From the NCBI RefSeq assembly GCF_963682185.1, contig NZ_OY821667.1, positions 3,423,501 through 3,487,500 on the forward strand: a stretch of 64,000 nt of DNA. Direction: 5' to 3'. Positions 1 through 64,000 of this stretch are shown in pieces. A program made the translations under genes and the position numbers. A model generated the notes under the pieces. That model was not told where the DNA came from, made no database searches, and worked only from the letters and a program-made list of their open reading frames with translations. How positions within the stretch are numbered: the stretch's first letter is position 1; each line of letters opens with the position of its first letter. The stretch is from an uncultured Cohaesibacter sp. (GTDB lineage: Bacteria > Pseudomonadota > Alphaproteobacteria > Rhizobiales > Cohaesibacteraceae).

Positions 1-767
1 TTGTGATCGCCCGAGATATATCCCGGTTGGCCTCCATCGCCGCCCTGACTTAAGGCGCGGATGCCTGTCGCAAGGTGACCGTCAGCCGTCATGGAGGCGG
101 TCGAGGTGATTGTGATCGTTCCACCAACACCGCCATCGCCACCGGACCCCCAATGCTTGTAAAACATCTTCTTCTCGGTGCCACCAAAGCCGGTGCCGCC
201 ATCGCCCCCTTGCGAAAGGGCATAAACGACATTCACATCGTCTCCGCTGGCCAATAATGTTCCTGCGACGCTGCTGGTGATGTCTCCGCCGCGCCCGCCT
301 GCGCCGCCGTTGCGCCCATAGGAATAGGTGCGCCCCGTGCCGCCTGTGCCCCCTTTACCGGCCGTGGAAACAAGGCTGAAGAGCGAGTCTCCATAGGGCA
401 GGTCAAGACCATTTGCATAAATGGTATCAGTGGCAGAAAAGGTAAGGGAAATATCGCCCCCGTTGCCGCCTGTCTGGCCATAAGTGCCAAAATGGTTGGC
501 GTCAGAGTGGTCCTCGCCCTTATATCCCGTGCCGCCCGTGCTTTGCAGGATATAGGGGGTGTTTACAATCGTCCAAAGAATAAACACGTCGCAGGAAATA
601 TCGGAAGCACTGTGGCCATAGGAGCCTGCGGTGATCACAGACTGATAGCTGGAGGTCAACGTACATGCCCCAGCAACAAGCGTTGATCCCCCCATCATCA
701 AGCTGGCAAGAGCTACTTTTTTGATGAGTATTTGAGCAAAAACGCATCGTCGATTGCTGGAATACAT
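1..767 (-). CDS. Glycine-rich autotransporter-like passenger protein (partial, 3' end outside window)
   Basis: An open frame runs from an ATG at 767 off the left edge without a stop; about 255 codons are visible. The start has a good ribosome binding site (AAAAGG, 7 bases upstream). The N-terminus has a basic stretch and a hydrophobic segment ending near LVAGA (about residues 15-37), which looks like a Sec signal peptide. The rest is a low-complexity repeat rich in GG-x-GG blocks alternating with short Ser/Thr/Val beta-strand-like stretches (for example KGGTGGTGRTYSYGRNGG, QGGDGGTGFGG, GSGGDGGVGG). This pattern is typical of beta-helical passenger domains of alphaproteobacterial type V autotransporters. 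The C-terminal beta-barrel that would prove this lies outside the window, so the family is an inference. Function unknown; cell surface or secreted location is expected. Confidence 0.65.
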   Translation of the reverse strand, partial: MYSSNRRCVFAQILIKKVALASLMMGGSTLVAGACTLTSSYQSVITAGSYGHSASDISCDVFILWTIVNTPYILQSTGGTGYKGEDHSDANHFGTYGQTGGNGGDISLTFSATDTIYANGLDLPYGDSLFSLVSTAGKGGTGGTGRTYSYGRNGGAGGRGGDITSSVAGTLLASGDDVNVVYALSQGGDGGTGFGGTEKKMFYKHWGSGGDGGVGGTITITSTASMTADGHLATGIRALSQGGDGGQPGYISGDH

Positions 768-1111
768 ACGTAAACCTTTTGTTAATATATTGAAAGAATT
801 ACGCAAAAATACTTTGATAGTAAAAACGATTCCAAACTACATGTCTACTTGGAAAAAAACAGAAAAATATATACTTAATTTAGCGGGGAGGGAAAATCGC
901 AATATCCTGAAGCGGCCATTCTGCAGCGTCATATGCCTAAACATGGCCTTAAACAGTATCGCTGTTCAAAAGACAGAGTGATCTTCAGGAGGAAATTAGG
1001 AAAAGAAGAGCGGTAAAAGACCGCAAAAGAAAAGGGCGACCGAGCGGTAAAGCGGTCACCCTTAGATCTCGTCATGTCAGCATTTCATGCTCGACAAGCG
1101 CTCAATTTCAA
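768..1111. other. Intergenic region upstream of the glycine-rich gene
   Basis: AT-rich stretch between the start of the glycine-rich protein (767) and the end of a small gene (1112). It must hold the promoter of the former. Apart from the terminator at 1024-1063 I see no convincing gene or site. Confidence 0.5.
1024..1063 (-). terminator. Rho-independent terminator of the small gene at 1112-1285
   Basis: On the minus strand an 11-base stem (AAGGGTGACCG pairing with CGGTCGCCCTT, one mismatch) with a 10-base loop is followed directly by TTTTCTTTT. It lies about 50 bases past the stop of the 57-residue gene, which supports that gene being transcribed. Confidence 0.75.
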
Positions 1112-1285
1112 TCAGGCAGAAACGGTGCGCGATTTCACCGGTGTGTGATGTTTGGAAGAGCGCCGCGCTGCTGATGCCTCGCCGGTTTTGAACAAACGGG
1201 ACAGCAGGGAGTGGAATTGTTTTGAGCGCTCAAAATGGCCGCGTACAAGAGCGTGGTTGATTTCGTTGTGGCTCAAATATCTCAT
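1112..1285 (-). CDS. Small basic protein of unknown function, 57 aa
   Basis: A 57-codon frame from an ATG at 1285, with AGGA 7 bases upstream and a terminator just past its stop. The product begins MRYLSHNEINHALVRGHF and is rich in His, Arg, Lys and Ser, with no hydrophobic segment, so it should be a soluble, basic cytoplasmic protein. Size and charge recall the small DUF1127-type proteins of alphaproteobacteria, but the conserved motif of that family is not visible and I do not assign it. The evidence for a real gene is the ribosome binding site plus the matching terminator. Confidence 0.5.
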   Translation of the reverse strand: MRYLSHNEINHALVRGHFERSKQFHSLLSRLFKTGEASAARRSSKHHTPVKSRTVSA

Positions 1286-1636
1286 TTTCTGTTCCTATCT
1301 TAGCAGGAGTTAAGAAAGATACATTCCTTTATTGAGTGTTATATTAGCATATATATTCCTTCCCATGAAGCATTTCCAGAGCCAGGCCCACTCTTCGAAC
1401 GCAGGAAAGAATAAATGATGCACCAAGGCTTCGTATTTTCACTATGTTGGATAGAAAAATCCGATAATGCAATTATATAGGAATAAATTGTTTGGATATT
1501 TTGCAGTGAATTGTGGATTGTTCTCAATAATGCAAAATTTTAGGAAAATATATGAAAAGCAAAAGCCCCTGCCGTTGTAAAATAATTACAAAGGTGCATT
1601 GACGCAGACTCAGCAGACAGAGCCCATGTATCGCGT
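1286..1636. other. Intergenic AT-rich region
   Basis: 351 bases between the small gene start and the acyltransferase stop. It should hold the promoter of the small gene. Short AT-rich palindromes such as TGTAAAATAATTACA near 1577 are present but none is followed by a T-run; I see no gene. Confidence 0.4.
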
Positions 1637-3667
1637 CTAGCTACCCTGAGCTTTTGCGCCTATCTTCGAGGTTTGATTGGGTTCAGTTTGAGATAATGTT
1701 TGCTTATTGTCCAATTGTTTGGAGATTGCGGACATGACGAGTTTAGCGCCGGTCAGGCTAACATGGTCATCATCGACATAAAGCGAATGGCCATCCTGCT
1801 CTTGAATACAAACGCCGGAGGCATTGCTGCAAAAGATGCTGCGCATATCGACGACCGAGATATTCGGGCTTTCCTTGCGCGCCATGCGCAGCAACTTAAG
1901 CACGTTTTTTTCCCTGTCATCATACCAGGAAACAGGATAATTCAGCACGGACCTGTCGAGCAATAGCGCTCTTGGCACATCAACCCCGACCTCCGGTACG
2001 GGGCCAATGAGGGTCACTGGCCGGTAGCTGGCGACTTTTGCGAGGAATTGCGATGAATAGGCCAGCAGGTCGGACGTTGATGTCTGATCTGCGCCTGATG
2101 ATCTCGCAATACGGGTGTGCGAGAAAGGATGATCATCCATCAGGCCGTCTGGTCGCTTAAAGGCCCCGCCCTCGATATGAGCTGCCCATCGCGCTGCCAC
2201 ATAAATCCCTTCAACATGCGGATCATGCATGGCGAAATCATAGGCACTGTCCAGAAAGGCCATCCGGCTTTCATTATCCGGCATGCCTTCGCGATAGGTG
2301 CCCGCGATCGGGAATAGCGTGTTCTTTGTAAAGGCAATCAGACCAAAGCCCTTTTTTGCAAGGGTCTTCTTGAGCTCCACAAAGAATGTCATCGCGTGAC
2401 TGTCACCAATCAGCACATAATATTTGTTAAACCCCAAAGACGCCCGGCAATAATCCATACTCAGATTATTGGCCGGATGGTGAAAGTGGCAGGCATCATA
2501 AATGTTAGACGATACGATTTTGGTGTCATTGTTGGCGTTGATCCCGTTATTGCGAATATTCCAGACGCCAGAGACAATAAGCATCGCGGTCGCGGCCGCG
2601 CCCAGCGGGAAAATCACACTGCGAACAACGACCTTGCGGTTTCGAAATGGCTGCTCGATATAGCGCCAGCTTAGATAGGCCCAGATAAAGGTCGAGACGC
2701 AAAGAAAAATGGAGACCGTGCTGCTCAACTCATGCAGGCTACGATAGCGGGCAAAGGCCAGAAGAGGCTGGTGAAACAGATAGGCGCTGTAGCTGATCAG
2801 GCCGATGCCGACCAATAGTCTGATGCGCAAAAAGCGATTGACTAGGGTGCCTTGGGTTGCAAACAGAATGAGAAGGGCGGTACCAACCGTTGGCACAAGA
2901 GCGGGAAAGCTCGGAATAGCCATTTGCGGATCAAAAATCAGGATGGAGCCGACAACCGCCATGAGCCCGATGCCGCTTAACAGATTGCGAAGCGGAAGGG
3001 CCAGTGTGATCTGTCTTTTCTCCATATTCAGCGCCATAAAAGCGGCGAAGACACCAACCAACAGTTCCCAGGCGCGCGTCGGCATAAGATAGAAGGCGGC
3101 GACGGGTTTGTTCATAACGCCCCACTGAGCGATAGCGAGGCTGACAACAAAAGCCAGAGCCAGCAAGGACACCGTGGCTTTCTTGCCAAAGCGCCATGCG
3201 AGCATCAGAAAGAGTGGGAAGAAAATGTAAAACTGCTCTTCAACCGCAAGGCTCCATGTGTGGAGTAGGGGGCGAAGCTCGGACGCCGTATCAAAATAGC
3301 CCGATTCCTGCCAAAACAGGATATTGGAGCTGAATGTCGCCACAGCTACGAGGCTGCGGGAAAAGCCCTCCATATGAATGGGGCTCATCAAATACCATGC
3401 CGCGATGAAGCAAAGCGCGAGTGTCACAAACAGGGCGGGCAAGATGCGCCGGATGCGTCCCTCATAAAAGGTGATGATACTGAAGCTATCACTTTCCAGA
3501 TCATTGATCAGGATGCGGGTGATCAGGTAACCACTGATGACAAAGAAGAGGTCTACGCCAAGAAAACCGCCCTTCAGGAGCCCCAAGTCTGAATGAAACA
3601 CGACAACAGACAGAACGGCGATGGCTCGGATGCCGTCGATCTCTGGCCGATATTGCATCTTGCTCAT
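1637..3667 (-). CDS. Membrane O-acyltransferase with C-terminal SGNH hydrolase domain (OafA/YrhL type)
   Basis: A 676-residue protein of the acyltransferase-3 family. It transfers an acyl group, usually acetyl, to a sugar in a surface polysaccharide, lipopolysaccharide or peptidoglycan. The first 350 or so residues carry the family signature RPEIDGIRAIAVLSVVVFH, the next hallmark GGFLGVDLFFVISGYLIT and about ten membrane segments. After a linker the C-terminal part is a periplasmic SGNH-type esterase/transferase domain with block I as GDSHA (near residue 420) and block V as DDDHVSLTGA (near 640). The length fits the fused AT3-SGNH class. The ATG at 3667 has AAGG 8 bases upstream. It stands alone, so the acceptor glycan cannot be read from neighbours. 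Confidence 0.9.
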   Translation of the reverse strand: MSKMQYRPEIDGIRAIAVLSVVVFHSDLGLLKGGFLGVDLFFVISGYLITRILINDLESDSFSIITFYEGRIRRILPALFVTLALCFIAAWYLMSPIHMEGFSRSLVAVATFSSNILFWQESGYFDTASELRPLLHTWSLAVEEQFYIFFPLFLMLAWRFGKKATVSLLALAFVVSLAIAQWGVMNKPVAAFYLMPTRAWELLVGVFAAFMALNMEKRQITLALPLRNLLSGIGLMAVVGSILIFDPQMAIPSFPALVPTVGTALLILFATQGTLVNRFLRIRLLVGIGLISYSAYLFHQPLLAFARYRSLHELSSTVSIFLCVSTFIWAYLSWRYIEQPFRNRKVVVRSVIFPLGAAATAMLIVSGVWNIRNNGINANNDTKIVSSNIYDACHFHHPANNLSMDYCRASLGFNKYYVLIGDSHAMTFFVELKKTLAKKGFGLIAFTKNTLFPIAGTYREGMPDNESRMAFLDSAYDFAMHDPHVEGIYVAARWAAHIEGGAFKRPDGLMDDHPFSHTRIARSSGADQTSTSDLLAYSSQFLAKVASYRPVTLIGPVPEVGVDVPRALLLDRSVLNYPVSWYDDREKNVLKLLRMARKESPNISVVDMRSIFCSNASGVCIQEQDGHSLYVDDDHVSLTGAKLVMSAISKQLDNKQTLSQTEPNQTSKIGAKAQGS

Positions 3668-3885
3668 GAGACTGCCTTTTAGAAAAGGTATATGGAAATA
3701 TGGCTGGGACGTCTAAATTATAAGTATATTTACCTTATTTTCGCGACCTCTACAAACTGGATTGGATATTATCATTAATTTGTTTACCAAGCGCTTATTG
3801 AACCCGCTCGCATGCTAATTTTTGGCGGAAAAGGGCTGGCTTTTGGGCATTCCTTCTCATCAATGTTGGGCGTGCCCTGTTGCTA

Positions 3886-4353
3886 TCAGAGAAGAATGGG
3901 AAGCCTGCTGGAGGCCTTCATCTCTCTGAGAGACAGGTTGGAGCGTATGCTCGCCACACCGGGAAGCTTGCGCAAGACGTTGTCGACAAAGGCGCTATAA
4001 TCATCCAGATCCTTGGCAACAATGACCAGCAGAAAATCGTCATCACCCGTTGTGTTGTGGCAGGAGAGGATATTCGGGCTATCCTCTATGATACGCTGGA
4101 ACTTGCGTGTTGCGTCCTGACTGTGATCCGAACAGCGAAGCTGCACAAAGGCCATGACGCCGAGCCCTATTTTCCGGCGATTGAGATTGGCCTGATAGCT
4201 TTCAATCACGCCGTTCTCTTCCAGCTTTTTAAGGCGTCGCCAACAGGGCGTTTCACTCATGTTAAGATGCTCTGCGAGCTTGGCATTCGATAGACGCCCG
4301 TCGCTCTGGAGCTGTTTGAGAATCTCGACATTCACTTTGTCCATTTCGGTCAT
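3886..4353 (-). CDS. Lrp/AsnC family transcriptional regulator
   Basis: 155 residues with the standard two-part build: an N-terminal winged helix-turn-helix (VNVEILKQLQSDGRLSNAKLAEHLNMS, with the ETPCWRRLKKLEENGVI recognition part) and a C-terminal RAM ligand-binding domain (from about residue 65, ending in the LPGVASIRSNLSLREMK region). Such proteins sense amino acids or related small molecules and bind as octamers. It is divergent from the zinc alcohol dehydrogenase at 4494 and is its likely regulator; a near-repeat ATAGTTCACT / ATAGTTTACT in the shared promoter region is a candidate target. Effector unknown. Confidence 0.92.
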   Translation of the reverse strand: MTEMDKVNVEILKQLQSDGRLSNAKLAEHLNMSETPCWRRLKKLEENGVIESYQANLNRRKIGLGVMAFVQLRCSDHSQDATRKFQRIIEDSPNILSCHNTTGDDDFLLVIVAKDLDDYSAFVDNVLRKLPGVASIRSNLSLREMKASSRLPILL

Positions 4354-4371
4354 GAGCAGACTCTTTTAAAA

Positions 4372-4476
4372 ATAGTTCACTAAATAGGGGAAATTGCTCT
4401 AATGCTCGCGGAAGAAAACAAGAATGGCAAGGCTCTTGCGAGAAAAATGCGTAAAGTGACAGAAAGATAGTTTACT
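4372..4476. promoter_or_regulatory. Divergent promoter region with paired ATAGTTyACT repeats
   Basis: ATAGTTCACT (4372-4381) and ATAGTTTACT (4467-4476) differ by one base and flank the region between the Lrp-type regulator and the dehydrogenase. Spaced repeats like this suit an Lrp/AsnC octamer. The function is inferred from position only. Confidence 0.3.
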
Positions 4477-4493
4477 GCAGAGGATGTTCGGCG

Positions 4494-5534
4494 ATGAAAG
4501 CTGTGCTGTATGAGCAATTTTGTGAAACCCCGAAAATCGTGACCTTGAATGATCCGACCCCGGAGCCGCATGGCATTGTCATCAAGGTGGAAGCAACAGG
4601 CGTCTGCCGGAGCGATTGGCATGGCTGGATGGGGCATGATCCGGATATCGAGCTGCCCCATGTGCCCGGGCATGAATTGGCTGGCGTTGTGGCTGCTGTC
4701 GGCAAGGATGTGCGCAACTGGAAGGTTGGCGATCGGGTGACGGTGCCCTTCATTTGCGGCTGCGGAGCTTGTCCGGAATGCCATTCTGGCAATCAGCAGG
4801 TTTGTAGCCATCAGGAGCAGCCCGGCTTTACCCATTGGGGCTCCTTTGCTGAATATGTGGCCATTCATCAGGCAGATCTCAATGTCATCGCGCTGCCTGA
4901 AGACATGAGCTATGCTACTGCTGCCAGCCTTGGTTGCCGCTTTGCTACCTCCTTTCGTGCTGTCGTGGATCAGGGCAAGACGTCGGCAGGCCAATGGCTC
5001 GCCGTGCATGGTTGTGGCGGTGTCGGCCTGTCTGCCGTGATGATCGCCAATGCTGTGGGCGCCAATGTCATTGCGGTCGATATCGATGACAAGAAATTGT
5101 CTTTGGCAAAAGAAATGGGAGCCGTTGCAGCCATCAATAGCACCGCGGTGGCTGATGTCGCCGAAGCGGTTATGGAGATCTCCAAAGGAGGCGTGCATGT
5201 CTCACTTGATGCGCTGGGCAATCCGGTCACCTGCTTTAACTCGATCCAGAATTTGCGTCGGCGCGGCAAGCATGTTCAGGTTGGTCTGATGCTGGCAGAC
5301 CATGCCACCCCGCAAGTCCCCATGGCCAAGGTTATCGGGCAGGAACTGGAAATTTTGGGCTCTCACGGCATGCAGGCGCATCGTTATGATGCGATGCTGG
5401 CGATGGTGCAGTCTGGCAAGCTCGATCCGGCCCGTCTGGTTGGCAAGGAAATCAGCCTTGCCGAAGCACCCGAGGCGCTCACGACCATGGATAGCTTCCA
5501 ATCAATCGGGGCTACAGTCATTACCCGCTTTTGA
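4494..5534 (+). CDS. Zinc-dependent alcohol dehydrogenase
   Basis: A 346-residue medium-chain dehydrogenase/reductase that oxidises an alcohol or reduces an aldehyde with NAD(P). Catalytic zinc ligands are visible in CRSDWHGW and GHELAG near the N-terminus, and the structural zinc lobe is [15 protein letters not shown] around residues 88-102. The Rossmann glycine motif is [25 protein letters not shown] with an Asp suggesting NAD preference. Start ATG at 4494 follows AGAGG. Substrate not predictable; the divergent Lrp-type regulator suggests a link to amino-acid or amine breakdown. It converges with the AbrB-type gene at 5716. Confidence 0.9.
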
Positions 5535-5715
5535 GTGGCATGGAGGCGATCTCGAAAGGGTGACTGCCGGTTGCCCTTTTGTGCCCATCGTTGGAAGACT
5601 CAAATTCGAAAGCCTGAGACCGATCGCGCAGCGAGATTGCCACCTCGCGTTTGAGGATCGGGCCAAAGCGATCATTCTTGGCTGTGCAGGCATGGCTGAA
5701 CTGGCCGAAAGTCCC

Positions 5716-6756
5716 TCAGGCCAGATTGCTCTTTGCCGACAAAGATCTCGCCAGCACGGGGGCCGCAAAGGCAACCACCAGATAACGGCTGGTTTGCATT
5801 GCCAATACGAACGGCACATTGACATCTGTGGACGTGGCTATGATTGCGATGGCATCAAGCCCCCCCGGGCTCGTAGCCAACAGGGCGGTGAGCAGATCAA
5901 TCCCGGTGGCGAGCGTAAGAATGACGCCTACACCCGCACAGATGAAGATCAGCAGGATCACCGAGCCGAGCACTCTGGGAAAAGCCCTGGCTGCATGCTT
6001 GAGGGTTTCCGTTGAAAAGCGAAAACCGATACCCCATCCGATGATCGAGTAGCTAAGGGCAAGCACGGGCAAAGGGAGCGTAAGAGAGATCGGCAGGAAG
6101 AATTTGATGATGATCCCCACGACCATGGGCAGCAGAATGCCGCCTCCGGGGAAGTTGAACCTGACCCCGAGAGCGGACGCGACATAGGCAACGATGATCG
6201 CGGGGATGGCGGCCACCCAGCTCGCCAGCTCGGGAAACTCGAAAGCAGAGTGCATCGACGATGGCACGCCCAGATACATTGCAACAAGGGACGCCGAGGC
6301 GACGCAGCCCAGCACGCGCATATATTGCATGAAGGCGACCAGCCGCATGTCGGCACCATAGGATTCGCACATCAATGTCATGAGCGTGGCCCCACCCGGT
6401 GACGAGCCCCAAATTGCGGTGGTCCCCGGAAGAAGACCCGAGCGTGCCAGAGACCAGCCCAACAATGTGGAAGCGATAAAGGTTGCCAACGTGCCAAACA
6501 GGAAGGCCGACCAGTCCACATAGATTTCGCTAAAGACGGTGAGCGGCAGATTGCTGGCGATCATGACGCCAACGATCCCTTGCGCAAAAATAAAGAGCGG
6601 ACGGGAGCTTTTAAGCGCGCTGCCATTCACAGCAAAGATAATGGCAATGATCATCGGCCCCAAGAGAAGCCCGGCAGGCAACCCGAGCCACTCCAGACTT
6701 GCTGCGAGCCCAAAGGAAAGGATGACCAGAAGGGTCCATTTTACAAACAGTTTCAA
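5716..6756 (-). CDS. AbrB-family membrane protein (Gneg_AbrB_dup, putative ammonia monooxygenase annotation)
   Basis: A 346-residue, very hydrophobic protein with two similar halves of about five helices each, matching the duplicated AbrB membrane family. Repeated motifs such as WGSSPGGATLMTLMCESYGADMRLVAFMQYMRVL in the first half and ATSPGGLDAIAIIATSTDVNVPFVLAMQTSRYLVV in the second half show the duplication. The family is often mislabelled as ammonia monooxygenase or regulator; its biochemical role is uncertain and transport is most likely. The start is TTG at 6756 with AAAGG 9 bases upstream, because an in-frame stop lies just before and no ATG is close. Confidence 0.82.
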   Translation of the reverse strand: MKLFVKWTLLVILSFGLAASLEWLGLPAGLLLGPMIIAIIFAVNGSALKSSRPLFIFAQGIVGVMIASNLPLTVFSEIYVDWSAFLFGTLATFIASTLLGWSLARSGLLPGTTAIWGSSPGGATLMTLMCESYGADMRLVAFMQYMRVLGCVASASLVAMYLGVPSSMHSAFEFPELASWVAAIPAIIVAYVASALGVRFNFPGGGILLPMVVGIIIKFFLPISLTLPLPVLALSYSIIGWGIGFRFSTETLKHAARAFPRVLGSVILLIFICAGVGVILTLATGIDLLTALLATSPGGLDAIAIIATSTDVNVPFVLAMQTSRYLVVAFAAPVLARSLSAKSNLA

Positions 6757-7099
6757 TGAAATAGGCCTTTAACTTGTCCGCTTTATTTAAAAGGGGTTTT
6801 ATGCGGCACCATTCACGTTATTGGGGACAGGGGAGGACCGCGCGTGCCGTTTGAGAAGTGGTAAGCAACAACCAATGGCCTCTTTCGAGCCTTATTCGCA
6901 TTTCTCAAAAAGGTTCGGACAGATGGTGGCGACAGGTTCCTGCAATCTCGCAGAATATAATGAGAATTGCTTCAAAAAGGCAAGAGCGGAACCGCTTTTT
7001 GGCGCGGACAAACAGATACGGCCCCAGCACATCCAAGCACTGGAGCCGTATGATCGACGCGCCTTGAGGGGAACACGCGAGGGATGGTCAAAGACCGGT
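6757..7099. other. Intergenic region between AbrB-type and DoxX genes
   Basis: 343 bases. Open frames here are shadows without coding-like composition. A strong inverted repeat at 7016-7051 lies about 50 bases past the DoxX stop. Otherwise nothing is recognised. Confidence 0.4.
7016..7051 (-). terminator. Possible terminator hairpin downstream of doxX
   Basis: 12-base arms (ATACGGCTCCAG against CTGGGGCCGTAT, one G-T pair or mismatch) around a 12-base loop. It sits past the end of the DoxX gene, but only a weak T-rich stretch (CTGTTTG) follows, so termination is tentative. Confidence 0.4.
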
Positions 7100-7531
7100 T
7101 CAGGCGGTCAGAGCCAATGCTCCGCTTCCCAGAAGAACCTGAACAAACAGGGCGACGGTCCAAAAGGCAGGATATTCCCAGCCGCCATTTTCATTCGTAA
7201 ACCAGAAGCCGTTTTTGGCATGTGCCAGAATGGTAGCCCCCAAAAGGGTCGGGATGAGTAGCAGCGCAACGAGGCTCGTCTGGAAGCCCACGATCAGGGC
7301 GATACCGCCAAGGGTTTCGGCTGCGATGGTCAGATAGACAAACCAGCCTGGCACGCCAAGGGACGCAAAGAACCCGGCGGCACCTTTGGGCGTGAAGATG
7401 AAGTATTTCAGATAGGCATGAGCCAGAAAGAGGCCCCCCAGGGAGACACGCAGCAACAAGGCTGCAAGGGCGATTGCGGTTACGGAGCCTGCGCCGGCGA
7501 AGCTCAGGATATTGGAAGAAAGGTCGATCAT
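7100..7531 (-). CDS. DoxX family membrane protein
   Basis: 143 residues with four membrane segments and the DoxX family look: ALLLRVSLGGLFLAHAYLKYF near the N-terminus, then FFASLGVPGWFVYLTIAAETLGGIALIVG. DoxX relatives are small inner-membrane proteins often tied to thiol or oxidative stress, but the function of this subgroup is not established. ATG at 7531 has GAGGA 7 bases upstream. No operon partner. Confidence 0.88.
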   Translation of the reverse strand: MIDLSSNILSFAGAGSVTAIALAALLLRVSLGGLFLAHAYLKYFIFTPKGAAGFFASLGVPGWFVYLTIAAETLGGIALIVGFQTSLVALLLIPTLLGATILAHAKNGFWFTNENGGWEYPAFWTVALFVQVLLGSGALALTA

Positions 7532-7830
7532 AATTTTGTCCTCATCAATCGGGGCCGCAAGGTGCGGCGTTTCGTTAAGGCAAAGATAGATCGATTTGAT
7601 TGAGTTTTAAATGTTGAAAATAGTGAATTACTATCAACAAAATATTCTAAATAGATGGTGTTTAATAACAACGGATCGTGCGCAGGTACTACAGAGAAAA
7701 TGAGCCGCGCAGCTTGGTTCGATCAAGCCGACCACCGTCCGAGAGGGGGGCCATTGAACGAAAGTTGGAAGGATTTCCACCGATGAAGGGAACCAATCAC
7801 ACCAAAAATAAGCAAAAACACATATTTCAA

Positions 7831-7868
7831 TGTGGCATTTTGTCAGTAAAGTGCGACAAAATGGCACA
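7831..7868. promoter_or_regulatory. Long inverted repeat, candidate operator
   Basis: Two 14-base arms, TGTGGCATTTTGTC and GACAAAATGGCACA, pair with a single mismatch around a 10-base spacer. There is no T-run after it, so it is more like a regulator-binding site than a terminator. It lies about 170 bases before the iron permease start. Confidence 0.5.
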
Positions 7869-7919
7869 CTTCTTATAAATTGAGTTTTCTGCTCAACATT
7901 ATCACGTTAGCGTGAAGTT

Positions 7920-7938
7920 AAGAATGATACTCATTTGC
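7920..7938. promoter_or_regulatory. Fur-like box upstream of the iron uptake operon
   Basis: AAGAATGATACTCATTTGC matches the classical 19-base Fur consensus at about 14 positions and contains the symmetric core AATGA-TAC-TCATT. Its position about 100 bases upstream of an iron permease operon supports iron-responsive control by Fur or an alphaproteobacterial equivalent (Mur, Irr). Confidence 0.55.
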
Positions 7939-8040
7939 GTTACCAATTTGTCTCGTCTGGCTTCTCTCTGTTGGCCTTTCAGATTGCCTCATCTGATTTC
8001 GCAAACGAGTACCCAATCCAAATAACCGGAATTGATCAAA

Positions 8041-9981
8041 ATGCGAAACGCCCTTAAAGCCGCCGCTTTTCTTTTTGTTGCATGGACCATGCTGTTGCCA
8101 GCGTGGGCTGATGATGGCCTTGACTATCAAAGCCTTATGCAGCGCATCGAAACTGTGCTGAGGCAGGCCGAAAGCGAATATCAGCAGGGACAGGCAGATC
8201 TAGCCAAAACAACCGTGCAAAAGGCCTATTTCGAGTTGTTTGAAAATCTTGAAGGGCCCATCCGCATCAACATTTCCGCAGCGAGAAGCAACGAACTGGA
8301 ATCGGAATTCGGCGATATCCGCAAGCTGATCATGAATGGAGAGGCGGTCGCAACAGTAAGTAGCCGGATTGATCAGCAGATCGCGGCCATTTGGGACACG
8401 TTACCAGCACTCGAAGAAGGTGTCGCCATCAAGGCAGAGGTATCTGACGCGGTCAAGGCTGCGGAGGCCTCCGCGCAAGCACAGCCTGAAGAAGTTGCGG
8501 ATGCCTTTTGGCTTGAGGTCAACGACACGATCCTATCCATCCTGCAACAGGCCTCCGATACCTATGAAAGCGGGGATGAACAGGCTGCAGAAGAACTGAT
8601 CCGCAAGGCGCATTGGGAAGGCTACAAAAACAGTCTGCTGGAAACAGTCGTCAGACGCTATGTCAGCCAATCACAGGATATCGCCTTCAATGCGGAATTC
8701 ACCCGCATCATGGAGTTGGTCAAGGATGGCAAGCCCGCCCGCATGGTGCGCGCCTCGGCTGCAGTGCTGCATGATGATATCGCTGATGTCTTACCCGGCC
8801 TGCCAGTCGTCAAAGGCAGCAAGATGGTGGAAGACCCTGCAGCAGCGCCCGAGCAGATAGAAGGTGACTGGGCATCTGTTGCCGATCAGGTAATCGCCGC
8901 AATGAACAAGGCCGCCTCGCTTTATGAGGCCGGAGATCAAGCCACTGCGACTGCGACTATTCAGAACAGCTATTTCGACATTTTCGAAGACTCCGGCATG
9001 GAGACGATTGTCGGCGCTCGCGATGCTGGCCTCAAGACCACTTTGGAAGGCCATTTCAGCAAACTGACAGCCCTGATCAAAGCGGGGGCTTCCAAATCAG
9101 AGCTGACAGCCGAAATTCAAGCAATGAGAACCGATCTGGACACGGCAGTCGGGCTCTTCTCGACAGACAGCGACAGCCCGTGGGCGCTGTTCATCTACTC
9201 GTTGATCATCATTCTGCGTGAAGGCTTCGAGGCCATGCTGGTGGTGACGGCCATTGCGACCTACCTCATCAAGACAGGCAATCGCGACAAACTTGGCGTC
9301 ATCGTCAACAGCGTTGCCGTGGCCCTGGGGCTCAGCGTAGTGACTGCGATCCTGTTCAAACTGGTTTTCCATGTCACTGCCGACAAGCAGGAACTGCTTG
9401 AAGGGGCAACCATGCTGCTGGCCGCCATTGTGCTCTTCTTCATGAGCTACTGGCTCCTTTCCAAAGCAGAGGCCGAACGCTGGATGCAGTATATCAAGGG
9501 CACCGTTGATCGCTCCATCGAGAGTGGTTCTATGAAAGCTCTCTGGTTTGCCAGCTTCCTTGCAGTCTATCGCGAGGGTGCAGAAACCGTGCTCTTCTAT
9601 CAGGCCCTGGCGCTTGATGCGAGTGACTCGGTTGGCATTCCTGCCATCATCGCCGGCTTCGTGCTTGGCTGCCTGCTGCTTGGCGTTCTGTATTTTGCCT
9701 TCCGCTTTGGTGCTCAGCGTCTGGCGATCAAACCCTTCTTTGTCTTCACCGGAGCTTTGCTCTACTACATGGCCTTCGTCTTCACGGGCAAGGGCATCAT
9801 GGAGCTGGTCGAAGGCAAGATCATCGAGCCGACCCTCGTGTCCTGGCTTCCCGAATTTTCTCTCATGGGCATCTACCCCTATTGGCAGACAGCCCTACCG
9901 CAAGCCGTCCTGTTGGTGGCTGCCATCATCGGCCTATGGGTCGTGATGACGCGCAAACCGCCAAGGGATCTAACCGCTTAG
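8041..9981 (+). CDS. FTR1 family iron permease with long periplasmic N-terminal region
   Basis: 646 residues from ATG 8041; a TTG three codons earlier is possible, but GGA at 8028-8030 suits the ATG. It imports iron across the inner membrane. After a signal peptide (ends near PAWADDG), about 350 residues form a helical periplasmic region with three similar repeats, each starting near a Y-x-x-G-[DQ]-x-A-x-A/E element (QQGQADLAKTTVQKAYF, ESGDEQAAEELIRKAHW, EAGDQATATATIQNSYF). The C-terminal permease has two REGxE iron-binding motifs, REGFE at 393-397 and REGAE at 511-515, and about seven helices. It heads a seven-gene operon like the FTR1-P19 cluster of Campylobacter jejuni (Cj1658-Cj1665). Confidence 0.93.
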   Translation: MRNALKAAAFLFVAWTMLLPAWADDGLDYQSLMQRIETVLRQAESEYQQGQADLAKTTVQKAYFELFENLEGPIRINISAARSNELESEFGDIRKLIMNGEAVATVSSRIDQQIAAIWDTLPALEEGVAIKAEVSDAVKAAEASAQAQPEEVADAFWLEVNDTILSILQQASDTYESGDEQAAEELIRKAHWEGYKNSLLETVVRRYVSQSQDIAFNAEFTRIMELVKDGKPARMVRASAAVLHDDIADVLPGLPVVKGSKMVEDPAAAPEQIEGDWASVADQVIAAMNKAASLYEAGDQATATATIQNSYFDIFEDSGMETIVGARDAGLKTTLEGHFSKLTALIKAGASKSELTAEIQAMRTDLDTAVGLFSTDSDSPWALFIYSLIIILREGFEAMLVVTAIATYLIKTGNRDKLGVIVNSVAVALGLSVVTAILFKLVFHVTADKQELLEGATMLLAAIVLFFMSYWLLSKAEAERWMQYIKGTVDRSIESGSMKALWFASFLAVYREGAETVLFYQALALDASDSVGIPAIIAGFVLGCLLLGVLYFAFRFGAQRLAIKPFFVFTGALLYYMAFVFTGKGIMELVEGKIIEPTLVSWLPEFSLMGIYPYWQTALPQAVLLVAAIIGLWVVMTRKPPRDLTA

Positions 9982-10178
9982 GGAGAAAACCAAGAAACCC
10001 GATCCAGCTTTGCGGCCTGACCAGTCGCACAGCTGGCCAAACTGTAACCAATCAACCCGCGCTGCTCGTTGGAACTTTCCTTCGGCACGGACCAGAGCGC
10101 AAAGACAGTCCCCTCGGGGCGTCTGTCAGTTCTGACTTTGAACCAACCGAACCCAACGAAGAAACCAAAGGAATGATT

Positions 10179-10706
10179 ATGAAAAAGACATCGCTTCTCG
10201 CTTCTGCAGCCGTGATTACCATGCTTGCAGCCCTTCCGGCCAAAGCTGAATTCAAGGAATTTCCGATTGGCGAAGCAGTTGAAGTAAACACGCTTGAAGT
10301 CGCCGCTGTTTATCTCAATCCGATCGACATGGAACCGCGCGGCATTGATCTGCCGGCCTCTCAGGCTGACGTTCATCTTGAAGCCGACATCCACGCTGCC
10401 AAAGGCAATGAGAACGGCTTCGGTGCCGGCGAATGGGTGCCTTACCTCACGGTTTCCTACCGCCTCGAGAATGAAGACACCGGCAAGGTATTGACCGGTA
10501 ACCTGATGCCGATGGTCGCCATTGATGGTCCGCACTATGGTTCCAACGTCAAGATGGCCGGTGCAGGCAACTACAAGCTGACCTTCCATATCGACGCGCC
10601 ATCCCGTCAGGGCTTTGGTCGTCACACCGATGAAGACAGCGGCGTTGGCAAATGGTTCCAGCCATTTGATGCGGATTACGAGTTCAATTTCGTTCCTCTC
10701 AAATAG
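10179..10706 (+). CDS. Periplasmic iron-binding protein, P19/Tp34 family
   Basis: 175 residues with a clear signal peptide (MKKTSLLASAAVITMLAALPAKA). The mature part has the features of the P19/FetP family, a copper-dependent iron-binding periplasmic dimer that hands iron to the FTR1 permease: a Glu/Met site (NPIDMEPRGIDL) and His-containing segments (DVHLEADIHA, HYGSNVKMAG, LTFHIDAPSRQGFGRHTDEDSGVGKWF). The start at 10179 is chosen because AAAGGA lies 6 bases upstream of it, whereas the ATG at 10173 directly abuts that site. The 197-base gap after FTR1 holds no gene. Confidence 0.92.
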   Translation: MKKTSLLASAAVITMLAALPAKAEFKEFPIGEAVEVNTLEVAAVYLNPIDMEPRGIDLPASQADVHLEADIHAAKGNENGFGAGEWVPYLTVSYRLENEDTGKVLTGNLMPMVAIDGPHYGSNVKMAGAGNYKLTFHIDAPSRQGFGRHTDEDSGVGKWFQPFDADYEFNFVPLK

Positions 10707-10851
10707 GCGTCTGATCCCTCAAGATCGTTGACCCTTCAATGAAGCGGTCAACACCCAACAATCAAGAAGAGGAACACCCGGTGTTTCTCTTCTCAATTGC
10801 CAACGGATTGGCAAACGGATCAACAAAAAAGGTCCAAAGGCACGACGCACT

Positions 10852-12351
10852 ATGTCCCTCTATTTCGTCAGCATCATTCAGGCCTTCCTGCCGCTTGCGG
10901 CATTCGCAGCGCTGATTTTCTCGCTGCTGGAGCCAACTTCGCGTAAGCGGGAAGAACGGGGCAGCCTTTGGGTCGCAGCCCTGTTCATTCTGGCCGGTTA
11001 TCTGCTTTATGGCCTCGCCGCTTCCATGGGGATCGAGCCACGCGTGCGCACCCTTTTAAGGCTTTTGAGCGTAAGCGCCTTACTGGTGAGCGGCTTGCAA
11101 TTGCTTATGCCCTCGGCCAAGGGGGCAAACAACAGGCCAGATAAGAGCACAGATACTGGCCCGACCCTGCTCGTCCGGCTCGGTATCCGCTATGTGATCG
11201 CAATGCTTGCCCTGCAAGGCGCATTTGACGTGCGCGTTCTGCTTGCAGATCAGAGCTTTACGGCAACGTCCGTGCTCAACACGGAACTCTTTCTTAACAG
11301 CGCTGCGGTTGTTGTTGCTTCAGCCCTGATGATTGTCTTGCCCATCGTCATCGCACATATCGGCAGCCGTTCAAGACGGCTTGTCTTTATGGTTCTTTGT
11401 GTTTCCATCCTTGCGTTTGCTATCATCTGGCTGTGCGAGGCGTTGCTTGGGGCCATGCAGATGGGCCTTCTGGGTGTCACATCGACGCGCGTCTCCATTG
11501 TCGCCAAGGTGACCAATTATGCGCAGTTCAAGTCTTATCTGCTGCTTGCCCTGCTTTTCATTCTGTCTGTCGGCTTCTTGCTTTCCGGCACCAAAAGGCC
11601 CCAGACCTCGAACGCTACAACAAAAACCGATCTGACAAGGGCGGATCTTCGCAAATACAGGGCTGCGCGGTTGAATGCGCGGCGGTGGCTGGCAGGTAGC
11701 CTTGCCCTTATCGTGTTTAGTTTCATCAGCCTGCTCTATCAGGATCTCTACGCCTCGCGCCCGCCCACTCTATCCGCCGCAGCGGATGCCGTGCCCGATG
11801 AACAGGGCGAAATCCACATAGCCATTGACGCGGTCAAGGACGGCAACCTTCATCGCTATGCCTATATTGCCGAGGATGGCCACCGGGTGCGCTTCTTCCT
11901 GATCAATCGTTATGACGAGCAGCATGTAAAGATCGGTGTGGTCTATGATGCCTGCATGATCTGCGGTGATGCGGGTTACATCCAGAAGGGCAATGACGTC
12001 ATTTGCGTCGCCTGCAATGTGCGCATCTTCATCCCGTCCATCGGCAAGGCCGGAGGCTGCAATCCGATCCCGCTTCAACATCGCGAAGACCAGGGCGACA
12101 TCGTCATTGCCGCATCCGAGCTGGAACACGGGGCGCGCTATTTCTCCGAAGTGGTCGCCATCGAGGTCATCGACCCCGTCACCAAGGAAAAGCTCATCAA
12201 TCTTGAAGCGCCTTACCAGTATGATTTCAAGGGCAAGACATTCTTCTTCGGCTCCAAGGAGTCCTACGAGACATTTCGCGAAGCCCCCGAAAGCTATGCC
12301 GGGTCCCTTAAAGCCCAAGTTCGACCCGCTCAGGGTCGCGTGACGCTGTGA
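10852..12351 (+). CDS. DUF2318 Fe-S-like membrane protein with C-terminal YHS-like domain
   Basis: 499 residues. The first 310 or so hold about eight membrane helices. The periplasmic C-terminal half is a DUF2318 domain with two CxxC pairs (Cys368/371 in ACMICGDAGY, Cys385/388 in ICVACNVRI) and Cys403 in GGCNPIPL, which should bind metal or an iron-sulfur centre. The last 50 residues (DPVTKEKLI ... YDFKGKTFFFGSKESYETF) match the layout of a YHS domain, but both usual cysteines are replaced. Orthologous position to Cj1660 in the Campylobacter P19 iron system, where the protein is thought to move electrons for iron reduction; this role is an inference. Confidence 0.85.
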   Translation: MSLYFVSIIQAFLPLAAFAALIFSLLEPTSRKREERGSLWVAALFILAGYLLYGLAASMGIEPRVRTLLRLLSVSALLVSGLQLLMPSAKGANNRPDKSTDTGPTLLVRLGIRYVIAMLALQGAFDVRVLLADQSFTATSVLNTELFLNSAAVVVASALMIVLPIVIAHIGSRSRRLVFMVLCVSILAFAIIWLCEALLGAMQMGLLGVTSTRVSIVAKVTNYAQFKSYLLLALLFILSVGFLLSGTKRPQTSNATTKTDLTRADLRKYRAARLNARRWLAGSLALIVFSFISLLYQDLYASRPPTLSAAADAVPDEQGEIHIAIDAVKDGNLHRYAYIAEDGHRVRFFLINRYDEQHVKIGVVYDACMICGDAGYIQKGNDVICVACNVRIFIPSIGKAGGCNPIPLQHREDQGDIVIAASELEHGARYFSEVVAIEVIDPVTKEKLINLEAPYQYDFKGKTFFFGSKESYETFREAPESYAGSLKAQVRPAQGRVTL

Positions 12352-12361
12352 GGACACCACC

Positions 12362-13666
12362 ATGTTTTTCAGAATGATCCGTCGATCTTTCCTCGAAGCG
12401 CGCAGACGCAAGGTCATAGCGATCATGACCGTTGCGCTTGCGGCCAGCCTGATTACCACCCTTTTGGATCTGTCCGTCGATGTCGGCGACAAGATGGCAA
12501 AGGAATTGAAGGCTTACGGCTCCAATATTTCCATTGTGCCCAAGAGTGAATCCATTCCGCTCAAGATTGGCGGCATTGATTTCAATCCGCTCAAGGGCCG
12601 CGACTATTTGCAGGAGAAGGACCTCGCCAATATCAAGGATATTTTCTGGAGCAACAATATCGTTGGCTTCACGCCCTTTTTGCAAGTGCCGGTAGAGCTT
12701 AAAGGCCAAGAGACACGCCTGCCATTGATCGGCACCTATTTCGACAAGTCTTTCCCGTTACCCAGTGACGAGCTCTATCGCACCGGTGCCACCCTGACCC
12801 ACCCCTATTGGGACGTGAGCGGCGCATGGCCCGATGACGAGTCGGCAAACCAGGTTCTGGTCGGCAAGTCTCTGGCGAGAAGACTGGATCTTGCGGTCGG
12901 TGATGAACTGCCTCTGGTCGCAGCGGAGCGGGATGAAGAATCCGCTGCTCCACTCACCGTGACGGTGACAGGCATCCTGTCAACCGGCGAGACAGAGGAT
13001 GACGCCATTCTTGCTCCACTATCGGTGGTTCAAGACTTTGCCGGACTTGAGGGCAAGGTGCAGAAGGTGAGTGTCAGCGCCTTGACCATTCCGGAGAATA
13101 ATCTCTCGCGCAAAGCACAACGTGATCCGGATTCCCTGTCTAGCTCAGAATATGACGTGTGGTACTGCAGCGCCTTTGTTAGTTCCATTGCCCACCAGCT
13201 CAACGAGGCGCTGCCTGATGCATCGGCCAATCCGGTCTGGCAGGTGGCCAATGCCGAAGGGGCAATCATTGGCAAACTGCAGGTGCTGATGCTGGTGGTC
13301 ACGCTGGCAGCCTTCGTCTCCTCGGCGATGGGCGTCTCCTCGCTCATCAACACCTCTGTCATGGAACGCGCCGCAGAGATTGGGCTGCTGAAGGCACTGG
13401 GAGCCGCGAAATGGCAAATCCTCCTCCTGTTCCAGTCCGAGGCGATGCTTATCGGGCTCATCGGGGGGCTGCTCGGTCTCATGGTTGGATCTGGCTTGTC
13501 GCAAATCGTCGGCTGGACGGTCTTCGGCTCGGCCCTCGCTTTCCATCCGATCATCATTCCCGTTGTGCTGCTGGTGTCGATTGCCATTGCCTTTGTCGGC
13601 TCTATCGTGCCGTCCCGTTCCATTGCCCGGCTGATGCCGGTGGAGGTGCTTTATGGCCGCAAATAA
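12362..13666 (+). CDS. ABC transporter permease, MacB/FtsX type (first)
   Basis: 434 residues: one N-terminal helix (KVIAIMTVALAASLITTLLDL), a periplasmic MacB_PCD-like domain of about 240 residues, and three C-terminal helices forming the FtsX domain with the conserved cytoplasmic loop MERAAEIGLLKALGAAKWQI. Such permeases usually act as mechanotransmitters rather than importers. Here it pairs with the next permease and the ATPase as in Cj1661-Cj1663. It starts 10 bases after the DUF2318 gene and overlaps the next gene by 14 bases, indicating translational coupling. Confidence 0.92.
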   Translation: MFFRMIRRSFLEARRRKVIAIMTVALAASLITTLLDLSVDVGDKMAKELKAYGSNISIVPKSESIPLKIGGIDFNPLKGRDYLQEKDLANIKDIFWSNNIVGFTPFLQVPVELKGQETRLPLIGTYFDKSFPLPSDELYRTGATLTHPYWDVSGAWPDDESANQVLVGKSLARRLDLAVGDELPLVAAERDEESAAPLTVTVTGILSTGETEDDAILAPLSVVQDFAGLEGKVQKVSVSALTIPENNLSRKAQRDPDSLSSSEYDVWYCSAFVSSIAHQLNEALPDASANPVWQVANAEGAIIGKLQVLMLVVTLAAFVSSAMGVSSLINTSVMERAAEIGLLKALGAAKWQILLLFQSEAMLIGLIGGLLGLMVGSGLSQIVGWTVFGSALAFHPIIIPVVLLVSIAIAFVGSIVPSRSIARLMPVEVLYGRK

Positions 13667-14810
13667 AAAGACGAAGCTGGGATTTGGCCTTCTGATGCTG
13701 CTCAAATCGCTGACCGTGCGCAAGGGTAGGGTGCTGGTTGCCATCGCTTCTATCATGGTTGGCGCTACGGTGGTGACAGCCCTCACGAGCCTCTATTTCG
13801 ATGTCTCCGAAAAGATGAGCCATGAATTGCGCGCCTATGGGGCCAATTTCTTTCTCGGTCCCAGCGATCAAGCCAACCCGCCTCACATCGCGGAAGCTGA
13901 CTATCAGGCCGTCTTGTCTTCCATCGATGCGGATAGACTGACCGGCGCCAGCCCGTTTCTTTATGGCATTGTCAAACTGAAGCTCGGTGACGCGGTGCTG
14001 GCTGGTGTCAATTTCAAGGGTTTGCAAAAGATCTATCCCAACTGGCAACTCGAAGGCAGCTGGATCAATGTGGACTTTGACGATCGCAACGCCATGATAG
14101 GACGCACGTTGGCCGACACCATGGAACTTGACGTTGGCAGCAGTTTCGATCTGATCGGTCGGGACAGCGGCAAGCAGATTACGCTGCGCGTCAAGGGCAT
14201 TATAGAAACAGGGGAAGCGCAGGACAATCAGATACTGGTCAATTTGCCAGTGGCCCGCACCCTTCTGGATCGCCCCGACACCATTGATCTGGCGATGCTC
14301 AGCATCGTGACAACAGGGAAGGGCGCCGAAGATCTGGCAACAAAGATCAATCAGGCACATCCACAACTGGAAGCCAAGCCGATCCGCAAGATCGCTCAGT
14401 CCGATGGTAAAATTCTGGACAAAATTCAAGGCTTCATGGCACTGGTCGCCGGGATCATCCTGATCATCACCAGCCTGTGCGTCAATGCCATCTTGTCGGC
14501 GATGGTGGTCGAACGCAATCGCGAGATCGGCCTGCAGAAGGCTCTTGGCGCAGATGATGGCGCCATCATCAGACAGTTCGTCACTGAAACTCTGCTCATC
14601 GCGCTAATCGGTGTGATGTTGGGGCTGGTGCTCGGCTTTGGCGTTGCCCAGATTCTCGGGCAGACCGTTTTCAATGCTTGGGTTTCCGTCCGCTTTATCG
14701 TGATTCCGCTGACTTTAGGGGTCTCACTCATAGCCGCAATGATCGCGGCGATCATTCCGATCAGGCGCGCGGTGCGCATTCTACCGGCGCTGGTTCTCAA
14801 AGGAGAGTAA
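13653..14810 (+). CDS. ABC transporter permease, MacB/FtsX type (second)
   Basis: 385 residues with the same topology as the preceding permease: one helix after a basic N-terminus, a periplasmic domain, then three helices with the loop VERNREIGLQKALGADDGAI. The N-terminal phrase DVSEKMSHELRAYGANFFLGPS resembles DVGDKMAKELKAYGSNISIVP in its neighbour, showing an old duplication. It overlaps the first permease by 14 bases and ends one base before the ATPase gene, so the three are one transport unit of the iron operon. Confidence 0.92.
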   Translation: MAANKKTKLGFGLLMLLKSLTVRKGRVLVAIASIMVGATVVTALTSLYFDVSEKMSHELRAYGANFFLGPSDQANPPHIAEADYQAVLSSIDADRLTGASPFLYGIVKLKLGDAVLAGVNFKGLQKIYPNWQLEGSWINVDFDDRNAMIGRTLADTMELDVGSSFDLIGRDSGKQITLRVKGIIETGEAQDNQILVNLPVARTLLDRPDTIDLAMLSIVTTGKGAEDLATKINQAHPQLEAKPIRKIAQSDGKILDKIQGFMALVAGIILIITSLCVNAILSAMVVERNREIGLQKALGADDGAIIRQFVTETLLIALIGVMLGLVLGFGVAQILGQTVFNAWVSVRFIVIPLTLGVSLIAAMIAAIIPIRRAVRILPALVLKGE

Positions 14811-14811
14811 T

Positions 14812-15522
14812 ATGGATCAGATGTCAGACACGACCCCTGCCACGGCCTCCGCAGGGCACTTTGGTGTCCAGGAGGATCGCGTCATCAAGACCGAGGGGCT
14901 CAGCAAGCATTTCAACACCGTGAAGGCGCTCGATCAGATCGATATCTCCATTTCCAAGGGCGAGTTCGTTTCCATCATGGGACCGTCCGGTTCGGGTAAA
15001 ACGACGCTGCTCAATATTCTTTCCTGCCTCGATGTTCCCACCGCAGGACGTTATCTGCTGGATGGTACCAATGTCTCGGATATGTCCGAGGCAGACCGCG
15101 CCGTGGTACGACGCGAGAAAATCGGCCTCGTCTTCCAGCAATTCCACCTGATCCCCTATCTCAGCGCGCTGGAGAATGTCATGCTGGCACAGCATTATCA
15201 CAGCATCGCCGATGCGGGGGAGGCACAGGCCATTCTGGAATCCGTTGGCTTGGGCGGCCGCGCCAGTCATTTGCCCTCGCAGCTTTCCGGCGGCGAGCAG
15301 CAAAGGGTCTGTGTGGCTCGCGCTCTGGTCAACGAGCCCGCCATCATTTTTGCTGATGAGCCGACGGGGAACCTTGATGAAGAAAACGAAGCGTTGATTA
15401 TCGATCTTTTCAAACGTCTCAACAAGGATGGCCGCACCATTGCGCTGGTCACCCATAACCCTGAAATAGGAGCCATGGCCGACAGGACTATCCGTCTGCG
15501 CCATGGGCATCTGGAGAGCTGA
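14812..15522 (+). CDS. ABC transporter ATP-binding protein, LolD/MacB type
   Basis: 236 residues with all nucleotide-binding motifs: Walker A GPSGSGKTT, Q-loop at FQQF, signature LSGGEQQRV, Walker B IIFADEPTGNLD and the H-loop in VTHNPE. The PTGNLD form of the D-loop region is typical of the FtsE/LolD/MacB class, matching the two FtsX-type permeases just upstream. It energises the complex in the iron uptake operon. The stop overlaps none of the next gene, which starts 7 bases later. Confidence 0.95.
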   Translation: MDQMSDTTPATASAGHFGVQEDRVIKTEGLSKHFNTVKALDQIDISISKGEFVSIMGPSGSGKTTLLNILSCLDVPTAGRYLLDGTNVSDMSEADRAVVRREKIGLVFQQFHLIPYLSALENVMLAQHYHSIADAGEAQAILESVGLGGRASHLPSQLSGGEQQRVCVARALVNEPAIIFADEPTGNLDEENEALIIDLFKRLNKDGRTIALVTHNPEIGAMADRTIRLRHGHLES

Positions 15523-15529
15523 GATCACC

Positions 15530-16015
15530 ATGACACGCATCATTTCCGCATTATTGTTGAGTTTGCTGGTTTTGGCGGGATGTCAGGATAACGAGCCTGT
15601 GCGCGTGGGCGCGCCCGCGCCCGCTATTTCAGCCATGACACCGGATGGAGAGCCGGTGGCTCTGGCCTCTCTGGAAGGCAAGGTGGTTTTCGTGAATTTC
15701 TGGTGGGCAGGCTGTGGCCCCTGTCTGGCCGAGATGCCCGCCATTGATGAAGCCTACCACGCAATCGGGGATCAGGATTTCTCTGTCTTTGCAGTCAATT
15801 TCGGGCAGAGTCCTGAGGTGATCAGAAATATCAACCGAAGACTGAAGGTCAGCTATCCGCTGCTGTCCGATCAGCTAAAGATTGCCTCTACCCGATATGG
15901 CGTGCAGGCCGCACCGACATCCTTTTTGATTGACCGAAAGGGTGTTCTGCAAGAAGTTATTTACGGTCCGCTGACCAGAGAACAACTGGAGCAGAAAGTC
16001 CAAAGGCTCTTATAA
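15530..16015 (+). CDS. TlpA-like thioredoxin-fold lipoprotein
   Basis: 161 residues from ATG 15530. A lipobox LAGC puts the lipidated cysteine at residue 18, so the protein is membrane-anchored and periplasmic. The thioredoxin fold has the active site WWAGCGPC (Cys62, Cys65) and the cis-proline element APTSFLID. It probably keeps cysteines of the DUF2318 protein reduced or otherwise handles thiol redox in the iron uptake system; the Campylobacter cluster also ends with thioredoxin-like genes (Cj1664, Cj1665). An earlier in-frame ATG at 15503 overlaps the ATPase gene and would spoil the signal peptide. Confidence 0.88.
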   Translation: MTRIISALLLSLLVLAGCQDNEPVRVGAPAPAISAMTPDGEPVALASLEGKVVFVNFWWAGCGPCLAEMPAIDEAYHAIGDQDFSVFAVNFGQSPEVIRNINRRLKVSYPLLSDQLKIASTRYGVQAAPTSFLIDRKGVLQEVIYGPLTREQLEQKVQRLL

Positions 16016-16034
16016 GCCTCAAAAGGAGGGAGCC

Positions 16035-16361
16035 TTAGGGCTTCCTTTGAGTCGCATATGCAGCCAGCGCTTCGATCTGTTCATCTGTCAGTCCAGACTT
16101 CATCCGCTCCTTCATATTCTTGGCAGGTAGCCCCAACTGATAGGGCTGCAAAGTCTCTTCTATCTGGGCGGCTGTCATATCGGTTAACTTGCGGCTCCGG
16201 CCCAGAGCCTTTTTCTCTCCCCGTTCTCCATGACAATTGGCGCACCGGTCTGCATAGAGCTGTGCACCCTGATCAAGCGCGCCGGACTGCGCACCCGTTA
16301 CGAAGGTTGCCAAAAGAACAAGCACAAGGCTACCGGATTTGACCAGAGGTAAGCAGTACAT
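16035..16361 (-). CDS. Small periplasmic cytochrome c, class I
   Basis: 108 residues: signal peptide to about residue 27, then a single haem-binding motif CANCH (Cys40, Cys43, His44) and a likely axial methionine at Met83 or Met87 (NMKERM). The C-terminal helix LTDEQIEALAAYATQ is typical of the cytochrome c553/c4 group. It carries one electron in the periplasm; partner unknown. It converges on the iron operon with only 19 bases between the stops, so it is not co-transcribed, though a functional link to the neighbouring redox proteins is conceivable. Confidence 0.9.
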   Translation of the reverse strand: MYCLPLVKSGSLVLVLLATFVTGAQSGALDQGAQLYADRCANCHGERGEKKALGRSRKLTDMTAAQIEETLQPYQLGLPAKNMKERMKSGLTDEQIEALAAYATQRKP

Positions 16362-16464
16362 AAAAGTCCAATTTCCATTGATTTTACATAAGATTAGCAG
16401 ACCAATGGTGCCATGTTGTCAGCTCCTTTTCAAAGGCTTCATCGCGTTTTGCACTCGTTCTTTC

Positions 16465-16499
16465 AAAAAAAACGGGAGACGTGCCGACCACGTCTCCCG
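16465..16499 (-). terminator. Rho-independent terminator of the sugar catabolism operon
   Basis: A perfect 11-base stem (CGGGAGACGTG / CACGTCTCCCG) with a 5-base loop is followed on the minus strand by eight T residues. It lies 30 bases past the isomerase stop at 16529. Confidence 0.92.
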
Positions 16500-16528
16500 C
16501 TTTGTTTGATTTTGCAATGTCTGACGGA

Positions 16529-18169
16529 TCAGAGCATGTCTTTGGCAGTGCCAGCGATCTTCACCTTGATGCCTTGCGTCAGGGCTTGGGCGACAAAGGC
16601 CTTCAGAACATAGGCCAGTTTGTCTTCCGGTACATAGGCTATCGTGATGTGGTTGGACTGGTGCCCAGCCATCAGATCATCCCGGCCCAAGCCGTCAAGA
16701 GTGGCGTTCATCAGCGGCCATTCGGCGTTGGTCGCCTGACTGCGGCGGGTCCATTCGGCTTCTGGCAGCTCATGGGCCATGCCGGTGCCGATATGCATGA
16801 AGACATCGGTACCTTCATAATGGGCGCGCGCCCAAACGAAGGTGCCTGCCTTGCCCTGACCGGCGATGGTTGAACCACCCTTTGGGAAGAACATGGCTGG
16901 CTGGCGATAGCCTTTGGAGCCAGCGATGCCGCCTTTGATATGCTCGAACGGAACCGCGCCGGAAATTTCGAAGTCCCAGTAGAAGGTGCCTTCATATTCG
17001 CTGCCCCAGCGGACGTCATGCAGGGTCGTCTCGGATGGCAGCCCCATGGCATCAAGCAGGCGGAACAGCATGGCCTGAGGAATGGCGGTGCCCATGTCCA
17101 CTTCGTTGATGCACGGGATCGGTTTGCCTTCGCAAATGATAGAGCCGTCTTCGTCCGGGATCGGGAAGCGTTCGGTGGAGCCGATGGCGCCTTCGGCAAA
17201 GTCAGAGGCTGCACAGCAATCCTTGAGACCCTGCTGATATTGCACACCAACCGCAGTGAGGCCGAAGCGGGTGACGATGCGTGCCATGGCGATCATCATG
17301 GCGCACTGTTCGAGCACCTGTTCGCGGGTCAGCTCGGTTGCGCTGTCGCTGCCCCACTGGAACTGCATGCCGCGATCTTCATAGAATTTGAGGCAGGCTT
17401 CGCGCAGCTCGGCGGGAACCTTTTCCATTTCGACCAGAAGGGCCGACTGGGAGAGGGATTCAAGCGGCATGCCGATGTCGGTGAGGGCCTTCACAGGGAA
17501 GAAGCCGTTCATCATGCCCATGCAGAAGGTGTCATGCAGGCCAAGAATAGCCTTGTGCTTGAGGATATACTCACCAACCTTGATGCCATCCTGTCCCGCT
17601 TCGCTCTTCATCAGCGGATGATCGGCTGTCACGTCGCTGAGATAGCTGGTGTCCTGATCAAGCTTGCCGTCCTTCAGCCATGTGGCCAGACCCTGCTTGA
17701 AGAAGTCATCTTCGCATTTTTCCGACCACAGACGGGAATAGGAAACTCCAAGAGAGGTCAGCGTGCCAGCCATGCAGAGCATGCCGACAAGACCCGGCCA
17801 GGTGCCATCGAAGTTCGCCATCAACAGGATAGGGCCGCGATGCTTGGAAAGCGACGGTGCGATGTGATGGGAATATTGCCAAGCGGTCAGCAGAACGATC
17901 AGCGGTGCGTCCGGATCGATGCGGGAGAACAGCTCGGAGCCTTCCTTCTGGGAAGAAATGAAGCCGTGCTTGCGGTCTTCATGATAAGGGTGAGCGCGCT
18001 TCATCTTGTAGCCCTGCGCACTCAGCTCCTTTTCCAGAGCTTCGGAAAAGCTCTGGTAGACGGGCCAGCAAGGCACGTTGGCGCTTTCGCGCAGGTCGGC
18101 GTTGGTGACGACCAGGATTTCCTTGTCGCCAGCTGTGATCAGCTCGGCCGGTTCAGGCAATTTCAACAT
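16529..18169 (-). CDS. L-fucose/D-arabinose isomerase family protein
   Basis: 546 residues, in the size range of FucI-type ketol isomerases, which convert an aldose (L-fucose, D-arabinose or a related sugar) to the ketose with Mn2+. Family-like segments include LVVTNADLRESANVPCWP, PLIVLLTAWQYSHHIAPSL, the acidic stretch INEVDMGTAIPQAML (metal-site Glu/Asp region) and the C-terminal GHQSNHITIAYV. The ATG at 18169 follows GGAG at 7 bases. It is the last gene of an operon with an FGGY kinase and an alpha-L-rhamnosidase, so its substrate is likely L-rhamnose or a related 6-deoxy sugar; the classic RhaA family is a different fold, and exact specificity is open. Confidence 0.8.
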   Translation of the reverse strand: MLKLPEPAELITAGDKEILVVTNADLRESANVPCWPVYQSFSEALEKELSAQGYKMKRAHPYHEDRKHGFISSQKEGSELFSRIDPDAPLIVLLTAWQYSHHIAPSLSKHRGPILLMANFDGTWPGLVGMLCMAGTLTSLGVSYSRLWSEKCEDDFFKQGLATWLKDGKLDQDTSYLSDVTADHPLMKSEAGQDGIKVGEYILKHKAILGLHDTFCMGMMNGFFPVKALTDIGMPLESLSQSALLVEMEKVPAELREACLKFYEDRGMQFQWGSDSATELTREQVLEQCAMMIAMARIVTRFGLTAVGVQYQQGLKDCCAASDFAEGAIGSTERFPIPDEDGSIICEGKPIPCINEVDMGTAIPQAMLFRLLDAMGLPSETTLHDVRWGSEYEGTFYWDFEISGAVPFEHIKGGIAGSKGYRQPAMFFPKGGSTIAGQGKAGTFVWARAHYEGTDVFMHIGTGMAHELPEAEWTRRSQATNAEWPLMNATLDGLGRDDLMAGHQSNHITIAYVPEDKLAYVLKAFVAQALTQGIKVKIAGTAKDML

Positions 18170-18193
18170 GGTTCAACTCCCGAATATTGCAAA

Positions 18194-19774
18194 TCAAAGG
18201 ACCGGAGCCATCAGCGCATTGTGATGTTCGCGGTTTTCATAGAGATTGAGATAGACTTGATATTTTGCCGCATGGAAAGCGGCAGTCGATGGATCGGCCT
18301 TGACGCTGTCGCCCGGCTGGACGAGGGCTGCGCTTGCGGTCGGAATATTTTCAAAGTCGCCTGATGCCACAGCACCAAGGATAGCTGCGCCAAGGGTGAC
18401 AACATCCTCTTCACTGGCCATCTGGATTTCACGGCCGGTGATGTTGGCATATTCTCTCAGCCAGAGTGGGTTTTTGGTCGCCCCGCCACAAACATAAAGC
18501 GTTGTGATGGTATGCCCAGCCTTGCTCATTTCCTCAATGATGTGACGCGTGCCATAGGCGACGGCCTGCAAGGTGGCCAGATAGAGACGAGCCAGCTGGT
18601 CACGGCCGGTTTCCAGCGTCAGACCGGAGACAACCCCGCGTGCATGCGGGTTGGCGCGTGGAGAGCGGTTGCCATGATGGTCGCCAAGAACATGCAGGGC
18701 AGCGGTCGGGTTGGCTTCGCGGGCTTCCAGATCGGCGACCCACTCGTTGAGCAAGGCAATCGGATGTTTGCCCGCTGCTTTGGCTTCTTCCTGTAGCTGA
18801 GGCCATGCCTCGCACTGGTGGATGGTCCATTCAACCAGCGAACCGGCAGCGCTCTGTCCCCCTTCGCCAAGCCAGAAGCCTGGCAGCATGGCGCCGAAAT
18901 AGGGGCCCCAGACGCCGGGCACCATAACTGGATTCTGGTTGACGATCATGTGGCAGTTGGATGTACCGGAAATAAGGGCCAGACCACCTTCGGGCTTGGC
19001 GCCAATGAGAGCCAGACCGCCAGCATGGGCATCAATAATGCCTGCCGCGATGGTGATGCCTTGAGGCAAGCCCAGTTGCTCTGCGGCAGCTTTGCACAAA
19101 GTACCAGCGGCATCTCCCAGCGGCAGAACATCTGTCGGGACTTTGCCCGTTAGATCGTCAAGGCCCACTGCGTCAAGCATATCGGTGGGGAAACGCCCTT
19201 CATGCGCCAGATAATTCCATTTGCAGGTCAATGTGCATGTGCTGGCTGCATCCACTTCAGTGCAGCGCCAGACCAGATAATCCGCCAGATCATAAAAACG
19301 CCAGACAGCATCATAGCGATCCGGGAATTTGGTCTTCAGCCACAGGATCTTGGGCAGCTCCATTTCGATGGAGACCTCGCCGCCGACATATTTGAGCGCG
19401 TCGTGGCCGGTTGCATTGATAGCTGCGGTTTCCACATCAGAGCGGTGGTCCATCCACATGATGATGTCTTGTTCGGCTTCCCCACTTTCGGAGACCGAAA
19501 TGGAGGAGCCGTTTTTGTCAAGCGCAACCAGTGAGCAGGTTGCATCAAAGCCGATTGAGCGCACTTTCGTGGCGTCAATTCCAGCTTTTTCAACGGCTTC
19601 CCTGGTGGCTTCACAAATCATCGACCAAATGTTGGCCGATGATTGCTCAACAAAATTGGCCTTGGGGTGAAACTGTTTGATTGCACGGGTCGCAAAGGCA
19701 AGACGGGTGCCCGTTGCGTCATACACTCCGGTTCGCGCGCTCGCAGAACCAACATCAATACCGATATAATACAT
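18194..19774 (-). CDS. FGGY-family carbohydrate kinase (ribulokinase/rhamnulokinase-like)
   Basis: 526 residues. It phosphorylates a ketose produced by the isomerase encoded 24 bases downstream. The N-terminal phosphate-binding loop is YYIGIDVGSASARTGVYD, the substrate-site acid lies in IMWMDHRSD, the central signature is IAAGIIDAHAGGLALIGAKPEGG with SGTSNCH, and the second ATP element is LYVCGGATKNPLWLREYA. The DAHAGG form is typical of the pentulokinase (FGGY/AraB-like) branch rather than glycerol kinase. Good ribosome site GGGAGGA. Operon with GH78 rhamnosidase and the isomerase points to a deoxy-ketose such as L-rhamnulose or L-fuculose as substrate. Confidence 0.85.
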   Translation of the reverse strand: MYYIGIDVGSASARTGVYDATGTRLAFATRAIKQFHPKANFVEQSSANIWSMICEATREAVEKAGIDATKVRSIGFDATCSLVALDKNGSSISVSESGEAEQDIIMWMDHRSDVETAAINATGHDALKYVGGEVSIEMELPKILWLKTKFPDRYDAVWRFYDLADYLVWRCTEVDAASTCTLTCKWNYLAHEGRFPTDMLDAVGLDDLTGKVPTDVLPLGDAAGTLCKAAAEQLGLPQGITIAAGIIDAHAGGLALIGAKPEGGLALISGTSNCHMIVNQNPVMVPGVWGPYFGAMLPGFWLGEGGQSAAGSLVEWTIHQCEAWPQLQEEAKAAGKHPIALLNEWVADLEAREANPTAALHVLGDHHGNRSPRANPHARGVVSGLTLETGRDQLARLYLATLQAVAYGTRHIIEEMSKAGHTITTLYVCGGATKNPLWLREYANITGREIQMASEEDVVTLGAAILGAVASGDFENIPTASAALVQPGDSVKADPSTAAFHAAKYQVYLNLYENREHHNALMAPVL

Positions 19775-19842
19775 AGATTGTCCTCCCAGACCCTTTCTTT
19801 GCCCCCAAGGCCTAGAAAGGTCTCTATAGTGCTGATTTCAAT

Positions 19843-22527
19843 TTATAGCGGGTAAGCCCGTATGACATGATGACCGGGTTCCAGCGTGAACTCGGAACCG
19901 AGATCGGACGTCATGTCCCCGGGAAGTGTCACCTTGGCGTTAACGCTCGGTGGCAGGGCAACCTCCCAGTGAATTTCATTCTCCTCAAAATGCCAGTTGC
20001 TCGTAATGCGGCCGGTATGGGCATCATGCGTAGCTTCAACAAATCCGATGCGTTTGTCGAAGATGGGGCGCATGATGACAGACCGGAAACCGGGGGCGCT
20101 TTCATCCCAGTCAATGCCGGCAAGGCGCGACCAGATCCATTCGCCAACCGAGCCATAAGCATAGTGGTTGAAGCTGTTCATGGCCTTGCTCTGGAAGCCT
20201 TTTTCCTCAGTCCAGCCGTCCCAGCGTTCCCAAATGGACGTGGCGCCGTGCTTGATGGAAAAGCCCCAGCTTGGATATGTGTCCTTGAGCAGAAGCGAAA
20301 CGGCGAGCTCTTCTGCGCCATTGTCGCTGAGCACAGGGCAAAGATGCCGCACACCCAGAAAGCCGGTTTGCAGATGTCCGCCAGCCTGCTCGATCAGCTC
20401 TACAAGGCGCTGCGCTGCACGCTCTTTGGCTTCTTCAGGCAAGATGTCGAAATCAAGTGCCAGTAGATAGGCAGTCTGCGTGTCGCCCTTCAATCGGCCA
20501 TCGTCTGCCAGAAAGGCCTTTGTAAAGGCTGCCCGCAAGCGTTTGCCAAGTGCGATCCATGGCTCGGACTCTCGCTCCAATGCGGCTGCGATATCAGCCA
20601 TCAGGTCTGCGATATAAATCCAATAGGCTGTGTTGACCAACTCACGGTCTGTCGCCGGTCCAACGCTGAGCCAGTCACCATAGTTGTTGTGAACCTGATT
20701 GCGGCGAATGCCATCGGGGTTGCATCGTTCGATATAGTCCATCCATCTGACGAAAGGCTGCCAGCAACGATCCAGCAGATCCTTGTCGCCATAGCGCTGG
20801 TAATGCATCCAGCCCATGATGACCGGAGCATCCCCCCAGGCAGGAGCGCCCGGCTGCGGCGTCAGCCGATAAGGATTGAGCGGTTTGGTTGGCGCGACGT
20901 CGGGGAAGACACCCTCATCCGACTGGCCGTCGATCAGATCTTCCATCCACTTGGTCAGGAAGGCCGAGATGTCCATGAAATAGCCTGCTGTGCGCCAGAA
21001 AACCTGTGCATCCGCAGCCCAGCCATAGCGCTCGTCGCGCTGTGGGCAATCTGTGGGAACAGAGAGGAAGTTATCTCTCTGGCTCCAGAAGATGTTGGAC
21101 AAAAGCTGATTGACCATCGGGTGGCCGGTTTTCATATGGCCAACAACGGGCGTGTCCGTCTGGATGGCAATTGCGGTCAGCTCGGGTTGCGCATAGGTTT
21201 CCCCTTCGACGGTGAGTTCCACATACTGGAAACCGTGGAAGGTGAATTTGGGGTGGAAAATCTCGTTGCCCTTGCCGCTGGCAATATAAATGTCCTCAGA
21301 TACGGCATAGCGCAGATTCTCGGTATAGAGCCTGCCTTCCGAATCGAGCATTTCACCGTGGCGCAACAGGAAGCGGGTGCCTTCGCGCGCTTCCACATGC
21401 ATTTCGACATAGCCCGTCAGATTTTGGCCAAAGTCATAGATGGTTGTGTTCGCATCTTGAACAAACAGGGATTTGGGCTCCAGCCGAGCGACTTCTCTGG
21501 CTGGTTGGCCGCGCGACGCATCGATTTTTGGTAAGCCCGGTTCGGGAATGATTTCTTCCACCGGTTGCCAATAGGTCGTGTCGATGCCGCACTGACACCA
21601 GCCCTCCAACTCCAATCGGGCGTCAACCATTTCTCCGGCCAGAAAATCGGAATAGCAAATTGGTCCCTGTCGGGTCATCCAGTTTTCGTCGGAAATGATC
21701 GTCTCAATGTGTCCGTCGGCATATTCCAGTTGAAGCTGGCACAGAAAAGCAGGGCGACCGCCATAATGGTTGCCAGCGCGGCGTTGATTATGTCCGATAC
21801 GGCCCGAATACCAGCCTTCTCCGATGATTGCGCCAAGGCAGTTTTCGCCGGCGTTGAGCTGATCGGTCACGTCGTGGGTCTGGTATTCGACGCGAGTGTG
21901 ATAGTCCGTCCAGCCGGGGGCCATCACGTCTTCACCGATGCGCACACCATTGATATAGAATTCATAAAGGCCAAGCGCGGAGAGATAGGCAGTTGCCCGC
22001 ACGGGGCGCTCCGATAGGGCGATCTCGCGGCGCAAATAGTCTGCGGGGCGGGCCTGAAAGCGATTATCGTACAGATTGTCTTGCGGCACATCCCGTCCGG
22101 CAGGCAACACGAAATAGCGCCCGATCCAGTGAGCCTGCCACTGGTTCTGGGCCAGCCCTGTGAATAGCTCTGCCGGTTCGGCCAAAGCACCGGGTTTGTC
22201 GTCTTGATCCCAAACCTGAACGCTCCACCAAAGATGGGCGTCTGGCGGGAAAATCAGTGTCTCATCGGCATAAACGAAATTGTCTTCCCCGACGCATTTG
22301 CCCGAATCCCAGATGAGGTTGCCGCCTTCGCGTACGTCTTTTTCAGAAGCGCCGATCACAATTCGCCATGCGGTCTGGCGCGAAGGGCTCTGAGCCGAAT
22401 GTGCGCACTCAAGCGCCCAGCCGAAGAATGGCGGGCGGCTGTTCAACCCTGACACGCGCGCGAGATGCTGGCATCGCAGGTTTGTGGCAAGCAGCGATCC
22501 GTCTTGCCCGATAATTGGTAAAGTCAC
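19843..22527 (-). CDS. Alpha-L-rhamnosidase, glycoside hydrolase family 78
   Basis: 894 residues with the GH78 domain series: N-terminal beta-sandwich (WALECAHSAQSPSRQTAWRIVIGAS), carbohydrate-binding Bac_rhamnosid_N-like domain (YLSALGLYEFYINGVRIGEDVMAPGWTDY), and the (alpha/alpha)6 catalytic barrel. The catalytic signature is visible near residues 490-505 as DCPQRDERYGWAADAQ, which contains the acids equivalent to Asp567, Glu572 and Asp579 of Bacillus RhaB. No signal peptide is present, so it acts in the cytoplasm on imported rhamnosides. GTG start directly abuts the stop of the upstream GntR gene, so the two are translationally coupled. Confidence 0.92.
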   Translation of the reverse strand: MTLPIIGQDGSLLATNLRCQHLARVSGLNSRPPFFGWALECAHSAQSPSRQTAWRIVIGASEKDVREGGNLIWDSGKCVGEDNFVYADETLIFPPDAHLWWSVQVWDQDDKPGALAEPAELFTGLAQNQWQAHWIGRYFVLPAGRDVPQDNLYDNRFQARPADYLRREIALSERPVRATAYLSALGLYEFYINGVRIGEDVMAPGWTDYHTRVEYQTHDVTDQLNAGENCLGAIIGEGWYSGRIGHNQRRAGNHYGGRPAFLCQLQLEYADGHIETIISDENWMTRQGPICYSDFLAGEMVDARLELEGWCQCGIDTTYWQPVEEIIPEPGLPKIDASRGQPAREVARLEPKSLFVQDANTTIYDFGQNLTGYVEMHVEAREGTRFLLRHGEMLDSEGRLYTENLRYAVSEDIYIASGKGNEIFHPKFTFHGFQYVELTVEGETYAQPELTAIAIQTDTPVVGHMKTGHPMVNQLLSNIFWSQRDNFLSVPTDCPQRDERYGWAADAQVFWRTAGYFMDISAFLTKWMEDLIDGQSDEGVFPDVAPTKPLNPYRLTPQPGAPAWGDAPVIMGWMHYQRYGDKDLLDRCWQPFVRWMDYIERCNPDGIRRNQVHNNYGDWLSVGPATDRELVNTAYWIYIADLMADIAAALERESEPWIALGKRLRAAFTKAFLADDGRLKGDTQTAYLLALDFDILPEEAKERAAQRLVELIEQAGGHLQTGFLGVRHLCPVLSDNGAEELAVSLLLKDTYPSWGFSIKHGATSIWERWDGWTEEKGFQSKAMNSFNHYAYGSVGEWIWSRLAGIDWDESAPGFRSVIMRPIFDKRIGFVEATHDAHTGRITSNWHFEENEIHWEVALPPSVNAKVTLPGDMTSDLGSEFTLEPGHHVIRAYPL

Positions 22528-23208
22528 CTAAAGCTCCGTCGCCCTCTGTCGAGCATGAGAGATGTGAATATCCATCGCCTCAATGGCAGCCGCTGTGTCG
22601 CGCTTGGCGATGGCGTCAATAATAGCCAGGTGGTCGGTGAAGGTGTGAGGCAGCAGCAGTTCGGTCAAGCTGATTCGATCATGGCGGATCAACCTGATGC
22701 GGATTGCGTTAATATTGTAGGCCTGAATGAGAATTTCATTGTTGGTCAGGCGGATCAATACATTGTGGAAATCTGTGTCGATCTGCTGTCCACGTTTCAA
22801 AACGGCCTCGGACAGCCCGGTCTCCACAGCTTTTACAATGTTGAGATGAGCTTGGCGCTGCTCTTCCAGAACGCTATCCGGCATCTTCTTGACCGCATGC
22901 ATGACCGCTTCCCGCTCCAGAGCAGCGCGCATCTGGAAGGCATCGCGTATCATCGGAAGATCAATGGCCGTGATCTGGATCCCACGCTGGGGAACGACGG
23001 TTATAAGACCTTCCGATTCCAGACGTGGTAGCAGTTCGCGCAATGCGCCAATCGACAAATTCATCAGCTTGACCAGATCTTTCTGGCTAACAAGCTGACC
23101 GGATTTCAACTTGCCATCAAAGAGGGCAGCTTGAAAGAGTTCATAGGCTGTTTCCTTGACACTGCGAGAAGTATCGGCGTGTTCTGTCATCGCGCGACCT
23201 GCTATCAC
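22528..23208 (-). CDS. GntR family regulator, FadR/FCD type
   Basis: 226 residues with an N-terminal winged helix (VKETAYELFQAALFDGKLKSGQLVSQKDLVKLMNLS) and an all-helical FCD ligand domain with metal-site residues spread over DTDFHNVL and HTFTDHLAIIDAI. GTG at 23208 has AAGGA 8 bases upstream; ATG at 23190 is the alternative. It lies inside the catabolic operon after the aldolase gene and before the rhamnosidase, so it probably controls that operon and the divergent TRAP genes. The palindrome AGTATACT at 24168 fits the TNGTATACNA-like targets of this family. Confidence 0.9.
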   Translation of the reverse strand: MIAGRAMTEHADTSRSVKETAYELFQAALFDGKLKSGQLVSQKDLVKLMNLSIGALRELLPRLESEGLITVVPQRGIQITAIDLPMIRDAFQMRAALEREAVMHAVKKMPDSVLEEQRQAHLNIVKAVETGLSEAVLKRGQQIDTDFHNVLIRLTNNEILIQAYNINAIRIRLIRHDRISLTELLLPHTFTDHLAIIDAIAKRDTAAAIEAMDIHISHARQRATEL

Positions 23209-23234
23209 TTCAATTTCCTTTCACCACGGCGTTT

Positions 23235-24131
23235 CTAAAGAGCCTTTTCAGCCTCCGCCAATGCAGCTTCAATGGCTGCCAACTTGTCGGAAGACAGGGG
23301 CTCCATAGGGGGCATGGTGCGAGCGAAAGCAGGGTTGCCATAAACCTTGGCCATCAGAGCTTTCAGCACATTCAGACCGCCATTTCCGTCCACTGTCTCA
23401 ATACGCATTGTGGCGCGTTTCACGAAGCCTTCCGAAACGCCACCAAGATACAGCTGCACGCAGTCCTTTGCAAACGGGTTTGTCATGCCGCCGATCATGC
23501 CTGCGCCACCAGCATCCACCATATCGCGCAGAATTGCGTCGCTGCCGGTGAAAATGGAAAGCTCAGGGAATGCCTTGATCAGTTCAAGACCACCGGGCAG
23601 ATTGCCCGTGGAGTCTTTGATGCCAACCACAAGAGATCCGATGCGGTTCTGAACGGCTTTCACCTGTTCAACGCTGAACGGAATGCCGCTGAAATGCGGG
23701 AAATTATAAAGAACGATGTCGAGGCCGGGGTTACCCGCTTTCTTGACAAGGGCTTCATAATAATCCGCAACGCCTTCTACTCCGGCACTGCGGTAGTAGA
23801 AAGGTGGGATAATGAGGGCTGCTCTGCATCCCAGCTTGTGAGCTTCCACATACATGGAAACAGCGTCATCAAGTGATGATGTCATAACACCAGGGATCTG
23901 GCGTGACATATCCGCGCCCATGTCGGCGAGTTTGCGCAGCGCTTCAAGCTTTTGGCGCACCGACAACGAGGGCCCTTCCCCTGTTGTTCCAAAAACGGAC
24001 GTGTAGGCACACCCCGCTTCAAGCAGGGCATCGCAATGCCGTTTCAGTTGTTCGATATCTATTTCATAATCCTCGGTGAACGGCGTAATCGCCGCGCCGA
24101 CGACACCCTTAAGGTCGGAATTTTCCAACAT
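23235..24131 (-). CDS. Dihydrodipicolinate synthase/N-acetylneuraminate lyase family aldolase
   Basis: 298-residue (beta/alpha)8 barrel of the DapA family, which forms or cleaves bonds next to pyruvate through a lysine Schiff base. Visible catalytic features: GTTGEG at about residues 48-53, the tyrosine in LYNFPHFSG, and the Schiff-base lysine in VGIKDSTGN. The context (sugar kinase, isomerase, rhamnosidase and TRAP transporter) points to a 2-keto-3-deoxy sugar acid aldolase or dehydratase rather than lysine synthesis. ATG at 24131 has GGGAGG upstream. It is the first gene of the leftward operon. Confidence 0.88.
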   Translation of the reverse strand: MLENSDLKGVVGAAITPFTEDYEIDIEQLKRHCDALLEAGCAYTSVFGTTGEGPSLSVRQKLEALRKLADMGADMSRQIPGVMTSSLDDAVSMYVEAHKLGCRAALIIPPFYYRSAGVEGVADYYEALVKKAGNPGLDIVLYNFPHFSGIPFSVEQVKAVQNRIGSLVVGIKDSTGNLPGGLELIKAFPELSIFTGSDAILRDMVDAGGAGMIGGMTNPFAKDCVQLYLGGVSEGFVKRATMRIETVDGNGGLNVLKALMAKVYGNPAFARTMPPMEPLSSDKLAAIEAALAEAEKAL

Positions 24132-24319
24132 CAGGTGCAGCCTCCCATAAAAATTTCAGTCGAATGTAGTATACTCGATTTGATAACTGATACAATAAGT
24201 GTTAATATCAGCTAGTCAAACAAATTTCTTCGCGCTAATGTTTCTCGTGGAGCTATTCCTATACACCGGGGCTGGAGGGTTCTGGTGTGTGACCATTCTA
24301 TGTTCGGGAGGACACAAAC
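24132..24319. promoter_or_regulatory. Divergent promoter region with GntR-type palindrome AGTATACT
   Basis: 188 bases between the aldolase and TRAP dctP starts. AGTATACT at 24168-24175 is a perfect 8-base palindrome of the kind bound by FadR-type GntR proteins, 37 bases upstream of the aldolase start. Binding by the GntR protein of this locus is inferred. Confidence 0.45.
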
Positions 24320-25309
24320 ATGATTTCACGTGGTATCGCGGCTGCTCTCCTCTGCTGCACTTTCATTGCTGCACCAGCTGTGGCTCAAGACAAGCTCACC
24401 ATCAAATACACCACGGCTTCGGTTCCTTCGGACCTGCATACCAAAGCAATGCATGTCTTCAAGGAAGAGTTGGAAAAGAAAGTGCCGGGCCGCTTTGACG
24501 TTCAGCTCTATGATTCCGGTACCCTGTTTGCTCAAGGCGCTGACCTTGATGCTTTGCAGCGTGGCAATGCGGAAATGACCTATTTGTCATTCCAGTTGAT
24601 CGCGGACAATCTGCCTCAGTATAGCGTGCTGACGGCTGGCTACCTGTTCCAGAATGCCAAGCATTATCGTACCTTCCTGAATTCGGATCTGGGTGCCGAA
24701 CTGAAAGAAGCCGTATCCAACGATATGGACGTACAGCTGCTCGATACTTGCTATCTTGGTACACGCGAGCTGAACCTGCGTGCTGAAAAAGACATTCAGA
24801 CCCCTGATGATCTGAAAGGCATCAAGCTGCGCATGCCGGGCTCCGATGCATGGTTGTTCCTTGGTCAGGCTCTGGGTGCAAGCCCCACTCCGCTGCCATT
24901 CGGCGAAGTTTATCTTGGCTTGCAGACCGGCACCATCGATGCTCAGGACAACCCGCTGCCAACGGTTGAAGCTGCGAAATTCTACGAAGTTACAAAGCAG
25001 ATCACTCTGACCGACCACCTTGTTGATGGTCTCAACATTGCCGTGAACAACCAGACCTGGGAACAGCTGAACGAAAGCGAAAAAGCTGCCATGGTTGAAG
25101 CTGCGCAGGCATCTTGTGACTGGAACAACGAACAGCGCTACAAGGAAGAAGCCCGTTTGATCGACTTCTTCAAGGAAGAAGGCCTCAAGGTCACGACGCC
25201 GGATGTTGATGCATTCCGCAAACATGTGCAGGACTTCTACTTCAGCTCTGATCGTTCCAAAAACTGGCCGGAAGGCTGGGTCGAAAAGATCAACGCAATG
25301 GCCGAATAA
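24320..25309 (+). CDS. TRAP transporter substrate-binding protein, DctP family
   Basis: 329 residues with a signal peptide (MISRGIAAALLCCTFIAAPAVA). It captures a carboxylate-bearing ligand in the periplasm for sodium-driven uptake. The DctP core is clear: VQLYDSGTLFAQGADLDALQRG, the ligand-carboxylate arginine in GIKLRMPGSDAW, and GLQTGTIDAQDNPLPTVEAAKFYEV. GGGAGGA precedes the start. Divergent from the rhamnosidase operon, so the cargo is probably an acidic rhamnose-containing sugar or a sugar acid. Confidence 0.93.
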   Translation: MISRGIAAALLCCTFIAAPAVAQDKLTIKYTTASVPSDLHTKAMHVFKEELEKKVPGRFDVQLYDSGTLFAQGADLDALQRGNAEMTYLSFQLIADNLPQYSVLTAGYLFQNAKHYRTFLNSDLGAELKEAVSNDMDVQLLDTCYLGTRELNLRAEKDIQTPDDLKGIKLRMPGSDAWLFLGQALGASPTPLPFGEVYLGLQTGTIDAQDNPLPTVEAAKFYEVTKQITLTDHLVDGLNIAVNNQTWEQLNESEKAAMVEAAQASCDWNNEQRYKEEARLIDFFKEEGLKVTTPDVDAFRKHVQDFYFSSDRSKNWPEGWVEKINAMAE

Positions 25310-25324
25310 GGAGCATTTGCTGCT

Positions 25325-25831
25325 ATGGCTAATATCCTTTCAAAGGATATGCTGCTCGCAACCGGTCGCCTTTTGAAAAAGGCGGCCGACGCGATCGGCG
25401 TCCTGCTCTTCCTGTTCGCCTTTGGCGGGTTCATTGTACAGATCTTCTATCGCTATGTGATGAACGCGCCTCTTCTGTGGACGGAAGAAATCACGATGAT
25501 CGCATTCATTTGGACCGTGTTCTGGGCGGCTGCATTCATGACGCCGGTTCAGTCTCACGTGTCTTTCGATGTGGTTTACGATGTCGTAAATCCCAGAACG
25601 CGTCGGATCTTCAGCATCATTTCCATGTTGGCACTGTTCATCTCTTTCGTGCTGCTTGTTCCGGCCACATGGGATTATCTCCAGTTCCTCACCCGCAAAA
25701 AAAGCTCTGTTCTGCGTTTGCCCATGTATTGGATCTACGGCTGCTACATGCTGTTTATCCTGGGTTTTATCGTTCAGGCCGTCTATCGGCTGTACGGTTT
25801 GCTGAGCCAGAAGTGGGAAAAATATATTTAA
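25325..25831 (+). CDS. TRAP transporter small permease, DctQ family
   Basis: 168 residues with four membrane helices and the DctQ signature FIVQIFYRYVMNAPLLWTEEITMIAFIWTVFWAAA. The small subunit pairs with the DctM-type gene 15 bases downstream. Good ribosome site (AAGGAG) before ATG 25325. Confidence 0.92.
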   Translation: MANILSKDMLLATGRLLKKAADAIGVLLFLFAFGGFIVQIFYRYVMNAPLLWTEEITMIAFIWTVFWAAAFMTPVQSHVSFDVVYDVVNPRTRRIFSIISMLALFISFVLLVPATWDYLQFLTRKKSSVLRLPMYWIYGCYMLFILGFIVQAVYRLYGLLSQKWEKYI

Positions 25832-25846
25832 AAGGGTTGAGTTAGA

Positions 25847-27151
25847 ATGACCTTCTTCGCAGATCATGCTCTAAGCCTGATGCTGATCATCATGATTGGT
25901 ATCACGATTGCCGGGCTGCCGATGGGTATCTCGATGATCGTTGCCAGTATCTTCTATCTCTTTTTCTCCGGGCAAGATGTCGGTCTGGCTGCCGAGAATG
26001 TTCTGAACGGTGTGTTCGGAAACTTCGTGGCGCTTGCGGTTCCTCTCTTCATTTTTGCTGCCAATATCATGAATGCCGGTAAGGTGTCAGACCGAATATT
26101 GACCTTTGCCTTGGCGTTGGTCGGGCGCGTGCCCGGCGGTTTGGCGCAGGTGAATATCATGACATCGCTCATCTTTTCGGGCATGAGCGGATCGGCCATC
26201 TCCGATGTGGCCGGTGTCGGTAAAGTCCTGACGGACATGATGATCAAGGAAGATCGCTATCCGCGTGGTTTTGCAGGAGCAATCACGGCGGTTTCTGCCG
26301 TTGTCGGCCCGATCTTCCCCCCGTCTATCCCTGTGATTTTCTACGCCCTGATCTCCTCCACATCCGTGGGCGTATTGTTCCTTGGCGGCGTTGTTCCGGC
26401 CTTTCTGGTTTGCACCACGCTTGGCATCGCGGTGATGATCATGGCCAAGCTGCGCGGGTTCCCGGTTGAGGAAGCTATCCCCCTCAAAGCTTTCCCAATC
26501 ATTCTGATCCGGGCGCTGCCAGCGCTTCTGATGCCGATCATTCTGCTTGGCGGTATCTACTCGGGTGCCTTCACCCCGACCGAAGCGGCTGCAGTTTCAG
26601 CCTTCTATGCACTGCTTTTGGCGGCCTTCGCCTATCGTGTGCTTGGCTTCTGGTCCTTCATCTCGGTGGTGCGGGAAACGGTCAAGACGACGGCAGTGGT
26701 CACCATCGTTCTGTGTGGCGCCTATATCTTCAACTATATCGTCACCGTGGAGCAGGTTCCCCAGCAGGTCTTCGCATTCTTTGATGCAATGGATCTCAAC
26801 CGGGTTCAGTTCCTGCTGATCCTGAATGCTCTGTTCCTGGTTCTCGGTTGCGTGCTTGACTGCTCGACAATCATGCTGGTTGTCACGCCTTTGTTTATCC
26901 CAACCGCATTGGCATTGGGTATCGACTTGCACCATCTGGGCATCGTGCTGGTGTTCAACATGATGATCGGTCTGGTGACGCCTCCATATGGCATCCTGCT
27001 GTTCATCATCAAGGCTCTGAACGGGATTCCGCTTGGTGAAATGATCCGTGAAAGCTGGCTCTTCCTTGGTCTTTTGATCATGCTGCTGCTGCTGCTGACC
27101 TTCTTCCCGCAGTTGGTACTGTGGCTGCCTCACTATGCAGGGATGCTGTAA
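25847..27151 (+). CDS. TRAP transporter large permease, DctM family
   Basis: 434 residues, about 12 helices, the transport-forming subunit. Family signatures: MSGSAISDVAGVGKVLTDMM, VGPIFPPSIPVIFYALISS and GIVLVFNMMIGLVTPPYGILLF. It completes the TRAP operon and is followed by a strong terminator. Confidence 0.94.
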   Translation: MTFFADHALSLMLIIMIGITIAGLPMGISMIVASIFYLFFSGQDVGLAAENVLNGVFGNFVALAVPLFIFAANIMNAGKVSDRILTFALALVGRVPGGLAQVNIMTSLIFSGMSGSAISDVAGVGKVLTDMMIKEDRYPRGFAGAITAVSAVVGPIFPPSIPVIFYALISSTSVGVLFLGGVVPAFLVCTTLGIAVMIMAKLRGFPVEEAIPLKAFPIILIRALPALLMPIILLGGIYSGAFTPTEAAAVSAFYALLLAAFAYRVLGFWSFISVVRETVKTTAVVTIVLCGAYIFNYIVTVEQVPQQVFAFFDAMDLNRVQFLLILNALFLVLGCVLDCSTIMLVVTPLFIPTALALGIDLHHLGIVLVFNMMIGLVTPPYGILLFIIKALNGIPLGEMIRESWLFLGLLIMLLLLLTFFPQLVLWLPHYAGML

Positions 27152-27203
27152 GTTTCCTCCCAAACAGGCTTCGATACACTTTACCAAAGCCTACAGACTG
27201 AGA

Positions 27204-27238
27204 ACGGGTGGCCCCAACCTACGGAGCCACCCGTTTTT
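27204..27238 (+). terminator. Rho-independent terminator of the TRAP operon
   Basis: ACGGGTGGC pairs with GCCACCCGT (9 of 9), extended by an inner CC/GG, followed by a run of T. It is 53 bases past the DctM stop. Confidence 0.9.
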
Positions 27239-27294
27239 GTTTCGTCTTGCAGAGATTGAATATCATCTGCTCTCAGGCAAATCTGATGCCGCCC

Positions 27295-28395
27295 TCAAGC
27301 GTCTCGATCTGACCGATTTTCAATCGGAGGAATGAGTGCGGTTTCAATATTCTGGCTCGCAAGAGCTTTCTGTTCATCTTCAAGACTGACCCCAGCATGA
27401 TCAAGGGACGACACCAAGCGAACGATATGTTTGCCGGAGCTTGCGAGTTTTGTCAGCAGCATGGTCGTGTCTTCATTTTCCTCTCCGAGGCGCGTCTTTA
27501 CATCGTTGATCGACAGACGCCGGGCTTCACGGCGCGCCAACTCCAGAATTTCAGAGCTCGTCTCATCGCCATAGACAATGATGTCGGCTGCATGCAAAGC
27601 GCGAATGGCGCGCATGGGAAGCAGATCGCTTTCTCCATGCCAAGTATCAATGAAGGTGACCCTGCCTGACGGCAACGCGTTGGGAGTGGGGGATGTGCGA
27701 AGGATATCCTCGATCGAGTTCGCGGCGATCCTGTCCGGACCTGAAAAGGCCAGATCGACAAAAGCTTCCCAGAAACGTCGACGCTCCGCACCCGGCTGAA
27801 AACGCAACTGCACACCGGAGCGCAGGCTTTGAGCCAGTTTCGCCCAATCGGAGATGACAGGCGGTATCAGGCTTTCGATGCGTCGACGGATTGCCTGCCC
27901 CAGAATGGGGGCGGAGCCATCCGTCGAGATACTAATAACGACGGGAGAACGATTGACGATAGATCCGAACTGGAACTGACAATGATCCGGATTGTCTATG
28001 ATGTTGACCACGGCACCGGCGGCATTGGCTGATGTCACGAACCGTTCGGCTTCTTCGGCTTCCTCGATGTCACCGATGGCCAGCAAGGCACCTGTGAAGC
28101 TGTCCTCGGTCCAGTCCTGACGATGCCAGACATAGCGTCGCTCAGCTGTTTTTGCATCAACAAGCAGCTGCCTCAATTCCTCTCCGGGTTCTTTGGAATA
28201 GACATGTACAATCGCCCCGGTCGCGGCCAGAAGCTCGGCTTTCCACGCTGCGCCATCGCTTTCTCCGGCCAGCACAACCCTGCGTCCTTTTAGATTGAAA
28301 AAGACCGGTAGGGTGGCCAGATCAGTGATACGATCTCGGCGTCGTACCGCTCTGGGTTCATTTTGCAGATCTACTTCACTCCGCAACGATATCAT
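27295..28395 (-). CDS. cysG: Siroheme synthase-like protein: precorrin-2 dehydrogenase/ferrochelatase with decayed methylase domain
   Basis: 366 residues from ATG 28395, chosen for its GGAG site 7 bases upstream; the frame stays open about 68 codons further up but that part is not conserved-looking. The N-terminal Rossmann domain (LPVFFNLKGRRVVLAGESDGAAWKAELL) and the dimerisation part (SPVVISISTDGSAPILGQAIRRRIES) match CysG/Met8, which oxidise precorrin-2 and insert iron. The C-terminal part resembles the uroporphyrinogen methylase fold (RAIRALHAADIIVYGDETSSEILELARREARR) but its GAGPGD motif reads DTWHGES and the domain is short, so methyl transfer is unlikely. Divergent from the sulfite reductase operon it serves. 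Confidence 0.8.
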   Translation of the reverse strand: MISLRSEVDLQNEPRAVRRRDRITDLATLPVFFNLKGRRVVLAGESDGAAWKAELLAATGAIVHVYSKEPGEELRQLLVDAKTAERRYVWHRQDWTEDSFTGALLAIGDIEEAEEAERFVTSANAAGAVVNIIDNPDHCQFQFGSIVNRSPVVISISTDGSAPILGQAIRRRIESLIPPVISDWAKLAQSLRSGVQLRFQPGAERRRFWEAFVDLAFSGPDRIAANSIEDILRTSPTPNALPSGRVTFIDTWHGESDLLPMRAIRALHAADIIVYGDETSSEILELARREARRLSINDVKTRLGEENEDTTMLLTKLASSGKHIVRLVSSLDHAGVSLEDEQKALASQNIETALIPPIENRSDRDA

Positions 28396-29013
28396 GCAGC
28401 ATCTCCGCTGTTCAGGAAGGCTGAAGTTGCGATTGGTCTTGTCCCAGTCGCTCTTCCAGAAGCTCCAACAGGTCGTCATGTTCAGTTCGCATTTTGCGGC
28501 TGAAACAGGCAATTCGAGACCGTCGTTTTGTCTGGTTCCTGTTAAGCGCCACACCCGCATTATAAAACTAATATCAGGTTTGAAACAACGTGTGGGCATC
28601 GCCCTCGGCTCTGGGTGTCAATGGCGAACGGGCTCTTTTTTACTCAAGTAAGGGCGACTTCCATGCGATGAGTGAATACAATAAACATATGATTTTATTG
28701 TATAAAAATACTTCTTCGAAAATTCGTCAAAGCCATTGTGCGGATGAAAATTGGTGTCGATTTGGTGCCTTGTCTCCGGTCGCAAGCCATTTTCTCCAAG
28801 CGCCGTAAATTGGAATAATTTTATTTCCGTAGCCTCGGGATTGGTTTGGTATTCGAAGAAAGATTTTGCAGATAAATCACATTTGCGAATTTGGGTTGGC
28901 TCAATTGGCGAGAGGTCTGGATGGTCCTACAAATTGGTTATTCCGAATACAGGACCAAAGAGCCGCCACAGGAGAAAACGCTTTCCTCTGGGCGCCAAAA
29001 GCCGGAGAGCGTG
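28396..29013. other. Divergent promoter region of siroheme and sulfate reduction genes
   Basis: 618 bases. It must hold promoters for both directions. Open frames over it lack conserved features. I see no riboswitch-like structure that I would defend. Confidence 0.4.
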
Positions 29014-29313
29014 ATGTTTGTGATAACCGGAAACCGATTGCTTGATGGCGGGGTTGTCTTTCTTGCTCCGGCGCTTGCCTGGGTAGAAGACACTCAACTG
29101 GCGCGGCGTTACGAGAGCGAACAGAGCGCACAGGAGATCGTGGCTGGCTTGGGAGATATGGTTGTCAACCTGGACGTCATTCCCGTCGCTCACGTCGACG
29201 AGGGAGAGCTTCAACCCCTGCGCTTACGTGAGCGGATTAGGGTTGGAGGGCCAACCATTAGTCCCTTTGCGGACATCAATCTCGATCGCTCATTCACTGG
29301 TAATCAAAGCTGA
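29014..29313 (+). CDS. DUF2849 protein of the sulfite reductase operon
   Basis: 99 residues beginning MFVITGNRLLDGGVVFLAP; the start at 29014 has GGAG 6 bases upstream. DUF2849 proteins are small, soluble and nearly always located just upstream of cysI in alphaproteobacteria. Their role is unknown; a helper for sulfite reductase assembly or electron supply is a reasonable guess. cysI starts 28 bases downstream. Confidence 0.85.
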   Translation: MFVITGNRLLDGGVVFLAPALAWVEDTQLARRYESEQSAQEIVAGLGDMVVNLDVIPVAHVDEGELQPLRLRERIRVGGPTISPFADINLDRSFTGNQS

Positions 29314-29341
29314 CTTTTCAGGCTTGCAAGGAGACCTAAGC

Positions 29342-31012
29342 ATGTATCGCTATGATGAATTTGACGCCGCATTCGTGCGCCAGAGAGTCGAGCAGTTCCG
29401 CAATCAGGTCGGTCGCCGGGTTTCAGGAGAGCTGACCGAGGACGAGTTCAAGCCGCTGCGCCTGATGAATGGTCTCTACCTTCAGCTTCATGCCTATATG
29501 CTGCGCGTTGCTATTCCATATGGCACTCTGAACAGCCGGCAAATGCACAAACTGGCCGATGTCGCCACGAAGTATGATCGAGGCTACGCCCACTTCACGA
29601 CGCGCCAGAATGTCCAGTATAACTGGCCGACGCTCTCAGATACGCCAGATATTTTGGAAGAGCTTGCCGAAGTAGACATGCACGCCATTCAGACCTCGGG
29701 CAACTGCATCCGGAATGTGACAACGGATCACTTTGCAGGGGCCGCTCATGACGAGATCGCCGACCCGCGCGTCTACGCCGAGATTATCCGGCAATGGTCC
29801 AGTCTGCATCCCGAGTTTTCCTTTCTGCCGCGCAAGTTCAAGATTGCTATCAATGGCGCCCGCAAGGATCGGGCGGCCATCCGGGTGCATGATATCGGGC
29901 TTCAATTGGTCGAGACGAAAGACGGTGGCATTGGCTTCGATGTCTATATTGGCGGCGGGCAGGGACGCACCCCCATGATCGCCAAACTGGTGGCCGAAGC
30001 CGTGGCTGAAGCGGATATTCTGAATTATCTGGAAGCCGTCTTGCGGGTCTACAATCGCTATGGTCGCCGCGACAACAAATATAAAGCCCGCATCAAGATA
30101 CTGGTGCATGAAACCGGGCTTGAGCAGCTACAGGCGGACATTGCCGAGGAATATGCACTTTCCAAATCCAGCCTTCTGGACGTGCCGCAAAGCGAGATAA
30201 AACGGATCGATACCTACTTTGCTCTGCCCGAACTGCGGACAGATCGGGAGGGCGCAGAGACACTGGTTCAGCTCCGTGCCCAGAATGCAGGATTTTCGCG
30301 CTGGGTATCTCGCAACACCTTTCCCCACAAGGTGGACGATCATGTCAGTGTTTCGATATCGCTCAAGCCAATCGGCGGAGTGCCCGGCGATGCCACGAGT
30401 GAGCAGATGCATCTTGTTGCCGATCTTTCAAGCCGCTTTGGCTATAACGAAATCCGCGTCAGTCATGAGCAAAATCTGGTGCTGCCACATGTTGCCAAGG
30501 GTGACCTTCTGACCATCTATCAGGCTCTGGTTGAGGCGGATCTGGCCGAGGCCAATGTCGGCCTTGTGACCGATATCATCGCTTGCCCGGGGCTTGACTA
30601 TTGCGCACTGGCAAATGCGCGCTCGATCCCGATTGCCCAGGCAATTTCCAACCGTCTTGGAGACCCGGTCCGGCAGCAGGAAATTGGCCCTGTTACGCTG
30701 AATATTTCCGGCTGCATCAACGCGTGTGGGCACCATCATGTCGGTCATATCGGCATTCTTGGCGTCGATAAGAAAGGCGAGGAACTCTATCAGCTTACGC
30801 TTGGAGGCGCAGCGGACGAGAGCACCTCCATCGGATCAATTCTCGGCAGAGGCTTTGCTGCTGAAGACCTGATCGATGCAGTGGAGCTGGTGCTCGATAC
30901 CTATCTTGCTCTTCGTCTGAACAAGGATGAGACCTTCATTGATGCCTATCGCCGGGTGGGGCCTCAGCCGTTCAAAGATGCCCTCTATCCCAATGGAAAA
31001 CAGGCGGCATAG
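29342..31012 (+). CDS. cysI: Assimilatory sulfite reductase haemoprotein
   Basis: 556 residues from ATG 29342 (AAGGAGA upstream; the longer frame is an overlap with DUF2849). It reduces sulfite to sulfide with six electrons, using a coupled siroheme and [4Fe-4S] cluster. The cluster cysteines are visible: ACPGLDYC (C-x5-C) near residue 417 and GCINAC (C-x3-C) near 458. Substrate-side arginines/lysines lie in HFTTRQNVQYNW and SGNCIRNVT. The two ferredoxin-like half-domains start at about 45 and 340. No CysJ flavoprotein is present; the ferredoxin-NADP reductase at the operon end may supply electrons through ferredoxin. Confidence 0.93.
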   Translation: MYRYDEFDAAFVRQRVEQFRNQVGRRVSGELTEDEFKPLRLMNGLYLQLHAYMLRVAIPYGTLNSRQMHKLADVATKYDRGYAHFTTRQNVQYNWPTLSDTPDILEELAEVDMHAIQTSGNCIRNVTTDHFAGAAHDEIADPRVYAEIIRQWSSLHPEFSFLPRKFKIAINGARKDRAAIRVHDIGLQLVETKDGGIGFDVYIGGGQGRTPMIAKLVAEAVAEADILNYLEAVLRVYNRYGRRDNKYKARIKILVHETGLEQLQADIAEEYALSKSSLLDVPQSEIKRIDTYFALPELRTDREGAETLVQLRAQNAGFSRWVSRNTFPHKVDDHVSVSISLKPIGGVPGDATSEQMHLVADLSSRFGYNEIRVSHEQNLVLPHVAKGDLLTIYQALVEADLAEANVGLVTDIIACPGLDYCALANARSIPIAQAISNRLGDPVRQQEIGPVTLNISGCINACGHHHVGHIGILGVDKKGEELYQLTLGGAADESTSIGSILGRGFAAEDLIDAVELVLDTYLALRLNKDETFIDAYRRVGPQPFKDALYPNGKQAA

Positions 31013-31020
31013 GGAATGTC

Positions 31021-31728
31021 ATGTTGAAGCGAAAGAAGTTTTCTCTACCAGAGTCGGAGCAAGTCGACGCTCTCAATGCGCGATTTGAACAGCAACGACC
31101 CGAGAGTGTTCTCGAATGGCTTGCGTCCAACGCAAGCGCCGGAGAGGTTCCGATGGTCTCTTCCTTCGGGGCTGACTCGGTCGTGTTGCTCGACATGATC
31201 GCACAGATTGATGCTGACTATCCTGTGTTATTCATCGATACGGGCAAACATTTCATACTGACTCTGCAATATCGTGACGAGCTGAAGGAACATTTCGGGC
31301 TTGGAAATCTGCATACGATCGCCCCTGACAAAGAGGGTCTCAAGGAGCAGGATCCCCGCGGTTCGCTCTGGATATCGGATCAAGATGCCTGCTGTCATGT
31401 GCGCAAGACAATGCCGCTTGCCAAGATGATGGAAGATCGCGTCGGCTGGATCACGGGCCGTAAGCATTTTCAAACGCAGCACCGCACCAACCTCAAGATT
31501 TTTGAATTGGACGGGTCCCATCTCAAGGTCAACCCGCTTGCCAACTGGGGGCCCAAAAACGTCGCCGACTATATCAGTTCCCGTTCGCTGCCTGGTCATC
31601 CTCTCGTGCCAAAGGGATATGTTTCCATCGGTTGTGCTCCATGCACAAGCCCGGTGGCTGAGGGCGAGGACGGTCGATCTGGCCGTTGGAGAGGGTCTGA
31701 CAAGACCGAGTGCGGTTTGCATATCTAA
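31021..31728 (+). CDS. cysH: Adenylylsulfate (APS) reductase, thioredoxin-type
   Basis: 235 residues. It reduces activated sulfate to sulfite. The N-terminal PP-loop-like part has SSFGADSVVLLDMI, and the catalytic C-terminal motif is KTECGLHI. The [4Fe-4S] cysteines CC (DACCHVRK) and CxxC (GCAPCT) are present; this CC-x80-CxxC set marks the bacterial assimilatory APS reductases, whereas enzymes using PAPS lack it. The gene is therefore expected to use APS. It starts 8 bases after cysI. Confidence 0.93.
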   Translation: MLKRKKFSLPESEQVDALNARFEQQRPESVLEWLASNASAGEVPMVSSFGADSVVLLDMIAQIDADYPVLFIDTGKHFILTLQYRDELKEHFGLGNLHTIAPDKEGLKEQDPRGSLWISDQDACCHVRKTMPLAKMMEDRVGWITGRKHFQTQHRTNLKIFELDGSHLKVNPLANWGPKNVADYISSRSLPGHPLVPKGYVSIGCAPCTSPVAEGEDGRSGRWRGSDKTECGLHI

Positions 31729-31741
31729 GCAGGAGAGGCTC

Positions 31742-32287
31742 ATGACCAATGAAGTCGAAAACTACCAGTCATCTCTTTGGAAAGATGGCGCATTTGTCGC
31801 TGACGACTGGGTGCTTCTGGCGGCGGGAGAAAGTCCGACCCGGAACGAAAAGGCCTTTCTGGCTTTTGATGATGCCTTGATACTGCTGGAGCAGGGGACC
31901 TCTCTGCCAGCCTCGCTGGGTGTGTTCGTTGGGGCTGGCGATGACGTGAACGAACTGGCAAAATATCTTCGACATATCGAAGCGGTGGCAATCGATTTTC
32001 CCGGTTTCGGGGATGGTCGTGGTTTTTCCAGTGCTCGTCTCCTTCGCGAACGATACGGATTTACTGGCGATATCCGCGCAGTGGGCAATTATATTCTCGA
32101 TCAGATGCCATTCCTTGCGCGCTGTGGGGTGTCCAGTTTTCTGGTAACCAGCGAAAAAGTGAAAGCTGGGCTGCTCCGGGGCGAGTGGCCGGAAGTGACA
32201 ACTTACTACCAGCCTGTCGCGAGCAATGGAGAGGCTCCGGCTGACCAGTTGCGCCCATGGGTGCGCCACAAAGTCGAAGCGGTGTGA
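31742..32287 (+). CDS. DUF934 protein of the sulfate reduction operon
   Basis: 181 residues starting MTNEVENYQSSLWKDGAF. DUF934 proteins sit beside cysI and cysH in many proteobacteria and are thought to help sulfite reductase, though the biochemical role is not settled. The conserved core FPGFGDGRGFSSARLLRERYGFTGDIRAVGNYILDQMPFLARCG is intact. No signal peptide or cofactor motif. It starts 13 bases after cysH. Confidence 0.88.
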   Translation: MTNEVENYQSSLWKDGAFVADDWVLLAAGESPTRNEKAFLAFDDALILLEQGTSLPASLGVFVGAGDDVNELAKYLRHIEAVAIDFPGFGDGRGFSSARLLRERYGFTGDIRAVGNYILDQMPFLARCGVSSFLVTSEKVKAGLLRGEWPEVTTYYQPVASNGEAPADQLRPWVRHKVEAV

Positions 32288-32391
32288 TGTTTGCGCAAAA
32301 GGGTGCTGAGCCCGTGAAATAGAAGAAGGCATTGTGCGGCGCCGGCCGAATAGGGCACCACAAGACTGATCCACCATATAAGGAGATTTGC

Positions 32392-33228
32392 ATGACGCAC
32401 CAAGGTTTGGCTGTACAGCCCAGCACCAGTGCAGCCGATACACGGGCGTTTCCGATCCCGGCAAATGTGTTTGCCGAGACCGTGACCGAAGTGCGGCATT
32501 ATACTGATGGGCTTTTTAAGTTCCGTATCACCCGACCGGCGAGCTTCCGCTTTCGCTCTGGCGAGTTTGTCATGATCGGCCTGCCCAATGCTGAACGCCC
32601 TATTTTCAGGGCCTATTCCATTGCCAGCCCATCGTGGGATGAGGAAGTGGAATTCTATTCCATCAAGGTTCCTGATGGTCCACTGACTGAGCATCTTCAG
32701 CGGATAAAGGTTGGCGATACGGTCCTCATGCGCAAGAAGCCGACTGGGACTCTGGTCAACGACGCACTCATTCCCGGCAAGCGGCTCTATATGTTCTCGA
32801 CCGGTACCGGTATTGCCCCCTTTGCGTCGCTGATCCGTGATCCAGAGACCTATGAAAAATTTGAACAAGTCATCCTGACCCACACCTGCCGCCATATCGG
32901 CGAATTGAAATATGGTGAGGAGCTGGTGGAACTTTGTAATAGCGACCCGCTGGTTGGCGAGTTCGCCAGAGGCCGCCTCATTCACTACAGCTCGGTCACG
33001 CGTGAAGCATTTCCGCGGGTCGGACGCATCACCGATCTGATGGCAACGGGTAAACTGTTTAAGGACCTCGGTGTTCCTCCCATCAACCCGGAAGAAGACC
33101 GGGGCATGATTTGTGGCTCTATGGCAATGCTCAACGACACAAAAAGCATCCTCGAACAATTTGGCCTTGAAGAAGGCTCAAATGCACGACCGGCAACATT
33201 CGTGGTGGAGCGCGCATTCGTAGACTAA
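32392..33228 (+). CDS. fpr: Ferredoxin-NADP(+) reductase
   Basis: 278 residues with the FNR fold: FAD-binding RAYSIASPSWDEEVEFYSIKV (RxYS motif), pyrophosphate part LQRIKVGDTVLMRKKPTGTL, NADP-binding FSTGTGIAPFASLIRD and the C-terminal CGSMAMLNDTKSIL. It exchanges electrons between NADPH and ferredoxin. AGGAG precedes the start. It follows DUF934 after about 100 bases, so it may supply the sulfite reductase, which has no flavoprotein subunit here; the same enzyme also serves oxidative stress in other bacteria. Confidence 0.92.
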   Translation: MTHQGLAVQPSTSAADTRAFPIPANVFAETVTEVRHYTDGLFKFRITRPASFRFRSGEFVMIGLPNAERPIFRAYSIASPSWDEEVEFYSIKVPDGPLTEHLQRIKVGDTVLMRKKPTGTLVNDALIPGKRLYMFSTGTGIAPFASLIRDPETYEKFEQVILTHTCRHIGELKYGEELVELCNSDPLVGEFARGRLIHYSSVTREAFPRVGRITDLMATGKLFKDLGVPPINPEEDRGMICGSMAMLNDTKSILEQFGLEEGSNARPATFVVERAFVD

Positions 33229-33258
33229 TCACGCGTCATGGATCATCAGATTTATGGG

Positions 33259-33287
33259 AATGGCTGTTTCTGCGAAACAGCCATTTT
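33259..33287 (+). terminator. Rho-independent terminator of the sulfate reduction operon
   Basis: Perfect 12-base stem AATGGCTGTTTC / GAAACAGCCATT with a TGC loop, running into TTTT. It lies 30 bases past the reductase stop. Confidence 0.9.
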
Positions 33288-33470
33288 GCTTATGTAGGTG
33301 AACATGACCTCATCGGAATGGACTCGCCACAAGCCGGAGTAACAAACGTGGCGACTGCTGTAGTAGACATGTGCCTGATTTTCCCTTTTGGGTTTTTCAG
33401 AGAACAGCAGGCCGGTGCTCTTGCAGGAGATGGTCTGAAGGCATGATGGTGATAGTGGCGATGGGGCGGG

Positions 33471-34358
33471 CTATTTGGTGTTGACGCCCAGCCTGTCCAA
33501 TCGGCGTCCGACGCTGACGATGAGCGATTGGCAGAGTGCCATTGCCGGAAGCTGCAATCGGAAATGCCCAAGATGCCCTTCCCGCACAAACAGCGAATGC
33601 TGGGCGAAGCGGGCGATCGGGCTCATTTCATTGTCTGTGATGCACAGGACACAATGGCCGTCCTTCGCAATCTGCTCCGAAGAGCTGATGGTTTCAGGCG
33701 TGTAGTCATCGAATGTAATCGCAAGCGCCACATCGCCGGGCCGGACGAAGCGCAATTGTTCAGAACGCATGGTTCCCAGATTGTCGATCAGGTTCACATG
33801 CTTGCCAACGCGAGAAAAGCCGTAGAAGCAATAGGTACCGACGCCAAAGGCGCCCCGCGCCGAAATGATGTGCAAGGTGGGTGCCACCGAGATCTTTTCG
33901 ACAAAGGCAAGCAGGACATCTCTGTCAATCTCTTGCTGCAATCGCTCCAGCGTCTCGACGCCAGCGTGAACGAAGGCATCAAAGACGGAGCTGGGATTGT
34001 CAAGATCCGGTTGCAGGCCGCCTTCATGGCCGGGCTTGATCAGGGGCGAGGGTCCGGCTCGCTCGGAAAAGGATCTTTTGGGACCAAGCAGCCTTGGGCG
34101 GATGACATCCTGAAACTCGGAAAAGCCGCCAAAGCCCAATTCTTTTGAAAACCGCGTGAAGGTAGAACTGGGCACCCCAGCCAAATCCGCCAGTTTAATG
34201 ACGCTATAGATGGCGGATTCATCAGGATGGCTCAGAATGAATTTTGCCACCTGATTCAATCGCTTTGAAAGCCGGTGCGAATTTTCCGAGAGATAGGCAA
34301 CAAGGCCATCGAAACTCGTGATCTGTGGCTCGTTGCCCTTTGATCTGTCTGTCGGCAT
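33471..34358 (-). CDS. MurR/RpiR family transcriptional regulator with SIS domain
   Basis: 295 residues: an N-terminal HTH_6 domain (KRLNQVAKFILSHPDESAIYSVIKLADLAGVPSSTFTRFSKELGF) and a C-terminal sugar isomerase (SIS) domain that normally senses a phosphosugar (THIISARGAFGVGTYCFYGF, with GDVALAITFDDYTPETI). It lies just downstream of the TRAP and dehydrogenase genes on the same strand, so it is the probable regulator of that operon and perhaps of the divergent iolC fusion. RpiR-family IolR proteins control inositol genes in rhizobia. Confidence 0.92.
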   Translation of the reverse strand: MPTDRSKGNEPQITSFDGLVAYLSENSHRLSKRLNQVAKFILSHPDESAIYSVIKLADLAGVPSSTFTRFSKELGFGGFSEFQDVIRPRLLGPKRSFSERAGPSPLIKPGHEGGLQPDLDNPSSVFDAFVHAGVETLERLQQEIDRDVLLAFVEKISVAPTLHIISARGAFGVGTYCFYGFSRVGKHVNLIDNLGTMRSEQLRFVRPGDVALAITFDDYTPETISSSEQIAKDGHCVLCITDNEMSPIARFAQHSLFVREGHLGHFRLQLPAMALCQSLIVSVGRRLDRLGVNTK

Positions 34359-34491
34359 GCTCTTGTTCTCCCACGTCTTTCTTGCGGGCAGGTTAGCTGA
34401 ATTGCAGGGAATGATTTGACCTTATATCCGAACCGTGACGCCGATCAAGCGGAATCGGCGCCACGGGTAAATCGCTTCAAGATACCTCAGA

Positions 34492-35493
34492 TCACTTCTG
34501 GATCGCTTCGGTCATGATCTGGGAGGCCTGCTCCACCCATTCTTCGCCACCGATGTCCTTAGCGAATTCTGGCCAGAGTGCCTTGGCAGCGGACTGCCAT
34601 TTTTCCTCGTCTTCGGGTGCTCCTGAAAGAATCATGCCCAGTTCCACCAGTTTTTCCTTGGCCGCAGCTGTTTCCTTGGCAGAAACATCGCGTTCATAGG
34701 CTGCTGCGTCCTCGCCAGCCTTGTTCAAAGCGTCCTGCAAATCGGCAGGTAGTCTCTGATAGAAGCGCTCGGAGACAATGATCGGGCCAGACCAGATCAG
34801 ATAGTGGATTTCCGTGATGTATTTCTGTACTTCATAGAATTTAGAGGAAATCGATGTCGTATAAGGGTTTTCCTGTCCGTCGATCACGCCTTGCTGAAGG
34901 GCCGGGAAGACTTCCGCCCAGGCCATCGGGATAGGATCGAGACCCCAGGACTGGAAGGTTCTGATCGCGATGTTGTTCTTGGACACCCGAATCTTCAATC
35001 CCTGAAGATCATCCAAATTCTTGACCTCGCGTTCGCTGTTGGTCATGACCCGGAAGCCTTTTTCAAAATAGCCGACGATACGGACACCTGCTTCCTTGGG
35101 CAGGCGTTCGTTGAGCGGTGCCTTGAGGGCATCCATCACGGCATGGGCTTCATCGGTGGATGTAAAGGCATAGGGAAGCATCATCACGCCGACGGACGGA
35201 GCGAGCGGTACCAGATTGCCCGTATAAAGGATTTCCCCTTCAATGGATCCGGTCCGCAAAGCTTGCGCCACTTCCTGCTCCGAGCCGAGCTGGTTTGACG
35301 GGAAGATCTGCACCTCGATGCGCCCGTCAGTGTATTTTTCCACCAGCTCCTTGAACTTGACCGCGCCCAGATGGGTGGGGTTGTTCTCATTGTCACCGTG
35401 GCTGAGCCGTAGGGTGTAGTCCGCAGCAGCAGCGGGCAAGGCCCCGATGACTGCCATGACTGCAGCTGCAATCGTTGTTTTTAGAAGTTTCAT
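34492..35493 (-). CDS. TRAP transporter substrate-binding protein, DctP family
   Basis: 333 residues from ATG 35493, chosen over the longer frame because of the AAGGAGGAG site and the signal peptide MKLLKTTIAAAVMAVIGALPAAAA. DctP hallmarks: VQIFPSNQLGSEQEVAQALRTG, the ligand arginine in LKIRVSKNNIAIRTFQSWG and ALQQGVIDGQENPYTTSISSKFYEVQKY. Its genes sit with two sugar-polyol dehydrogenases, so the cargo is probably a hexonate or uronate. Confidence 0.93.
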   Translation of the reverse strand: MKLLKTTIAAAVMAVIGALPAAAADYTLRLSHGDNENNPTHLGAVKFKELVEKYTDGRIEVQIFPSNQLGSEQEVAQALRTGSIEGEILYTGNLVPLAPSVGVMMLPYAFTSTDEAHAVMDALKAPLNERLPKEAGVRIVGYFEKGFRVMTNSEREVKNLDDLQGLKIRVSKNNIAIRTFQSWGLDPIPMAWAEVFPALQQGVIDGQENPYTTSISSKFYEVQKYITEIHYLIWSGPIIVSERFYQRLPADLQDALNKAGEDAAAYERDVSAKETAAAKEKLVELGMILSGAPEDEEKWQSAAKALWPEFAKDIGGEEWVEQASQIMTEAIQK

Positions 35494-35516
35494 AAGTCTC
35501 CTCCTTCTTGAAAGTT

Positions 35517-36809
35517 CTAGTTGATGAAACCGAGTAACCTTGGAAGCCAAAGGGTCAGTTCGGGGATGAATGAAACAAGGACCATCACCACGATCTCGGC
35601 CGCCAGGAATGGCAAGGACGCTCTGCTGACTTTCTCAACAGTCGTGTTTCCTATCTCGCTTGCCACGAAGAGATTGACGCCAAGTGGCGGCGTCGAATAG
35701 CCGATCTCACAGGCGATCACAAAGATCACACCGAATTGAACCGGGCTGATGCCGATGCTGAGAGCAACGGGCAAAAGCAGCGGGGTCAGAATGATGATCT
35801 GGGTGAGTGTTTCCATCCACATGCCGATAAAGATCAGCATCAGAAGGACCAGCAGGATAAGCAGGGTTGGATCGGAAACCGCGCCGGTCAAGGCGTGGGA
35901 TACAGCCTGAGGAACCTGAAACACGGTCAACATGCGGCCAATGATGCGCCCCGTGACCAGAACAAGCATCACCGTGCCTGTAATGCGCACCGAGTAGATC
36001 ATTGCGTCGACAAATGTCTTCACCCGAATTTCGCCATAAACGAATATCCCGATCAATAGCGCATAGAGTACAGCGACGACGGAGGCCTCGGTGACCGTGA
36101 ATATTCCGGTATAGATGCCCCCCAGGATGATGACCGGAGCTGCGAGCGCCCATTTGGCTTCCCAAGCGGTGCGACGGATGGCTCCGGGTTCACGATCGGT
36201 GAGACCGCCTGAGCTGTAGCCACGACGGCCAGAGATGACGCGGCTGGTCGTGTATAACGCAGCAGCCAACATCAGGCCCGGAACGAAACCGGCAATGAAC
36301 AGGGTACTGATCGAGGTTTCCGACGTGATCCCGTAGATGATCATTGGAATTGAGGGCGGAATGACGACGCCAATCCCGCCAGCAGATGATGGAACCGCAG
36401 ATGAAAAGCCTTCGTCATAACCATCGCGCACCATGGCGGGGATCATGATCGAGCCGATTGCGGCCGTGGTTGCCGGTCCCGAGCCGGAGATGGCGGCAAA
36501 GATAGTGCAGGCCACAATCGTTACGCTGGCCAAGCCACCCGGAGCCGGTCCCACAACCGCACGGGAAAAGGTGATCAGGCGCTGTGTCAGCCCGCCCTTT
36601 TCCATCAATGTGCCCGCAAGAATGAACATGGGCACCGCGATGATCGTGAATTCGTCGACGGCCGTATAGGCTGCCTGCACCAGATAGGACATGGGCATAT
36701 TCGCCATGCTCATCGCCAGCACAGCAGCCAGACCGATCGAAATGCCAACCGGTACGCCGATCAGAAGAAAAACAATGAAAGACAAGGACATCAAGAGTGT
36801 AGGATCCAT
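35517..36809 (-). CDS. TRAP transporter large permease, DctM family
   Basis: 430 residues with about 12 helices. Signatures: ISGSGPATTAAIGSIMIPAMVRDGY, GGIGVVIPPSIPMIIYGITSETS and FVIACEIGYSTPPLGVNLFVAS. It forms the sodium-coupled translocation path with the DctQ protein encoded 2 bases upstream. Confidence 0.94.
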   Translation of the reverse strand: MDPTLLMSLSFIVFLLIGVPVGISIGLAAVLAMSMANMPMSYLVQAAYTAVDEFTIIAVPMFILAGTLMEKGGLTQRLITFSRAVVGPAPGGLASVTIVACTIFAAISGSGPATTAAIGSIMIPAMVRDGYDEGFSSAVPSSAGGIGVVIPPSIPMIIYGITSETSISTLFIAGFVPGLMLAAALYTTSRVISGRRGYSSGGLTDREPGAIRRTAWEAKWALAAPVIILGGIYTGIFTVTEASVVAVLYALLIGIFVYGEIRVKTFVDAMIYSVRITGTVMLVLVTGRIIGRMLTVFQVPQAVSHALTGAVSDPTLLILLVLLMLIFIGMWMETLTQIIILTPLLLPVALSIGISPVQFGVIFVIACEIGYSTPPLGVNLFVASEIGNTTVEKVSRASLPFLAAEIVVMVLVSFIPELTLWLPRLLGFIN

Positions 36810-36811
36810 GA

Positions 36812-37309
36812 TTATTCTCCGATCCTGCTGTCTGCGGGTCCCTCACCGGTTTTCCACCTTGCGAGTGCGACTTGAGCCACGCGAACCGACATGAATATGA
36901 ATCCCAGCGGCACAATCATCTGGACCCAGACCAGATTGATGCCCGTGGTTTGCGAAATGTAAGGAAATTCGAACATGGAAATCGTGAACTCGTAGCCATA
37001 CCAGATCACGATGCCATTAAAGACCAGCCAGAGGGTGTCTGCGATGGTGTAAGCAATGAGCCGCGGCTTTTCGGGCAGCATTTCCAACTGAAGACCGACA
37101 CGAATGTGCCGATCCCCCTGAGCCGCGATGACAAAGCCGAAATAGACCGACCAGACAAAGGCAAAGCGGCTGACTTCCTCCAGCCAGCTGAAGGACCTGC
37201 CGAAACCGAAGCGGGCGATGACCTGAAATCCCAGCAGCACGACGACGACGGTCATCAGGCCTGCGCCAAACCATTCCTCGGGTGTTCGACCGTAAAAGCG
37301 TTTAGTCAT
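36812..37309 (-). CDS. TRAP transporter small permease, DctQ family
   Basis: 165 residues from ATG 37309 (MTKRFYGRTPEEWF), which overlaps the last bases of the mannitol dehydrogenase-type gene (GGAGA upstream). Four membrane helices and the DctQ pattern FGRSFSWLEEVSRFAFVWSVYFGFVIAAQ are visible. Confidence 0.92.
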   Translation of the reverse strand: MTKRFYGRTPEEWFGAGLMTVVVVLLGFQVIARFGFGRSFSWLEEVSRFAFVWSVYFGFVIAAQGDRHIRVGLQLEMLPEKPRLIAYTIADTLWLVFNGIVIWYGYEFTISMFEFPYISQTTGINLVWVQMIVPLGFIFMSVRVAQVALARWKTGEGPADSRIGE

Positions 37310-38750
37310 GGGCTGTGTCTCCTGCATATGCGCCAATTGCCGCAATCCGACCGGCATGATCCGTCATTGCAAACCGTTCGATCCATTTGCCGACCAATTG
37401 AACGAAGGGGACAGAGGTCTGAAGTGTCTGGGGGAAAATCGGCAGGGCGAGAACGGCCTTTGCCAAATCATACGCATTCCCCTCATGCAGATCGCATAGG
37501 TTTGATATGGTGGAAGACATGGGATCACTCATGGAGATGCCCTTGCTGTCGGGGGACGTATTCCCGCCATTCACGGCCCAGGCGGCAAAGACCATGGCCT
37601 GAGGCTCTGCGGCGTGCTCGCGTCCTTTCCTGATCAGATCGTCGACCGGTTCTGCGATCCGCTGCGGCAGCTTGAAGCTTGCATTGCTAGCTATCTGATT
37701 GAGCGGGTGATAGATGCAGGGATTTTGCAGGCGCTGAAGGCTAACCCGGCTGTAATCGGCAAGATCCTCGCCTTGCGGGCACATGAGCGTTGAACATTGG
37801 GACGCATGAAAGACTCGTGCCCAATCCGCCAGTTCAGGGCAGGTGGACGCATCGAATGACGTTTCTAAACCGCATAATCTGCCAATTTCCGCATAGGCGG
37901 ACTGAATGCCGTTGAGCAGGCGATACTTCATTTTTGCATAAGGAGCGACATCTGGAACGACGGTGACGCCGACCTTTTCAAGTGCGGGGCGCGCGGCGGC
38001 AAATTTATCTTCGATCACCCATTGCCGGAATGGTTCGGCGACAACGCCAATCTGATCCGCATGTCCGCAGGCATCCTGAAGCTTTTGCCGACTGGCATCG
38101 CTCATGGCGGGAACGATCCTGTCTACCATCGAGACCGGAAAGCAAACATTCTCATCCATCCACGGCAGCAATTCGGGAAAGGCTTTGGATACATATTGCT
38201 CCATCACCGCCTGCAGGAGCTTGCCATTTTTGGGGAGATTGTCACAGCTCGCCAGTGTAATGGGGGCGCCGTTGGCGCGGCGTCTGCATTCCAGCATCCA
38301 GGCGAGATATCCGATGGCTGTCATCGGCGTCTCGGGTGATGCCAAATCTTTGGCGACGACATCCCAGTCCAGCTCGGTCGTGCCGGATTTGTGGCAATAG
38401 CCCGGCTCTGTGATGGTCAGGGTCACAAAGGAAATAGGGTCCCAGCAAACCTCTGGCGCTGTTGATGCATCATGCAGTTCCCGCAAGGTGCCAATCTGGT
38501 CAACACGGCTTTCGTGATTGTCTTCCGTCAGCACACAATAGCGCCGGTTCTGATTGTTATACTGGCTCGCCAGATCTGGCGGGGTCAGATTGATACCCAC
38601 CACGCCGGTCAGTTCTCCGGCACAGGCCAGATCATTGTAATAGGATTGCTGATGGGCCCGATGGAAGGCTCCGACACCTATATGCGCCATGGTCAGCGCA
38701 AGTTGTTCGGGGTCATAGGGGAGTGGTGAAGGTGTTGCTGGCTGTGTCAT
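37302..38750 (-). CDS. Mannitol/fructuronate dehydrogenase family polyol dehydrogenase
   Basis: 482 residues of the long-chain mannitol dehydrogenase family, which interconverts a polyol and a ketose, or fructuronate and mannonate, with NAD. The N-terminal nucleotide site is AHIGVGAFHRAHQQSYYN, and FDNLP-like SCDNLPKNGKLLQAV follows. The family catalytic motif K-x4-N-x2-H appears as KYRLLNGIQ, so the final histidine is a glutamine while lysine and asparagine are kept. It shares a 4-base ATGA overlap with the upstream dehydrogenase and overlaps dctQ downstream, so all are co-translated. Confidence 0.9.
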   Translation of the reverse strand: MTQPATPSPLPYDPEQLALTMAHIGVGAFHRAHQQSYYNDLACAGELTGVVGINLTPPDLASQYNNQNRRYCVLTEDNHESRVDQIGTLRELHDASTAPEVCWDPISFVTLTITEPGYCHKSGTTELDWDVVAKDLASPETPMTAIGYLAWMLECRRRANGAPITLASCDNLPKNGKLLQAVMEQYVSKAFPELLPWMDENVCFPVSMVDRIVPAMSDASRQKLQDACGHADQIGVVAEPFRQWVIEDKFAAARPALEKVGVTVVPDVAPYAKMKYRLLNGIQSAYAEIGRLCGLETSFDASTCPELADWARVFHASQCSTLMCPQGEDLADYSRVSLQRLQNPCIYHPLNQIASNASFKLPQRIAEPVDDLIRKGREHAAEPQAMVFAAWAVNGGNTSPDSKGISMSDPMSSTISNLCDLHEGNAYDLAKAVLALPIFPQTLQTSVPFVQLVGKWIERFAMTDHAGRIAAIGAYAGDTAHD

Positions 38751-39778
38751 TGGAAATTCACCATTATTTTGAGGGAATTTGCCTTGTCTCCAGCACGTTC
38801 GAAGGCGGCGATTGGCTCTTCAAGCGACATGTTGGCAGAGATCAAAGGCAGCAGATTGACCTCTCCGCGCACGATTGCCTCAACCGCTATGTTGAATTCA
38901 TCGATGAAGCGGTAAGTGCCGAGGAGGCTCAATTCGCGGGTCAGGATTTTTGCGCATTGCAGTGGAGCGATTGGTGGCAGGAAGCCCACCTGTACGATCC
39001 GGCCACGAGGTTCTAGCAGGTCGATTGCCAGATCCAGCGCCTCCGGGGCGCCGGAGGCTTCGAAAACCACAGTTGGAGAAGCGGATTCCCGTAGCCTGCG
39101 TATCTCATCGGCACTTGCCGTGTTGACGACGTCATCCGCCCCCAACTGTCTTGACCGCTCGCAGGCATGGGGAGACACATCGGCCATGATCACCTTGGCA
39201 GCCCCGGCACGCTTTGCTGCGATCCGGACGAGCTGTCCGATCACACCCGCTCCTGTGACAAGAATTTCCTGCCCCTCTATGTCCCCGGCCATCGAAACCG
39301 CATGCAGGGCAACAGCGAAGGGTTCGGCAAGCGCCACATGGCGCAGATCCATCTCGGCGGGAACCTTGATGCATTGCGCTGCGGGCATAATGATTTTTTC
39401 GGCAAAGCCGCCATGGCAGTGAGGCGTTCTGGCTGCACTACCCAGAAACTGGTTATCCGTGCACAGATTGCTCAGTCCCTTGCGGCATTGTTCGCATTGG
39501 CCGCAGGGCATCGCTGGATTCACCGCGACCTTGTCGCCCGGTGCAAGACCAGTCACACCGGAGCCAAGCCTGCTGACGGTTCCTGAAAATTCATGCCCCA
39601 GAACCATCGGCTCGCGAACAATCGACAAGCCTACTCTTCCATGCTGGAAATAGTGAATATCCGATCCACAAATTCCCCCCCAAGCAAACTGGATTTCCAC
39701 CTCTCCGGCATCAGGAAATTTCTCCTCACACTCTTCAAGGCGCACGTCTCCAGCAGCGTGAATCATACATGCTTTCAC
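38747..39778 (-). CDS. Zinc-dependent sugar-acid/polyol dehydrogenase (L-idonate 5-dehydrogenase/sorbitol dehydrogenase type)
   Basis: 343 residues from GTG 39778, which has GGAGGAG 6 bases upstream; the only longer starts are weak. Zinc ligands: CGSDIHYFQHG, GHEFSG, and the structural cluster CGQCEQCRKGLSNLC. Nucleotide site: VTGAGVIGQLVRIAAKRAGAAKVIMAD. Of the MDR families, the HYFQHG sequence is typical of L-idonate 5-dehydrogenase and xylitol/sorbitol dehydrogenases. First gene of the leftward TRAP operon, so it likely oxidises the imported substrate. Confidence 0.88.
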   Translation of the reverse strand: MKACMIHAAGDVRLEECEEKFPDAGEVEIQFAWGGICGSDIHYFQHGRVGLSIVREPMVLGHEFSGTVSRLGSGVTGLAPGDKVAVNPAMPCGQCEQCRKGLSNLCTDNQFLGSAARTPHCHGGFAEKIIMPAAQCIKVPAEMDLRHVALAEPFAVALHAVSMAGDIEGQEILVTGAGVIGQLVRIAAKRAGAAKVIMADVSPHACERSRQLGADDVVNTASADEIRRLRESASPTVVFEASGAPEALDLAIDLLEPRGRIVQVGFLPPIAPLQCAKILTRELSLLGTYRFIDEFNIAVEAIVRGEVNLLPLISANMSLEEPIAAFERAGDKANSLKIMVNFQ

Positions 39779-40296
39779 GACTTTCTCCTCCCGACCATGC
39801 AATTGTCCTCACTCATGGTCATAATTTTTGAACCATATCGATCAACAATTTTCAAGTTGGTTCCTATAAACCATTAGTCGACTATGGCCAATGCACTCGC
39901 ATGTTCAACTGGTGAAACGCAGAGGTGTCGAATGGATGTATTTTCTGCCGCCGTGTCCGTTGTCGCTCCCAAAAAGCCAGACGTTGTACCCCGTCTTCAC
40001 ATGACTTTATGCGAAGAATTGCGGGAAGAATCGCAGAAATTGGCGGGTAATTAGGCTTTGTTGGGGGGCTGGCAGGCCAATTGGATATTGGCGGACTTCT
40101 TCCTCTCAGAAACAGCAAAAGGCTCCCGCCATCCAAGGTGTCTCGGACTATCGCTGTGCGAACCAAAATGAGGATGGGTTTTGGGCCATGGTCTACAAAT
40201 GAACTAGTTCATTCAACTTGAAATATATTGACTGATGTGTTTCAAAAATACGATCTGGCGGAAAATTCGTTGGCGTAATTTGGAGGAGGAATTCCA
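39779..40296. other. Divergent regulatory region, with palindrome at 40198-40213
   Basis: 518 bases between the dehydrogenase/TRAP operon and iolC. It also holds the spaced inverted pair GAACCA / TGGTTC near 39830-39863. I see no gene in it. Confidence 0.45.
40198..40213. promoter_or_regulatory. Perfect 16-base palindrome upstream of iolC, candidate operator
   Basis: AATGAACTAGTTCATT is its own reverse complement. It lies about 84 bases before the iolC start, in a good position for a repressor such as the RpiR protein of this locus; the binder is not known. Confidence 0.5.
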
Positions 40297-42195
40297 ATGC
40301 TTGATGTAATTACCATAGGTCGATCGTCGGTCGACCTTTACGGCGCACAAATTGGTGGGCGACTGGAGGACATGGCTTCGTTCGAGAAATATATTGGCGG
40401 ATCGCCGACCAATATCGCCTGTGGCTCTGCTCGCCTTGGTTTGAAGTCGGCGGTAATCACTCGGGTGGGCGATGAGCATATGGGGCGCTTTATCCGGGAG
40501 CAGCTTGCCAGCGAAGGGGTGGATGTCCGCGGCGTTGTCACCGACCCCAAACGCCTGACGGCTCTGGTCATTCTGGGTATACGGGATCAGGAGCATTTTC
40601 CGCTTATTTTCTTTCGGGAAAACTGCGCCGACATGGCGCTGTGCGAAGACGATATCGATCCGGCCTTCATCAAGGAGGCGCGCTGTGTCACGGTCACGGG
40701 AACGCATTTGTCGCATCCCAATACCGAGGCCTCGGTGCTCAAGGCCCTGCGGCTGGCGCGCGAAGCCGGTGCCCGGACGGCTCTTGACATCGATTATCGG
40801 CCCAATCTTTGGGGGCTTTCCGGGCATGATGATGGCGAAAATCGCTTCATCGCTTCCGAAAAGGTGACGGCCAAGCTGCAATCCACTCTGCATTGGTTTG
40901 ATCTGATCGTCGGGACGGAAGAAGAGTTTCATATTGCAGGCGGCAGCACAGACACGCTCACGGCCCTACGCGCTGTGAGGGAAAAGACGGCCGCTATTCT
41001 GGTTTGCAAGCGCGGGGCAAAAGGTGCAAGCGCCTTTGTCGGTGCCATTCCGGATGATCTGGATGACGGAGTGACAGGCCCGGGCTTCCCGATTGAGGTT
41101 TTCAATGTGCTCGGAGCTGGTGACGGTTTCATGTCCGGACTTCTGGCGGGTTGGATTCGCGACGAAGATTGGCCAACAGCGCTCAAATATGCCAATGCCT
41201 GCGGTGCCTTTGCTGTGTCCCGACATGGCTGCACGCCAGCCTATCCGTCCTGGACCGAACTTGAATATTTTCTTGAACATGGCTCGACGGAAAAGGCACT
41301 GCGCAAAGACAAGGCGCTGGACCAGATCCATTGGTCAACCAACCGCCGCGAAGACTGGCCGGAGATGCATGTCTTTGCCTTTGATCACAGAAAGCAACTG
41401 GAAGACATGGCGGATGAACTGGGCGTTTCCCGCGATCTGATCGGACCGTTCAAGCAGCTCTGCCTTGAGGCCACAGAGAGGGTCGCAGATGGCCGTCCAG
41501 GTTATGGCTTGCTCTGCGATGGGCGGCTTGGACGCGATGCCCTCTATAAGGCTGCAGATACGGGGCTCTGGATCGGCCGTCCGGTCGAGGATCCGGGCAC
41601 ACGCCCCCTTAAACTCGAAATCGGGCCCGATCTGGGAACCGACTTGCTGGAATGGCCACCCAATCATGTGGTCAAGGTGTTGTGCTTCTACCATCCTGAT
41701 GACAGTGATGAGATGAAACAGCAACAGGAGGAAATGGTCATCCGCCTTGCCGACGCGGCAAGAAGCAACCGGCTTGAACTCTTGCTGGAGGTAATTCCCT
41801 CCAAGGTCGGACCGATCACAGACGACACTGCGGCGATGATCATCGAGCGGTTTTACCAGCTTGGGGTCTATCCGGACTGGTGGAAACTTGAGCCGATGAA
41901 AAGCGAAACGGCCTGGAGTCGTGCCTGTGCCATGGTGACGAAATATGATCCCTATTGCCGCGGCATTGTCGTTCTGGGGCTGGAAGCGCCAACCGACCAG
42001 CTGGCTGAAAGCTTCCGAACCGCAGCCAAATTCGATCTGGTGAAGGGGTTTGCCGTGGGGCGAACGATCTTTGCAGAGGTCGCCCATCGCTGGTTTGCAC
42101 AAGCGATCAGTGACGCAGACGCCATAGCGGAGATGTCTGGCACATTCCAGAACTTATGCACACTCTGGGACGAGGCTCGAACATTGGCAAGATAG
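40297..42195 (+). CDS. iolC: 5-dehydro-2-deoxygluconokinase fused to DUF2090 (IolC-aldolase-like)
   Basis: 632 residues. Residues 1 to about 330 are a PfkB/ribokinase-type kinase (VITIGRSSVDLYG, YIGGSPTNIACGSARLG, catalytic NVLGAGDGFMSGLLAG near 270) that phosphorylates 5-dehydro-2-deoxygluconate in myo-inositol breakdown. Residues from about 345 are DUF2090, a TIM-barrel with KLEIGPDLG and GIVVLGLEAP regions, proposed to act as the 5-dehydro-2-deoxyphosphogluconate aldolase. The fusion is common in proteobacteria. The start has GGAGGAGG upstream. No other iol gene is in the window, which is unusual. Confidence 0.92.
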   Translation: MLDVITIGRSSVDLYGAQIGGRLEDMASFEKYIGGSPTNIACGSARLGLKSAVITRVGDEHMGRFIREQLASEGVDVRGVVTDPKRLTALVILGIRDQEHFPLIFFRENCADMALCEDDIDPAFIKEARCVTVTGTHLSHPNTEASVLKALRLAREAGARTALDIDYRPNLWGLSGHDDGENRFIASEKVTAKLQSTLHWFDLIVGTEEEFHIAGGSTDTLTALRAVREKTAAILVCKRGAKGASAFVGAIPDDLDDGVTGPGFPIEVFNVLGAGDGFMSGLLAGWIRDEDWPTALKYANACGAFAVSRHGCTPAYPSWTELEYFLEHGSTEKALRKDKALDQIHWSTNRREDWPEMHVFAFDHRKQLEDMADELGVSRDLIGPFKQLCLEATERVADGRPGYGLLCDGRLGRDALYKAADTGLWIGRPVEDPGTRPLKLEIGPDLGTDLLEWPPNHVVKVLCFYHPDDSDEMKQQQEEMVIRLADAARSNRLELLLEVIPSKVGPITDDTAAMIIERFYQLGVYPDWWKLEPMKSETAWSRACAMVTKYDPYCRGIVVLGLEAPTDQLAESFRTAAKFDLVKGFAVGRTIFAEVAHRWFAQAISDADAIAEMSGTFQNLCTLWDEARTLAR

Positions 42196-42470
42196 CCAGC
42201 GATTGAGCCCCACCTTTGCGGACGGACGCCAGCTGAGGGTCCAGTCTCTCATCCCCCCGCGATGCGAGGCTTGAGATCTCATTTGGACCCGTCCGCGTCT
42301 CTTTCCTTCAATACGCGGAATAGAACAGGACTGAAACCGCAATGCGCAAAAGACGGGGAGTAGCTCACAGGGCTGCCAATTCCCAAGCGTGGCGATGAGG
42401 CAAACGGATCGGCTGCAAATGCGTTTAACCAACACTTCACTCATTTGCCCTGCGAGCAATTTTCACTTGG

Positions 42471-43817
42471 CTAATCTTTTTCCGTGAAAGCCCCTGACCC
42501 AATAGCAATCTGCAAGGTAGCCCATTCTTTCGCCGCATCATTGGCTGCTGAAGCTGCATTGATTTTGGCAGATGCAGTTGATCTGTCTGTATCCAGCAGG
42601 TCAAGAAGAGTAATTGCTCCACCCCGGAAATTCTTCTGGGCCAGATCAAACGCTTTCTTGTAGGACCGAGCCGACTGCTGTAAGGCAGCGCTGCGAAGCC
42701 GGTATTGTGTCAAATTGGATTGGGCAACCTGCACATCCTCGACTGCTGAGGTCACAGCGGAACGCCAATCGATTTCGGCCTGCTTGGCCTGAGAAACCGA
42801 AGCATCACGCTGAGCAGCAAGCTTGCCTTGGCTCAGGATTGGCAATGACAATTCGGGCCCAAACGACCAGCTATCTGCACCGGCAGAAATGCCAAGATCA
42901 CCAGAAAGAGTGAGAGATGGCAGCATGTCCGCTGTTGCAACACCCACATCCGCCACAGCTGCATGCAGCAGTTCCTCATAATAGCGAACATCAGGCCGCT
43001 GGCGCAGGAGATCTGCTGGCGTACCAGTCGAAATTCTACCCGGGGTTCTAAGCTGAGGAGCCCCCTTTTGCATCTCTGCCAGAATGGGGCCTGCAGGCTC
43101 GTTCAGCAAAGAAGCAATGGCAAAAATTTGAGCATTGAAATAGGCCAGATATTGCGGCAAATCGGCTCTAGCACTATCTAGCAATGCCTGTGCCTCGGCC
43201 AGATCATATTCTGTCGCATCCCCGACCGTGACTTGCTTATTGATAATGCTTACGGTTTCAACCCTGGACTTGATTGTTTCCCGGGTCAAAGCCAATGCTT
43301 GTTGATAGTAGCGTGCATCAGAATAATCCGCGATCAGCTCGGCCAGCCAAGCAAGACGCGTTTCCTCGAGATCAGCCTTGGCAGCGAGCATGCTGGCCTT
43401 GGCGGCTTCGCGTTCTCGTCGCAAGCCGCCGAACATGTCTATCACCAGAGACGCGCTCAGATCCCGATTGGTTACGTTGGAGACTCCAACGCCATCCCCT
43501 CCGCTTCGGGTTCGGGACAGACTGGCCGACCCGTCAACAGCAGAATTAACACCCGTAGCTCGCATATTGGCTTGAGCTTCCTTGATCCGTTCCTTTGCTG
43601 CGGCAACATCAAGGTTTTGTTCAAGGCCCCGTGAAATAAAGGCATTAAGACGAGCGTCTTTATAGTCTTTCCACCATGCGTCATCGCGGGCAACAAGGCT
43701 CGCATTGACTTTTGACCCGACATAATTGGCGGACAAACCAATGTCTGGCCTTTGATAATCAGGACCAACGGCGCAGCCTGCCAGAAGCACGATAGGCATT
43801 AATTTGAGCAATTTCAT
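42471..43817 (-). CDS. Outer membrane efflux lipoprotein, NodT/OprM family
   Basis: 448 residues with a lipobox LLAGC (Cys15) after a short signal peptide. It forms the outer membrane channel of the tripartite pump. Typical features: AVGPDYQRPDIGL start, two long helical repeats (each an OEP domain, starting about 55 and 265) and a NPDLAAA-like ERIKEAQANMRATGVNS element. The start overlaps the RND pump stop by 4 bases, so it is co-translated with it. Confidence 0.93.
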   Translation of the reverse strand: MKLLKLMPIVLLAGCAVGPDYQRPDIGLSANYVGSKVNASLVARDDAWWKDYKDARLNAFISRGLEQNLDVAAAKERIKEAQANMRATGVNSAVDGSASLSRTRSGGDGVGVSNVTNRDLSASLVIDMFGGLRREREAAKASMLAAKADLEETRLAWLAELIADYSDARYYQQALALTRETIKSRVETVSIINKQVTVGDATEYDLAEAQALLDSARADLPQYLAYFNAQIFAIASLLNEPAGPILAEMQKGAPQLRTPGRISTGTPADLLRQRPDVRYYEELLHAAVADVGVATADMLPSLTLSGDLGISAGADSWSFGPELSLPILSQGKLAAQRDASVSQAKQAEIDWRSAVTSAVEDVQVAQSNLTQYRLRSAALQQSARSYKKAFDLAQKNFRGGAITLLDLLDTDRSTASAKINAASAANDAAKEWATLQIAIGSGAFTEKD

Positions 43818-46800
43818 CGGGCAGACACCTTTTCCTTGAAGGTTATAACGAGTTTCATTACGGCTACATAGAAGACGGGAACCATTATGATGCCGAACAA
43901 GGCAGAGAAGATAATACCGCCCAGCATGCCGATCCCAATGGAATTCTGAGCGTTTGCTCCTGCTCCGGTAGCCAGAGCAAGCGGAAGGATACCAAGCATG
44001 AAGGCCAATGTCGTCATCATGATAGGACGCAGACGTTGACGGGCAGCGTGCATCGTTGCCTCTAGAAGCGGCACGCCATTTTCAAATTGGCCCTTGGCAA
44101 ATTCGACGATCAGGATTGCATTTCGCGCAGCAAGTCCGATCGTTGTCAACATACCAACCTTGAAATAGACGTCATTTGATTGTCCAAAAAACTGAGCTGC
44201 GATCAAGGCTCCAAGAACGCCGACGGGCACTGAAAGCATGACAGCAAATGGTACAGTCCAACTCTCATAAAGAGCTGCAAGGCAGAGGAACACGATCAGG
44301 GCTGAAAGGGTATATAGCAGCGGTTCCTGATTGCCAGCCATTTGCTCCTGCAACGATAGCCCGACCCAGGCAACACCATAATTGCCGGGAAGTTGAGCGA
44401 CCAGCTCTTCCATTGTATTCATGGCTTCACCAGTAGAGACGCCTTCAACCGCATCCCCCGTGATCTCAATTGCCCCGGTTCCGCCATAACGATAGAGCGT
44501 AGAAAACGTCTTGCCCCAACTTTCACTGAGGAAGGCTCCGAAAGGCACCATTTCACCGTCGCTATTGCGTGCAAACCACTTCTTGATATCGTCAGGCTGC
44601 ATGCGATAGGGGACATCACCCTGCACTATAACTTCACGCAATTTGTCATTGAGGGTAAAGTCGTTGACATAATTGCCCGCAAAGATCGTCGTCAACATGG
44701 AATTGATTTCGGACAAGGTCAGGCTAAAGGCCTGAGCCTTTTCCCGCTTGATATCCAGCTGCAGGGATGACTTGGTCGCAGAATCATTGCCCCGCAAGCT
44801 TGTAACCTTTCCGCTCGCCTGAGCTTCCTGAACCAAGGTGTCGGCAGCTTCATGCAATGCAATCGCTCCATTTCCACCATCATCCACGAGATACATATCA
44901 AAACCGGAAGAAGCGCCCATTCCCTGAATCGCGGGAGGTTGCATGAAAACAATCAAACCCTTGCGATTCTTCATGAAGTGCATATTGGCAGCCATTGCAA
45001 TTTGTCCGGCAGTCCGATTTGGACGTTGGTCGAAATCCTTAAGCTTGACGAACATCATCGCATTATTCTGCCCGGAGCCACTAAAGCTGAAGCCAACGGC
45101 CGCAAAAACTGCCGCTACGTTGTCTCCTTGCTCATTGAGGAGATACTGTTCGATATCCGCAACGGCTTCCTCTGTTTGTACTCGAGTAGAGCCTTCTGGC
45201 AATTGAACAACGCTCATCAAAACACCTTGATCCTCAGTGGGAACGAATGAGGAAGGAAGCGTTTGATAGACCCAGGCGACACCGAAGCCTACGGCAGCCA
45301 AAATCACGAACATCCGAAACGGTCTCTTGATCAGGCGTCCCACCGCAGATGCGTAGCCGTTGTTGACGCCTGAAACCCCGAGATTGAACCAGCGCGCGGG
45401 CGCAAAACGCACTTCTCCTTCATTCAGTTTGAGAAGGCTGGCGCACATAGCCGGTGTCAAGATAAGAGCCACAAAGAGGGAGAGGACCATGGCGGAAATG
45501 ATCGTCACCGAGAATTGTCGGTAGATAACGCCGGTTGACCCGGACATGAAAGCCATGGGAAGGAAAACGGCAGACAGAACAAGCACGATGCCGATCAGGG
45601 CGCCAGAAATCTCAGACATGCTCTTTTCTGTAGCGGCTACGGCATCAAGCTTTTCCTCCTCCATGATACGTTCAACATTCTCGACAACGACGATGGCGTC
45701 ATCAACGAGAAGACCGATAGCCAAAACGAGAGCAAACATCGACAAGGTGTTGATCGACATTCCGAAAACAGCCAGAACCCCAAAGGTGCCCAGCAAAACG
45801 ATCGGCACAGCAATCGTCGGAATGATTGTTGCTCGCCAACTTTGCAGAAAAATCAAAATTACGAGAAACACAAGTCCTATCGCCTCAGCCAAGGTGTGAT
45901 AAACTTGTTCAATAGATTGGGCGACGAAAGGCGATGTATCGTAGGGATAAACGATTTTTACCCCATCAGGCAGTGCGGTTTCGATTCTGGCGACCGTCTG
46001 GCGCACGGCTGCAGCCGTCTCCACGGCATTTGCTCCATTGGCCAAATTGACCCCGAAGCCAGCTGCGGGATGGCCATTATAGCGCGATGTAGATCCGAGA
46101 TCCTGGGAGCTGATTTCTACTGTTGCGACATCTCCGAGATAGACAGTGGACCCGTCCTCTTCTGTCGTCAGAGCAATCTTTTCAAATTCCCCGACACTTG
46201 AAAGTTGAGACTGAGCGTTCAATGGAACAGAAATTTGCTGCCCCCTGGAGGCTGGCAGATCACCAATGGAGCCTACAGTCACGTTGCTATTCTGGTCTGA
46301 AACTGCGTCCGTTACGTCATTTGGTGTGAGGCCATATTTGTAAAGCTTTTTGGGATCAAGCCATATGCGCATCGCGTAAGGAGAGGAGAAGCTGTTGATC
46401 GATCCGACACCGGAGGTGCGCTGAATAGGGTCTTTGACAAGGCGATCCAGCAGATCACCCAACTCCACTTGTGAATAGGATTCATCTTCGGAAACCAAGG
46501 CCCCCACCAACAAGATCGAGGAGGTGGATCGCGTGACGCTGACGCCCGTGCTGGTCACGGTATCCGGCAGAGACGATTGCACCAACTGCAATTTGTTCTG
46601 CACTTGCACCTGAGCCATATCAGGGTCGACGCTATCATCAAATACGAGCGAAATGGATGAACTACCCGAAGACGAGGTTGATGTCATATAGGTCAACCCG
46701 TCCAGACCGGTCATGCCGTCTTCGATGATCGTGGTAACCGAGTTCTGCACCGTCTGGGAGTTCGCCCCAGTATAATTTGCAGAAATGCGAACCGTAGTCG

Positions 46801-46918
46801 GAGCGATGTCCGGATACTGAGAAATCGGAAGACTATTTACGCCAAAATAGCCCGCAAGCATAACAACAATCGCGAGCACCCAGGCAAATACCGGGCGATG
46901 AATGAAAAATTTTGCCAT
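43814..46918 (-). CDS. RND efflux pump inner membrane transporter, HAE1 family
   Basis: 1034 residues with 12 helices and two large periplasmic domains. It extrudes hydrophobic drugs or toxins in exchange for protons. Features of the AcrB family: N-terminus MAKFFIHRPVFAWVLAIVVMLAG, the proton-relay aspartates in LAIGLLVDDAIVVVENVER (TM4) and the matching TM10-12 region AILIVEFAKGQ and GGIIFSALFGIIMVPVFYV. The MexB/AcrB-type pore segment PTEDQGVLM is present. It lies between the adaptor and outer membrane genes; substrates are unknown. Confidence 0.95.
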   Translation of the reverse strand: MAKFFIHRPVFAWVLAIVVMLAGYFGVNSLPISQYPDIAPTTVRISANYTGANSQTVQNSVTTIIEDGMTGLDGLTYMTSTSSSGSSSISLVFDDSVDPDMAQVQVQNKLQLVQSSLPDTVTSTGVSVTRSTSSILLVGALVSEDESYSQVELGDLLDRLVKDPIQRTSGVGSINSFSSPYAMRIWLDPKKLYKYGLTPNDVTDAVSDQNSNVTVGSIGDLPASRGQQISVPLNAQSQLSSVGEFEKIALTTEEDGSTVYLGDVATVEISSQDLGSTSRYNGHPAAGFGVNLANGANAVETAAAVRQTVARIETALPDGVKIVYPYDTSPFVAQSIEQVYHTLAEAIGLVFLVILIFLQSWRATIIPTIAVPIVLLGTFGVLAVFGMSINTLSMFALVLAIGLLVDDAIVVVENVERIMEEEKLDAVAATEKSMSEISGALIGIVLVLSAVFLPMAFMSGSTGVIYRQFSVTIISAMVLSLFVALILTPAMCASLLKLNEGEVRFAPARWFNLGVSGVNNGYASAVGRLIKRPFRMFVILAAVGFGVAWVYQTLPSSFVPTEDQGVLMSVVQLPEGSTRVQTEEAVADIEQYLLNEQGDNVAAVFAAVGFSFSGSGQNNAMMFVKLKDFDQRPNRTAGQIAMAANMHFMKNRKGLIVFMQPPAIQGMGASSGFDMYLVDDGGNGAIALHEAADTLVQEAQASGKVTSLRGNDSATKSSLQLDIKREKAQAFSLTLSEINSMLTTIFAGNYVNDFTLNDKLREVIVQGDVPYRMQPDDIKKWFARNSDGEMVPFGAFLSESWGKTFSTLYRYGGTGAIEITGDAVEGVSTGEAMNTMEELVAQLPGNYGVAWVGLSLQEQMAGNQEPLLYTLSALIVFLCLAALYESWTVPFAVMLSVPVGVLGALIAAQFFGQSNDVYFKVGMLTTIGLAARNAILIVEFAKGQFENGVPLLEATMHAARQRLRPIMMTTLAFMLGILPLALATGAGANAQNSIGIGMLGGIIFSALFGIIMVPVFYVAVMKLVITFKEKVSAR

Positions 46919-46924
46919 ACCGGT

Positions 46925-48133
46925 TTATTTCCCTGCCTGATCTTGAGACTGATCCTCGTCGTTCGCTACATCGCGAACCAATCCATCTTCATCAATTTCG
47001 GCAGCCACTGGTTTGACAAGGGTCCCGGACGCCATGGTCTTCAATCCGTCCAGAATGATTTTTTGCCCACTCTCCAAAACATCGGTAACGATCCAGCTAT
47101 TTTCATATACGCCGATGGACGTGAACGTGACTTGTTTGGCCTTGCTGTCCTCGTCAACAATATAGGCTGTCAGATCCCCGGTGCTTGAGCGTTCGGTTGC
47201 TCTCTGCGGTACGAGAAAGGCATCAAGAGTTCCAACTTCCACCTCGCCTTGCAAAAACATCCCGGGCAGAATTTGGTGATCTGAATTCTCGAACTCAAAA
47301 CGCATGCTGATCGTGCCTGTGGTCGTTGAAACCGTCGAACTAGGCGCAACAAAAGTGCCCTTTCCTGTGTAGACTTCTCCATCTTCCAATTGCAGGCGTG
47401 CATCCAATTGCTTGCTGGCCTGCAAAGAACCACTTTTGATCTGACGACGCATTTTGAGGATGTTTGTTGAGGTGTCCAGCATGTCGACATAAATGGGATT
47501 CAGACGGGTCATTGTCGTCAAGGCGTCAGATTGACCTGAAGTGACGAGATCTCCCACAGATACTTCGGAGACTTCTGGGACACCTTCAATCGGGCTGCGA
47601 ATGGTTGTCCAGGATAACTGCGTCTTGGCATAGTCGAGCGCGGACTGGGCTGCATCGAGGGTTGCCTGGGCCGAGGCAAAATCGGAACGGGCGCTTTCAA
47701 CTTCAGCCTCGGTGTATCCTTGCCCCTTCAAGGCCAGTGCGCGTTCATAGGTGGCCTGCTTCACTGGCAAATCTGCTTCTGCCTTGGCAAGGTCTGCCTT
47801 GTCGGAAGCGACAGACGCCACATAGCTTGCATCATCAAGCTGAAACAGAGGGGCCCCAACTTTTAGAGTAACTCCCGGTGTGTAGAGTATCTTTGTTACC
47901 ACGCCATCAACGCGTGGTCTGATGTCTACTTGCTCAAATGCGACAGCTCTTCCCGGAAGACTGATCGTTTGAGGAACCTTTTGCCGTTCAAGTGACATAA
48001 CGCCGACTTGTTGGGCCTCCGAGGTGGCCTTGTCTTGTTGAGCTTCGCTACTATTCGTAACTCCTACAAATGATAGCAAGAAACAAAGCGTGCCTATTGC
48101 TGAAAATAGAGACGGTTTTTTACGTGTTTTCAT
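46925..48133 (-). CDS. RND efflux pump periplasmic adaptor (membrane fusion protein)
   Basis: 402 residues from ATG 48133; a GTG 6 codons earlier has no ribosome site. The N-terminal hydrophobic segment is a signal or anchor without a lipobox. The adaptor order is seen: lipoyl halves (RAVAFEQVDIRPRVDGVVTKILYTPG and TTIRSPIEGVPEVSEVSVGDLV) around a helical hairpin with KADLAKAEADLPVKQATYERALAL, then the beta-barrel and membrane-proximal parts. It joins the RND pump to the outer membrane channel; all three genes are in one operon read leftward. Confidence 0.93.
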   Translation of the reverse strand: MKTRKKPSLFSAIGTLCFLLSFVGVTNSSEAQQDKATSEAQQVGVMSLERQKVPQTISLPGRAVAFEQVDIRPRVDGVVTKILYTPGVTLKVGAPLFQLDDASYVASVASDKADLAKAEADLPVKQATYERALALKGQGYTEAEVESARSDFASAQATLDAAQSALDYAKTQLSWTTIRSPIEGVPEVSEVSVGDLVTSGQSDALTTMTRLNPIYVDMLDTSTNILKMRRQIKSGSLQASKQLDARLQLEDGEVYTGKGTFVAPSSTVSTTTGTISMRFEFENSDHQILPGMFLQGEVEVGTLDAFLVPQRATERSSTGDLTAYIVDEDSKAKQVTFTSIGVYENSWIVTDVLESGQKIILDGLKTMASGTLVKPVAAEIDEDGLVRDVANDEDQSQDQAGK

Positions 48134-48202
48134 TACCAAGACTTTCCACACGAAGATTGGTGCTGGTTATTGTGGTTGCCTTTTTGACACATGCTGATTA
48201 TC

Positions 48203-48215
48203 GCGTAATTATCGC
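48203..48215. promoter_or_regulatory. Half-site resembling the TetR operator
   Basis: GCGTAATTATCGC shares GTAATTA with the palindrome at 48251 and lies closer to the adaptor start. It may be a second binding site of the divergent TetR protein. Confidence 0.35.
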
Positions 48216-48250
48216 TTTGTGCCTGTTCTAATTTGCGCAACCTGATTTAC

Positions 48251-48266
48251 AGTAATTACGATTACT
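48251..48266. promoter_or_regulatory. Palindrome AGTAATTACGATTACT, candidate TetR operator
   Basis: 6-base arms AGTAAT / ATTACT around TACG, in the shared promoter region of the pump operon and the tetR-type gene, 47 bases before the latter. Pump regulators of this family usually bind such a site and repress both directions. Confidence 0.55.
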
Positions 48267-48312
48267 ATAAATCTGAGTCAACTGAAGATTCTACCCTCAA
48301 TGAAAGTTCCTG

Positions 48313-48978
48313 ATGAGATCGCAATTTCAAAACAATAAGCAAGAAGAGCAAATCCGCCTCTCAAAAGGCCGCCCCAAATCCATGACTGACGACGAAAAAA
48401 GAAAACGAATAGTTGATGAGGGGTGGGCGCTGTTCATGAGCCAAGGTTATAAAGGCATGACGATGGCCAATATTGCATCAGAGGCCCATATGTCACTGAG
48501 CACCGTCTATGGCTTATTCCCTGGTAAAATTAATCTTTTCTCCGCCGTCGTCGATCGGCATCGGCGTGACATGATAGCATTACCGGGCAACTATGATGAT
48601 TTGCCTGTCAATGTCGCCCTTGAAAAGATTTTCTGGCTAGATCTGGATCAAAAAGCAGAGTTAAGCCGACTGGCCTTTGTTCAGAAGTTGATGGCAGAAA
48701 GTCAAGAACATCCCGAATTAACCTCTGTGTTTGATGGCCGGGGACCAATTCAATCACTTAAGCTTCTGAAAGATTGGCTCATAGAGCAAAAAGAGCGCGG
48801 CCATATCCAATTCGAAGATGCAACGATAACAGCAAAAATGTTACTAGACATCGCGTTCGGTATGTCATCTCCCAAATTAACAGATAATTCCCAACCTTCT
48901 GCAGTGGATGATCGAAAAAGATATCTCAGCCATTGTTTCAAGTTGGTAGCCAACGGACTGCTGAAGCGACAAGATTGA
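48313..48978 (+). CDS. TetR family regulator of the RND pump
   Basis: 221 residues: N-terminal HTH (KRKRIVDEGWALFMSQGYKGMTMANIASEAHMSLSTVYGLFPGKINLF) and a helical ligand domain. It is divergent from the adaptor-pump-channel operon and is its expected repressor, released by a pump substrate. The first 22 residues before the HTH are longer than usual, so a later start (for example near residue 24, MTDDEK) is possible. Confidence 0.92.
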   Translation: MRSQFQNNKQEEQIRLSKGRPKSMTDDEKRKRIVDEGWALFMSQGYKGMTMANIASEAHMSLSTVYGLFPGKINLFSAVVDRHRRDMIALPGNYDDLPVNVALEKIFWLDLDQKAELSRLAFVQKLMAESQEHPELTSVFDGRGPIQSLKLLKDWLIEQKERGHIQFEDATITAKMLLDIAFGMSSPKLTDNSQPSAVDDRKRYLSHCFKLVANGLLKRQD

Positions 48979-49280
48979 AACGAATAGGCGGGGGAGTCGT
49001 GGAGAACCGGGCTTAACGCGTCGTTTCTGTTGCGCCAGTGTTTTGCACCCACATTCTTGCCCTGATGACACTAGAAGCCGATCAATTGATCAGTCCAACA
49101 AGCAAGTGGTTGAATTTCGTTTTATCTCATCAAATGGTTTTCAGTCAGCCATTGACTAGCTAATCCGGTAGGATCAGTATGAACCTATAAGTTGAGATGA
49201 TCCGGTTTGTACTGCAGAATTGGATATATAAAATATCCTGTCCGCGTATGATGTAGCAATTCAAATGAAGGTTGGCTGCC
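48979..49280. other. Intergenic region upstream of the sugar ABC operon
   Basis: 302 bases. It should contain the promoter of the ABC operon. No terminator, gene or strong repeat seen. Confidence 0.4.
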
Positions 49281-50375
49281 ATGGCAAAAGTTGTGCTGGA
49301 AAAGGTATTTAAACGCTACGGCAGTTTTGAAACAGTTCACGGTATAGATCTTGCCATTAAGGACAACGAGTTTGTTGTTTTGGTCGGCCCTTCCGGATGC
49401 GGTAAATCGACCATTCTGAGAATGATTGCCGGGCTCGAGGAAATTTCAGATGGAACAATGCGTATTGGTGATCGGGTCGTAAATGATATAGATCCCAAAT
49501 CGCGTAATGTTGCGATGGTGTTCCAGAATTACGCTTTGTACCCTCATAAAAACGTATTCGACAATATGGGCTTCAGTCTGAAAATGGCAGGGCTAAGCCG
49601 TAATGAGATCAAGGAGAAAGTGGAACAGGCCGCCAAGGTTCTGGAACTGACGCCATATCTTGATCGGAAGCCGGCTGCGCTTTCAGGTGGTCAACGACAG
49701 CGTGTAGCCATGGGACGCGCAATCGTTCGAGACCCCGATGTGTTCCTGTTTGATGAACCATTATCAAATCTTGATGCGCAGCTTCGCACCCAAATGCGCA
49801 TGGAGCTGAAAAAGCTCCATATCAAAATGAAGACAACCACCATCTATGTCACGCATGATCAGGTTGAAGCGATGACCTTGGCAGACAGAATTGTCGTTAT
49901 CAAGGATGGCACAATTCATCAGGTTGGAACGCCAATTGAGGTTTTTGAAAAACCCAAAACCGTATTTGTTGCAAAATTTATCGGAAATCCCCCGACCAAT
50001 ATCATGGCAGGGCAGGTCGCCGAACAGGGCGGAGCCAAAGGCATTCTCTGTGAGAACGGAATGTTCCTGCCGTTTCCTCATGAAACAGCACTGGAGATCG
50101 GGAGAAAAGTACTGGCAGGGATCAGACCGGACGCCATTGCAGCAGAAGAAGCCGCAGATAAATATGCCCCTGCCTGGCAATATGATGTGCAGGTCTTGTT
50201 TTCAGAAATTGTTGGAGGGCAATCGCTTCTGGAATTTGACATCAATGGTACTTCGATGGTTGCCGAACTGGATGGCAGACACAAAGTCGATCCAGGTACG
50301 ACACTGAAACTGGGGTTTGATCTGGACCGGTTGTTTGTTTTCGATCCAGAGACAAATTTGGCATTGGATTGGTGA
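49281..50375 (+). CDS. Sugar ABC transporter ATP-binding protein, MalK/UgpC family
   Basis: 364 residues from ATG 49281 (GAAGG upstream). Energises sugar uptake by a CUT1 importer. All motifs are present: Walker A GPSGCGKST, Q-loop FQNYALYPH, signature LSGGQRQRVAMGRAI, Walker B DVFLFDEPLSNLDAQ and H-loop VTHDQ. The C-terminal 120 residues are the MalK-type regulatory OB domain (TOBE_2), ending FDPETNLAL. First gene of a four-gene operon. Confidence 0.95.
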   Translation: MAKVVLEKVFKRYGSFETVHGIDLAIKDNEFVVLVGPSGCGKSTILRMIAGLEEISDGTMRIGDRVVNDIDPKSRNVAMVFQNYALYPHKNVFDNMGFSLKMAGLSRNEIKEKVEQAAKVLELTPYLDRKPAALSGGQRQRVAMGRAIVRDPDVFLFDEPLSNLDAQLRTQMRMELKKLHIKMKTTTIYVTHDQVEAMTLADRIVVIKDGTIHQVGTPIEVFEKPKTVFVAKFIGNPPTNIMAGQVAEQGGAKGILCENGMFLPFPHETALEIGRKVLAGIRPDAIAAEEAADKYAPAWQYDVQVLFSEIVGGQSLLEFDINGTSMVAELDGRHKVDPGTTLKLGFDLDRLFVFDPETNLALDW

Positions 50376-50440
50376 TGCCATGATTGAAATGACCTCAAGG
50401 GTCATTTCAGATCGAATATGACTCTATCTGGGAGGATAAG

Positions 50441-51700
50441 ATGAAAAAGCTAACTCTATTACTTACAAGTGCTTTAGCAGCGTTAAGCTTGACATTGGGT
50501 GCAAGCGCTTATGCTGCAGATCAGAAAAATGAACTGGAAATTTTTTCTTGGTGGGCCGGAGATGAGGGGCCTGCGCTGGAAGCGCTGATCAAGCTGTATA
50601 ATGAAAAATATCCTGATACGAAACTCATCAACGCCACTGTAACCGGTGGGTCGGGGGTCAATGCAAAGGCTGTTCTCAAAACCAGAATGCTGGGTGGAGA
50701 ACCACCAGATTCCTTCCAGGTTCATGCTGGTCAGGAATTGATCGGGACATGGGTCAAATCAGATCGGATGGAAGACCTGACACCGTTGTTTGAAGAACAG
50801 GGATGGAAAGACATTTTCCCAGAAGGTCTGGTCAGCTTGATTGGTACCGACAAGGGCATCTGGTCTGTACCCGTCAATATCCATCGGTCAAACGATATCT
50901 GGTTTATCCCGAAAAATCTGGAAAAATGGGGTATTGAGGCACCGAAGACCTGGGACGAGTTCCTTGCCGTTGCACCAAAACTGAAAGAACAGGGTGTCGT
51001 TCCTCTTTCCATGGGTCAAAATTGGACAGCCAATCACCTATGGGAATCTGTCGCGTTGGCTTCATTGGGCGCAGAAAAGTGGGAAAGCCTTTGGTCTGGC
51101 GATCTGAAGTTCAATAGTCCCGAAGGGGTAGCAGCCTGGGATCTCTTTGGAAAAATCCTGCAATATACCAATGATGATTTTTCTTCCCTCTCGTGGCAGC
51201 AGGCAACCGATATGGTCGTAGATGGCCGTGCTGCATTTAACATTATGGGTGACTGGGCTGCAGGCTATCTGAATACAACCAAGAAACTGGAACCGAATAC
51301 CGGTTTCGGCTGGCTGCCATCACCGGGAACAAGCGGTAATTTCATATTCCTTGCAGACAGTTTTGGTCTTCCAAAGGGCGCCGTCCATCGGGAGAATGCT
51401 CTTAACTGGTTGGCACTGCTTGGCTCGAAAGAAGGCTCTGATGCGTTTAACCCACTAAAGGGCTCCATTTCACCGCGCAAGGATAGCGATCTGTCCAAAT
51501 ATAACAAATACGCTGAGTCAGCTGCTGCTGATTTTGCCAAAGACACAATCGTTGGCTCTTTGGCACACGGCGTTGTTGCGAATGAAGGCTTCATGAATGA
51601 TTTCGCTTCAGTCATGGAAACATTCCTGAAAACACGCGACTCCAAGGTTGCTGCTGAATTGGCGCAACAAATTGCGACCAAAAATAAAATTGGCCAATAA
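50441..51700 (+). CDS. Sugar ABC transporter substrate-binding protein, family 1
   Basis: 419 residues with a signal peptide (ends ASAYAADQ). It binds a carbohydrate in the periplasm. Family 1 traits: EIFSWWAGDEGPALEALIKLYNEKYP near the start and GDWAAGYLN, with KGSISPRKDSDL near the C-terminus. The aromatic residues WWAG and FGWLPSPGT suggest a sugar ligand. Good ribosome site (GGGAGGA). Ligand class cannot be named because no catabolic gene is adjacent. Confidence 0.93.
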   Translation: MKKLTLLLTSALAALSLTLGASAYAADQKNELEIFSWWAGDEGPALEALIKLYNEKYPDTKLINATVTGGSGVNAKAVLKTRMLGGEPPDSFQVHAGQELIGTWVKSDRMEDLTPLFEEQGWKDIFPEGLVSLIGTDKGIWSVPVNIHRSNDIWFIPKNLEKWGIEAPKTWDEFLAVAPKLKEQGVVPLSMGQNWTANHLWESVALASLGAEKWESLWSGDLKFNSPEGVAAWDLFGKILQYTNDDFSSLSWQQATDMVVDGRAAFNIMGDWAAGYLNTTKKLEPNTGFGWLPSPGTSGNFIFLADSFGLPKGAVHRENALNWLALLGSKEGSDAFNPLKGSISPRKDSDLSKYNKYAESAAADFAKDTIVGSLAHGVVANEGFMNDFASVMETFLKTRDSKVAAELAQQIATKNKIGQ

Positions 51701-51742
51701 TTGAATAAATAGTTCTGCGTGCCGAAGGGTACGCAGAACCCA

Positions 51743-52879
51743 ATGTCAGGCGTGCGAAAAATGCGAACAGTATCAAAAGACAGAATATTGGCTGGCGTCA
51801 CTTTACTGCCATCGATCTTGTTGGTTGGCATTTTTGTCTATGGATTTATAGGAAATACATTTTGGACCTCCCTGACCGATTGGGGCGGAGTTGGCGCATT
51901 ATCCGAAAATCCGGAGAAAAATTATGTCGGCTTTTACAATTACAAGGATTTGTTTGTCGGTTTTCTGAGCTCAGGTTTCAGGCAGGATTTGGTCAATGCC
52001 ATATTCTATTCGGTATTCCTGCTCATCGGAGCCATAGGCGTTGGCCTGTTCATTGCGATCTTGCTGGATAACAAGCCTAAAGCCGAAGGTTTTTTTCGCA
52101 CTGTTTTCTTATATCCAATGTCGTTGAGTTTCATTGTTACCGGTACAATCTGGCGCTGGCTGTTGGCGCCAAGTGGCGGGGTCAATGTGCTCCCAACCTA
52201 TGTCGGAGCCGAGCCGTTCAATTTCAGATGGCTCTCCAGTACACAGTCAATCCTGCAGTTTGACTGGCAAAACATTTTGTCATTCGCTTTTAATGTTATC
52301 AGCATCGTACTTATCGTGATCGGCCTGTGGCTTCTTGGAAAGCGAAGCAAACATGCGGTAAAATGGCTGCTCGCTGGCATTATGATCGGGATTCTGGTTT
52401 ATCTATTTGGCGATATGTTGCCAAAAGCGCTGATAATGGAAGAAAAGCACGGATTCAATCTGGCGACGACCGGTATTATTCTGGCTACAATCTGGCAGTA
52501 TTCCGGATATACAATGGCGCTTTATCTTGCCGGTTTTACAGGTATTTCTCAGGATCTGCGTGATGCTGCGATGTTGGATGGTGCAAGTACCTTCAACTAT
52601 TATCGGCATATTGCCATTCCACTGATCCAGCCGATTACGATCTCGGCTATCATTATTCTAAGTCATATTTCATTGAAGATGTTCGATCTGATCTTCGCCA
52701 TGACTGGGCCTGATAATGGTCAAACCGGCCATCCGGCCCTGAATATGTATTTGACCACATTCAGAGCCAATGATTTTGCTCGAGGGGCCGCAATTGCAAT
52801 GCTTCTATTTTTCCTTGCTGCCCTGTTTATCATTCCATATCTGATAAGCAGCTATCGCAATAAGGACGAAAGAGCATGA
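51743..52879 (+). CDS. Sugar ABC transporter permease, MalF type, with extra membrane insertion
   Basis: 378 residues from ATG 51743 (ATG 51761 is an alternative; neither has a strong ribosome site). The MalF/BPD signature is [28 protein letters not shown]. Typical relatives are near 290-310 residues; this one has about 65 extra residues between helices, with two more hydrophobic segments ([18 protein letters not shown] and [19 protein letters not shown]). The partner permease overlaps it by 4 bases. Confidence 0.92.
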
Positions 52880-53703
52880 AAAAGAAAACGGTCAAACCGT
52901 CTCGAGTAGTCCTGTATGTGGTTCTATTGCTTCTGGTCGTGGTCTATTTGCTGCCTGCATATCTGACATTGATCACGGCCCTGAAAGATCCATCGGAAAT
53001 CAGTTTGCCCCATTCATGGGATTTCCCTGCAATATTCAACTGGAAAAGCTTCAGTGAAGCTTTCGCCTTGTTGAAACCGAACATAGTCAATTCCTTTATC
53101 CTGACGATTTGCGCAACAGCGATTTCAATCGCTCTGGGGAGCATCAACGGCTACGTATTCTCAAAATGGAAATTCAAGGGTAGCGAGTTGATATTCACGC
53201 TATTGCTATTCGGGATGTTCATTCCTTATCAGGTTATTCTTATCCCGCTGTTCCAGACATTGAGAGCAATGAACCTATATGGCGGTTTGCCGGGGCTGAT
53301 ATTGGCGCATGTTGTCTATGGCCTGCCGATCACCTCCCTCATTTTCCGAAATTTCTATATGCAGATACCTGACTCATTGGTCGAATCCGCGACCTTGGAC
53401 GGAGCTGGCTTTTTCTCTATCTACACTCAGGTTATCTTCCCACTTTCCATTCCCGGATTTGTCGTTACGTCCATCTGGCAATCGACACAGATTTGGAATG
53501 AGTTCCTGTGGGGAATCACATTGACGAGACACTCGGCAAATCCGATCACAGTCGGTCTTGCCCAGTTGGCAGGCGGGCAGGCCGTCAGCTGGAATTTGCC
53601 AATGGCAGGTTCAATCTTGGCCGCTCTTCCAGTCTTGTTCATATATATCGTGATGGGACGATATTTCATCAGGGGGCTTCTTGCCGGTTCGGTTAAAGGG
53701 TAA
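52876..53703 (+). CDS. Sugar ABC transporter permease, MalG type
   Basis: 275 residues with six helices and the signature [29 protein letters not shown], the loop contacting the ATPase. It shares an ATGA overlap with the MalF-type gene, so the two are co-translated. Ends the ABC operon. Confidence 0.95.
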
Positions 53704-53953
53704 TCGGGGCCTGATCAAGACAATAACCTTCCGCAACGTAACGGTTCACGAAGGCCAGCAGGCTATCCAGAGCGGAATTGAAAAAGCTTAACGGCAAATT
53801 TGGGCTCGGACCGGTGCGGTGCATCATCACCGGAAATGGCTCATCTGGGGTCGTGATTGGTATTCGCTGCCCTTTGCGGGCTCTCATAAACCTATAGACC
53901 TCGCAATGCTGCATCCCATCAGCTGCCGTTCGGTGAACAGAATAATTCTGCAC
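53693..53953 (-). pseudogene. Possible short gene or gene remnant, 86 aa
   Basis: A GTG-started frame between two convergent operons with fairly normal codon use; it begins MQNYSVHRTAADGMQHCEV and ends [17 protein letters not shown] do not recognise the family. It overlaps the end of the MalG-type gene by about 11 bases. It could be the remains of a longer gene, or chance. Confidence 0.3.
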
Positions 53954-54010
53954 GCGGATTTATAAAACCTGACATTCCCAAGGTTGGCCGCATCATGGCG
54001 ATGTGTGATT

Positions 54011-55183
54011 TCATTGTTCCGCAGGTTTGAGTTGATGATGAGCAACAGTAAATCTGGATGCCACGGATTTGAAGAAGTAGACTAGATAACACATGGCAGC
54101 GACCACTATGGTATAGGACAAGCCCTCAGCCCCAACTATATCCATGCTCGTTCCGATAATGCAAAGGCCAATCGTGCCGCCAATCGCGTCCATAAGCGTG
54201 TAGGTCATGTTGGCAGACATCTGGTCTTCCTTACGGAATTGCTCGCCAATGATGTTGAGCCCCAGTGCATAGATCCCTCCCATGCATCCGCCCCAAAGAT
54301 AGAGCAGTCCCAAAGCGACAAGCAAATGGGAATAGATCGCCAAGGATAGAAATGAAGCACAGAAGACCGAGGTGCAGACACAGATGAAAACAAGACGATA
54401 GTGGCTGTAAAAGGCAGAGAGCGTACTAACGACCATTCCCAGAGTAACACTGCCCAGCATGAACATTGTGAGCAGCAGCGCTGCGTCTTCAGCTTTCAAA
54501 CCATTCTTGATGCCATAAATCGTAAGGAAAGATGGCAAACCAAAAAAGCAGAAGCCGCCAACCACGGTAGAAAGCAGAATGAGTTTGGCATGCTTGAAAA
54601 CAAAGCCAATGCGCGCCTTCTTGTCGGAATGGAAAGACGGGCGACTTTTTACAACCGTCAACATGATTGCCAAAACGAGCAAGGAAATCGAGCTGCTGAG
54701 AATGAATGGCAGGCGGCTATGCATGTCGGTAAAGCGTAAAAGGATCGGCGCCAAAGCGACTCCCAAAGACAGGGCTGAGGAAAAGAGCCCCATAATCAAT
54801 CCCTTGAGCTTGCCGGCAGAGACCATATTGAGCCATGTCTGGACCACCACGAGCAATGCATTGGTGGTCAAGCCATAGAGGAACATGCCCAGAATCCAGC
54901 CGATGATCATGTCATTATTGGATAGGAAATAGACCACAGCACAGCGAACGAAAGAACAAATGATAATGGTGTTAATGACACCAAGCTTTTTGACGATCAG
55001 AGAAATCCGGCTTGAGAAGACGATCAATGCGAGAATGTCGCATGACATCACAAAGCCAATCAGTGCATTGGTCACGCCCTGAGACTGAAGTGCGAGAGGA
55101 AAGGTAATATAGTTGATCCCGGAAGAGAGCTGAATGCCGAACGTAGCCAACACCAGGATGAAGGGTGTAATTTGCTTCATCAT
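54011..55183 (-). CDS. MFS transporter of the GABA/ion channel operon
   Basis: 390 residues with 12 predicted helices and a major facilitator layout (central cytoplasmic loop at SRPSFHSDKKARIGFVFKHAK). Substrate cannot be named from sequence. It overlaps the sensor gene by 4 bases (ATGA), so it is translated with it as the last gene of the operon glutamate decarboxylase - ion channel - sensor - transporter. A role as exporter or importer of GABA, glutamate or a related amine is an inference from context only. Confidence 0.85.
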   Translation of the reverse strand: MMKQITPFILVLATFGIQLSSGINYITFPLALQSQGVTNALIGFVMSCDILALIVFSSRISLIVKKLGVINTIIICSFVRCAVVYFLSNNDMIIGWILGMFLYGLTTNALLVVVQTWLNMVSAGKLKGLIMGLFSSALSLGVALAPILLRFTDMHSRLPFILSSSISLLVLAIMLTVVKSRPSFHSDKKARIGFVFKHAKLILLSTVVGGFCFFGLPSFLTIYGIKNGLKAEDAALLLTMFMLGSVTLGMVVSTLSAFYSHYRLVFICVCTSVFCASFLSLAIYSHLLVALGLLYLWGGCMGGIYALGLNIIGEQFRKEDQMSANMTYTLMDAIGGTIGLCIIGTSMDIVGAEGLSYTIVVAAMCYLVYFFKSVASRFTVAHHQLKPAEQ

Positions 55184-56532
55184 GCAGCCTCACGGGTTGT
55201 GTCTTCTTGATATTTGTTGATTGGCAATTCCAGATACAGGCTCGATTTTTCGCCTTCATTGAGCCAACCGGCTGTGCCTCCCATGGCCTTCGCTGTGGCG
55301 ATGGCGCTGAAGAAACGCAACTCTTGTTCGCTGTAGTCTTCTGCTCTGGAAAGATCAGGCTTAAGGCTCTCACCAAGTGCACTGGTTTCCAATTTGCCAT
55401 TTGACCCAGCAAAGTCAAAAGACAGAATTAGACTATCGACCCTTTCTTCAACCAACTTGATGTCAAGCTCCACTGCGCCCTGTTCTACCATTGACCGGAT
55501 GTGATCAACCAAAGCCGTGATCATGTCTTTGAGAGCATTTTTGTCTCCTGACACGACATTGGGAATGTCGCCCTCTGTCGAAATCTTAAACGAAACAGCG
55601 TTAGCTGACTGCGCTTTCAAATCCGCAACGAATTCTTCAAAAGCAAAATTTTGAGGATTAAAGGATTTCTGGACGCTGCGTCTTAAATACCGTAGCCAAC
55701 TCTGGGCCATGCTTTCCGCATTGTTGCCACCGGCCCCGGATTTTCCTGTAAGATACTCAAGCAGATGAATGAAGCTTTGCTTCACTGCGTCCAGCTGACC
55801 CTTCCGCTTGGCCTTTTCCGAGCGCAAGTCTTCATTCTGATGGCTAAGAAAGGCCGTGTGTTTTCTCGACAACCAAGTGAGCAAACCAATGATCAGGCCA
55901 ATAAAGACCACAATGAAAGCCGTCTTTTCAAAGGCCTGTCTGATTGGATGAATGCGTTTATAAAAATCGTCGAGCTGCAGATCCATACCGAGCACTCCGA
56001 CAAAATCGCCTTTTGCATCGTAAAATGGCGCATAGGCGCTAATAAAGGTTCCCCATTTGTCAGTGTAGGGATCTGAAACAACCTTCTTTTGAAACTTGAG
56101 CGCTTCGATCAGTTCCGGCGCCGCATCGTCATATCGCTCCATCAATGCAGGAGGTTCATCGGGCTGCCCGTCACCATCATTGTCATTCTGTGGGCTCGGA
56201 TTGAGAATGAAGAAGACATCATCACCTATCAGAATGTTGGTGTAGATATAGCGAACGTTGGTCGCAGCCTGACGGATTTGTTCCAGAGGAGTAATGGCCG
56301 ACAGATAGTCAGGATCATCGCGTGCAGTGGACTGGTCAAATGTTTTGTGCAGGTCGCCATCAATCGTAGTAGCCGCAGCTGAAACATTGGAAAGAAGGCC
56401 GATCTTGATCTCCTTTTCCAACACGTCAACAGACTTGCTGTAAATCAGAAAAGCCAGAAAGCAGATCAGGGAAACCACAAGACAGGAGAGAATAGCGGCT
56501 TCAAGTTTCGGATGAGGCTTAAGGATTTCCAT
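55180..56532 (-). CDS. Membrane PDC/Cache sensor with decayed histidine-kinase ATPase domain
   Basis: 450 residues. Helix 1 at about 12-32 and helix 2 at about 203-222 flank a periplasmic PDC/dCache sensor (residues 35-200) with the family phrase YTDKWGTFISAYAPFYDAKG and VGVLGMDLQLDDF. In it, NDNDGDGQPDE (116-126) looks like a DxDxDG calcium-binding loop. The cytoplasmic part (250-436) ends in a HATPase-like fold (ATAKAMGGTAGWLNEGEKSSLYLELPI), but no phosphorylatable histidine in an H-box, no N-box asparagine and no DxGxG are visible. It is therefore probably a pseudokinase or signalling scaffold. Start ATG 56532; it lies 23 bases after the ion channel gene. Confidence 0.8.
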   Translation of the reverse strand: MEILKPHPKLEAAILSCLVVSLICFLAFLIYSKSVDVLEKEIKIGLLSNVSAAATTIDGDLHKTFDQSTARDDPDYLSAITPLEQIRQAATNVRYIYTNILIGDDVFFILNPSPQNDNDGDGQPDEPPALMERYDDAAPELIEALKFQKKVVSDPYTDKWGTFISAYAPFYDAKGDFVGVLGMDLQLDDFYKRIHPIRQAFEKTAFIVVFIGLIIGLLTWLSRKHTAFLSHQNEDLRSEKAKRKGQLDAVKQSFIHLLEYLTGKSGAGGNNAESMAQSWLRYLRRSVQKSFNPQNFAFEEFVADLKAQSANAVSFKISTEGDIPNVVSGDKNALKDMITALVDHIRSMVEQGAVELDIKLVEERVDSLILSFDFAGSNGKLETSALGESLKPDLSRAEDYSEQELRFFSAIATAKAMGGTAGWLNEGEKSSLYLELPINKYQEDTTREAA

Positions 56533-56555
56533 TCGTTAGTCTCGCTCTTGGCTTT

Positions 56556-57626
56556 CTATAAATTGAAAATTCGGATTTCAAACAAGATGATGCAGACGAT
56601 GCAGACCGGATAGAGAAGGCGCGAGCCTCGCATCAGCTTGGCCTTGTCAAATGTTTCTGATTTGCGCTCCAGCAGCTCTGCTGCGACGATGACAACCATG
56701 CTTGCAAAAATGCTCAGATAGCCCAGTATCGTAAGCATTCCCATGAAGGTCGTATAAGGCAGACGCGGCAGGAGGCTGGTCGCCTGAAAGGTAAAAGCGA
56801 CAACCGTTAGCATCAGCGTGAATGCGATGGAGATGTTGGTCAGAAAATCGTCCACCCAGAAGACGCACCATGAAGAGGTGATAATCAGGATTAGCGGCAG
56901 CATGAAATTCCAAACATAGTAGTCGCATTTACGCTCAAGCTTGAATTGCAGATTGTAGCGGGAGAATTCTGTCTTGCTGCCGTCTTCGCTGAGATGGGAA
57001 TAGTCTTGATCGCTGATGAAAACTTGTTTGTCGACAATGTTCCATTCTGCCAGCATCTCCATACCGACCAGTTCTGGGTAGACTTTTGGATGTACAAATT
57101 CGAATTGTTTCTTGTCGTAGGAAAAGGATTCAAGCTGGACGGTCAATGTTTGGCTGTCGAAAGGAAATTTACGAAAGTCCATCGGGGTTGAGAAGGTAGC
57201 CTGAAAGCGTTCGTTGTAAAGAACCCCGCCATCTTCGCTTAGCGAGACCTGCCTGTTGGCAATGGTCCGGCTCCCAACTACGTTGATAAACTCGATCGCC
57301 GGAATGCGAAGGCCGTTGGAGATCAAAGCGTCAATGGCACCATTCTCGTAAACATCCGGGCTCAATTCACCCTTTTCAATGCGGTCATGTAGACGGACGT
57401 CTTTCCAGGAGCTGACAAGATACCCGTCGATTACATAGGTCTCATTCAGCTCGTTGAGTTCGTAGATCTTGTTGATGTTGATCGCGATGCTTGCTTTTGT
57501 TGTTTCCGGCTTGCTATCTGAAGACGCAGGCGGTTCTGCGTAACCACTTGCTGAAAGCACACAAAAAAGCATGAAATAAAAAATTCCTGCAATCAGCTTT
57601 TTGTAAGTGGCCGTCCACTGAGCCAT
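56556..57626 (-). CDS. Pentameric ligand-gated ion channel, ELIC type
   Basis: 356 residues from ATG 57626, giving a signal peptide (residues 1-30, to SASGYA). A TTG earlier lacks a ribosome site. The extracellular beta-sandwich has the Pro-loop FPFD (154-157) in place of the eukaryotic Cys-loop, plus NINKIYELNELNETYVIDGYLVSSW. M1 is about 236-257, M2 260-282, M3 293-318, M4 333-353. M2 reads SIAFTLMLTVVAFTF, nearly the ELIC pore: Thr270 (6'), Leu273 (9'), Ala277 (13'), Phe280 (16'). ELIC ligand-site equivalents kept: Glu112, Glu166 and Phe168 (loop B), Tyr209 and Phe221 (loop C). It follows a glutamate decarboxylase, whose product GABA opens ELIC. It should form a cation channel in the inner membrane. 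Confidence 0.95.
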   Translation of the reverse strand: MAQWTATYKKLIAGIFYFMLFCVLSASGYAEPPASSDSKPETTKASIAININKIYELNELNETYVIDGYLVSSWKDVRLHDRIEKGELSPDVYENGAIDALISNGLRIPAIEFINVVGSRTIANRQVSLSEDGGVLYNERFQATFSTPMDFRKFPFDSQTLTVQLESFSYDKKQFEFVHPKVYPELVGMEMLAEWNIVDKQVFISDQDYSHLSEDGSKTEFSRYNLQFKLERKCDYYVWNFMLPLILIITSSWCVFWVDDFLTNISIAFTLMLTVVAFTFQATSLLPRLPYTTFMGMLTILGYLSIFASMVVIVAAELLERKSETFDKAKLMRGSRLLYPVCIVCIILFEIRIFNL

Positions 57627-57652
57627 AGCCCTGTTTTCCTCTATCGGATATC

Positions 57653-58948
57653 TCAAACTGCCTGTTTAAATGCGGGAATGCTTCCTGTCCGCACACTCAG
57701 AATTTCCCTGATGTCTTCAAGCAAAGCATCCAGTCTGGCGCGGCTCATGTCTTCCCGGATCACGATCCTCATCACCTTGCGATTGATGTTCTGCGGCATT
57801 GCATAAAAGGGCAGCATCCAACCCTTTTTTCTGAGATCGCTGGTCAAGACTTCCTCCCTCAGAGGGCAGTCCGGCTTGAGGCTAAAAGCAATAACTGGCA
57901 AAGAAAGCGTACTGATGATGTCAAAGCATCCTGTTGCCTCAAGGCTCGCGGCAACATGACGCGTATTTTTCAAGCAGCGCTCAATAATGGCGCTATATCC
58001 GGCCCGACCATAGTGCAGAAAATTGAAATATTGCGCCACGACCAGTGATGATGAACGAGAAAAGGAAATCGAATAGGACTGAGTATTACCGGTAAGGTAG
58101 CTCGCAGTCATGTTCATCGCATCGGGAACCATGGACTTGTCCCGCAGGATAAGCCAGCCAAGACCTGGATAAACCAGCCCGAATTTATGTCCTGAAAGAT
58201 TGATCGAACGCACAAGAGGTAAAGCAAAATCCCAAACCGGTTTGTCGGGATCGTTAATAAATGGCAGGATAAAGCCTCCGATGGCGCCATCGACGTGAAT
58301 GCCGACATTCCAGCCGTTACGTTCGTTCAACTCGGTGAGAGCATCATTGAGCTTTTCTACCGGATCGCAAAAACCAGAGAAGGTTGAGCCCATGACGGCA
58401 ACCACGCAAATTGTGTTTTCATCCACGAGATCAACAACCGTTTGCAACGGATAGCAATTGATGTCGTCAAAACTTGCCTCCCGGACTTCAACGCCGAGAT
58501 AAAGTGCAAATTTACGCCAGACCAAATGTGTGTTCTTGCCGAGAATGATATTGGGGGTACGATGCAACTGGCCGCTGGATGCATTTGATTGCCAGAGCCA
58601 TTTGTGCATCAGCATCGCGATGGCACAAGCTTCGGACGACCCGGAGGTTGAGCAACCGGCAGCCTCTTGTGCATTTGTCGATCCCAGAAGGTCTGCAATA
58701 GTTTGAACGAGCCTTTTATGCAGATGCGTCGTTTCACCATATTCATTTTGATTGGCGAGATTTTTACCAAGATGGTCGTAAATCAAGCGGTCGGCTTCGG
58801 GCTGCATGTGAATGGCAGTGAAGCTGCCCAGATCCTGATGAGGGTCTCCGTCTCCTTCTAGCTCACGAGATATCTGCTCATAAGCTTTTGCCGGAGCCAT
58901 TCCGAAATCGCACAGACAACTAGTGAATTCTTTTTCCATTTGCATCAT
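57653..58948 (-). CDS. gad: Glutamate decarboxylase-like PLP enzyme
   Basis: 431 residues from ATG 58948; starts at 58978 or 58939 are alternatives. It converts L-glutamate to GABA and carbon dioxide, consuming a proton. The PLP lysine is Lys255 in SGHKFGLVYPGLGW, the cofactor aspartate is Asp220 in HVDGAIGGF, and GSSEACAIAM (103-112) binds phosphate. The order GSSEA, HVDGA, SGHKFG matches GadB of E. coli, but the C-terminus ends FKQAV and lacks the penultimate histidine that closes the E. coli active site at neutral pH. The N-terminal activating helix is shorter. First gene of the channel operon; its stop lies 27 bases from the channel start. Confidence 0.88.
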   Translation of the reverse strand: MMQMEKEFTSCLCDFGMAPAKAYEQISRELEGDGDPHQDLGSFTAIHMQPEADRLIYDHLGKNLANQNEYGETTHLHKRLVQTIADLLGSTNAQEAAGCSTSGSSEACAIAMLMHKWLWQSNASSGQLHRTPNIILGKNTHLVWRKFALYLGVEVREASFDDINCYPLQTVVDLVDENTICVVAVMGSTFSGFCDPVEKLNDALTELNERNGWNVGIHVDGAIGGFILPFINDPDKPVWDFALPLVRSINLSGHKFGLVYPGLGWLILRDKSMVPDAMNMTASYLTGNTQSYSISFSRSSSLVVAQYFNFLHYGRAGYSAIIERCLKNTRHVAASLEATGCFDIISTLSLPVIAFSLKPDCPLREEVLTSDLRKKGWMLPFYAMPQNINRKVMRIVIREDMSRARLDALLEDIREILSVRTGSIPAFKQAV

Positions 58949-59618
58949 CCATCTTTCGACATTCCTTGCCGGTCGCATGCGGTTTGGGCGCGATAGGTAA
59001 GTCAAAATGTCGATAGTACTCGGTACACTACACAATGCATTTCAGTCTTCGCAGCTCATGGAAAAACATACGCCCGGAAGCAGTTCATCGAAAGAAATGC
59101 GTATAAATTGATTTTAGACATGGAAAGCTAAAATTTCGTTACATTCCAATAGAGTACCTCGAAAACGAAGTTTCTATTCCCGATTATGCCGTCCGTAACT
59201 AGGACCTGTTGCCCACGATAAAGCTCCGTTTTCCGCCGGAACATGTTGTTATTATCAGGATATATTTGGGGATCTGCAGAGTATCCGCTTTTGCCAACCG
59301 CATCAGAAATCTCACCGCTGCGGGGGATGAGCGAAACCGCCCAATTCACATGTCGTTTATCCAATGATCTCGGAATTTCGTGGAGATAGCAGGCTTAGGC
59401 GTTCGCCGCGCATTTGGCACGTACCGAAGGGCAGTTTGCTCATTCCTGCTATTCATTCAAAGCGCAGCATATTGAGTAATCAGGCGGCCCAAAAACTTTC
59501 AAAGTAGCCTTTCACAGATACGCAAGGCTTTTGTATGGCTGGACCTCTTGGGCGAAATCTGCTGTGCTGGTGAGCCTTGTCGCCTTTAGCAAAGATGAAA
59601 TGATACTTGCCTTCATGG
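58949..59618. other. Intergenic region upstream of the decarboxylase-channel operon
   Basis: 670 bases, containing the promoter of the leftward operon. Two minus-strand frames (59128-59364 and 59480-59662), both with TTG starts and no ribosome site, are not convincing genes. No clear terminator of the upstream flavin operon was found. The region may include decayed sequence. Confidence 0.45.
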
Positions 59619-60638
59619 TTAAATCCAGCAAGTGCTTCGATAATCTGACGATGTAGATTCAAACGCTGGCCCCACAGCGATCTGCTTTAGCGTTTCTCCA
59701 TCTCTGATAAGGAAAAGGGCATGGATCCCCTTGGCACGGGCTACATGCAACCCGGCCTCCGCGCCCATCACCATGAGTGCGGTTGCCCATGCGTCCGCCG
59801 TCATGCAGTGCTCGGCAATCACGCTGACCGATGCCACATTATTCTGAAGTGGACCATTGCGGCGCGGGTCCATCGTATGGCTAAAAGTGCGGTTGCCAAC
59901 CTTTACCCAGTGCCGATAATCGCCGCTGGTCGCGATGGCTGCGTCCTGCAAATGCACCATACCGAATGCTTCTCGCAGGTTATAGTCAGGTTTCTCCAAA
60001 GCAATAGACCATGGCACGTCCTTTACCTTAGGCCCGATAGCGCGCATTTCACCATCAATGCCAACAAGGCCGCTCTTGATGTCGAAAGCCTTCAACACCT
60101 CGGCCATGGCATCCACACCATAGCCCTTGGCTATGCCGCATAGGTCGAGTTTCACTTGTGCCTTTTTCAGTACCGCCTGCTGTTCAGGATCCAGCTCCAA
60201 AAGCGCGTGTGTCGGCATTCTTGTTTGGCGCAGTTGCTCACCTATGCTCTTTACATCGGGTTCCCGCGACGTGGCTCCAAACCCCCATGCGTCTACGATG
60301 GAACCAACAGCCGGATCGAACAGCCCACTTGAAGCCCGATTAATCGCAATGGCTTCTTCCAGCACCTTGAAAAGGTCTGCTGGCACTTTCGTCCAGACGC
60401 CGACTTTGGCTCTGTTCAACTGCATAAGATCCGAGTCCGGGTTCCAGGTAGACATTTGCCTGTCCACCCGATCCACTGAGGCGTACAACGCTTCTTTGAG
60501 CCCTTCAGCCGGCTGTACCTCCTCGCTCATGATAATGGCGCTATAGCGGGTGCCCATAGTTTTTCCGTTGAAGACATGCTTGTGCAACCCGGTTTGCTGG
60601 CGACCTGCTCGTTCTATATCAAAAGACATCTTCAACAT
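59619..60638 (-). CDS. apbE: FAD:protein FMN transferase
   Basis: 339 residues. It cleaves FAD and attaches FMN to Ser/Thr of exported flavoproteins. The ApbE features are visible: FNGKTMGTRYSAII at the start, DLCGIAKGYGVDAMAEVL (FAD-binding), LVGIDGEMRAIG and THTMDPR-like SHTMDPRRNGPLQN with DAWATALMVMGAE. No lipobox or export signal is seen at the chosen start (AGGA upstream), so it may act in the cytoplasm or the true N-terminus may differ. It overlaps the PepSY reductase by 20 bases. Target is likely the DUF2271 protein of the operon. Confidence 0.9.
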   Translation of the reverse strand: MLKMSFDIERAGRQQTGLHKHVFNGKTMGTRYSAIIMSEEVQPAEGLKEALYASVDRVDRQMSTWNPDSDLMQLNRAKVGVWTKVPADLFKVLEEAIAINRASSGLFDPAVGSIVDAWGFGATSREPDVKSIGEQLRQTRMPTHALLELDPEQQAVLKKAQVKLDLCGIAKGYGVDAMAEVLKAFDIKSGLVGIDGEMRAIGPKVKDVPWSIALEKPDYNLREAFGMVHLQDAAIATSGDYRHWVKVGNRTFSHTMDPRRNGPLQNNVASVSVIAEHCMTADAWATALMVMGAEAGLHVARAKGIHALFLIRDGETLKQIAVGPAFESTSSDYRSTCWI

Positions 60639-62832
60639 ACCGTCCTTCCTTTCTCAGCTCTTTCAGATCAACCCCGGTGGATTGCAGTATATCTGTCAGC
60701 GTTTCTTCAATGCCTTTGGCCATGCCGCGTCCACCGCAGACCATGATCTGGGCTCCATCTCGCACGAGCGCCGCAAGTTCTGCCGCATCCTGACGCAACC
60801 GATCCTGCACATAGAGCCGCTGCTGCGTGCGCGAGAAAGCTGCCTTCAAGGAATGCAGGAATCCGCTCGTGTGCCATTCACCCAATTCGTGACGGTAAAG
60901 GAAATCCGACTGCGGGTGACGAGCGCCGAAATAAAGGCGCATTGGTCTCTTGCGGTGATTATTTCGGATGAAGCCAACAAGAGGCGCAATACCGGCCCCT
61001 GCACCAATCAGAATAACCGGAACCCTGGAATCTTTCAGACGAAAGCCGGGATTGGCCTGAAAGGCTGCCTCGATGTGATCGCCTGGCTTGAGGCCATGCA
61101 GCTGCCCAGAGCAAAGACCGCCGGGAACATTGCGCACGCAAATTTCGACAAAGCCGTTCTTGCGGCCGGATGCAAGCGAATAATAGCGTGGAACGCTATC
61201 TCCCTCTGGCGTGATGGCGAGCAGATCTCCGGGCTCGAAAGCAGGCAGCCTTCCGCCCACCAGGCGCGACATCCATGATTTTGTTTCATTGGCCACCTCA
61301 AACCGGAATACTGAGGTCGGTGCCTGCACTTCATGCCCATAATCAGCCCTTGAAACGAGCTTCAATCTGTGGCGTTTCACATCAATCTGAACGGGCTCCA
61401 GTTCCAGAGAGATGCCAAGATTTTGAGACAAGGCGTTACTCCAACGAGCGAACTCCTGCACGGATTTACGGTTGATCGTGGCTAGTGGCATAAACTGATG
61501 CCAACCGTTCCGGGTAAAGAGTTCGCCAACCGTGAAGGCAAATTGACAGAATTGCGAGAACTGTTTGTCACCAAATCCAAGTATGGCTATGGAAACACTT
61601 TTGTCGCCCTCATAGGCATCCAGTCTCGTCATAAACTGGTTGGCAGATGCGGGCGCCTCGCCATCTCCATACGTGGCTGTGAGGACGTAGATCTGGTTCG
61701 CATTAGGGTAAGTTTTGGCCATATCATTCATTTTGGCGGTATGAACTCGCAATCCGACTCTGGACAACCCGTCGTGAAGGCTGTGCGCAAAACCCCAGGT
61801 GCTATTGCCTTCGCTTCCGACGAGAATGACCGCATCGGCATCCCTTGGTTTTGTGTTGTTGGCAATCCTTGGTTTGCTTTGTCTTTTCTTCCACCAGATA
61901 AGCGCTCCGGTTGCTCCCATGGCAGGCACGCCTAGTGAAGCAAAACCGAGCAGCAGAGCGAGCGGCGCAAGTCCGTCACCGGTATGCAGCATATAGATGA
62001 ATTCATAAATCTGTTTTGCACTGCTATTGGGCGTATAAGCCAATAGCGCACCGGTTGCCTGATCCACATATCCAGAGCCGTTGGCGGTCGTCAGCGTAAA
62101 TGCGTCACTTGCATCCCCGTTGTAGGGGAAGGTCAGGTCGCGCAATTGTGTCACCGACACATTCTGCAGCCCTTCAAGGGAGACGATGGGGGCTGGTGTT
62201 CCTCCATTGACATCAGGGAAAGCGATGTTCGAACCGGAGCCGTCCGGCGCAAGCCCGAATGTAGCGGCGGTCATATAAAGGCCCGTAATGGCACTCAGGC
62301 TTAAGCCAACAATGGCCATCCGAGCCACTTCAAGGTGCAGACGTTGGGACAGCGTTCCCCGGATCGGACCGAAGAGCTGACGCCAGCCCCCCATTCGGCG
62401 TTTGATCATAATCAGGCCAGACACACAGATGAGCAGCATGACCGCCGCCCCCAAACCGGCGGTCATGCGCCCGCCATCGCCCATAAACAGGGACCGATGC
62501 AAATCGGTGAGCCAAATCCGGGTCTGAGATGGCTGGTAGGCCCCAAGACTTTTGCCCGTGGTCGGATCGATAAGGTCTGAACCGGAATTGCCATTCTCAA
62601 AATAGTAGGCAACGATCTGCCCGGAGGCGTGGCGAACGATTTGGGATGTACCTGGATGGCTCTGTTTAACTGTGCTAGCCAGCTCCGCAACTGACAGGTT
62701 GGTAGCGGAACCTGTTGATTGGCTGGTTTGTTCCAGTACAGGATAAATGGAAAGGGCTGCCCCGCTGATGGCGATAACCAGAACAAGAGGCATGAGAAAG
62801 AGGCCGGTTATTTTATGAATAAGCTGCTGCAT
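60619..62832 (-). CDS. PepSY-flavodoxin-NADPH reductase fusion (transmembrane flavin electron carrier)
   Basis: 737 residues from ATG 62832. The N-terminal 320 residues are a PepSY-associated membrane unit with four or more helices (HKITGLFLMPLVLVIAISGAAL; DLHRSLFMGDGG; LHTGDGLAPLALLL) and histidines fit for haem. Then comes a flavodoxin domain (LVGSEGNSTWGFAHSL; TATYGDGEAPASANQF) and a CysJ/FNR-like reductase with FAD motif RYYSLASG, NADPH site GAGAGIAPLVGF and CGGRGMAKGIEETL. It should pass electrons from cytoplasmic NADPH via FAD and FMN through the membrane to the periplasm, with the DUF2271 flavoprotein as acceptor. Confidence 0.88.
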   Translation of the reverse strand: MQQLIHKITGLFLMPLVLVIAISGAALSIYPVLEQTSQSTGSATNLSVAELASTVKQSHPGTSQIVRHASGQIVAYYFENGNSGSDLIDPTTGKSLGAYQPSQTRIWLTDLHRSLFMGDGGRMTAGLGAAVMLLICVSGLIMIKRRMGGWRQLFGPIRGTLSQRLHLEVARMAIVGLSLSAITGLYMTAATFGLAPDGSGSNIAFPDVNGGTPAPIVSLEGLQNVSVTQLRDLTFPYNGDASDAFTLTTANGSGYVDQATGALLAYTPNSSAKQIYEFIYMLHTGDGLAPLALLLGFASLGVPAMGATGALIWWKKRQSKPRIANNTKPRDADAVILVGSEGNSTWGFAHSLHDGLSRVGLRVHTAKMNDMAKTYPNANQIYVLTATYGDGEAPASANQFMTRLDAYEGDKSVSIAILGFGDKQFSQFCQFAFTVGELFTRNGWHQFMPLATINRKSVQEFARWSNALSQNLGISLELEPVQIDVKRHRLKLVSRADYGHEVQAPTSVFRFEVANETKSWMSRLVGGRLPAFEPGDLLAITPEGDSVPRYYSLASGRKNGFVEICVRNVPGGLCSGQLHGLKPGDHIEAAFQANPGFRLKDSRVPVILIGAGAGIAPLVGFIRNNHRKRPMRLYFGARHPQSDFLYRHELGEWHTSGFLHSLKAAFSRTQQRLYVQDRLRQDAAELAALVRDGAQIMVCGGRGMAKGIEETLTDILQSTGVDLKELRKEGRYVEDVF

Positions 62833-62886
62833 GGCAAGAAATCTCGTTATCAATCGAGGCAATCAATCCGAATTATGAAACAGGGG

Positions 62887-63357
62887 CTACATGTCGAAAC
62901 TGAATGACTGGATGAAGCGACGGCCAGATGTCGCCTTGCCAGCATTGTTCCTATCAAGCGGTACAACGACTTCCGAGGGAGCAGAGCCCATATGTTCAAC
63001 AGCTGTGTCTATGTGCAGCTCATAGCCTGCATCAAACAGGGCATCTGACAAATCCAATGTCACATTCAGCGTGCGCCCACTTCCAACGCTTGCACCGGTG
63101 ATGCCATCCACTTCGGCTGAGTTGCCACCTGTTGCGCGAGACCAATCGCGCAGATCGCGATAATATTTCGAGCGGCTGCCCGACATCCACAATGAACCCT
63201 GATAGGCCCCGGAAGCATCGGTGACATACATCACCATATAGGCTTCCGGACCGCCATAGTTGCTCATGGTCGTTGAGAAGGTTACTGGTTTGGCTTGCGC
63301 TGCGGCGGGCAATACGAACGCGCTGGCGAGAGCAGCAGAAGCGAGGTATTTATTCAT
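62887..63357 (-). CDS. DUF2271 periplasmic protein with flavinylation motif
   Basis: 156 residues with a signal peptide (MNKYLASAALASAFVLPAAAQA). DUF2271 proteins accompany ApbE and PepSY membrane reductases. Residues 84-90, DGITGAS, match the ApbE attachment consensus (D-G-x-[ST]-G-A-[ST]), so Ser90 is the expected FMN acceptor. Segments such as MVMYVTDASGAYQGSLWMSG and LNVTLDLSDALFDAGYELHID suggest a beta-sandwich. Its gene is followed at 55 bases by the PepSY reductase. Proposed role: end-point or relay for periplasmic electrons. Confidence 0.88.
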   Translation of the reverse strand: MNKYLASAALASAFVLPAAAQAKPVTFSTTMSNYGGPEAYMVMYVTDASGAYQGSLWMSGSRSKYYRDLRDWSRATGGNSAEVDGITGASVGSGRTLNVTLDLSDALFDAGYELHIDTAVEHMGSAPSEVVVPLDRNNAGKATSGRRFIQSFSFDM

Positions 63358-63443
63358 GTCTGGTTTCCTTTGAAAATGTATTAGCCCCGACCATTTTTGA
63401 TCCGGTTCGGGGCCGAGAGTTTGGCTCCAGGTGCGTTAGATAG
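63358..63443 (-). other. Spacer with a hairpin between the two secreted-protein genes
   Basis: On the minus strand GGCCCCGAACCGG pairs imperfectly with GGTCGGGGC around a short loop (63384-63412). There is no T-run, so it could be an RNA-stabilising or partial termination element between the Asp-rich gene and the DUF2271 gene. Confidence 0.3.
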
Positions 63444-63779
63444 TCAGTTCATGGTGACTTTCGGGGATGATCCCTTGTTGATCAGTTTGTTGTTGTTGAT
63501 CGGGCCTGTCGGGTTTTGTGCCGCGGCCTGTCCATGCCCTCCCCGATGATCGTCGTCGTCATCATCGTCCCAACCAAAAGGCATCTTCCAGCCAAACAGG
63601 CTGAAGTGATGATCCCCGTCGCGATCAATGTCGCGATAGCGGGCTTCTTTGCCTCGTCCATATTCGCGTTCCTGTCCGGAATAACCGCGTCCGTCATGGC
63701 CGTAACCGTCGGCATAGGTTGCACCGGCTGCGAGTGTGATGCCGCTGATCAGCAAGGCACCTGCAATAAGTTTCTTCAT
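63444..63779 (-). CDS. Small secreted Asp/His-rich protein
   Basis: 111 residues from ATG 63779 with signal peptide MKKLIAGALLISGITLAAGATYA. The frame stays open upstream but the signal peptide and GGGAG site fix this start. The mature part is polar and low in complexity: YGHDGRGYSGQEREYGRG, DGDHHFSLFGW, a run of seven Asp, then HRGGHGQ. Such composition suits metal binding or interaction with a charged partner, but I do not know the family. It is the first gene before DUF2271-PepSY-ApbE on the same strand. Confidence 0.7.
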   Translation of the reverse strand: MKKLIAGALLISGITLAAGATYADGYGHDGRGYSGQEREYGRGKEARYRDIDRDGDHHFSLFGWKMPFGWDDDDDDDHRGGHGQAAAQNPTGPINNNKLINKGSSPKVTMN

Positions 63780-63951
63780 GGCTCTGGTCTCCCGTTGCAT
63801 TGATTTGATGGAGGCACTATCGCGGACCAGACTGAAGGCGACCTGACTGATAATTTCTTTTTGCTTCAGCTTCCTGTAAGGTTGCGCGGCAACACTGCGG
63901 CAGGCTTCAAAAGCAACTCGGTGTAAAATAATCAAAAGAAGGCGAAGAAAA

Positions 63952-64000
63952 ATGCGGGTCTTGTTGGTCGAGGATGACACGGTATTGGGGTCCGCGGTGC
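63952..64000 (+). CDS. Two-component response regulator (partial, 5' end only)
   Basis: The frame starts MRVLLVEDDTVLGSAV and runs off the right edge. The VEDD acidic pair opening the receiver domain is typical of OmpR-type regulators. Divergent from the Asp-rich protein and flavin operon, so it may control them, as for similar two-component systems beside PepSY genes. Confidence 0.8.
   Translation, partial: MRVLLVEDDTVLGSAV

Follow-up and report, generated by a model that had tools for sequence, protein, structure and literature searches.

The 64,000-nucleotide stretch of Cohaesibacter DNA analysed here (referred to as the window) contains a set of four tightly spaced genes that we tentatively interpret as one copy of a mobile amine-signalling cassette with an exchangeable enzyme class, a reading to which we assign a probability of roughly 0.45. 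According to this reading, the cytoplasmic PLP decarboxylase would form a primary amine from an amino acid (in the window most probably GABA from glutamate), and the MFS protein would carry the amine over the inner membrane or swap it for the amino acid. The ELIC-type channel would take the amine on its periplasmic face and open an ion path. The PDC protein, held by two membrane helices, would bind a second periplasmic cue and tune the channel or the transporter via its membrane half, not by phosphorylation. Three points of this scheme are inferred: that the product of the enzyme is the ligand of the channel, which way the transporter works, and that the sensor contacts the channel.

The following features were identified (positions within the window):
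54011–58948, minus strand: four-gene cassette (operon), delimited by open reading frames
54043–58963, minus strand: extent of the cassette in a DNA comparison with the C. marisflavi copy; the similarity ends at both edges
57653–58948, minus strand: PLP-dependent glutamate decarboxylase (GAD), TIGR01788 family, 431 aa, first gene, ATG at 58948
56556–57626, minus strand: ELIC-type pentameric ligand-gated ion channel, 356 aa, ATG at 57626
55180–56532, minus strand: PDC/Cache sensor protein, 450 aa (PDC domain match and structure model)
56158–56184, minus strand: codons of DNDGDGQPD, residues 117–125 of the PDC protein (pattern DNDxDGxPD, kept in 10/10 copies)
54011–55183, minus strand: MFS transporter, 390 aa (MFS_1, 115 bits; 4-base overlap with the PDC gene)

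Inspection of the open reading frames confirmed the operon, with all four genes on the minus strand in the order decarboxylase, channel, PDC protein, MFS transporter. The decarboxylase and channel genes are separated by 26 bases, the channel and PDC genes by 23 bases, and the PDC and MFS genes overlap by 4 bases (ATGA). The original prediction had described this tightly spaced minus-strand set correctly, including the second gap and the overlap, but had given 27 bases for the first gap; the gene identities it proposed were borne out by matches to TIGR01788, ELIC, PDC and MFS_1. Judging solely by their spacing, the four genes probably share one transcript. A scan for sigma-70 sites returned 7, compared with 7.3 expected, each on the strand opposite to the operon. 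The ORF of the decarboxylase stays open upstream as far as position 59035.

An ELIC-type channel was found in 11 genomes (4 Cohaesibacter, 2 Flavobacteriaceae and 5 Enterobacteriaceae-type), and the neighbourhood survey proposed together with the original prediction came out in its favour: a PLP decarboxylase directly adjoins the channel in all 11 genomes, and the PDC sensor and MFS transporter are also present after the channel in 10 of them (these counts leave out channel matches G069, G051, G062 and G1474). In the exception, G495, only the decarboxylase and the channel lie within 14 kb, so the sensor and the transporter are not indispensable. At 12 other channel loci, representing 11 genomes (L031 and L032 belong to the same one), there was no match to the query decarboxylases or to the PDC half of the sensor; this search sees only decarboxylases related to the query enzymes, four of the loci (L056, L057, L060 and L061) are cut near the channel by contig ends, and rows RhTr2 and G903 of the sensor alignment were mis-trimmed.

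Across the three groups, which represent two phyla, the genes keep one order, one strand and tight spacing amid different flanks. Since further genera and a second phylum show the arrangement too, it appears to be more than chance. Chance neighbourhood or hitch-hiking of the genes would be favoured by the small number of independent lineages (three groups, the Enterobacteriaceae-type copies compared having one neighbourhood in common), but recurrence of order, strand and spacing among different flanks makes this highly improbable. A block shared by such distant bacteria suggests an amine-signalling unit and may offer a route to the function of these relatives of nerve receptors, as it names likely partners of the channel and proposes a ligand; according to the consulted part of a 2016 survey, the biological role was known for none of these channels in single-celled organisms (PMC4795631).

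The original prediction had asked whether this linkage is described near ELIC in Dickeya. The available portion of PMC3119659 reports that a gene annotated as glutamate decarboxylase adjoins ELIC in this genus, and its authors had already tied the channel to the neighbouring decarboxylase. Beyond this GAD–ELIC pair, we have not seen the decarboxylase-channel-sensor-MFS linkage in print. In the accessible text of Tasneem et al. on Cys-loop channels (PMC549065), a Cache-type sensor is placed in a channel operon of Rhodopseudomonas and the idea of a sensor acting with a channel is put forward, but the case is a single bacterium with a stand-alone Cache gene, whereas the window contains a conserved PDC/kinase-like/MFS set with a decarboxylase. 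That text, which deals with Cache or PBP-II neighbours of channels, nowhere uses the word decarboxylase.

The enzyme of the window scored 425 bits against TIGR01788 (cut-off 380.4), a threshold exceeded by all six GAD-type proteins (401–478 bits). GadB residues T212, D243, S273, H275, K276 and R422, which we take to be the catalytic and PLP residues, are identical in all six. Compared with GadB, the window enzyme carries the changes D86 to N, T62 to S, Q163 to H and H167 to R, and so its substrate could differ. The position of D86, presumably the distal carboxylate site, is occupied by N in all five GADs of four-gene cassettes, including that of the window, and by D in G495; among the six proteins compared, the Q163 position is H and the H167 position varies. 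The product of the window enzyme is likely to be GABA, formed from glutamate.

An enzyme of the GAD family encoded together with a transporter would also suit a metabolic or pH module, in which decarboxylation uses protons, the MFS protein swaps glutamate for GABA and the channel acts as a regulated, charge-balancing ion leak. However, comparison of the MFS protein with E. coli GadC revealed no similarity, and the C-terminal plug stretch of GadB is shorter and poorly conserved (the position of H465, which we take to be part of the plug, is Q in the window and H in 2 of the 6 GADs). An acid-resistance module is therefore disfavoured, and the earlier suggestion that pH is sensed through GABA is weakened. 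Since, in addition, the Enterobacteriaceae-type copies have swapped the enzyme class but retained the other three genes, we consider a metabolic or pH module quite unlikely. The window thus resembles E. coli GadB/GadC in the enzyme family and in keeping the catalytic lysine and the main PLP residues, and differs from it in the MFS protein in place of GadC, the changes at positions 62, 86, 163 and 167, the shorter C terminus and the added channel and sensor. The MFS profile gave no match to solved chains at E 0.01, and the structure model of this protein (mean pLDDT 43.8) was left unused.

The Enterobacteriaceae-type enzyme lies outside the GAD family in all five copies (17–27 bits against the glutamate decarboxylase model, cut-off 380). 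In the two of five copies compared with solved structures, its closest relative is L-methionine decarboxylase (PDB 7cif; 229 and 226 bits), presumably that of Streptomyces and not of the same class as the window enzyme, followed by serine decarboxylase (106–108 bits). The best family model was histidine decarboxylase (191–203 bits, below its cut-off of 305). Sequence comparison thus indicates that the enzyme class has been exchanged between lineages, the other three genes staying in the Enterobacteriaceae-type copies; this amounts to a single enzyme switch among the few independent lineages compared. The ELIC operon of Dickeya dadantii (Erwinia chrysanthemi) resembles that of the window, as judged from Dickeya-like genomes, in the decarboxylase upstream, the PDC protein and MFS transporter downstream and the tight spacing, whereas its enzyme is outside the GAD family and its channel differs at pocket positions 19 and 91 and in the inner pore ring.

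Among solved structures, the window channel matched ELIC best (257 bits over residues 46–364 of the 366-residue ORF, taking in the ligand-binding and pore domains), ahead of GLIC (about 130 bits), and the NCBIfam channel models were missed (131 bits vs 500, and 125 vs 280). In a tree with five other bacterial channels, the window channel and ELIC share a branch (support 100/100); the tree comprised six of the ten copies, with ORFs read from stop to stop, and some comparison channels formed long branches. An in-frame TTG is present at position 57656, upstream of the channel ATG.

The amine-pocket residues Y38, E77, N103, E131, F133 and Y175 of ELIC are identical in all 11 channels, E77 and E131 being located near the amine head, and an aromatic residue is kept at position 188 (Y in one channel); positions 175 and 188 correspond to 174 and 187 in PMC3119659. 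On the complementary side the window channel has N in place of F19 and Q in place of R91 of ELIC, and the loss of R91 is not as expected for a carboxylate ligand such as GABA. Positions 19 and 91 are N or H and Q, respectively, in all six GAD-linked channels, and F and R in all five Enterobacteriaceae-type ones. Co-variation of the pocket with enzyme class was rejected as an argument: the 2 switches among the 12 pocket positions are no enrichment when 29 columns of the whole alignment behave in this way; since each enzyme class forms one branch, the pocket/enzyme switch counts as one event only. In ELIC, the F19A substitution raises the EC50 of cysteamine above 10 mM. The pore 9′ leucine and 16′ phenylalanine are retained, but the glutamate that ELIC carries at the inner mouth of its pore is replaced in the window channel and the other GAD-linked ones (T in Cohaesibacter, D in RhTr2 and N in G495), which leaves cation selectivity uncertain. 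A calcium link between the loop of the PDC protein and the inhibitory site of ELIC is not argued, since two of the three acidic site residues (113 and 158) are missing in Cohaesibacter.

According to the available text of PMC3119659, ELIC is gated by primary amines, including GABA, and responds to many short ones only at high micromolar to millimolar levels; the most potent in its 2011 agonist table are cysteamine (0.37 mM) and aminopropane (0.45 mM), compared with 2.4 mM for GABA, and the word histamine is absent from its main text. Such broad, low-affinity responses would be compatible with an arrangement in which the channel and PDC protein detect amines or amino acids that are given off by hosts, by algae or by neighbours, while uptake and processing of amino acids fall to the decarboxylase and MFS protein, the enzyme's product not being the main ligand of the channel. 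Bacterial channels with sensor-domain partners have indeed been proposed as chemoreceptors, as stated in the accessible part of PMC549065. However, a decarboxylase adjoins the channel in 11/11 genomes and two enzyme classes are represented, which suggests that the product matters and not the substrate, and we find a detector of outside amines unlikely.

The best agonists of ELIC resemble the expected products of a methionine decarboxylase. These agonists are short thio- or alkyl-amines, and the Dickeya-type enzyme does not belong to the GAD family; both points cast doubt on the published hint that ELIC has GABA as its natural ligand. A bolder version of the amine-signalling reading, which we regard as rather unlikely, is a self-contained, horizontally moving, neurotransmitter-like loop: the cell would make, export and receive an amine by a channel with a Cache-type accessory subunit, the acquired decarboxylase class would set the amine (for Cohaesibacter and Bacteroidota GABA, for Dickeya a short amine derived from methionine or a similar one), and the pocket would be re-tuned accordingly on the side of the ligand tail.

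Analysis of the genus Cohaesibacter (18 genomes, 16 of them with completeness of 90% or more and contamination of 5% or less) revealed GAD and channel in the same four genomes and neither in the other 14. The cassette occupies different sites among these genomes, and its silent positions are strongly diverged while the flanks next door are near-identical; on these grounds it appears to be mobile. The comparison of insertion sites with other genomes left out the right flank of the window. Insertion linked to tRNA genes was rejected, as tRNA is absent from the window and from loci L004, L029 and L044, and in L002 and L003 is separated from the cassette by about 4 and 6 kb. Carriage by phages or plasmids found no support either: a scan of viral contigs with the channel alignment gave no relative (two peptide patterns only), and a plasmid scan detected only a 24% channel relative, in Legionella, with no match to the PDC half.

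The PDC protein consists of a membrane helix, a periplasmic PDC domain and a second membrane helix (about residues 1–224), followed by a kinase-like cytoplasmic region (225–450). The Pfam score of the PDC domain is 27.9 bits in the window, barely over the cut-off of 27, and 27.1 in RhTr2, with no match in the Dickeya-like copy; the structure model (mean pLDDT 72.8, pTM 0.43) displays a long helix, a sheet and a second long helix. In profile and fold, the tail matches kinases, including the RetS kinase region (E 4e-4), GacS and others; RetS acts through other kinases. These matches would suit a protein that is itself the true receptor and regulates gene expression or other kinases, with the channel as a downstream effector of the same regulon. 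Against this, the tail shows the lowest conservation of all parts measured (25–40% identity among three Cohaesibacter, 11–21% between groups in all ten four-gene copies) and no histidine column is common to the four Cohaesibacter tails, and we consider such a role improbable. In this comparison the tail shows no conserved phosphoacceptor histidine and, as judged by eye, no ATP-binding motifs of a histidine kinase; it looks non-catalytic, as had been predicted.

In all ten four-gene copies, residues 1–224 of the sensor are 50–60% identical between the three groups (mean 53), compared with 40–43% for the mature channel (44–50% for its M1–M3 part) and 41–54% (mean 44) for the MFS protein. The outer-plus-membrane half of the sensor is thus the best conserved among the three shared proteins, while the kinase-like tail drifts, and this conserved membrane protein, encoded beside the channel, may represent a bacterial accessory subunit. 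The DNDxDGxPD pattern in this half of the sensor resembles calcium-binding loops and marks a putative binding site.

Four tightly packed minus-strand ORFs were identified in the window, whose source genome is a single contig of 5.39 Mb. Family and structure searches with each ORF supported the gene names of the original prediction, and the proposed four-gene operon is real:

57653-58948, minus strand: decarboxylase
56556-57626, minus strand: channel
55180-56532, minus strand: PDC protein
54011-55183, minus strand: MFS protein

The junctions consist of gaps of 26 and 23 bases followed by a 4-base overlap. The PDC domain match is marginal (27.9 bits against a cut-off of 27), and the channel scores below NCBIfam's own channel cut-offs. 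Ahead of the decarboxylase gene lies about 0.6 kb without a clear gene (58948-59619).

ELIC-type channels proved to be rare in the genomes searched, the whole ELIC-type set comprising 11 genomes. Queried with the channel, the genus gave matches in 4 of 18 genomes and the phylum, at E 1e-10, in 8 of 398, among which only the window's own channel was ELIC-type. Searches centred on the Flavobacteriaceae genome RhTr2 gave matches in 3 of 397 genomes at the family level (two ELIC-type) and in 1 of 237 at the class level (RhTr2 itself). In an Enterobacteriaceae-type family 5 of 392 genomes matched, all ELIC-type, and in the corresponding class 6 of 219, none of them ELIC-type (≤161 bits). A further match from a contig scan (locus L005) is a 24% relative and not ELIC-type. 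Of the five Enterobacteriaceae-type channels, that of L046 carries about 5 differences from solved ELIC in 322 residues, as counted by hand on the alignment.

The four-gene operon is conserved and functionally coherent. A PLP decarboxylase gene immediately precedes the channel gene in all 11 ELIC-type genomes, drawn from two phyla, and genes for the PDC and MFS proteins come after it in 10 of the 11, in agreement with the predicted linkage. The exception, the Flavobacteriaceae genome G495, contains only the decarboxylase and channel genes in the 14 kb read. At the five other cassette loci measured, gaps are ≤25 bases and several overlaps occur; the PDC junctions of L042 and L044 (both Enterobacteriaceae-type) are tighter than measured, because the PDC starts were entered a few codons late. 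Within the genus, glutamate decarboxylase (GAD) and the channel are confined to exactly the same 4 of 18 genomes (1 in 3060 by chance if genomes were independent, and these are related).

As controls, 12 loci of other bacterial channels were used (5.3 to 14.9 kb; four cut near the channel by contig ends), at which neither decarboxylase type nor the PDC half of the sensor was matched. One of the 12 gave a match to the kinase-like sensor tail only. At control locus L032 (5075-7716; genome G279) a different channel gene directly follows an MFS gene whose product is 22% identical to the cassette MFS protein. ORFs resembling periplasmic solute-binding proteins (by eye) were seen near other channels (L031, 3912-5090; L033, 5614-6498); such proteins near bacterial channels are described by Tasneem et al. 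(PMC549065).

The question whether such linkage was described in Dickeya is answered by the 2011 PLoS Biology paper on ELIC (PMC3119659), which places a gene annotated as glutamate decarboxylase next to ELIC within one operon and suggests that GABA may be an ELIC ligand; the decarboxylase-channel linkage is therefore not new. In the accessible, mostly non-subscription literature (including PMC3119659, PMC549065, PMC4795631 and PMC3502511) no report was found of the PDC and MFS partners, of the cassette outside Dickeya or of the enzyme exchange; Figure 6A of PMC3119659 may depict additional genes of the Dickeya operon. Added here are the four-gene cassette, its presence in two phyla, the signs that it moves, the exchange of enzyme class and the conservation of the sensor.

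Decarboxylases of two predicted classes are coupled with the channel. All six GAD-type enzymes score 401-478 with the GAD model (cut-off 380), versus 17-27 for all five Enterobacteriaceae-type enzymes, which reach 191-203, below the cut-off of 305, with the histidine decarboxylase model. When two of these five (L044 and L046) were compared with solved structures, L-methionine decarboxylase came closest (229 and 226 bits, versus about 24 for a GAD). Plasmid relatives among the matches listed share at most about 35% identity and are labelled pyridoxal-dependent or histidine decarboxylase. The GAD-model and structure scores make the published GAD annotation of the Dickeya gene doubtful. The channels linked to each enzyme class form one fully supported branch of the channel tree, giving a single enzyme switch, which may have run in either direction.

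All six GADs retain six residues that serve catalysis and cofactor binding in E. coli GadB, and glutamate is the best guess for the substrate of the window enzyme. At the position of GadB D86 the five four-gene GADs have N and G495 has D, T62 is replaced by S and Q163 by H, H167 is variable, and the C terminus is shorter than that of GadB and poorly conserved. The substrate or the pH range of the enzyme may have shifted.

Residues E77 and E131, which lie near the amine head in ELIC, as well as Y38, N103, F133 and Y175, are unchanged in all 11 channels. At positions 19 and 91, the six GAD-linked channels carry N or H and Q, respectively, where the remaining five have the F19 and R91 of ELIC. 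According to PMC3119659, R91 sits close to the distal end of the ligand in ELIC, and the cysteamine EC50 decreases fourfold in R91A and rises above 10 mM in F19A. Loss of R91 would not favour a carboxylate ligand. The pattern agrees with a pocket whose amine site was kept and tail side altered, but it represents one event and, since 29 alignment columns switch with enzyme class as positions 19 and 91 do, no enrichment. The window channel lacks the inner-mouth glutamate and retains the gate residues.

Among all ten four-gene copies, sensor residues 1-224, which comprise the PDC domain with its two membrane helices, show 50-60% identity between the three groups (mean 53), compared with 40-43% for the mature channel (M1-M3 part 44-50%, mean 47) and 41-54% for the MFS protein (mean 44), a comparison of a chosen half with whole proteins that flatters the sensor half somewhat. 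Between the window and RhTr2 the values are 58% for the sensor half and 46% for GAD, which is common to two groups only. The sensor tail (11-21% identity) resembles kinase regions, e.g. that of RetS, and no histidine is shared among the four Cohaesibacter tails. The conserved outer and membrane half and the divergent tail argue for selection on the periplasmic and membrane part, and suggest that the protein may act as a membrane accessory. The loop DNDxDGxPD, retained in all ten sensor copies, resembles calcium-binding loops. For the cassette as a whole, the best reading is that the cell would signal to itself with a self-made amine, at slightly under even odds (about 0.45).

The cassette appears to move. 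Two relatives within the genus are named species, Cohaesibacter marisflavi (genome G005) and C. haloalkalitolerans (genome G003), as matched by position and identity. Beside the cassette of C. marisflavi, 6.4 kb of DNA match window positions 20848-27245 with 96.6% identity, the similarity ending at 27245, just short of that cassette. The window carries no cassette at this site (27151-27295), which adjoins a TRAP transporter gene; its own copy, 78-81% identical to that of C. marisflavi, occupies a different site some 27 kb distant. In two other genomes the left flank of the window's site is conserved, at 98% and 88% identity, with a break at 53705-53709, just before the cassette. A third site is common to C. 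haloalkalitolerans and G012. Between the window and C. marisflavi, identity at four-fold sites is 38-47% for the genes of the cassette (all four), versus 80-93% for three flanking genes, and the two MFS proteins share 91% identity. Judged from four-fold sites against protein identity, the copies are old and constrained and their surroundings young and near-identical; separate acquisition or replacement is the favoured origin.

In RhTr2 three DUF2589 proteins are encoded close to the cassette (L004 2655-5610), and such proteins also occur nearby in G495 (L029 12496-13848) and the Enterobacteriaceae-type genome G825 (L042 13287-13874), accompanied in RhTr2 and G495 by an endolysin-like relative; a search of the window and of Cohaesibacter loci gave none. 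A GH19 endolysin-like gene, assigned by family search at L042 (10336-11052) and by similarity at L043-L046, follows the MFS gene in the same place at all five Enterobacteriaceae-type loci.
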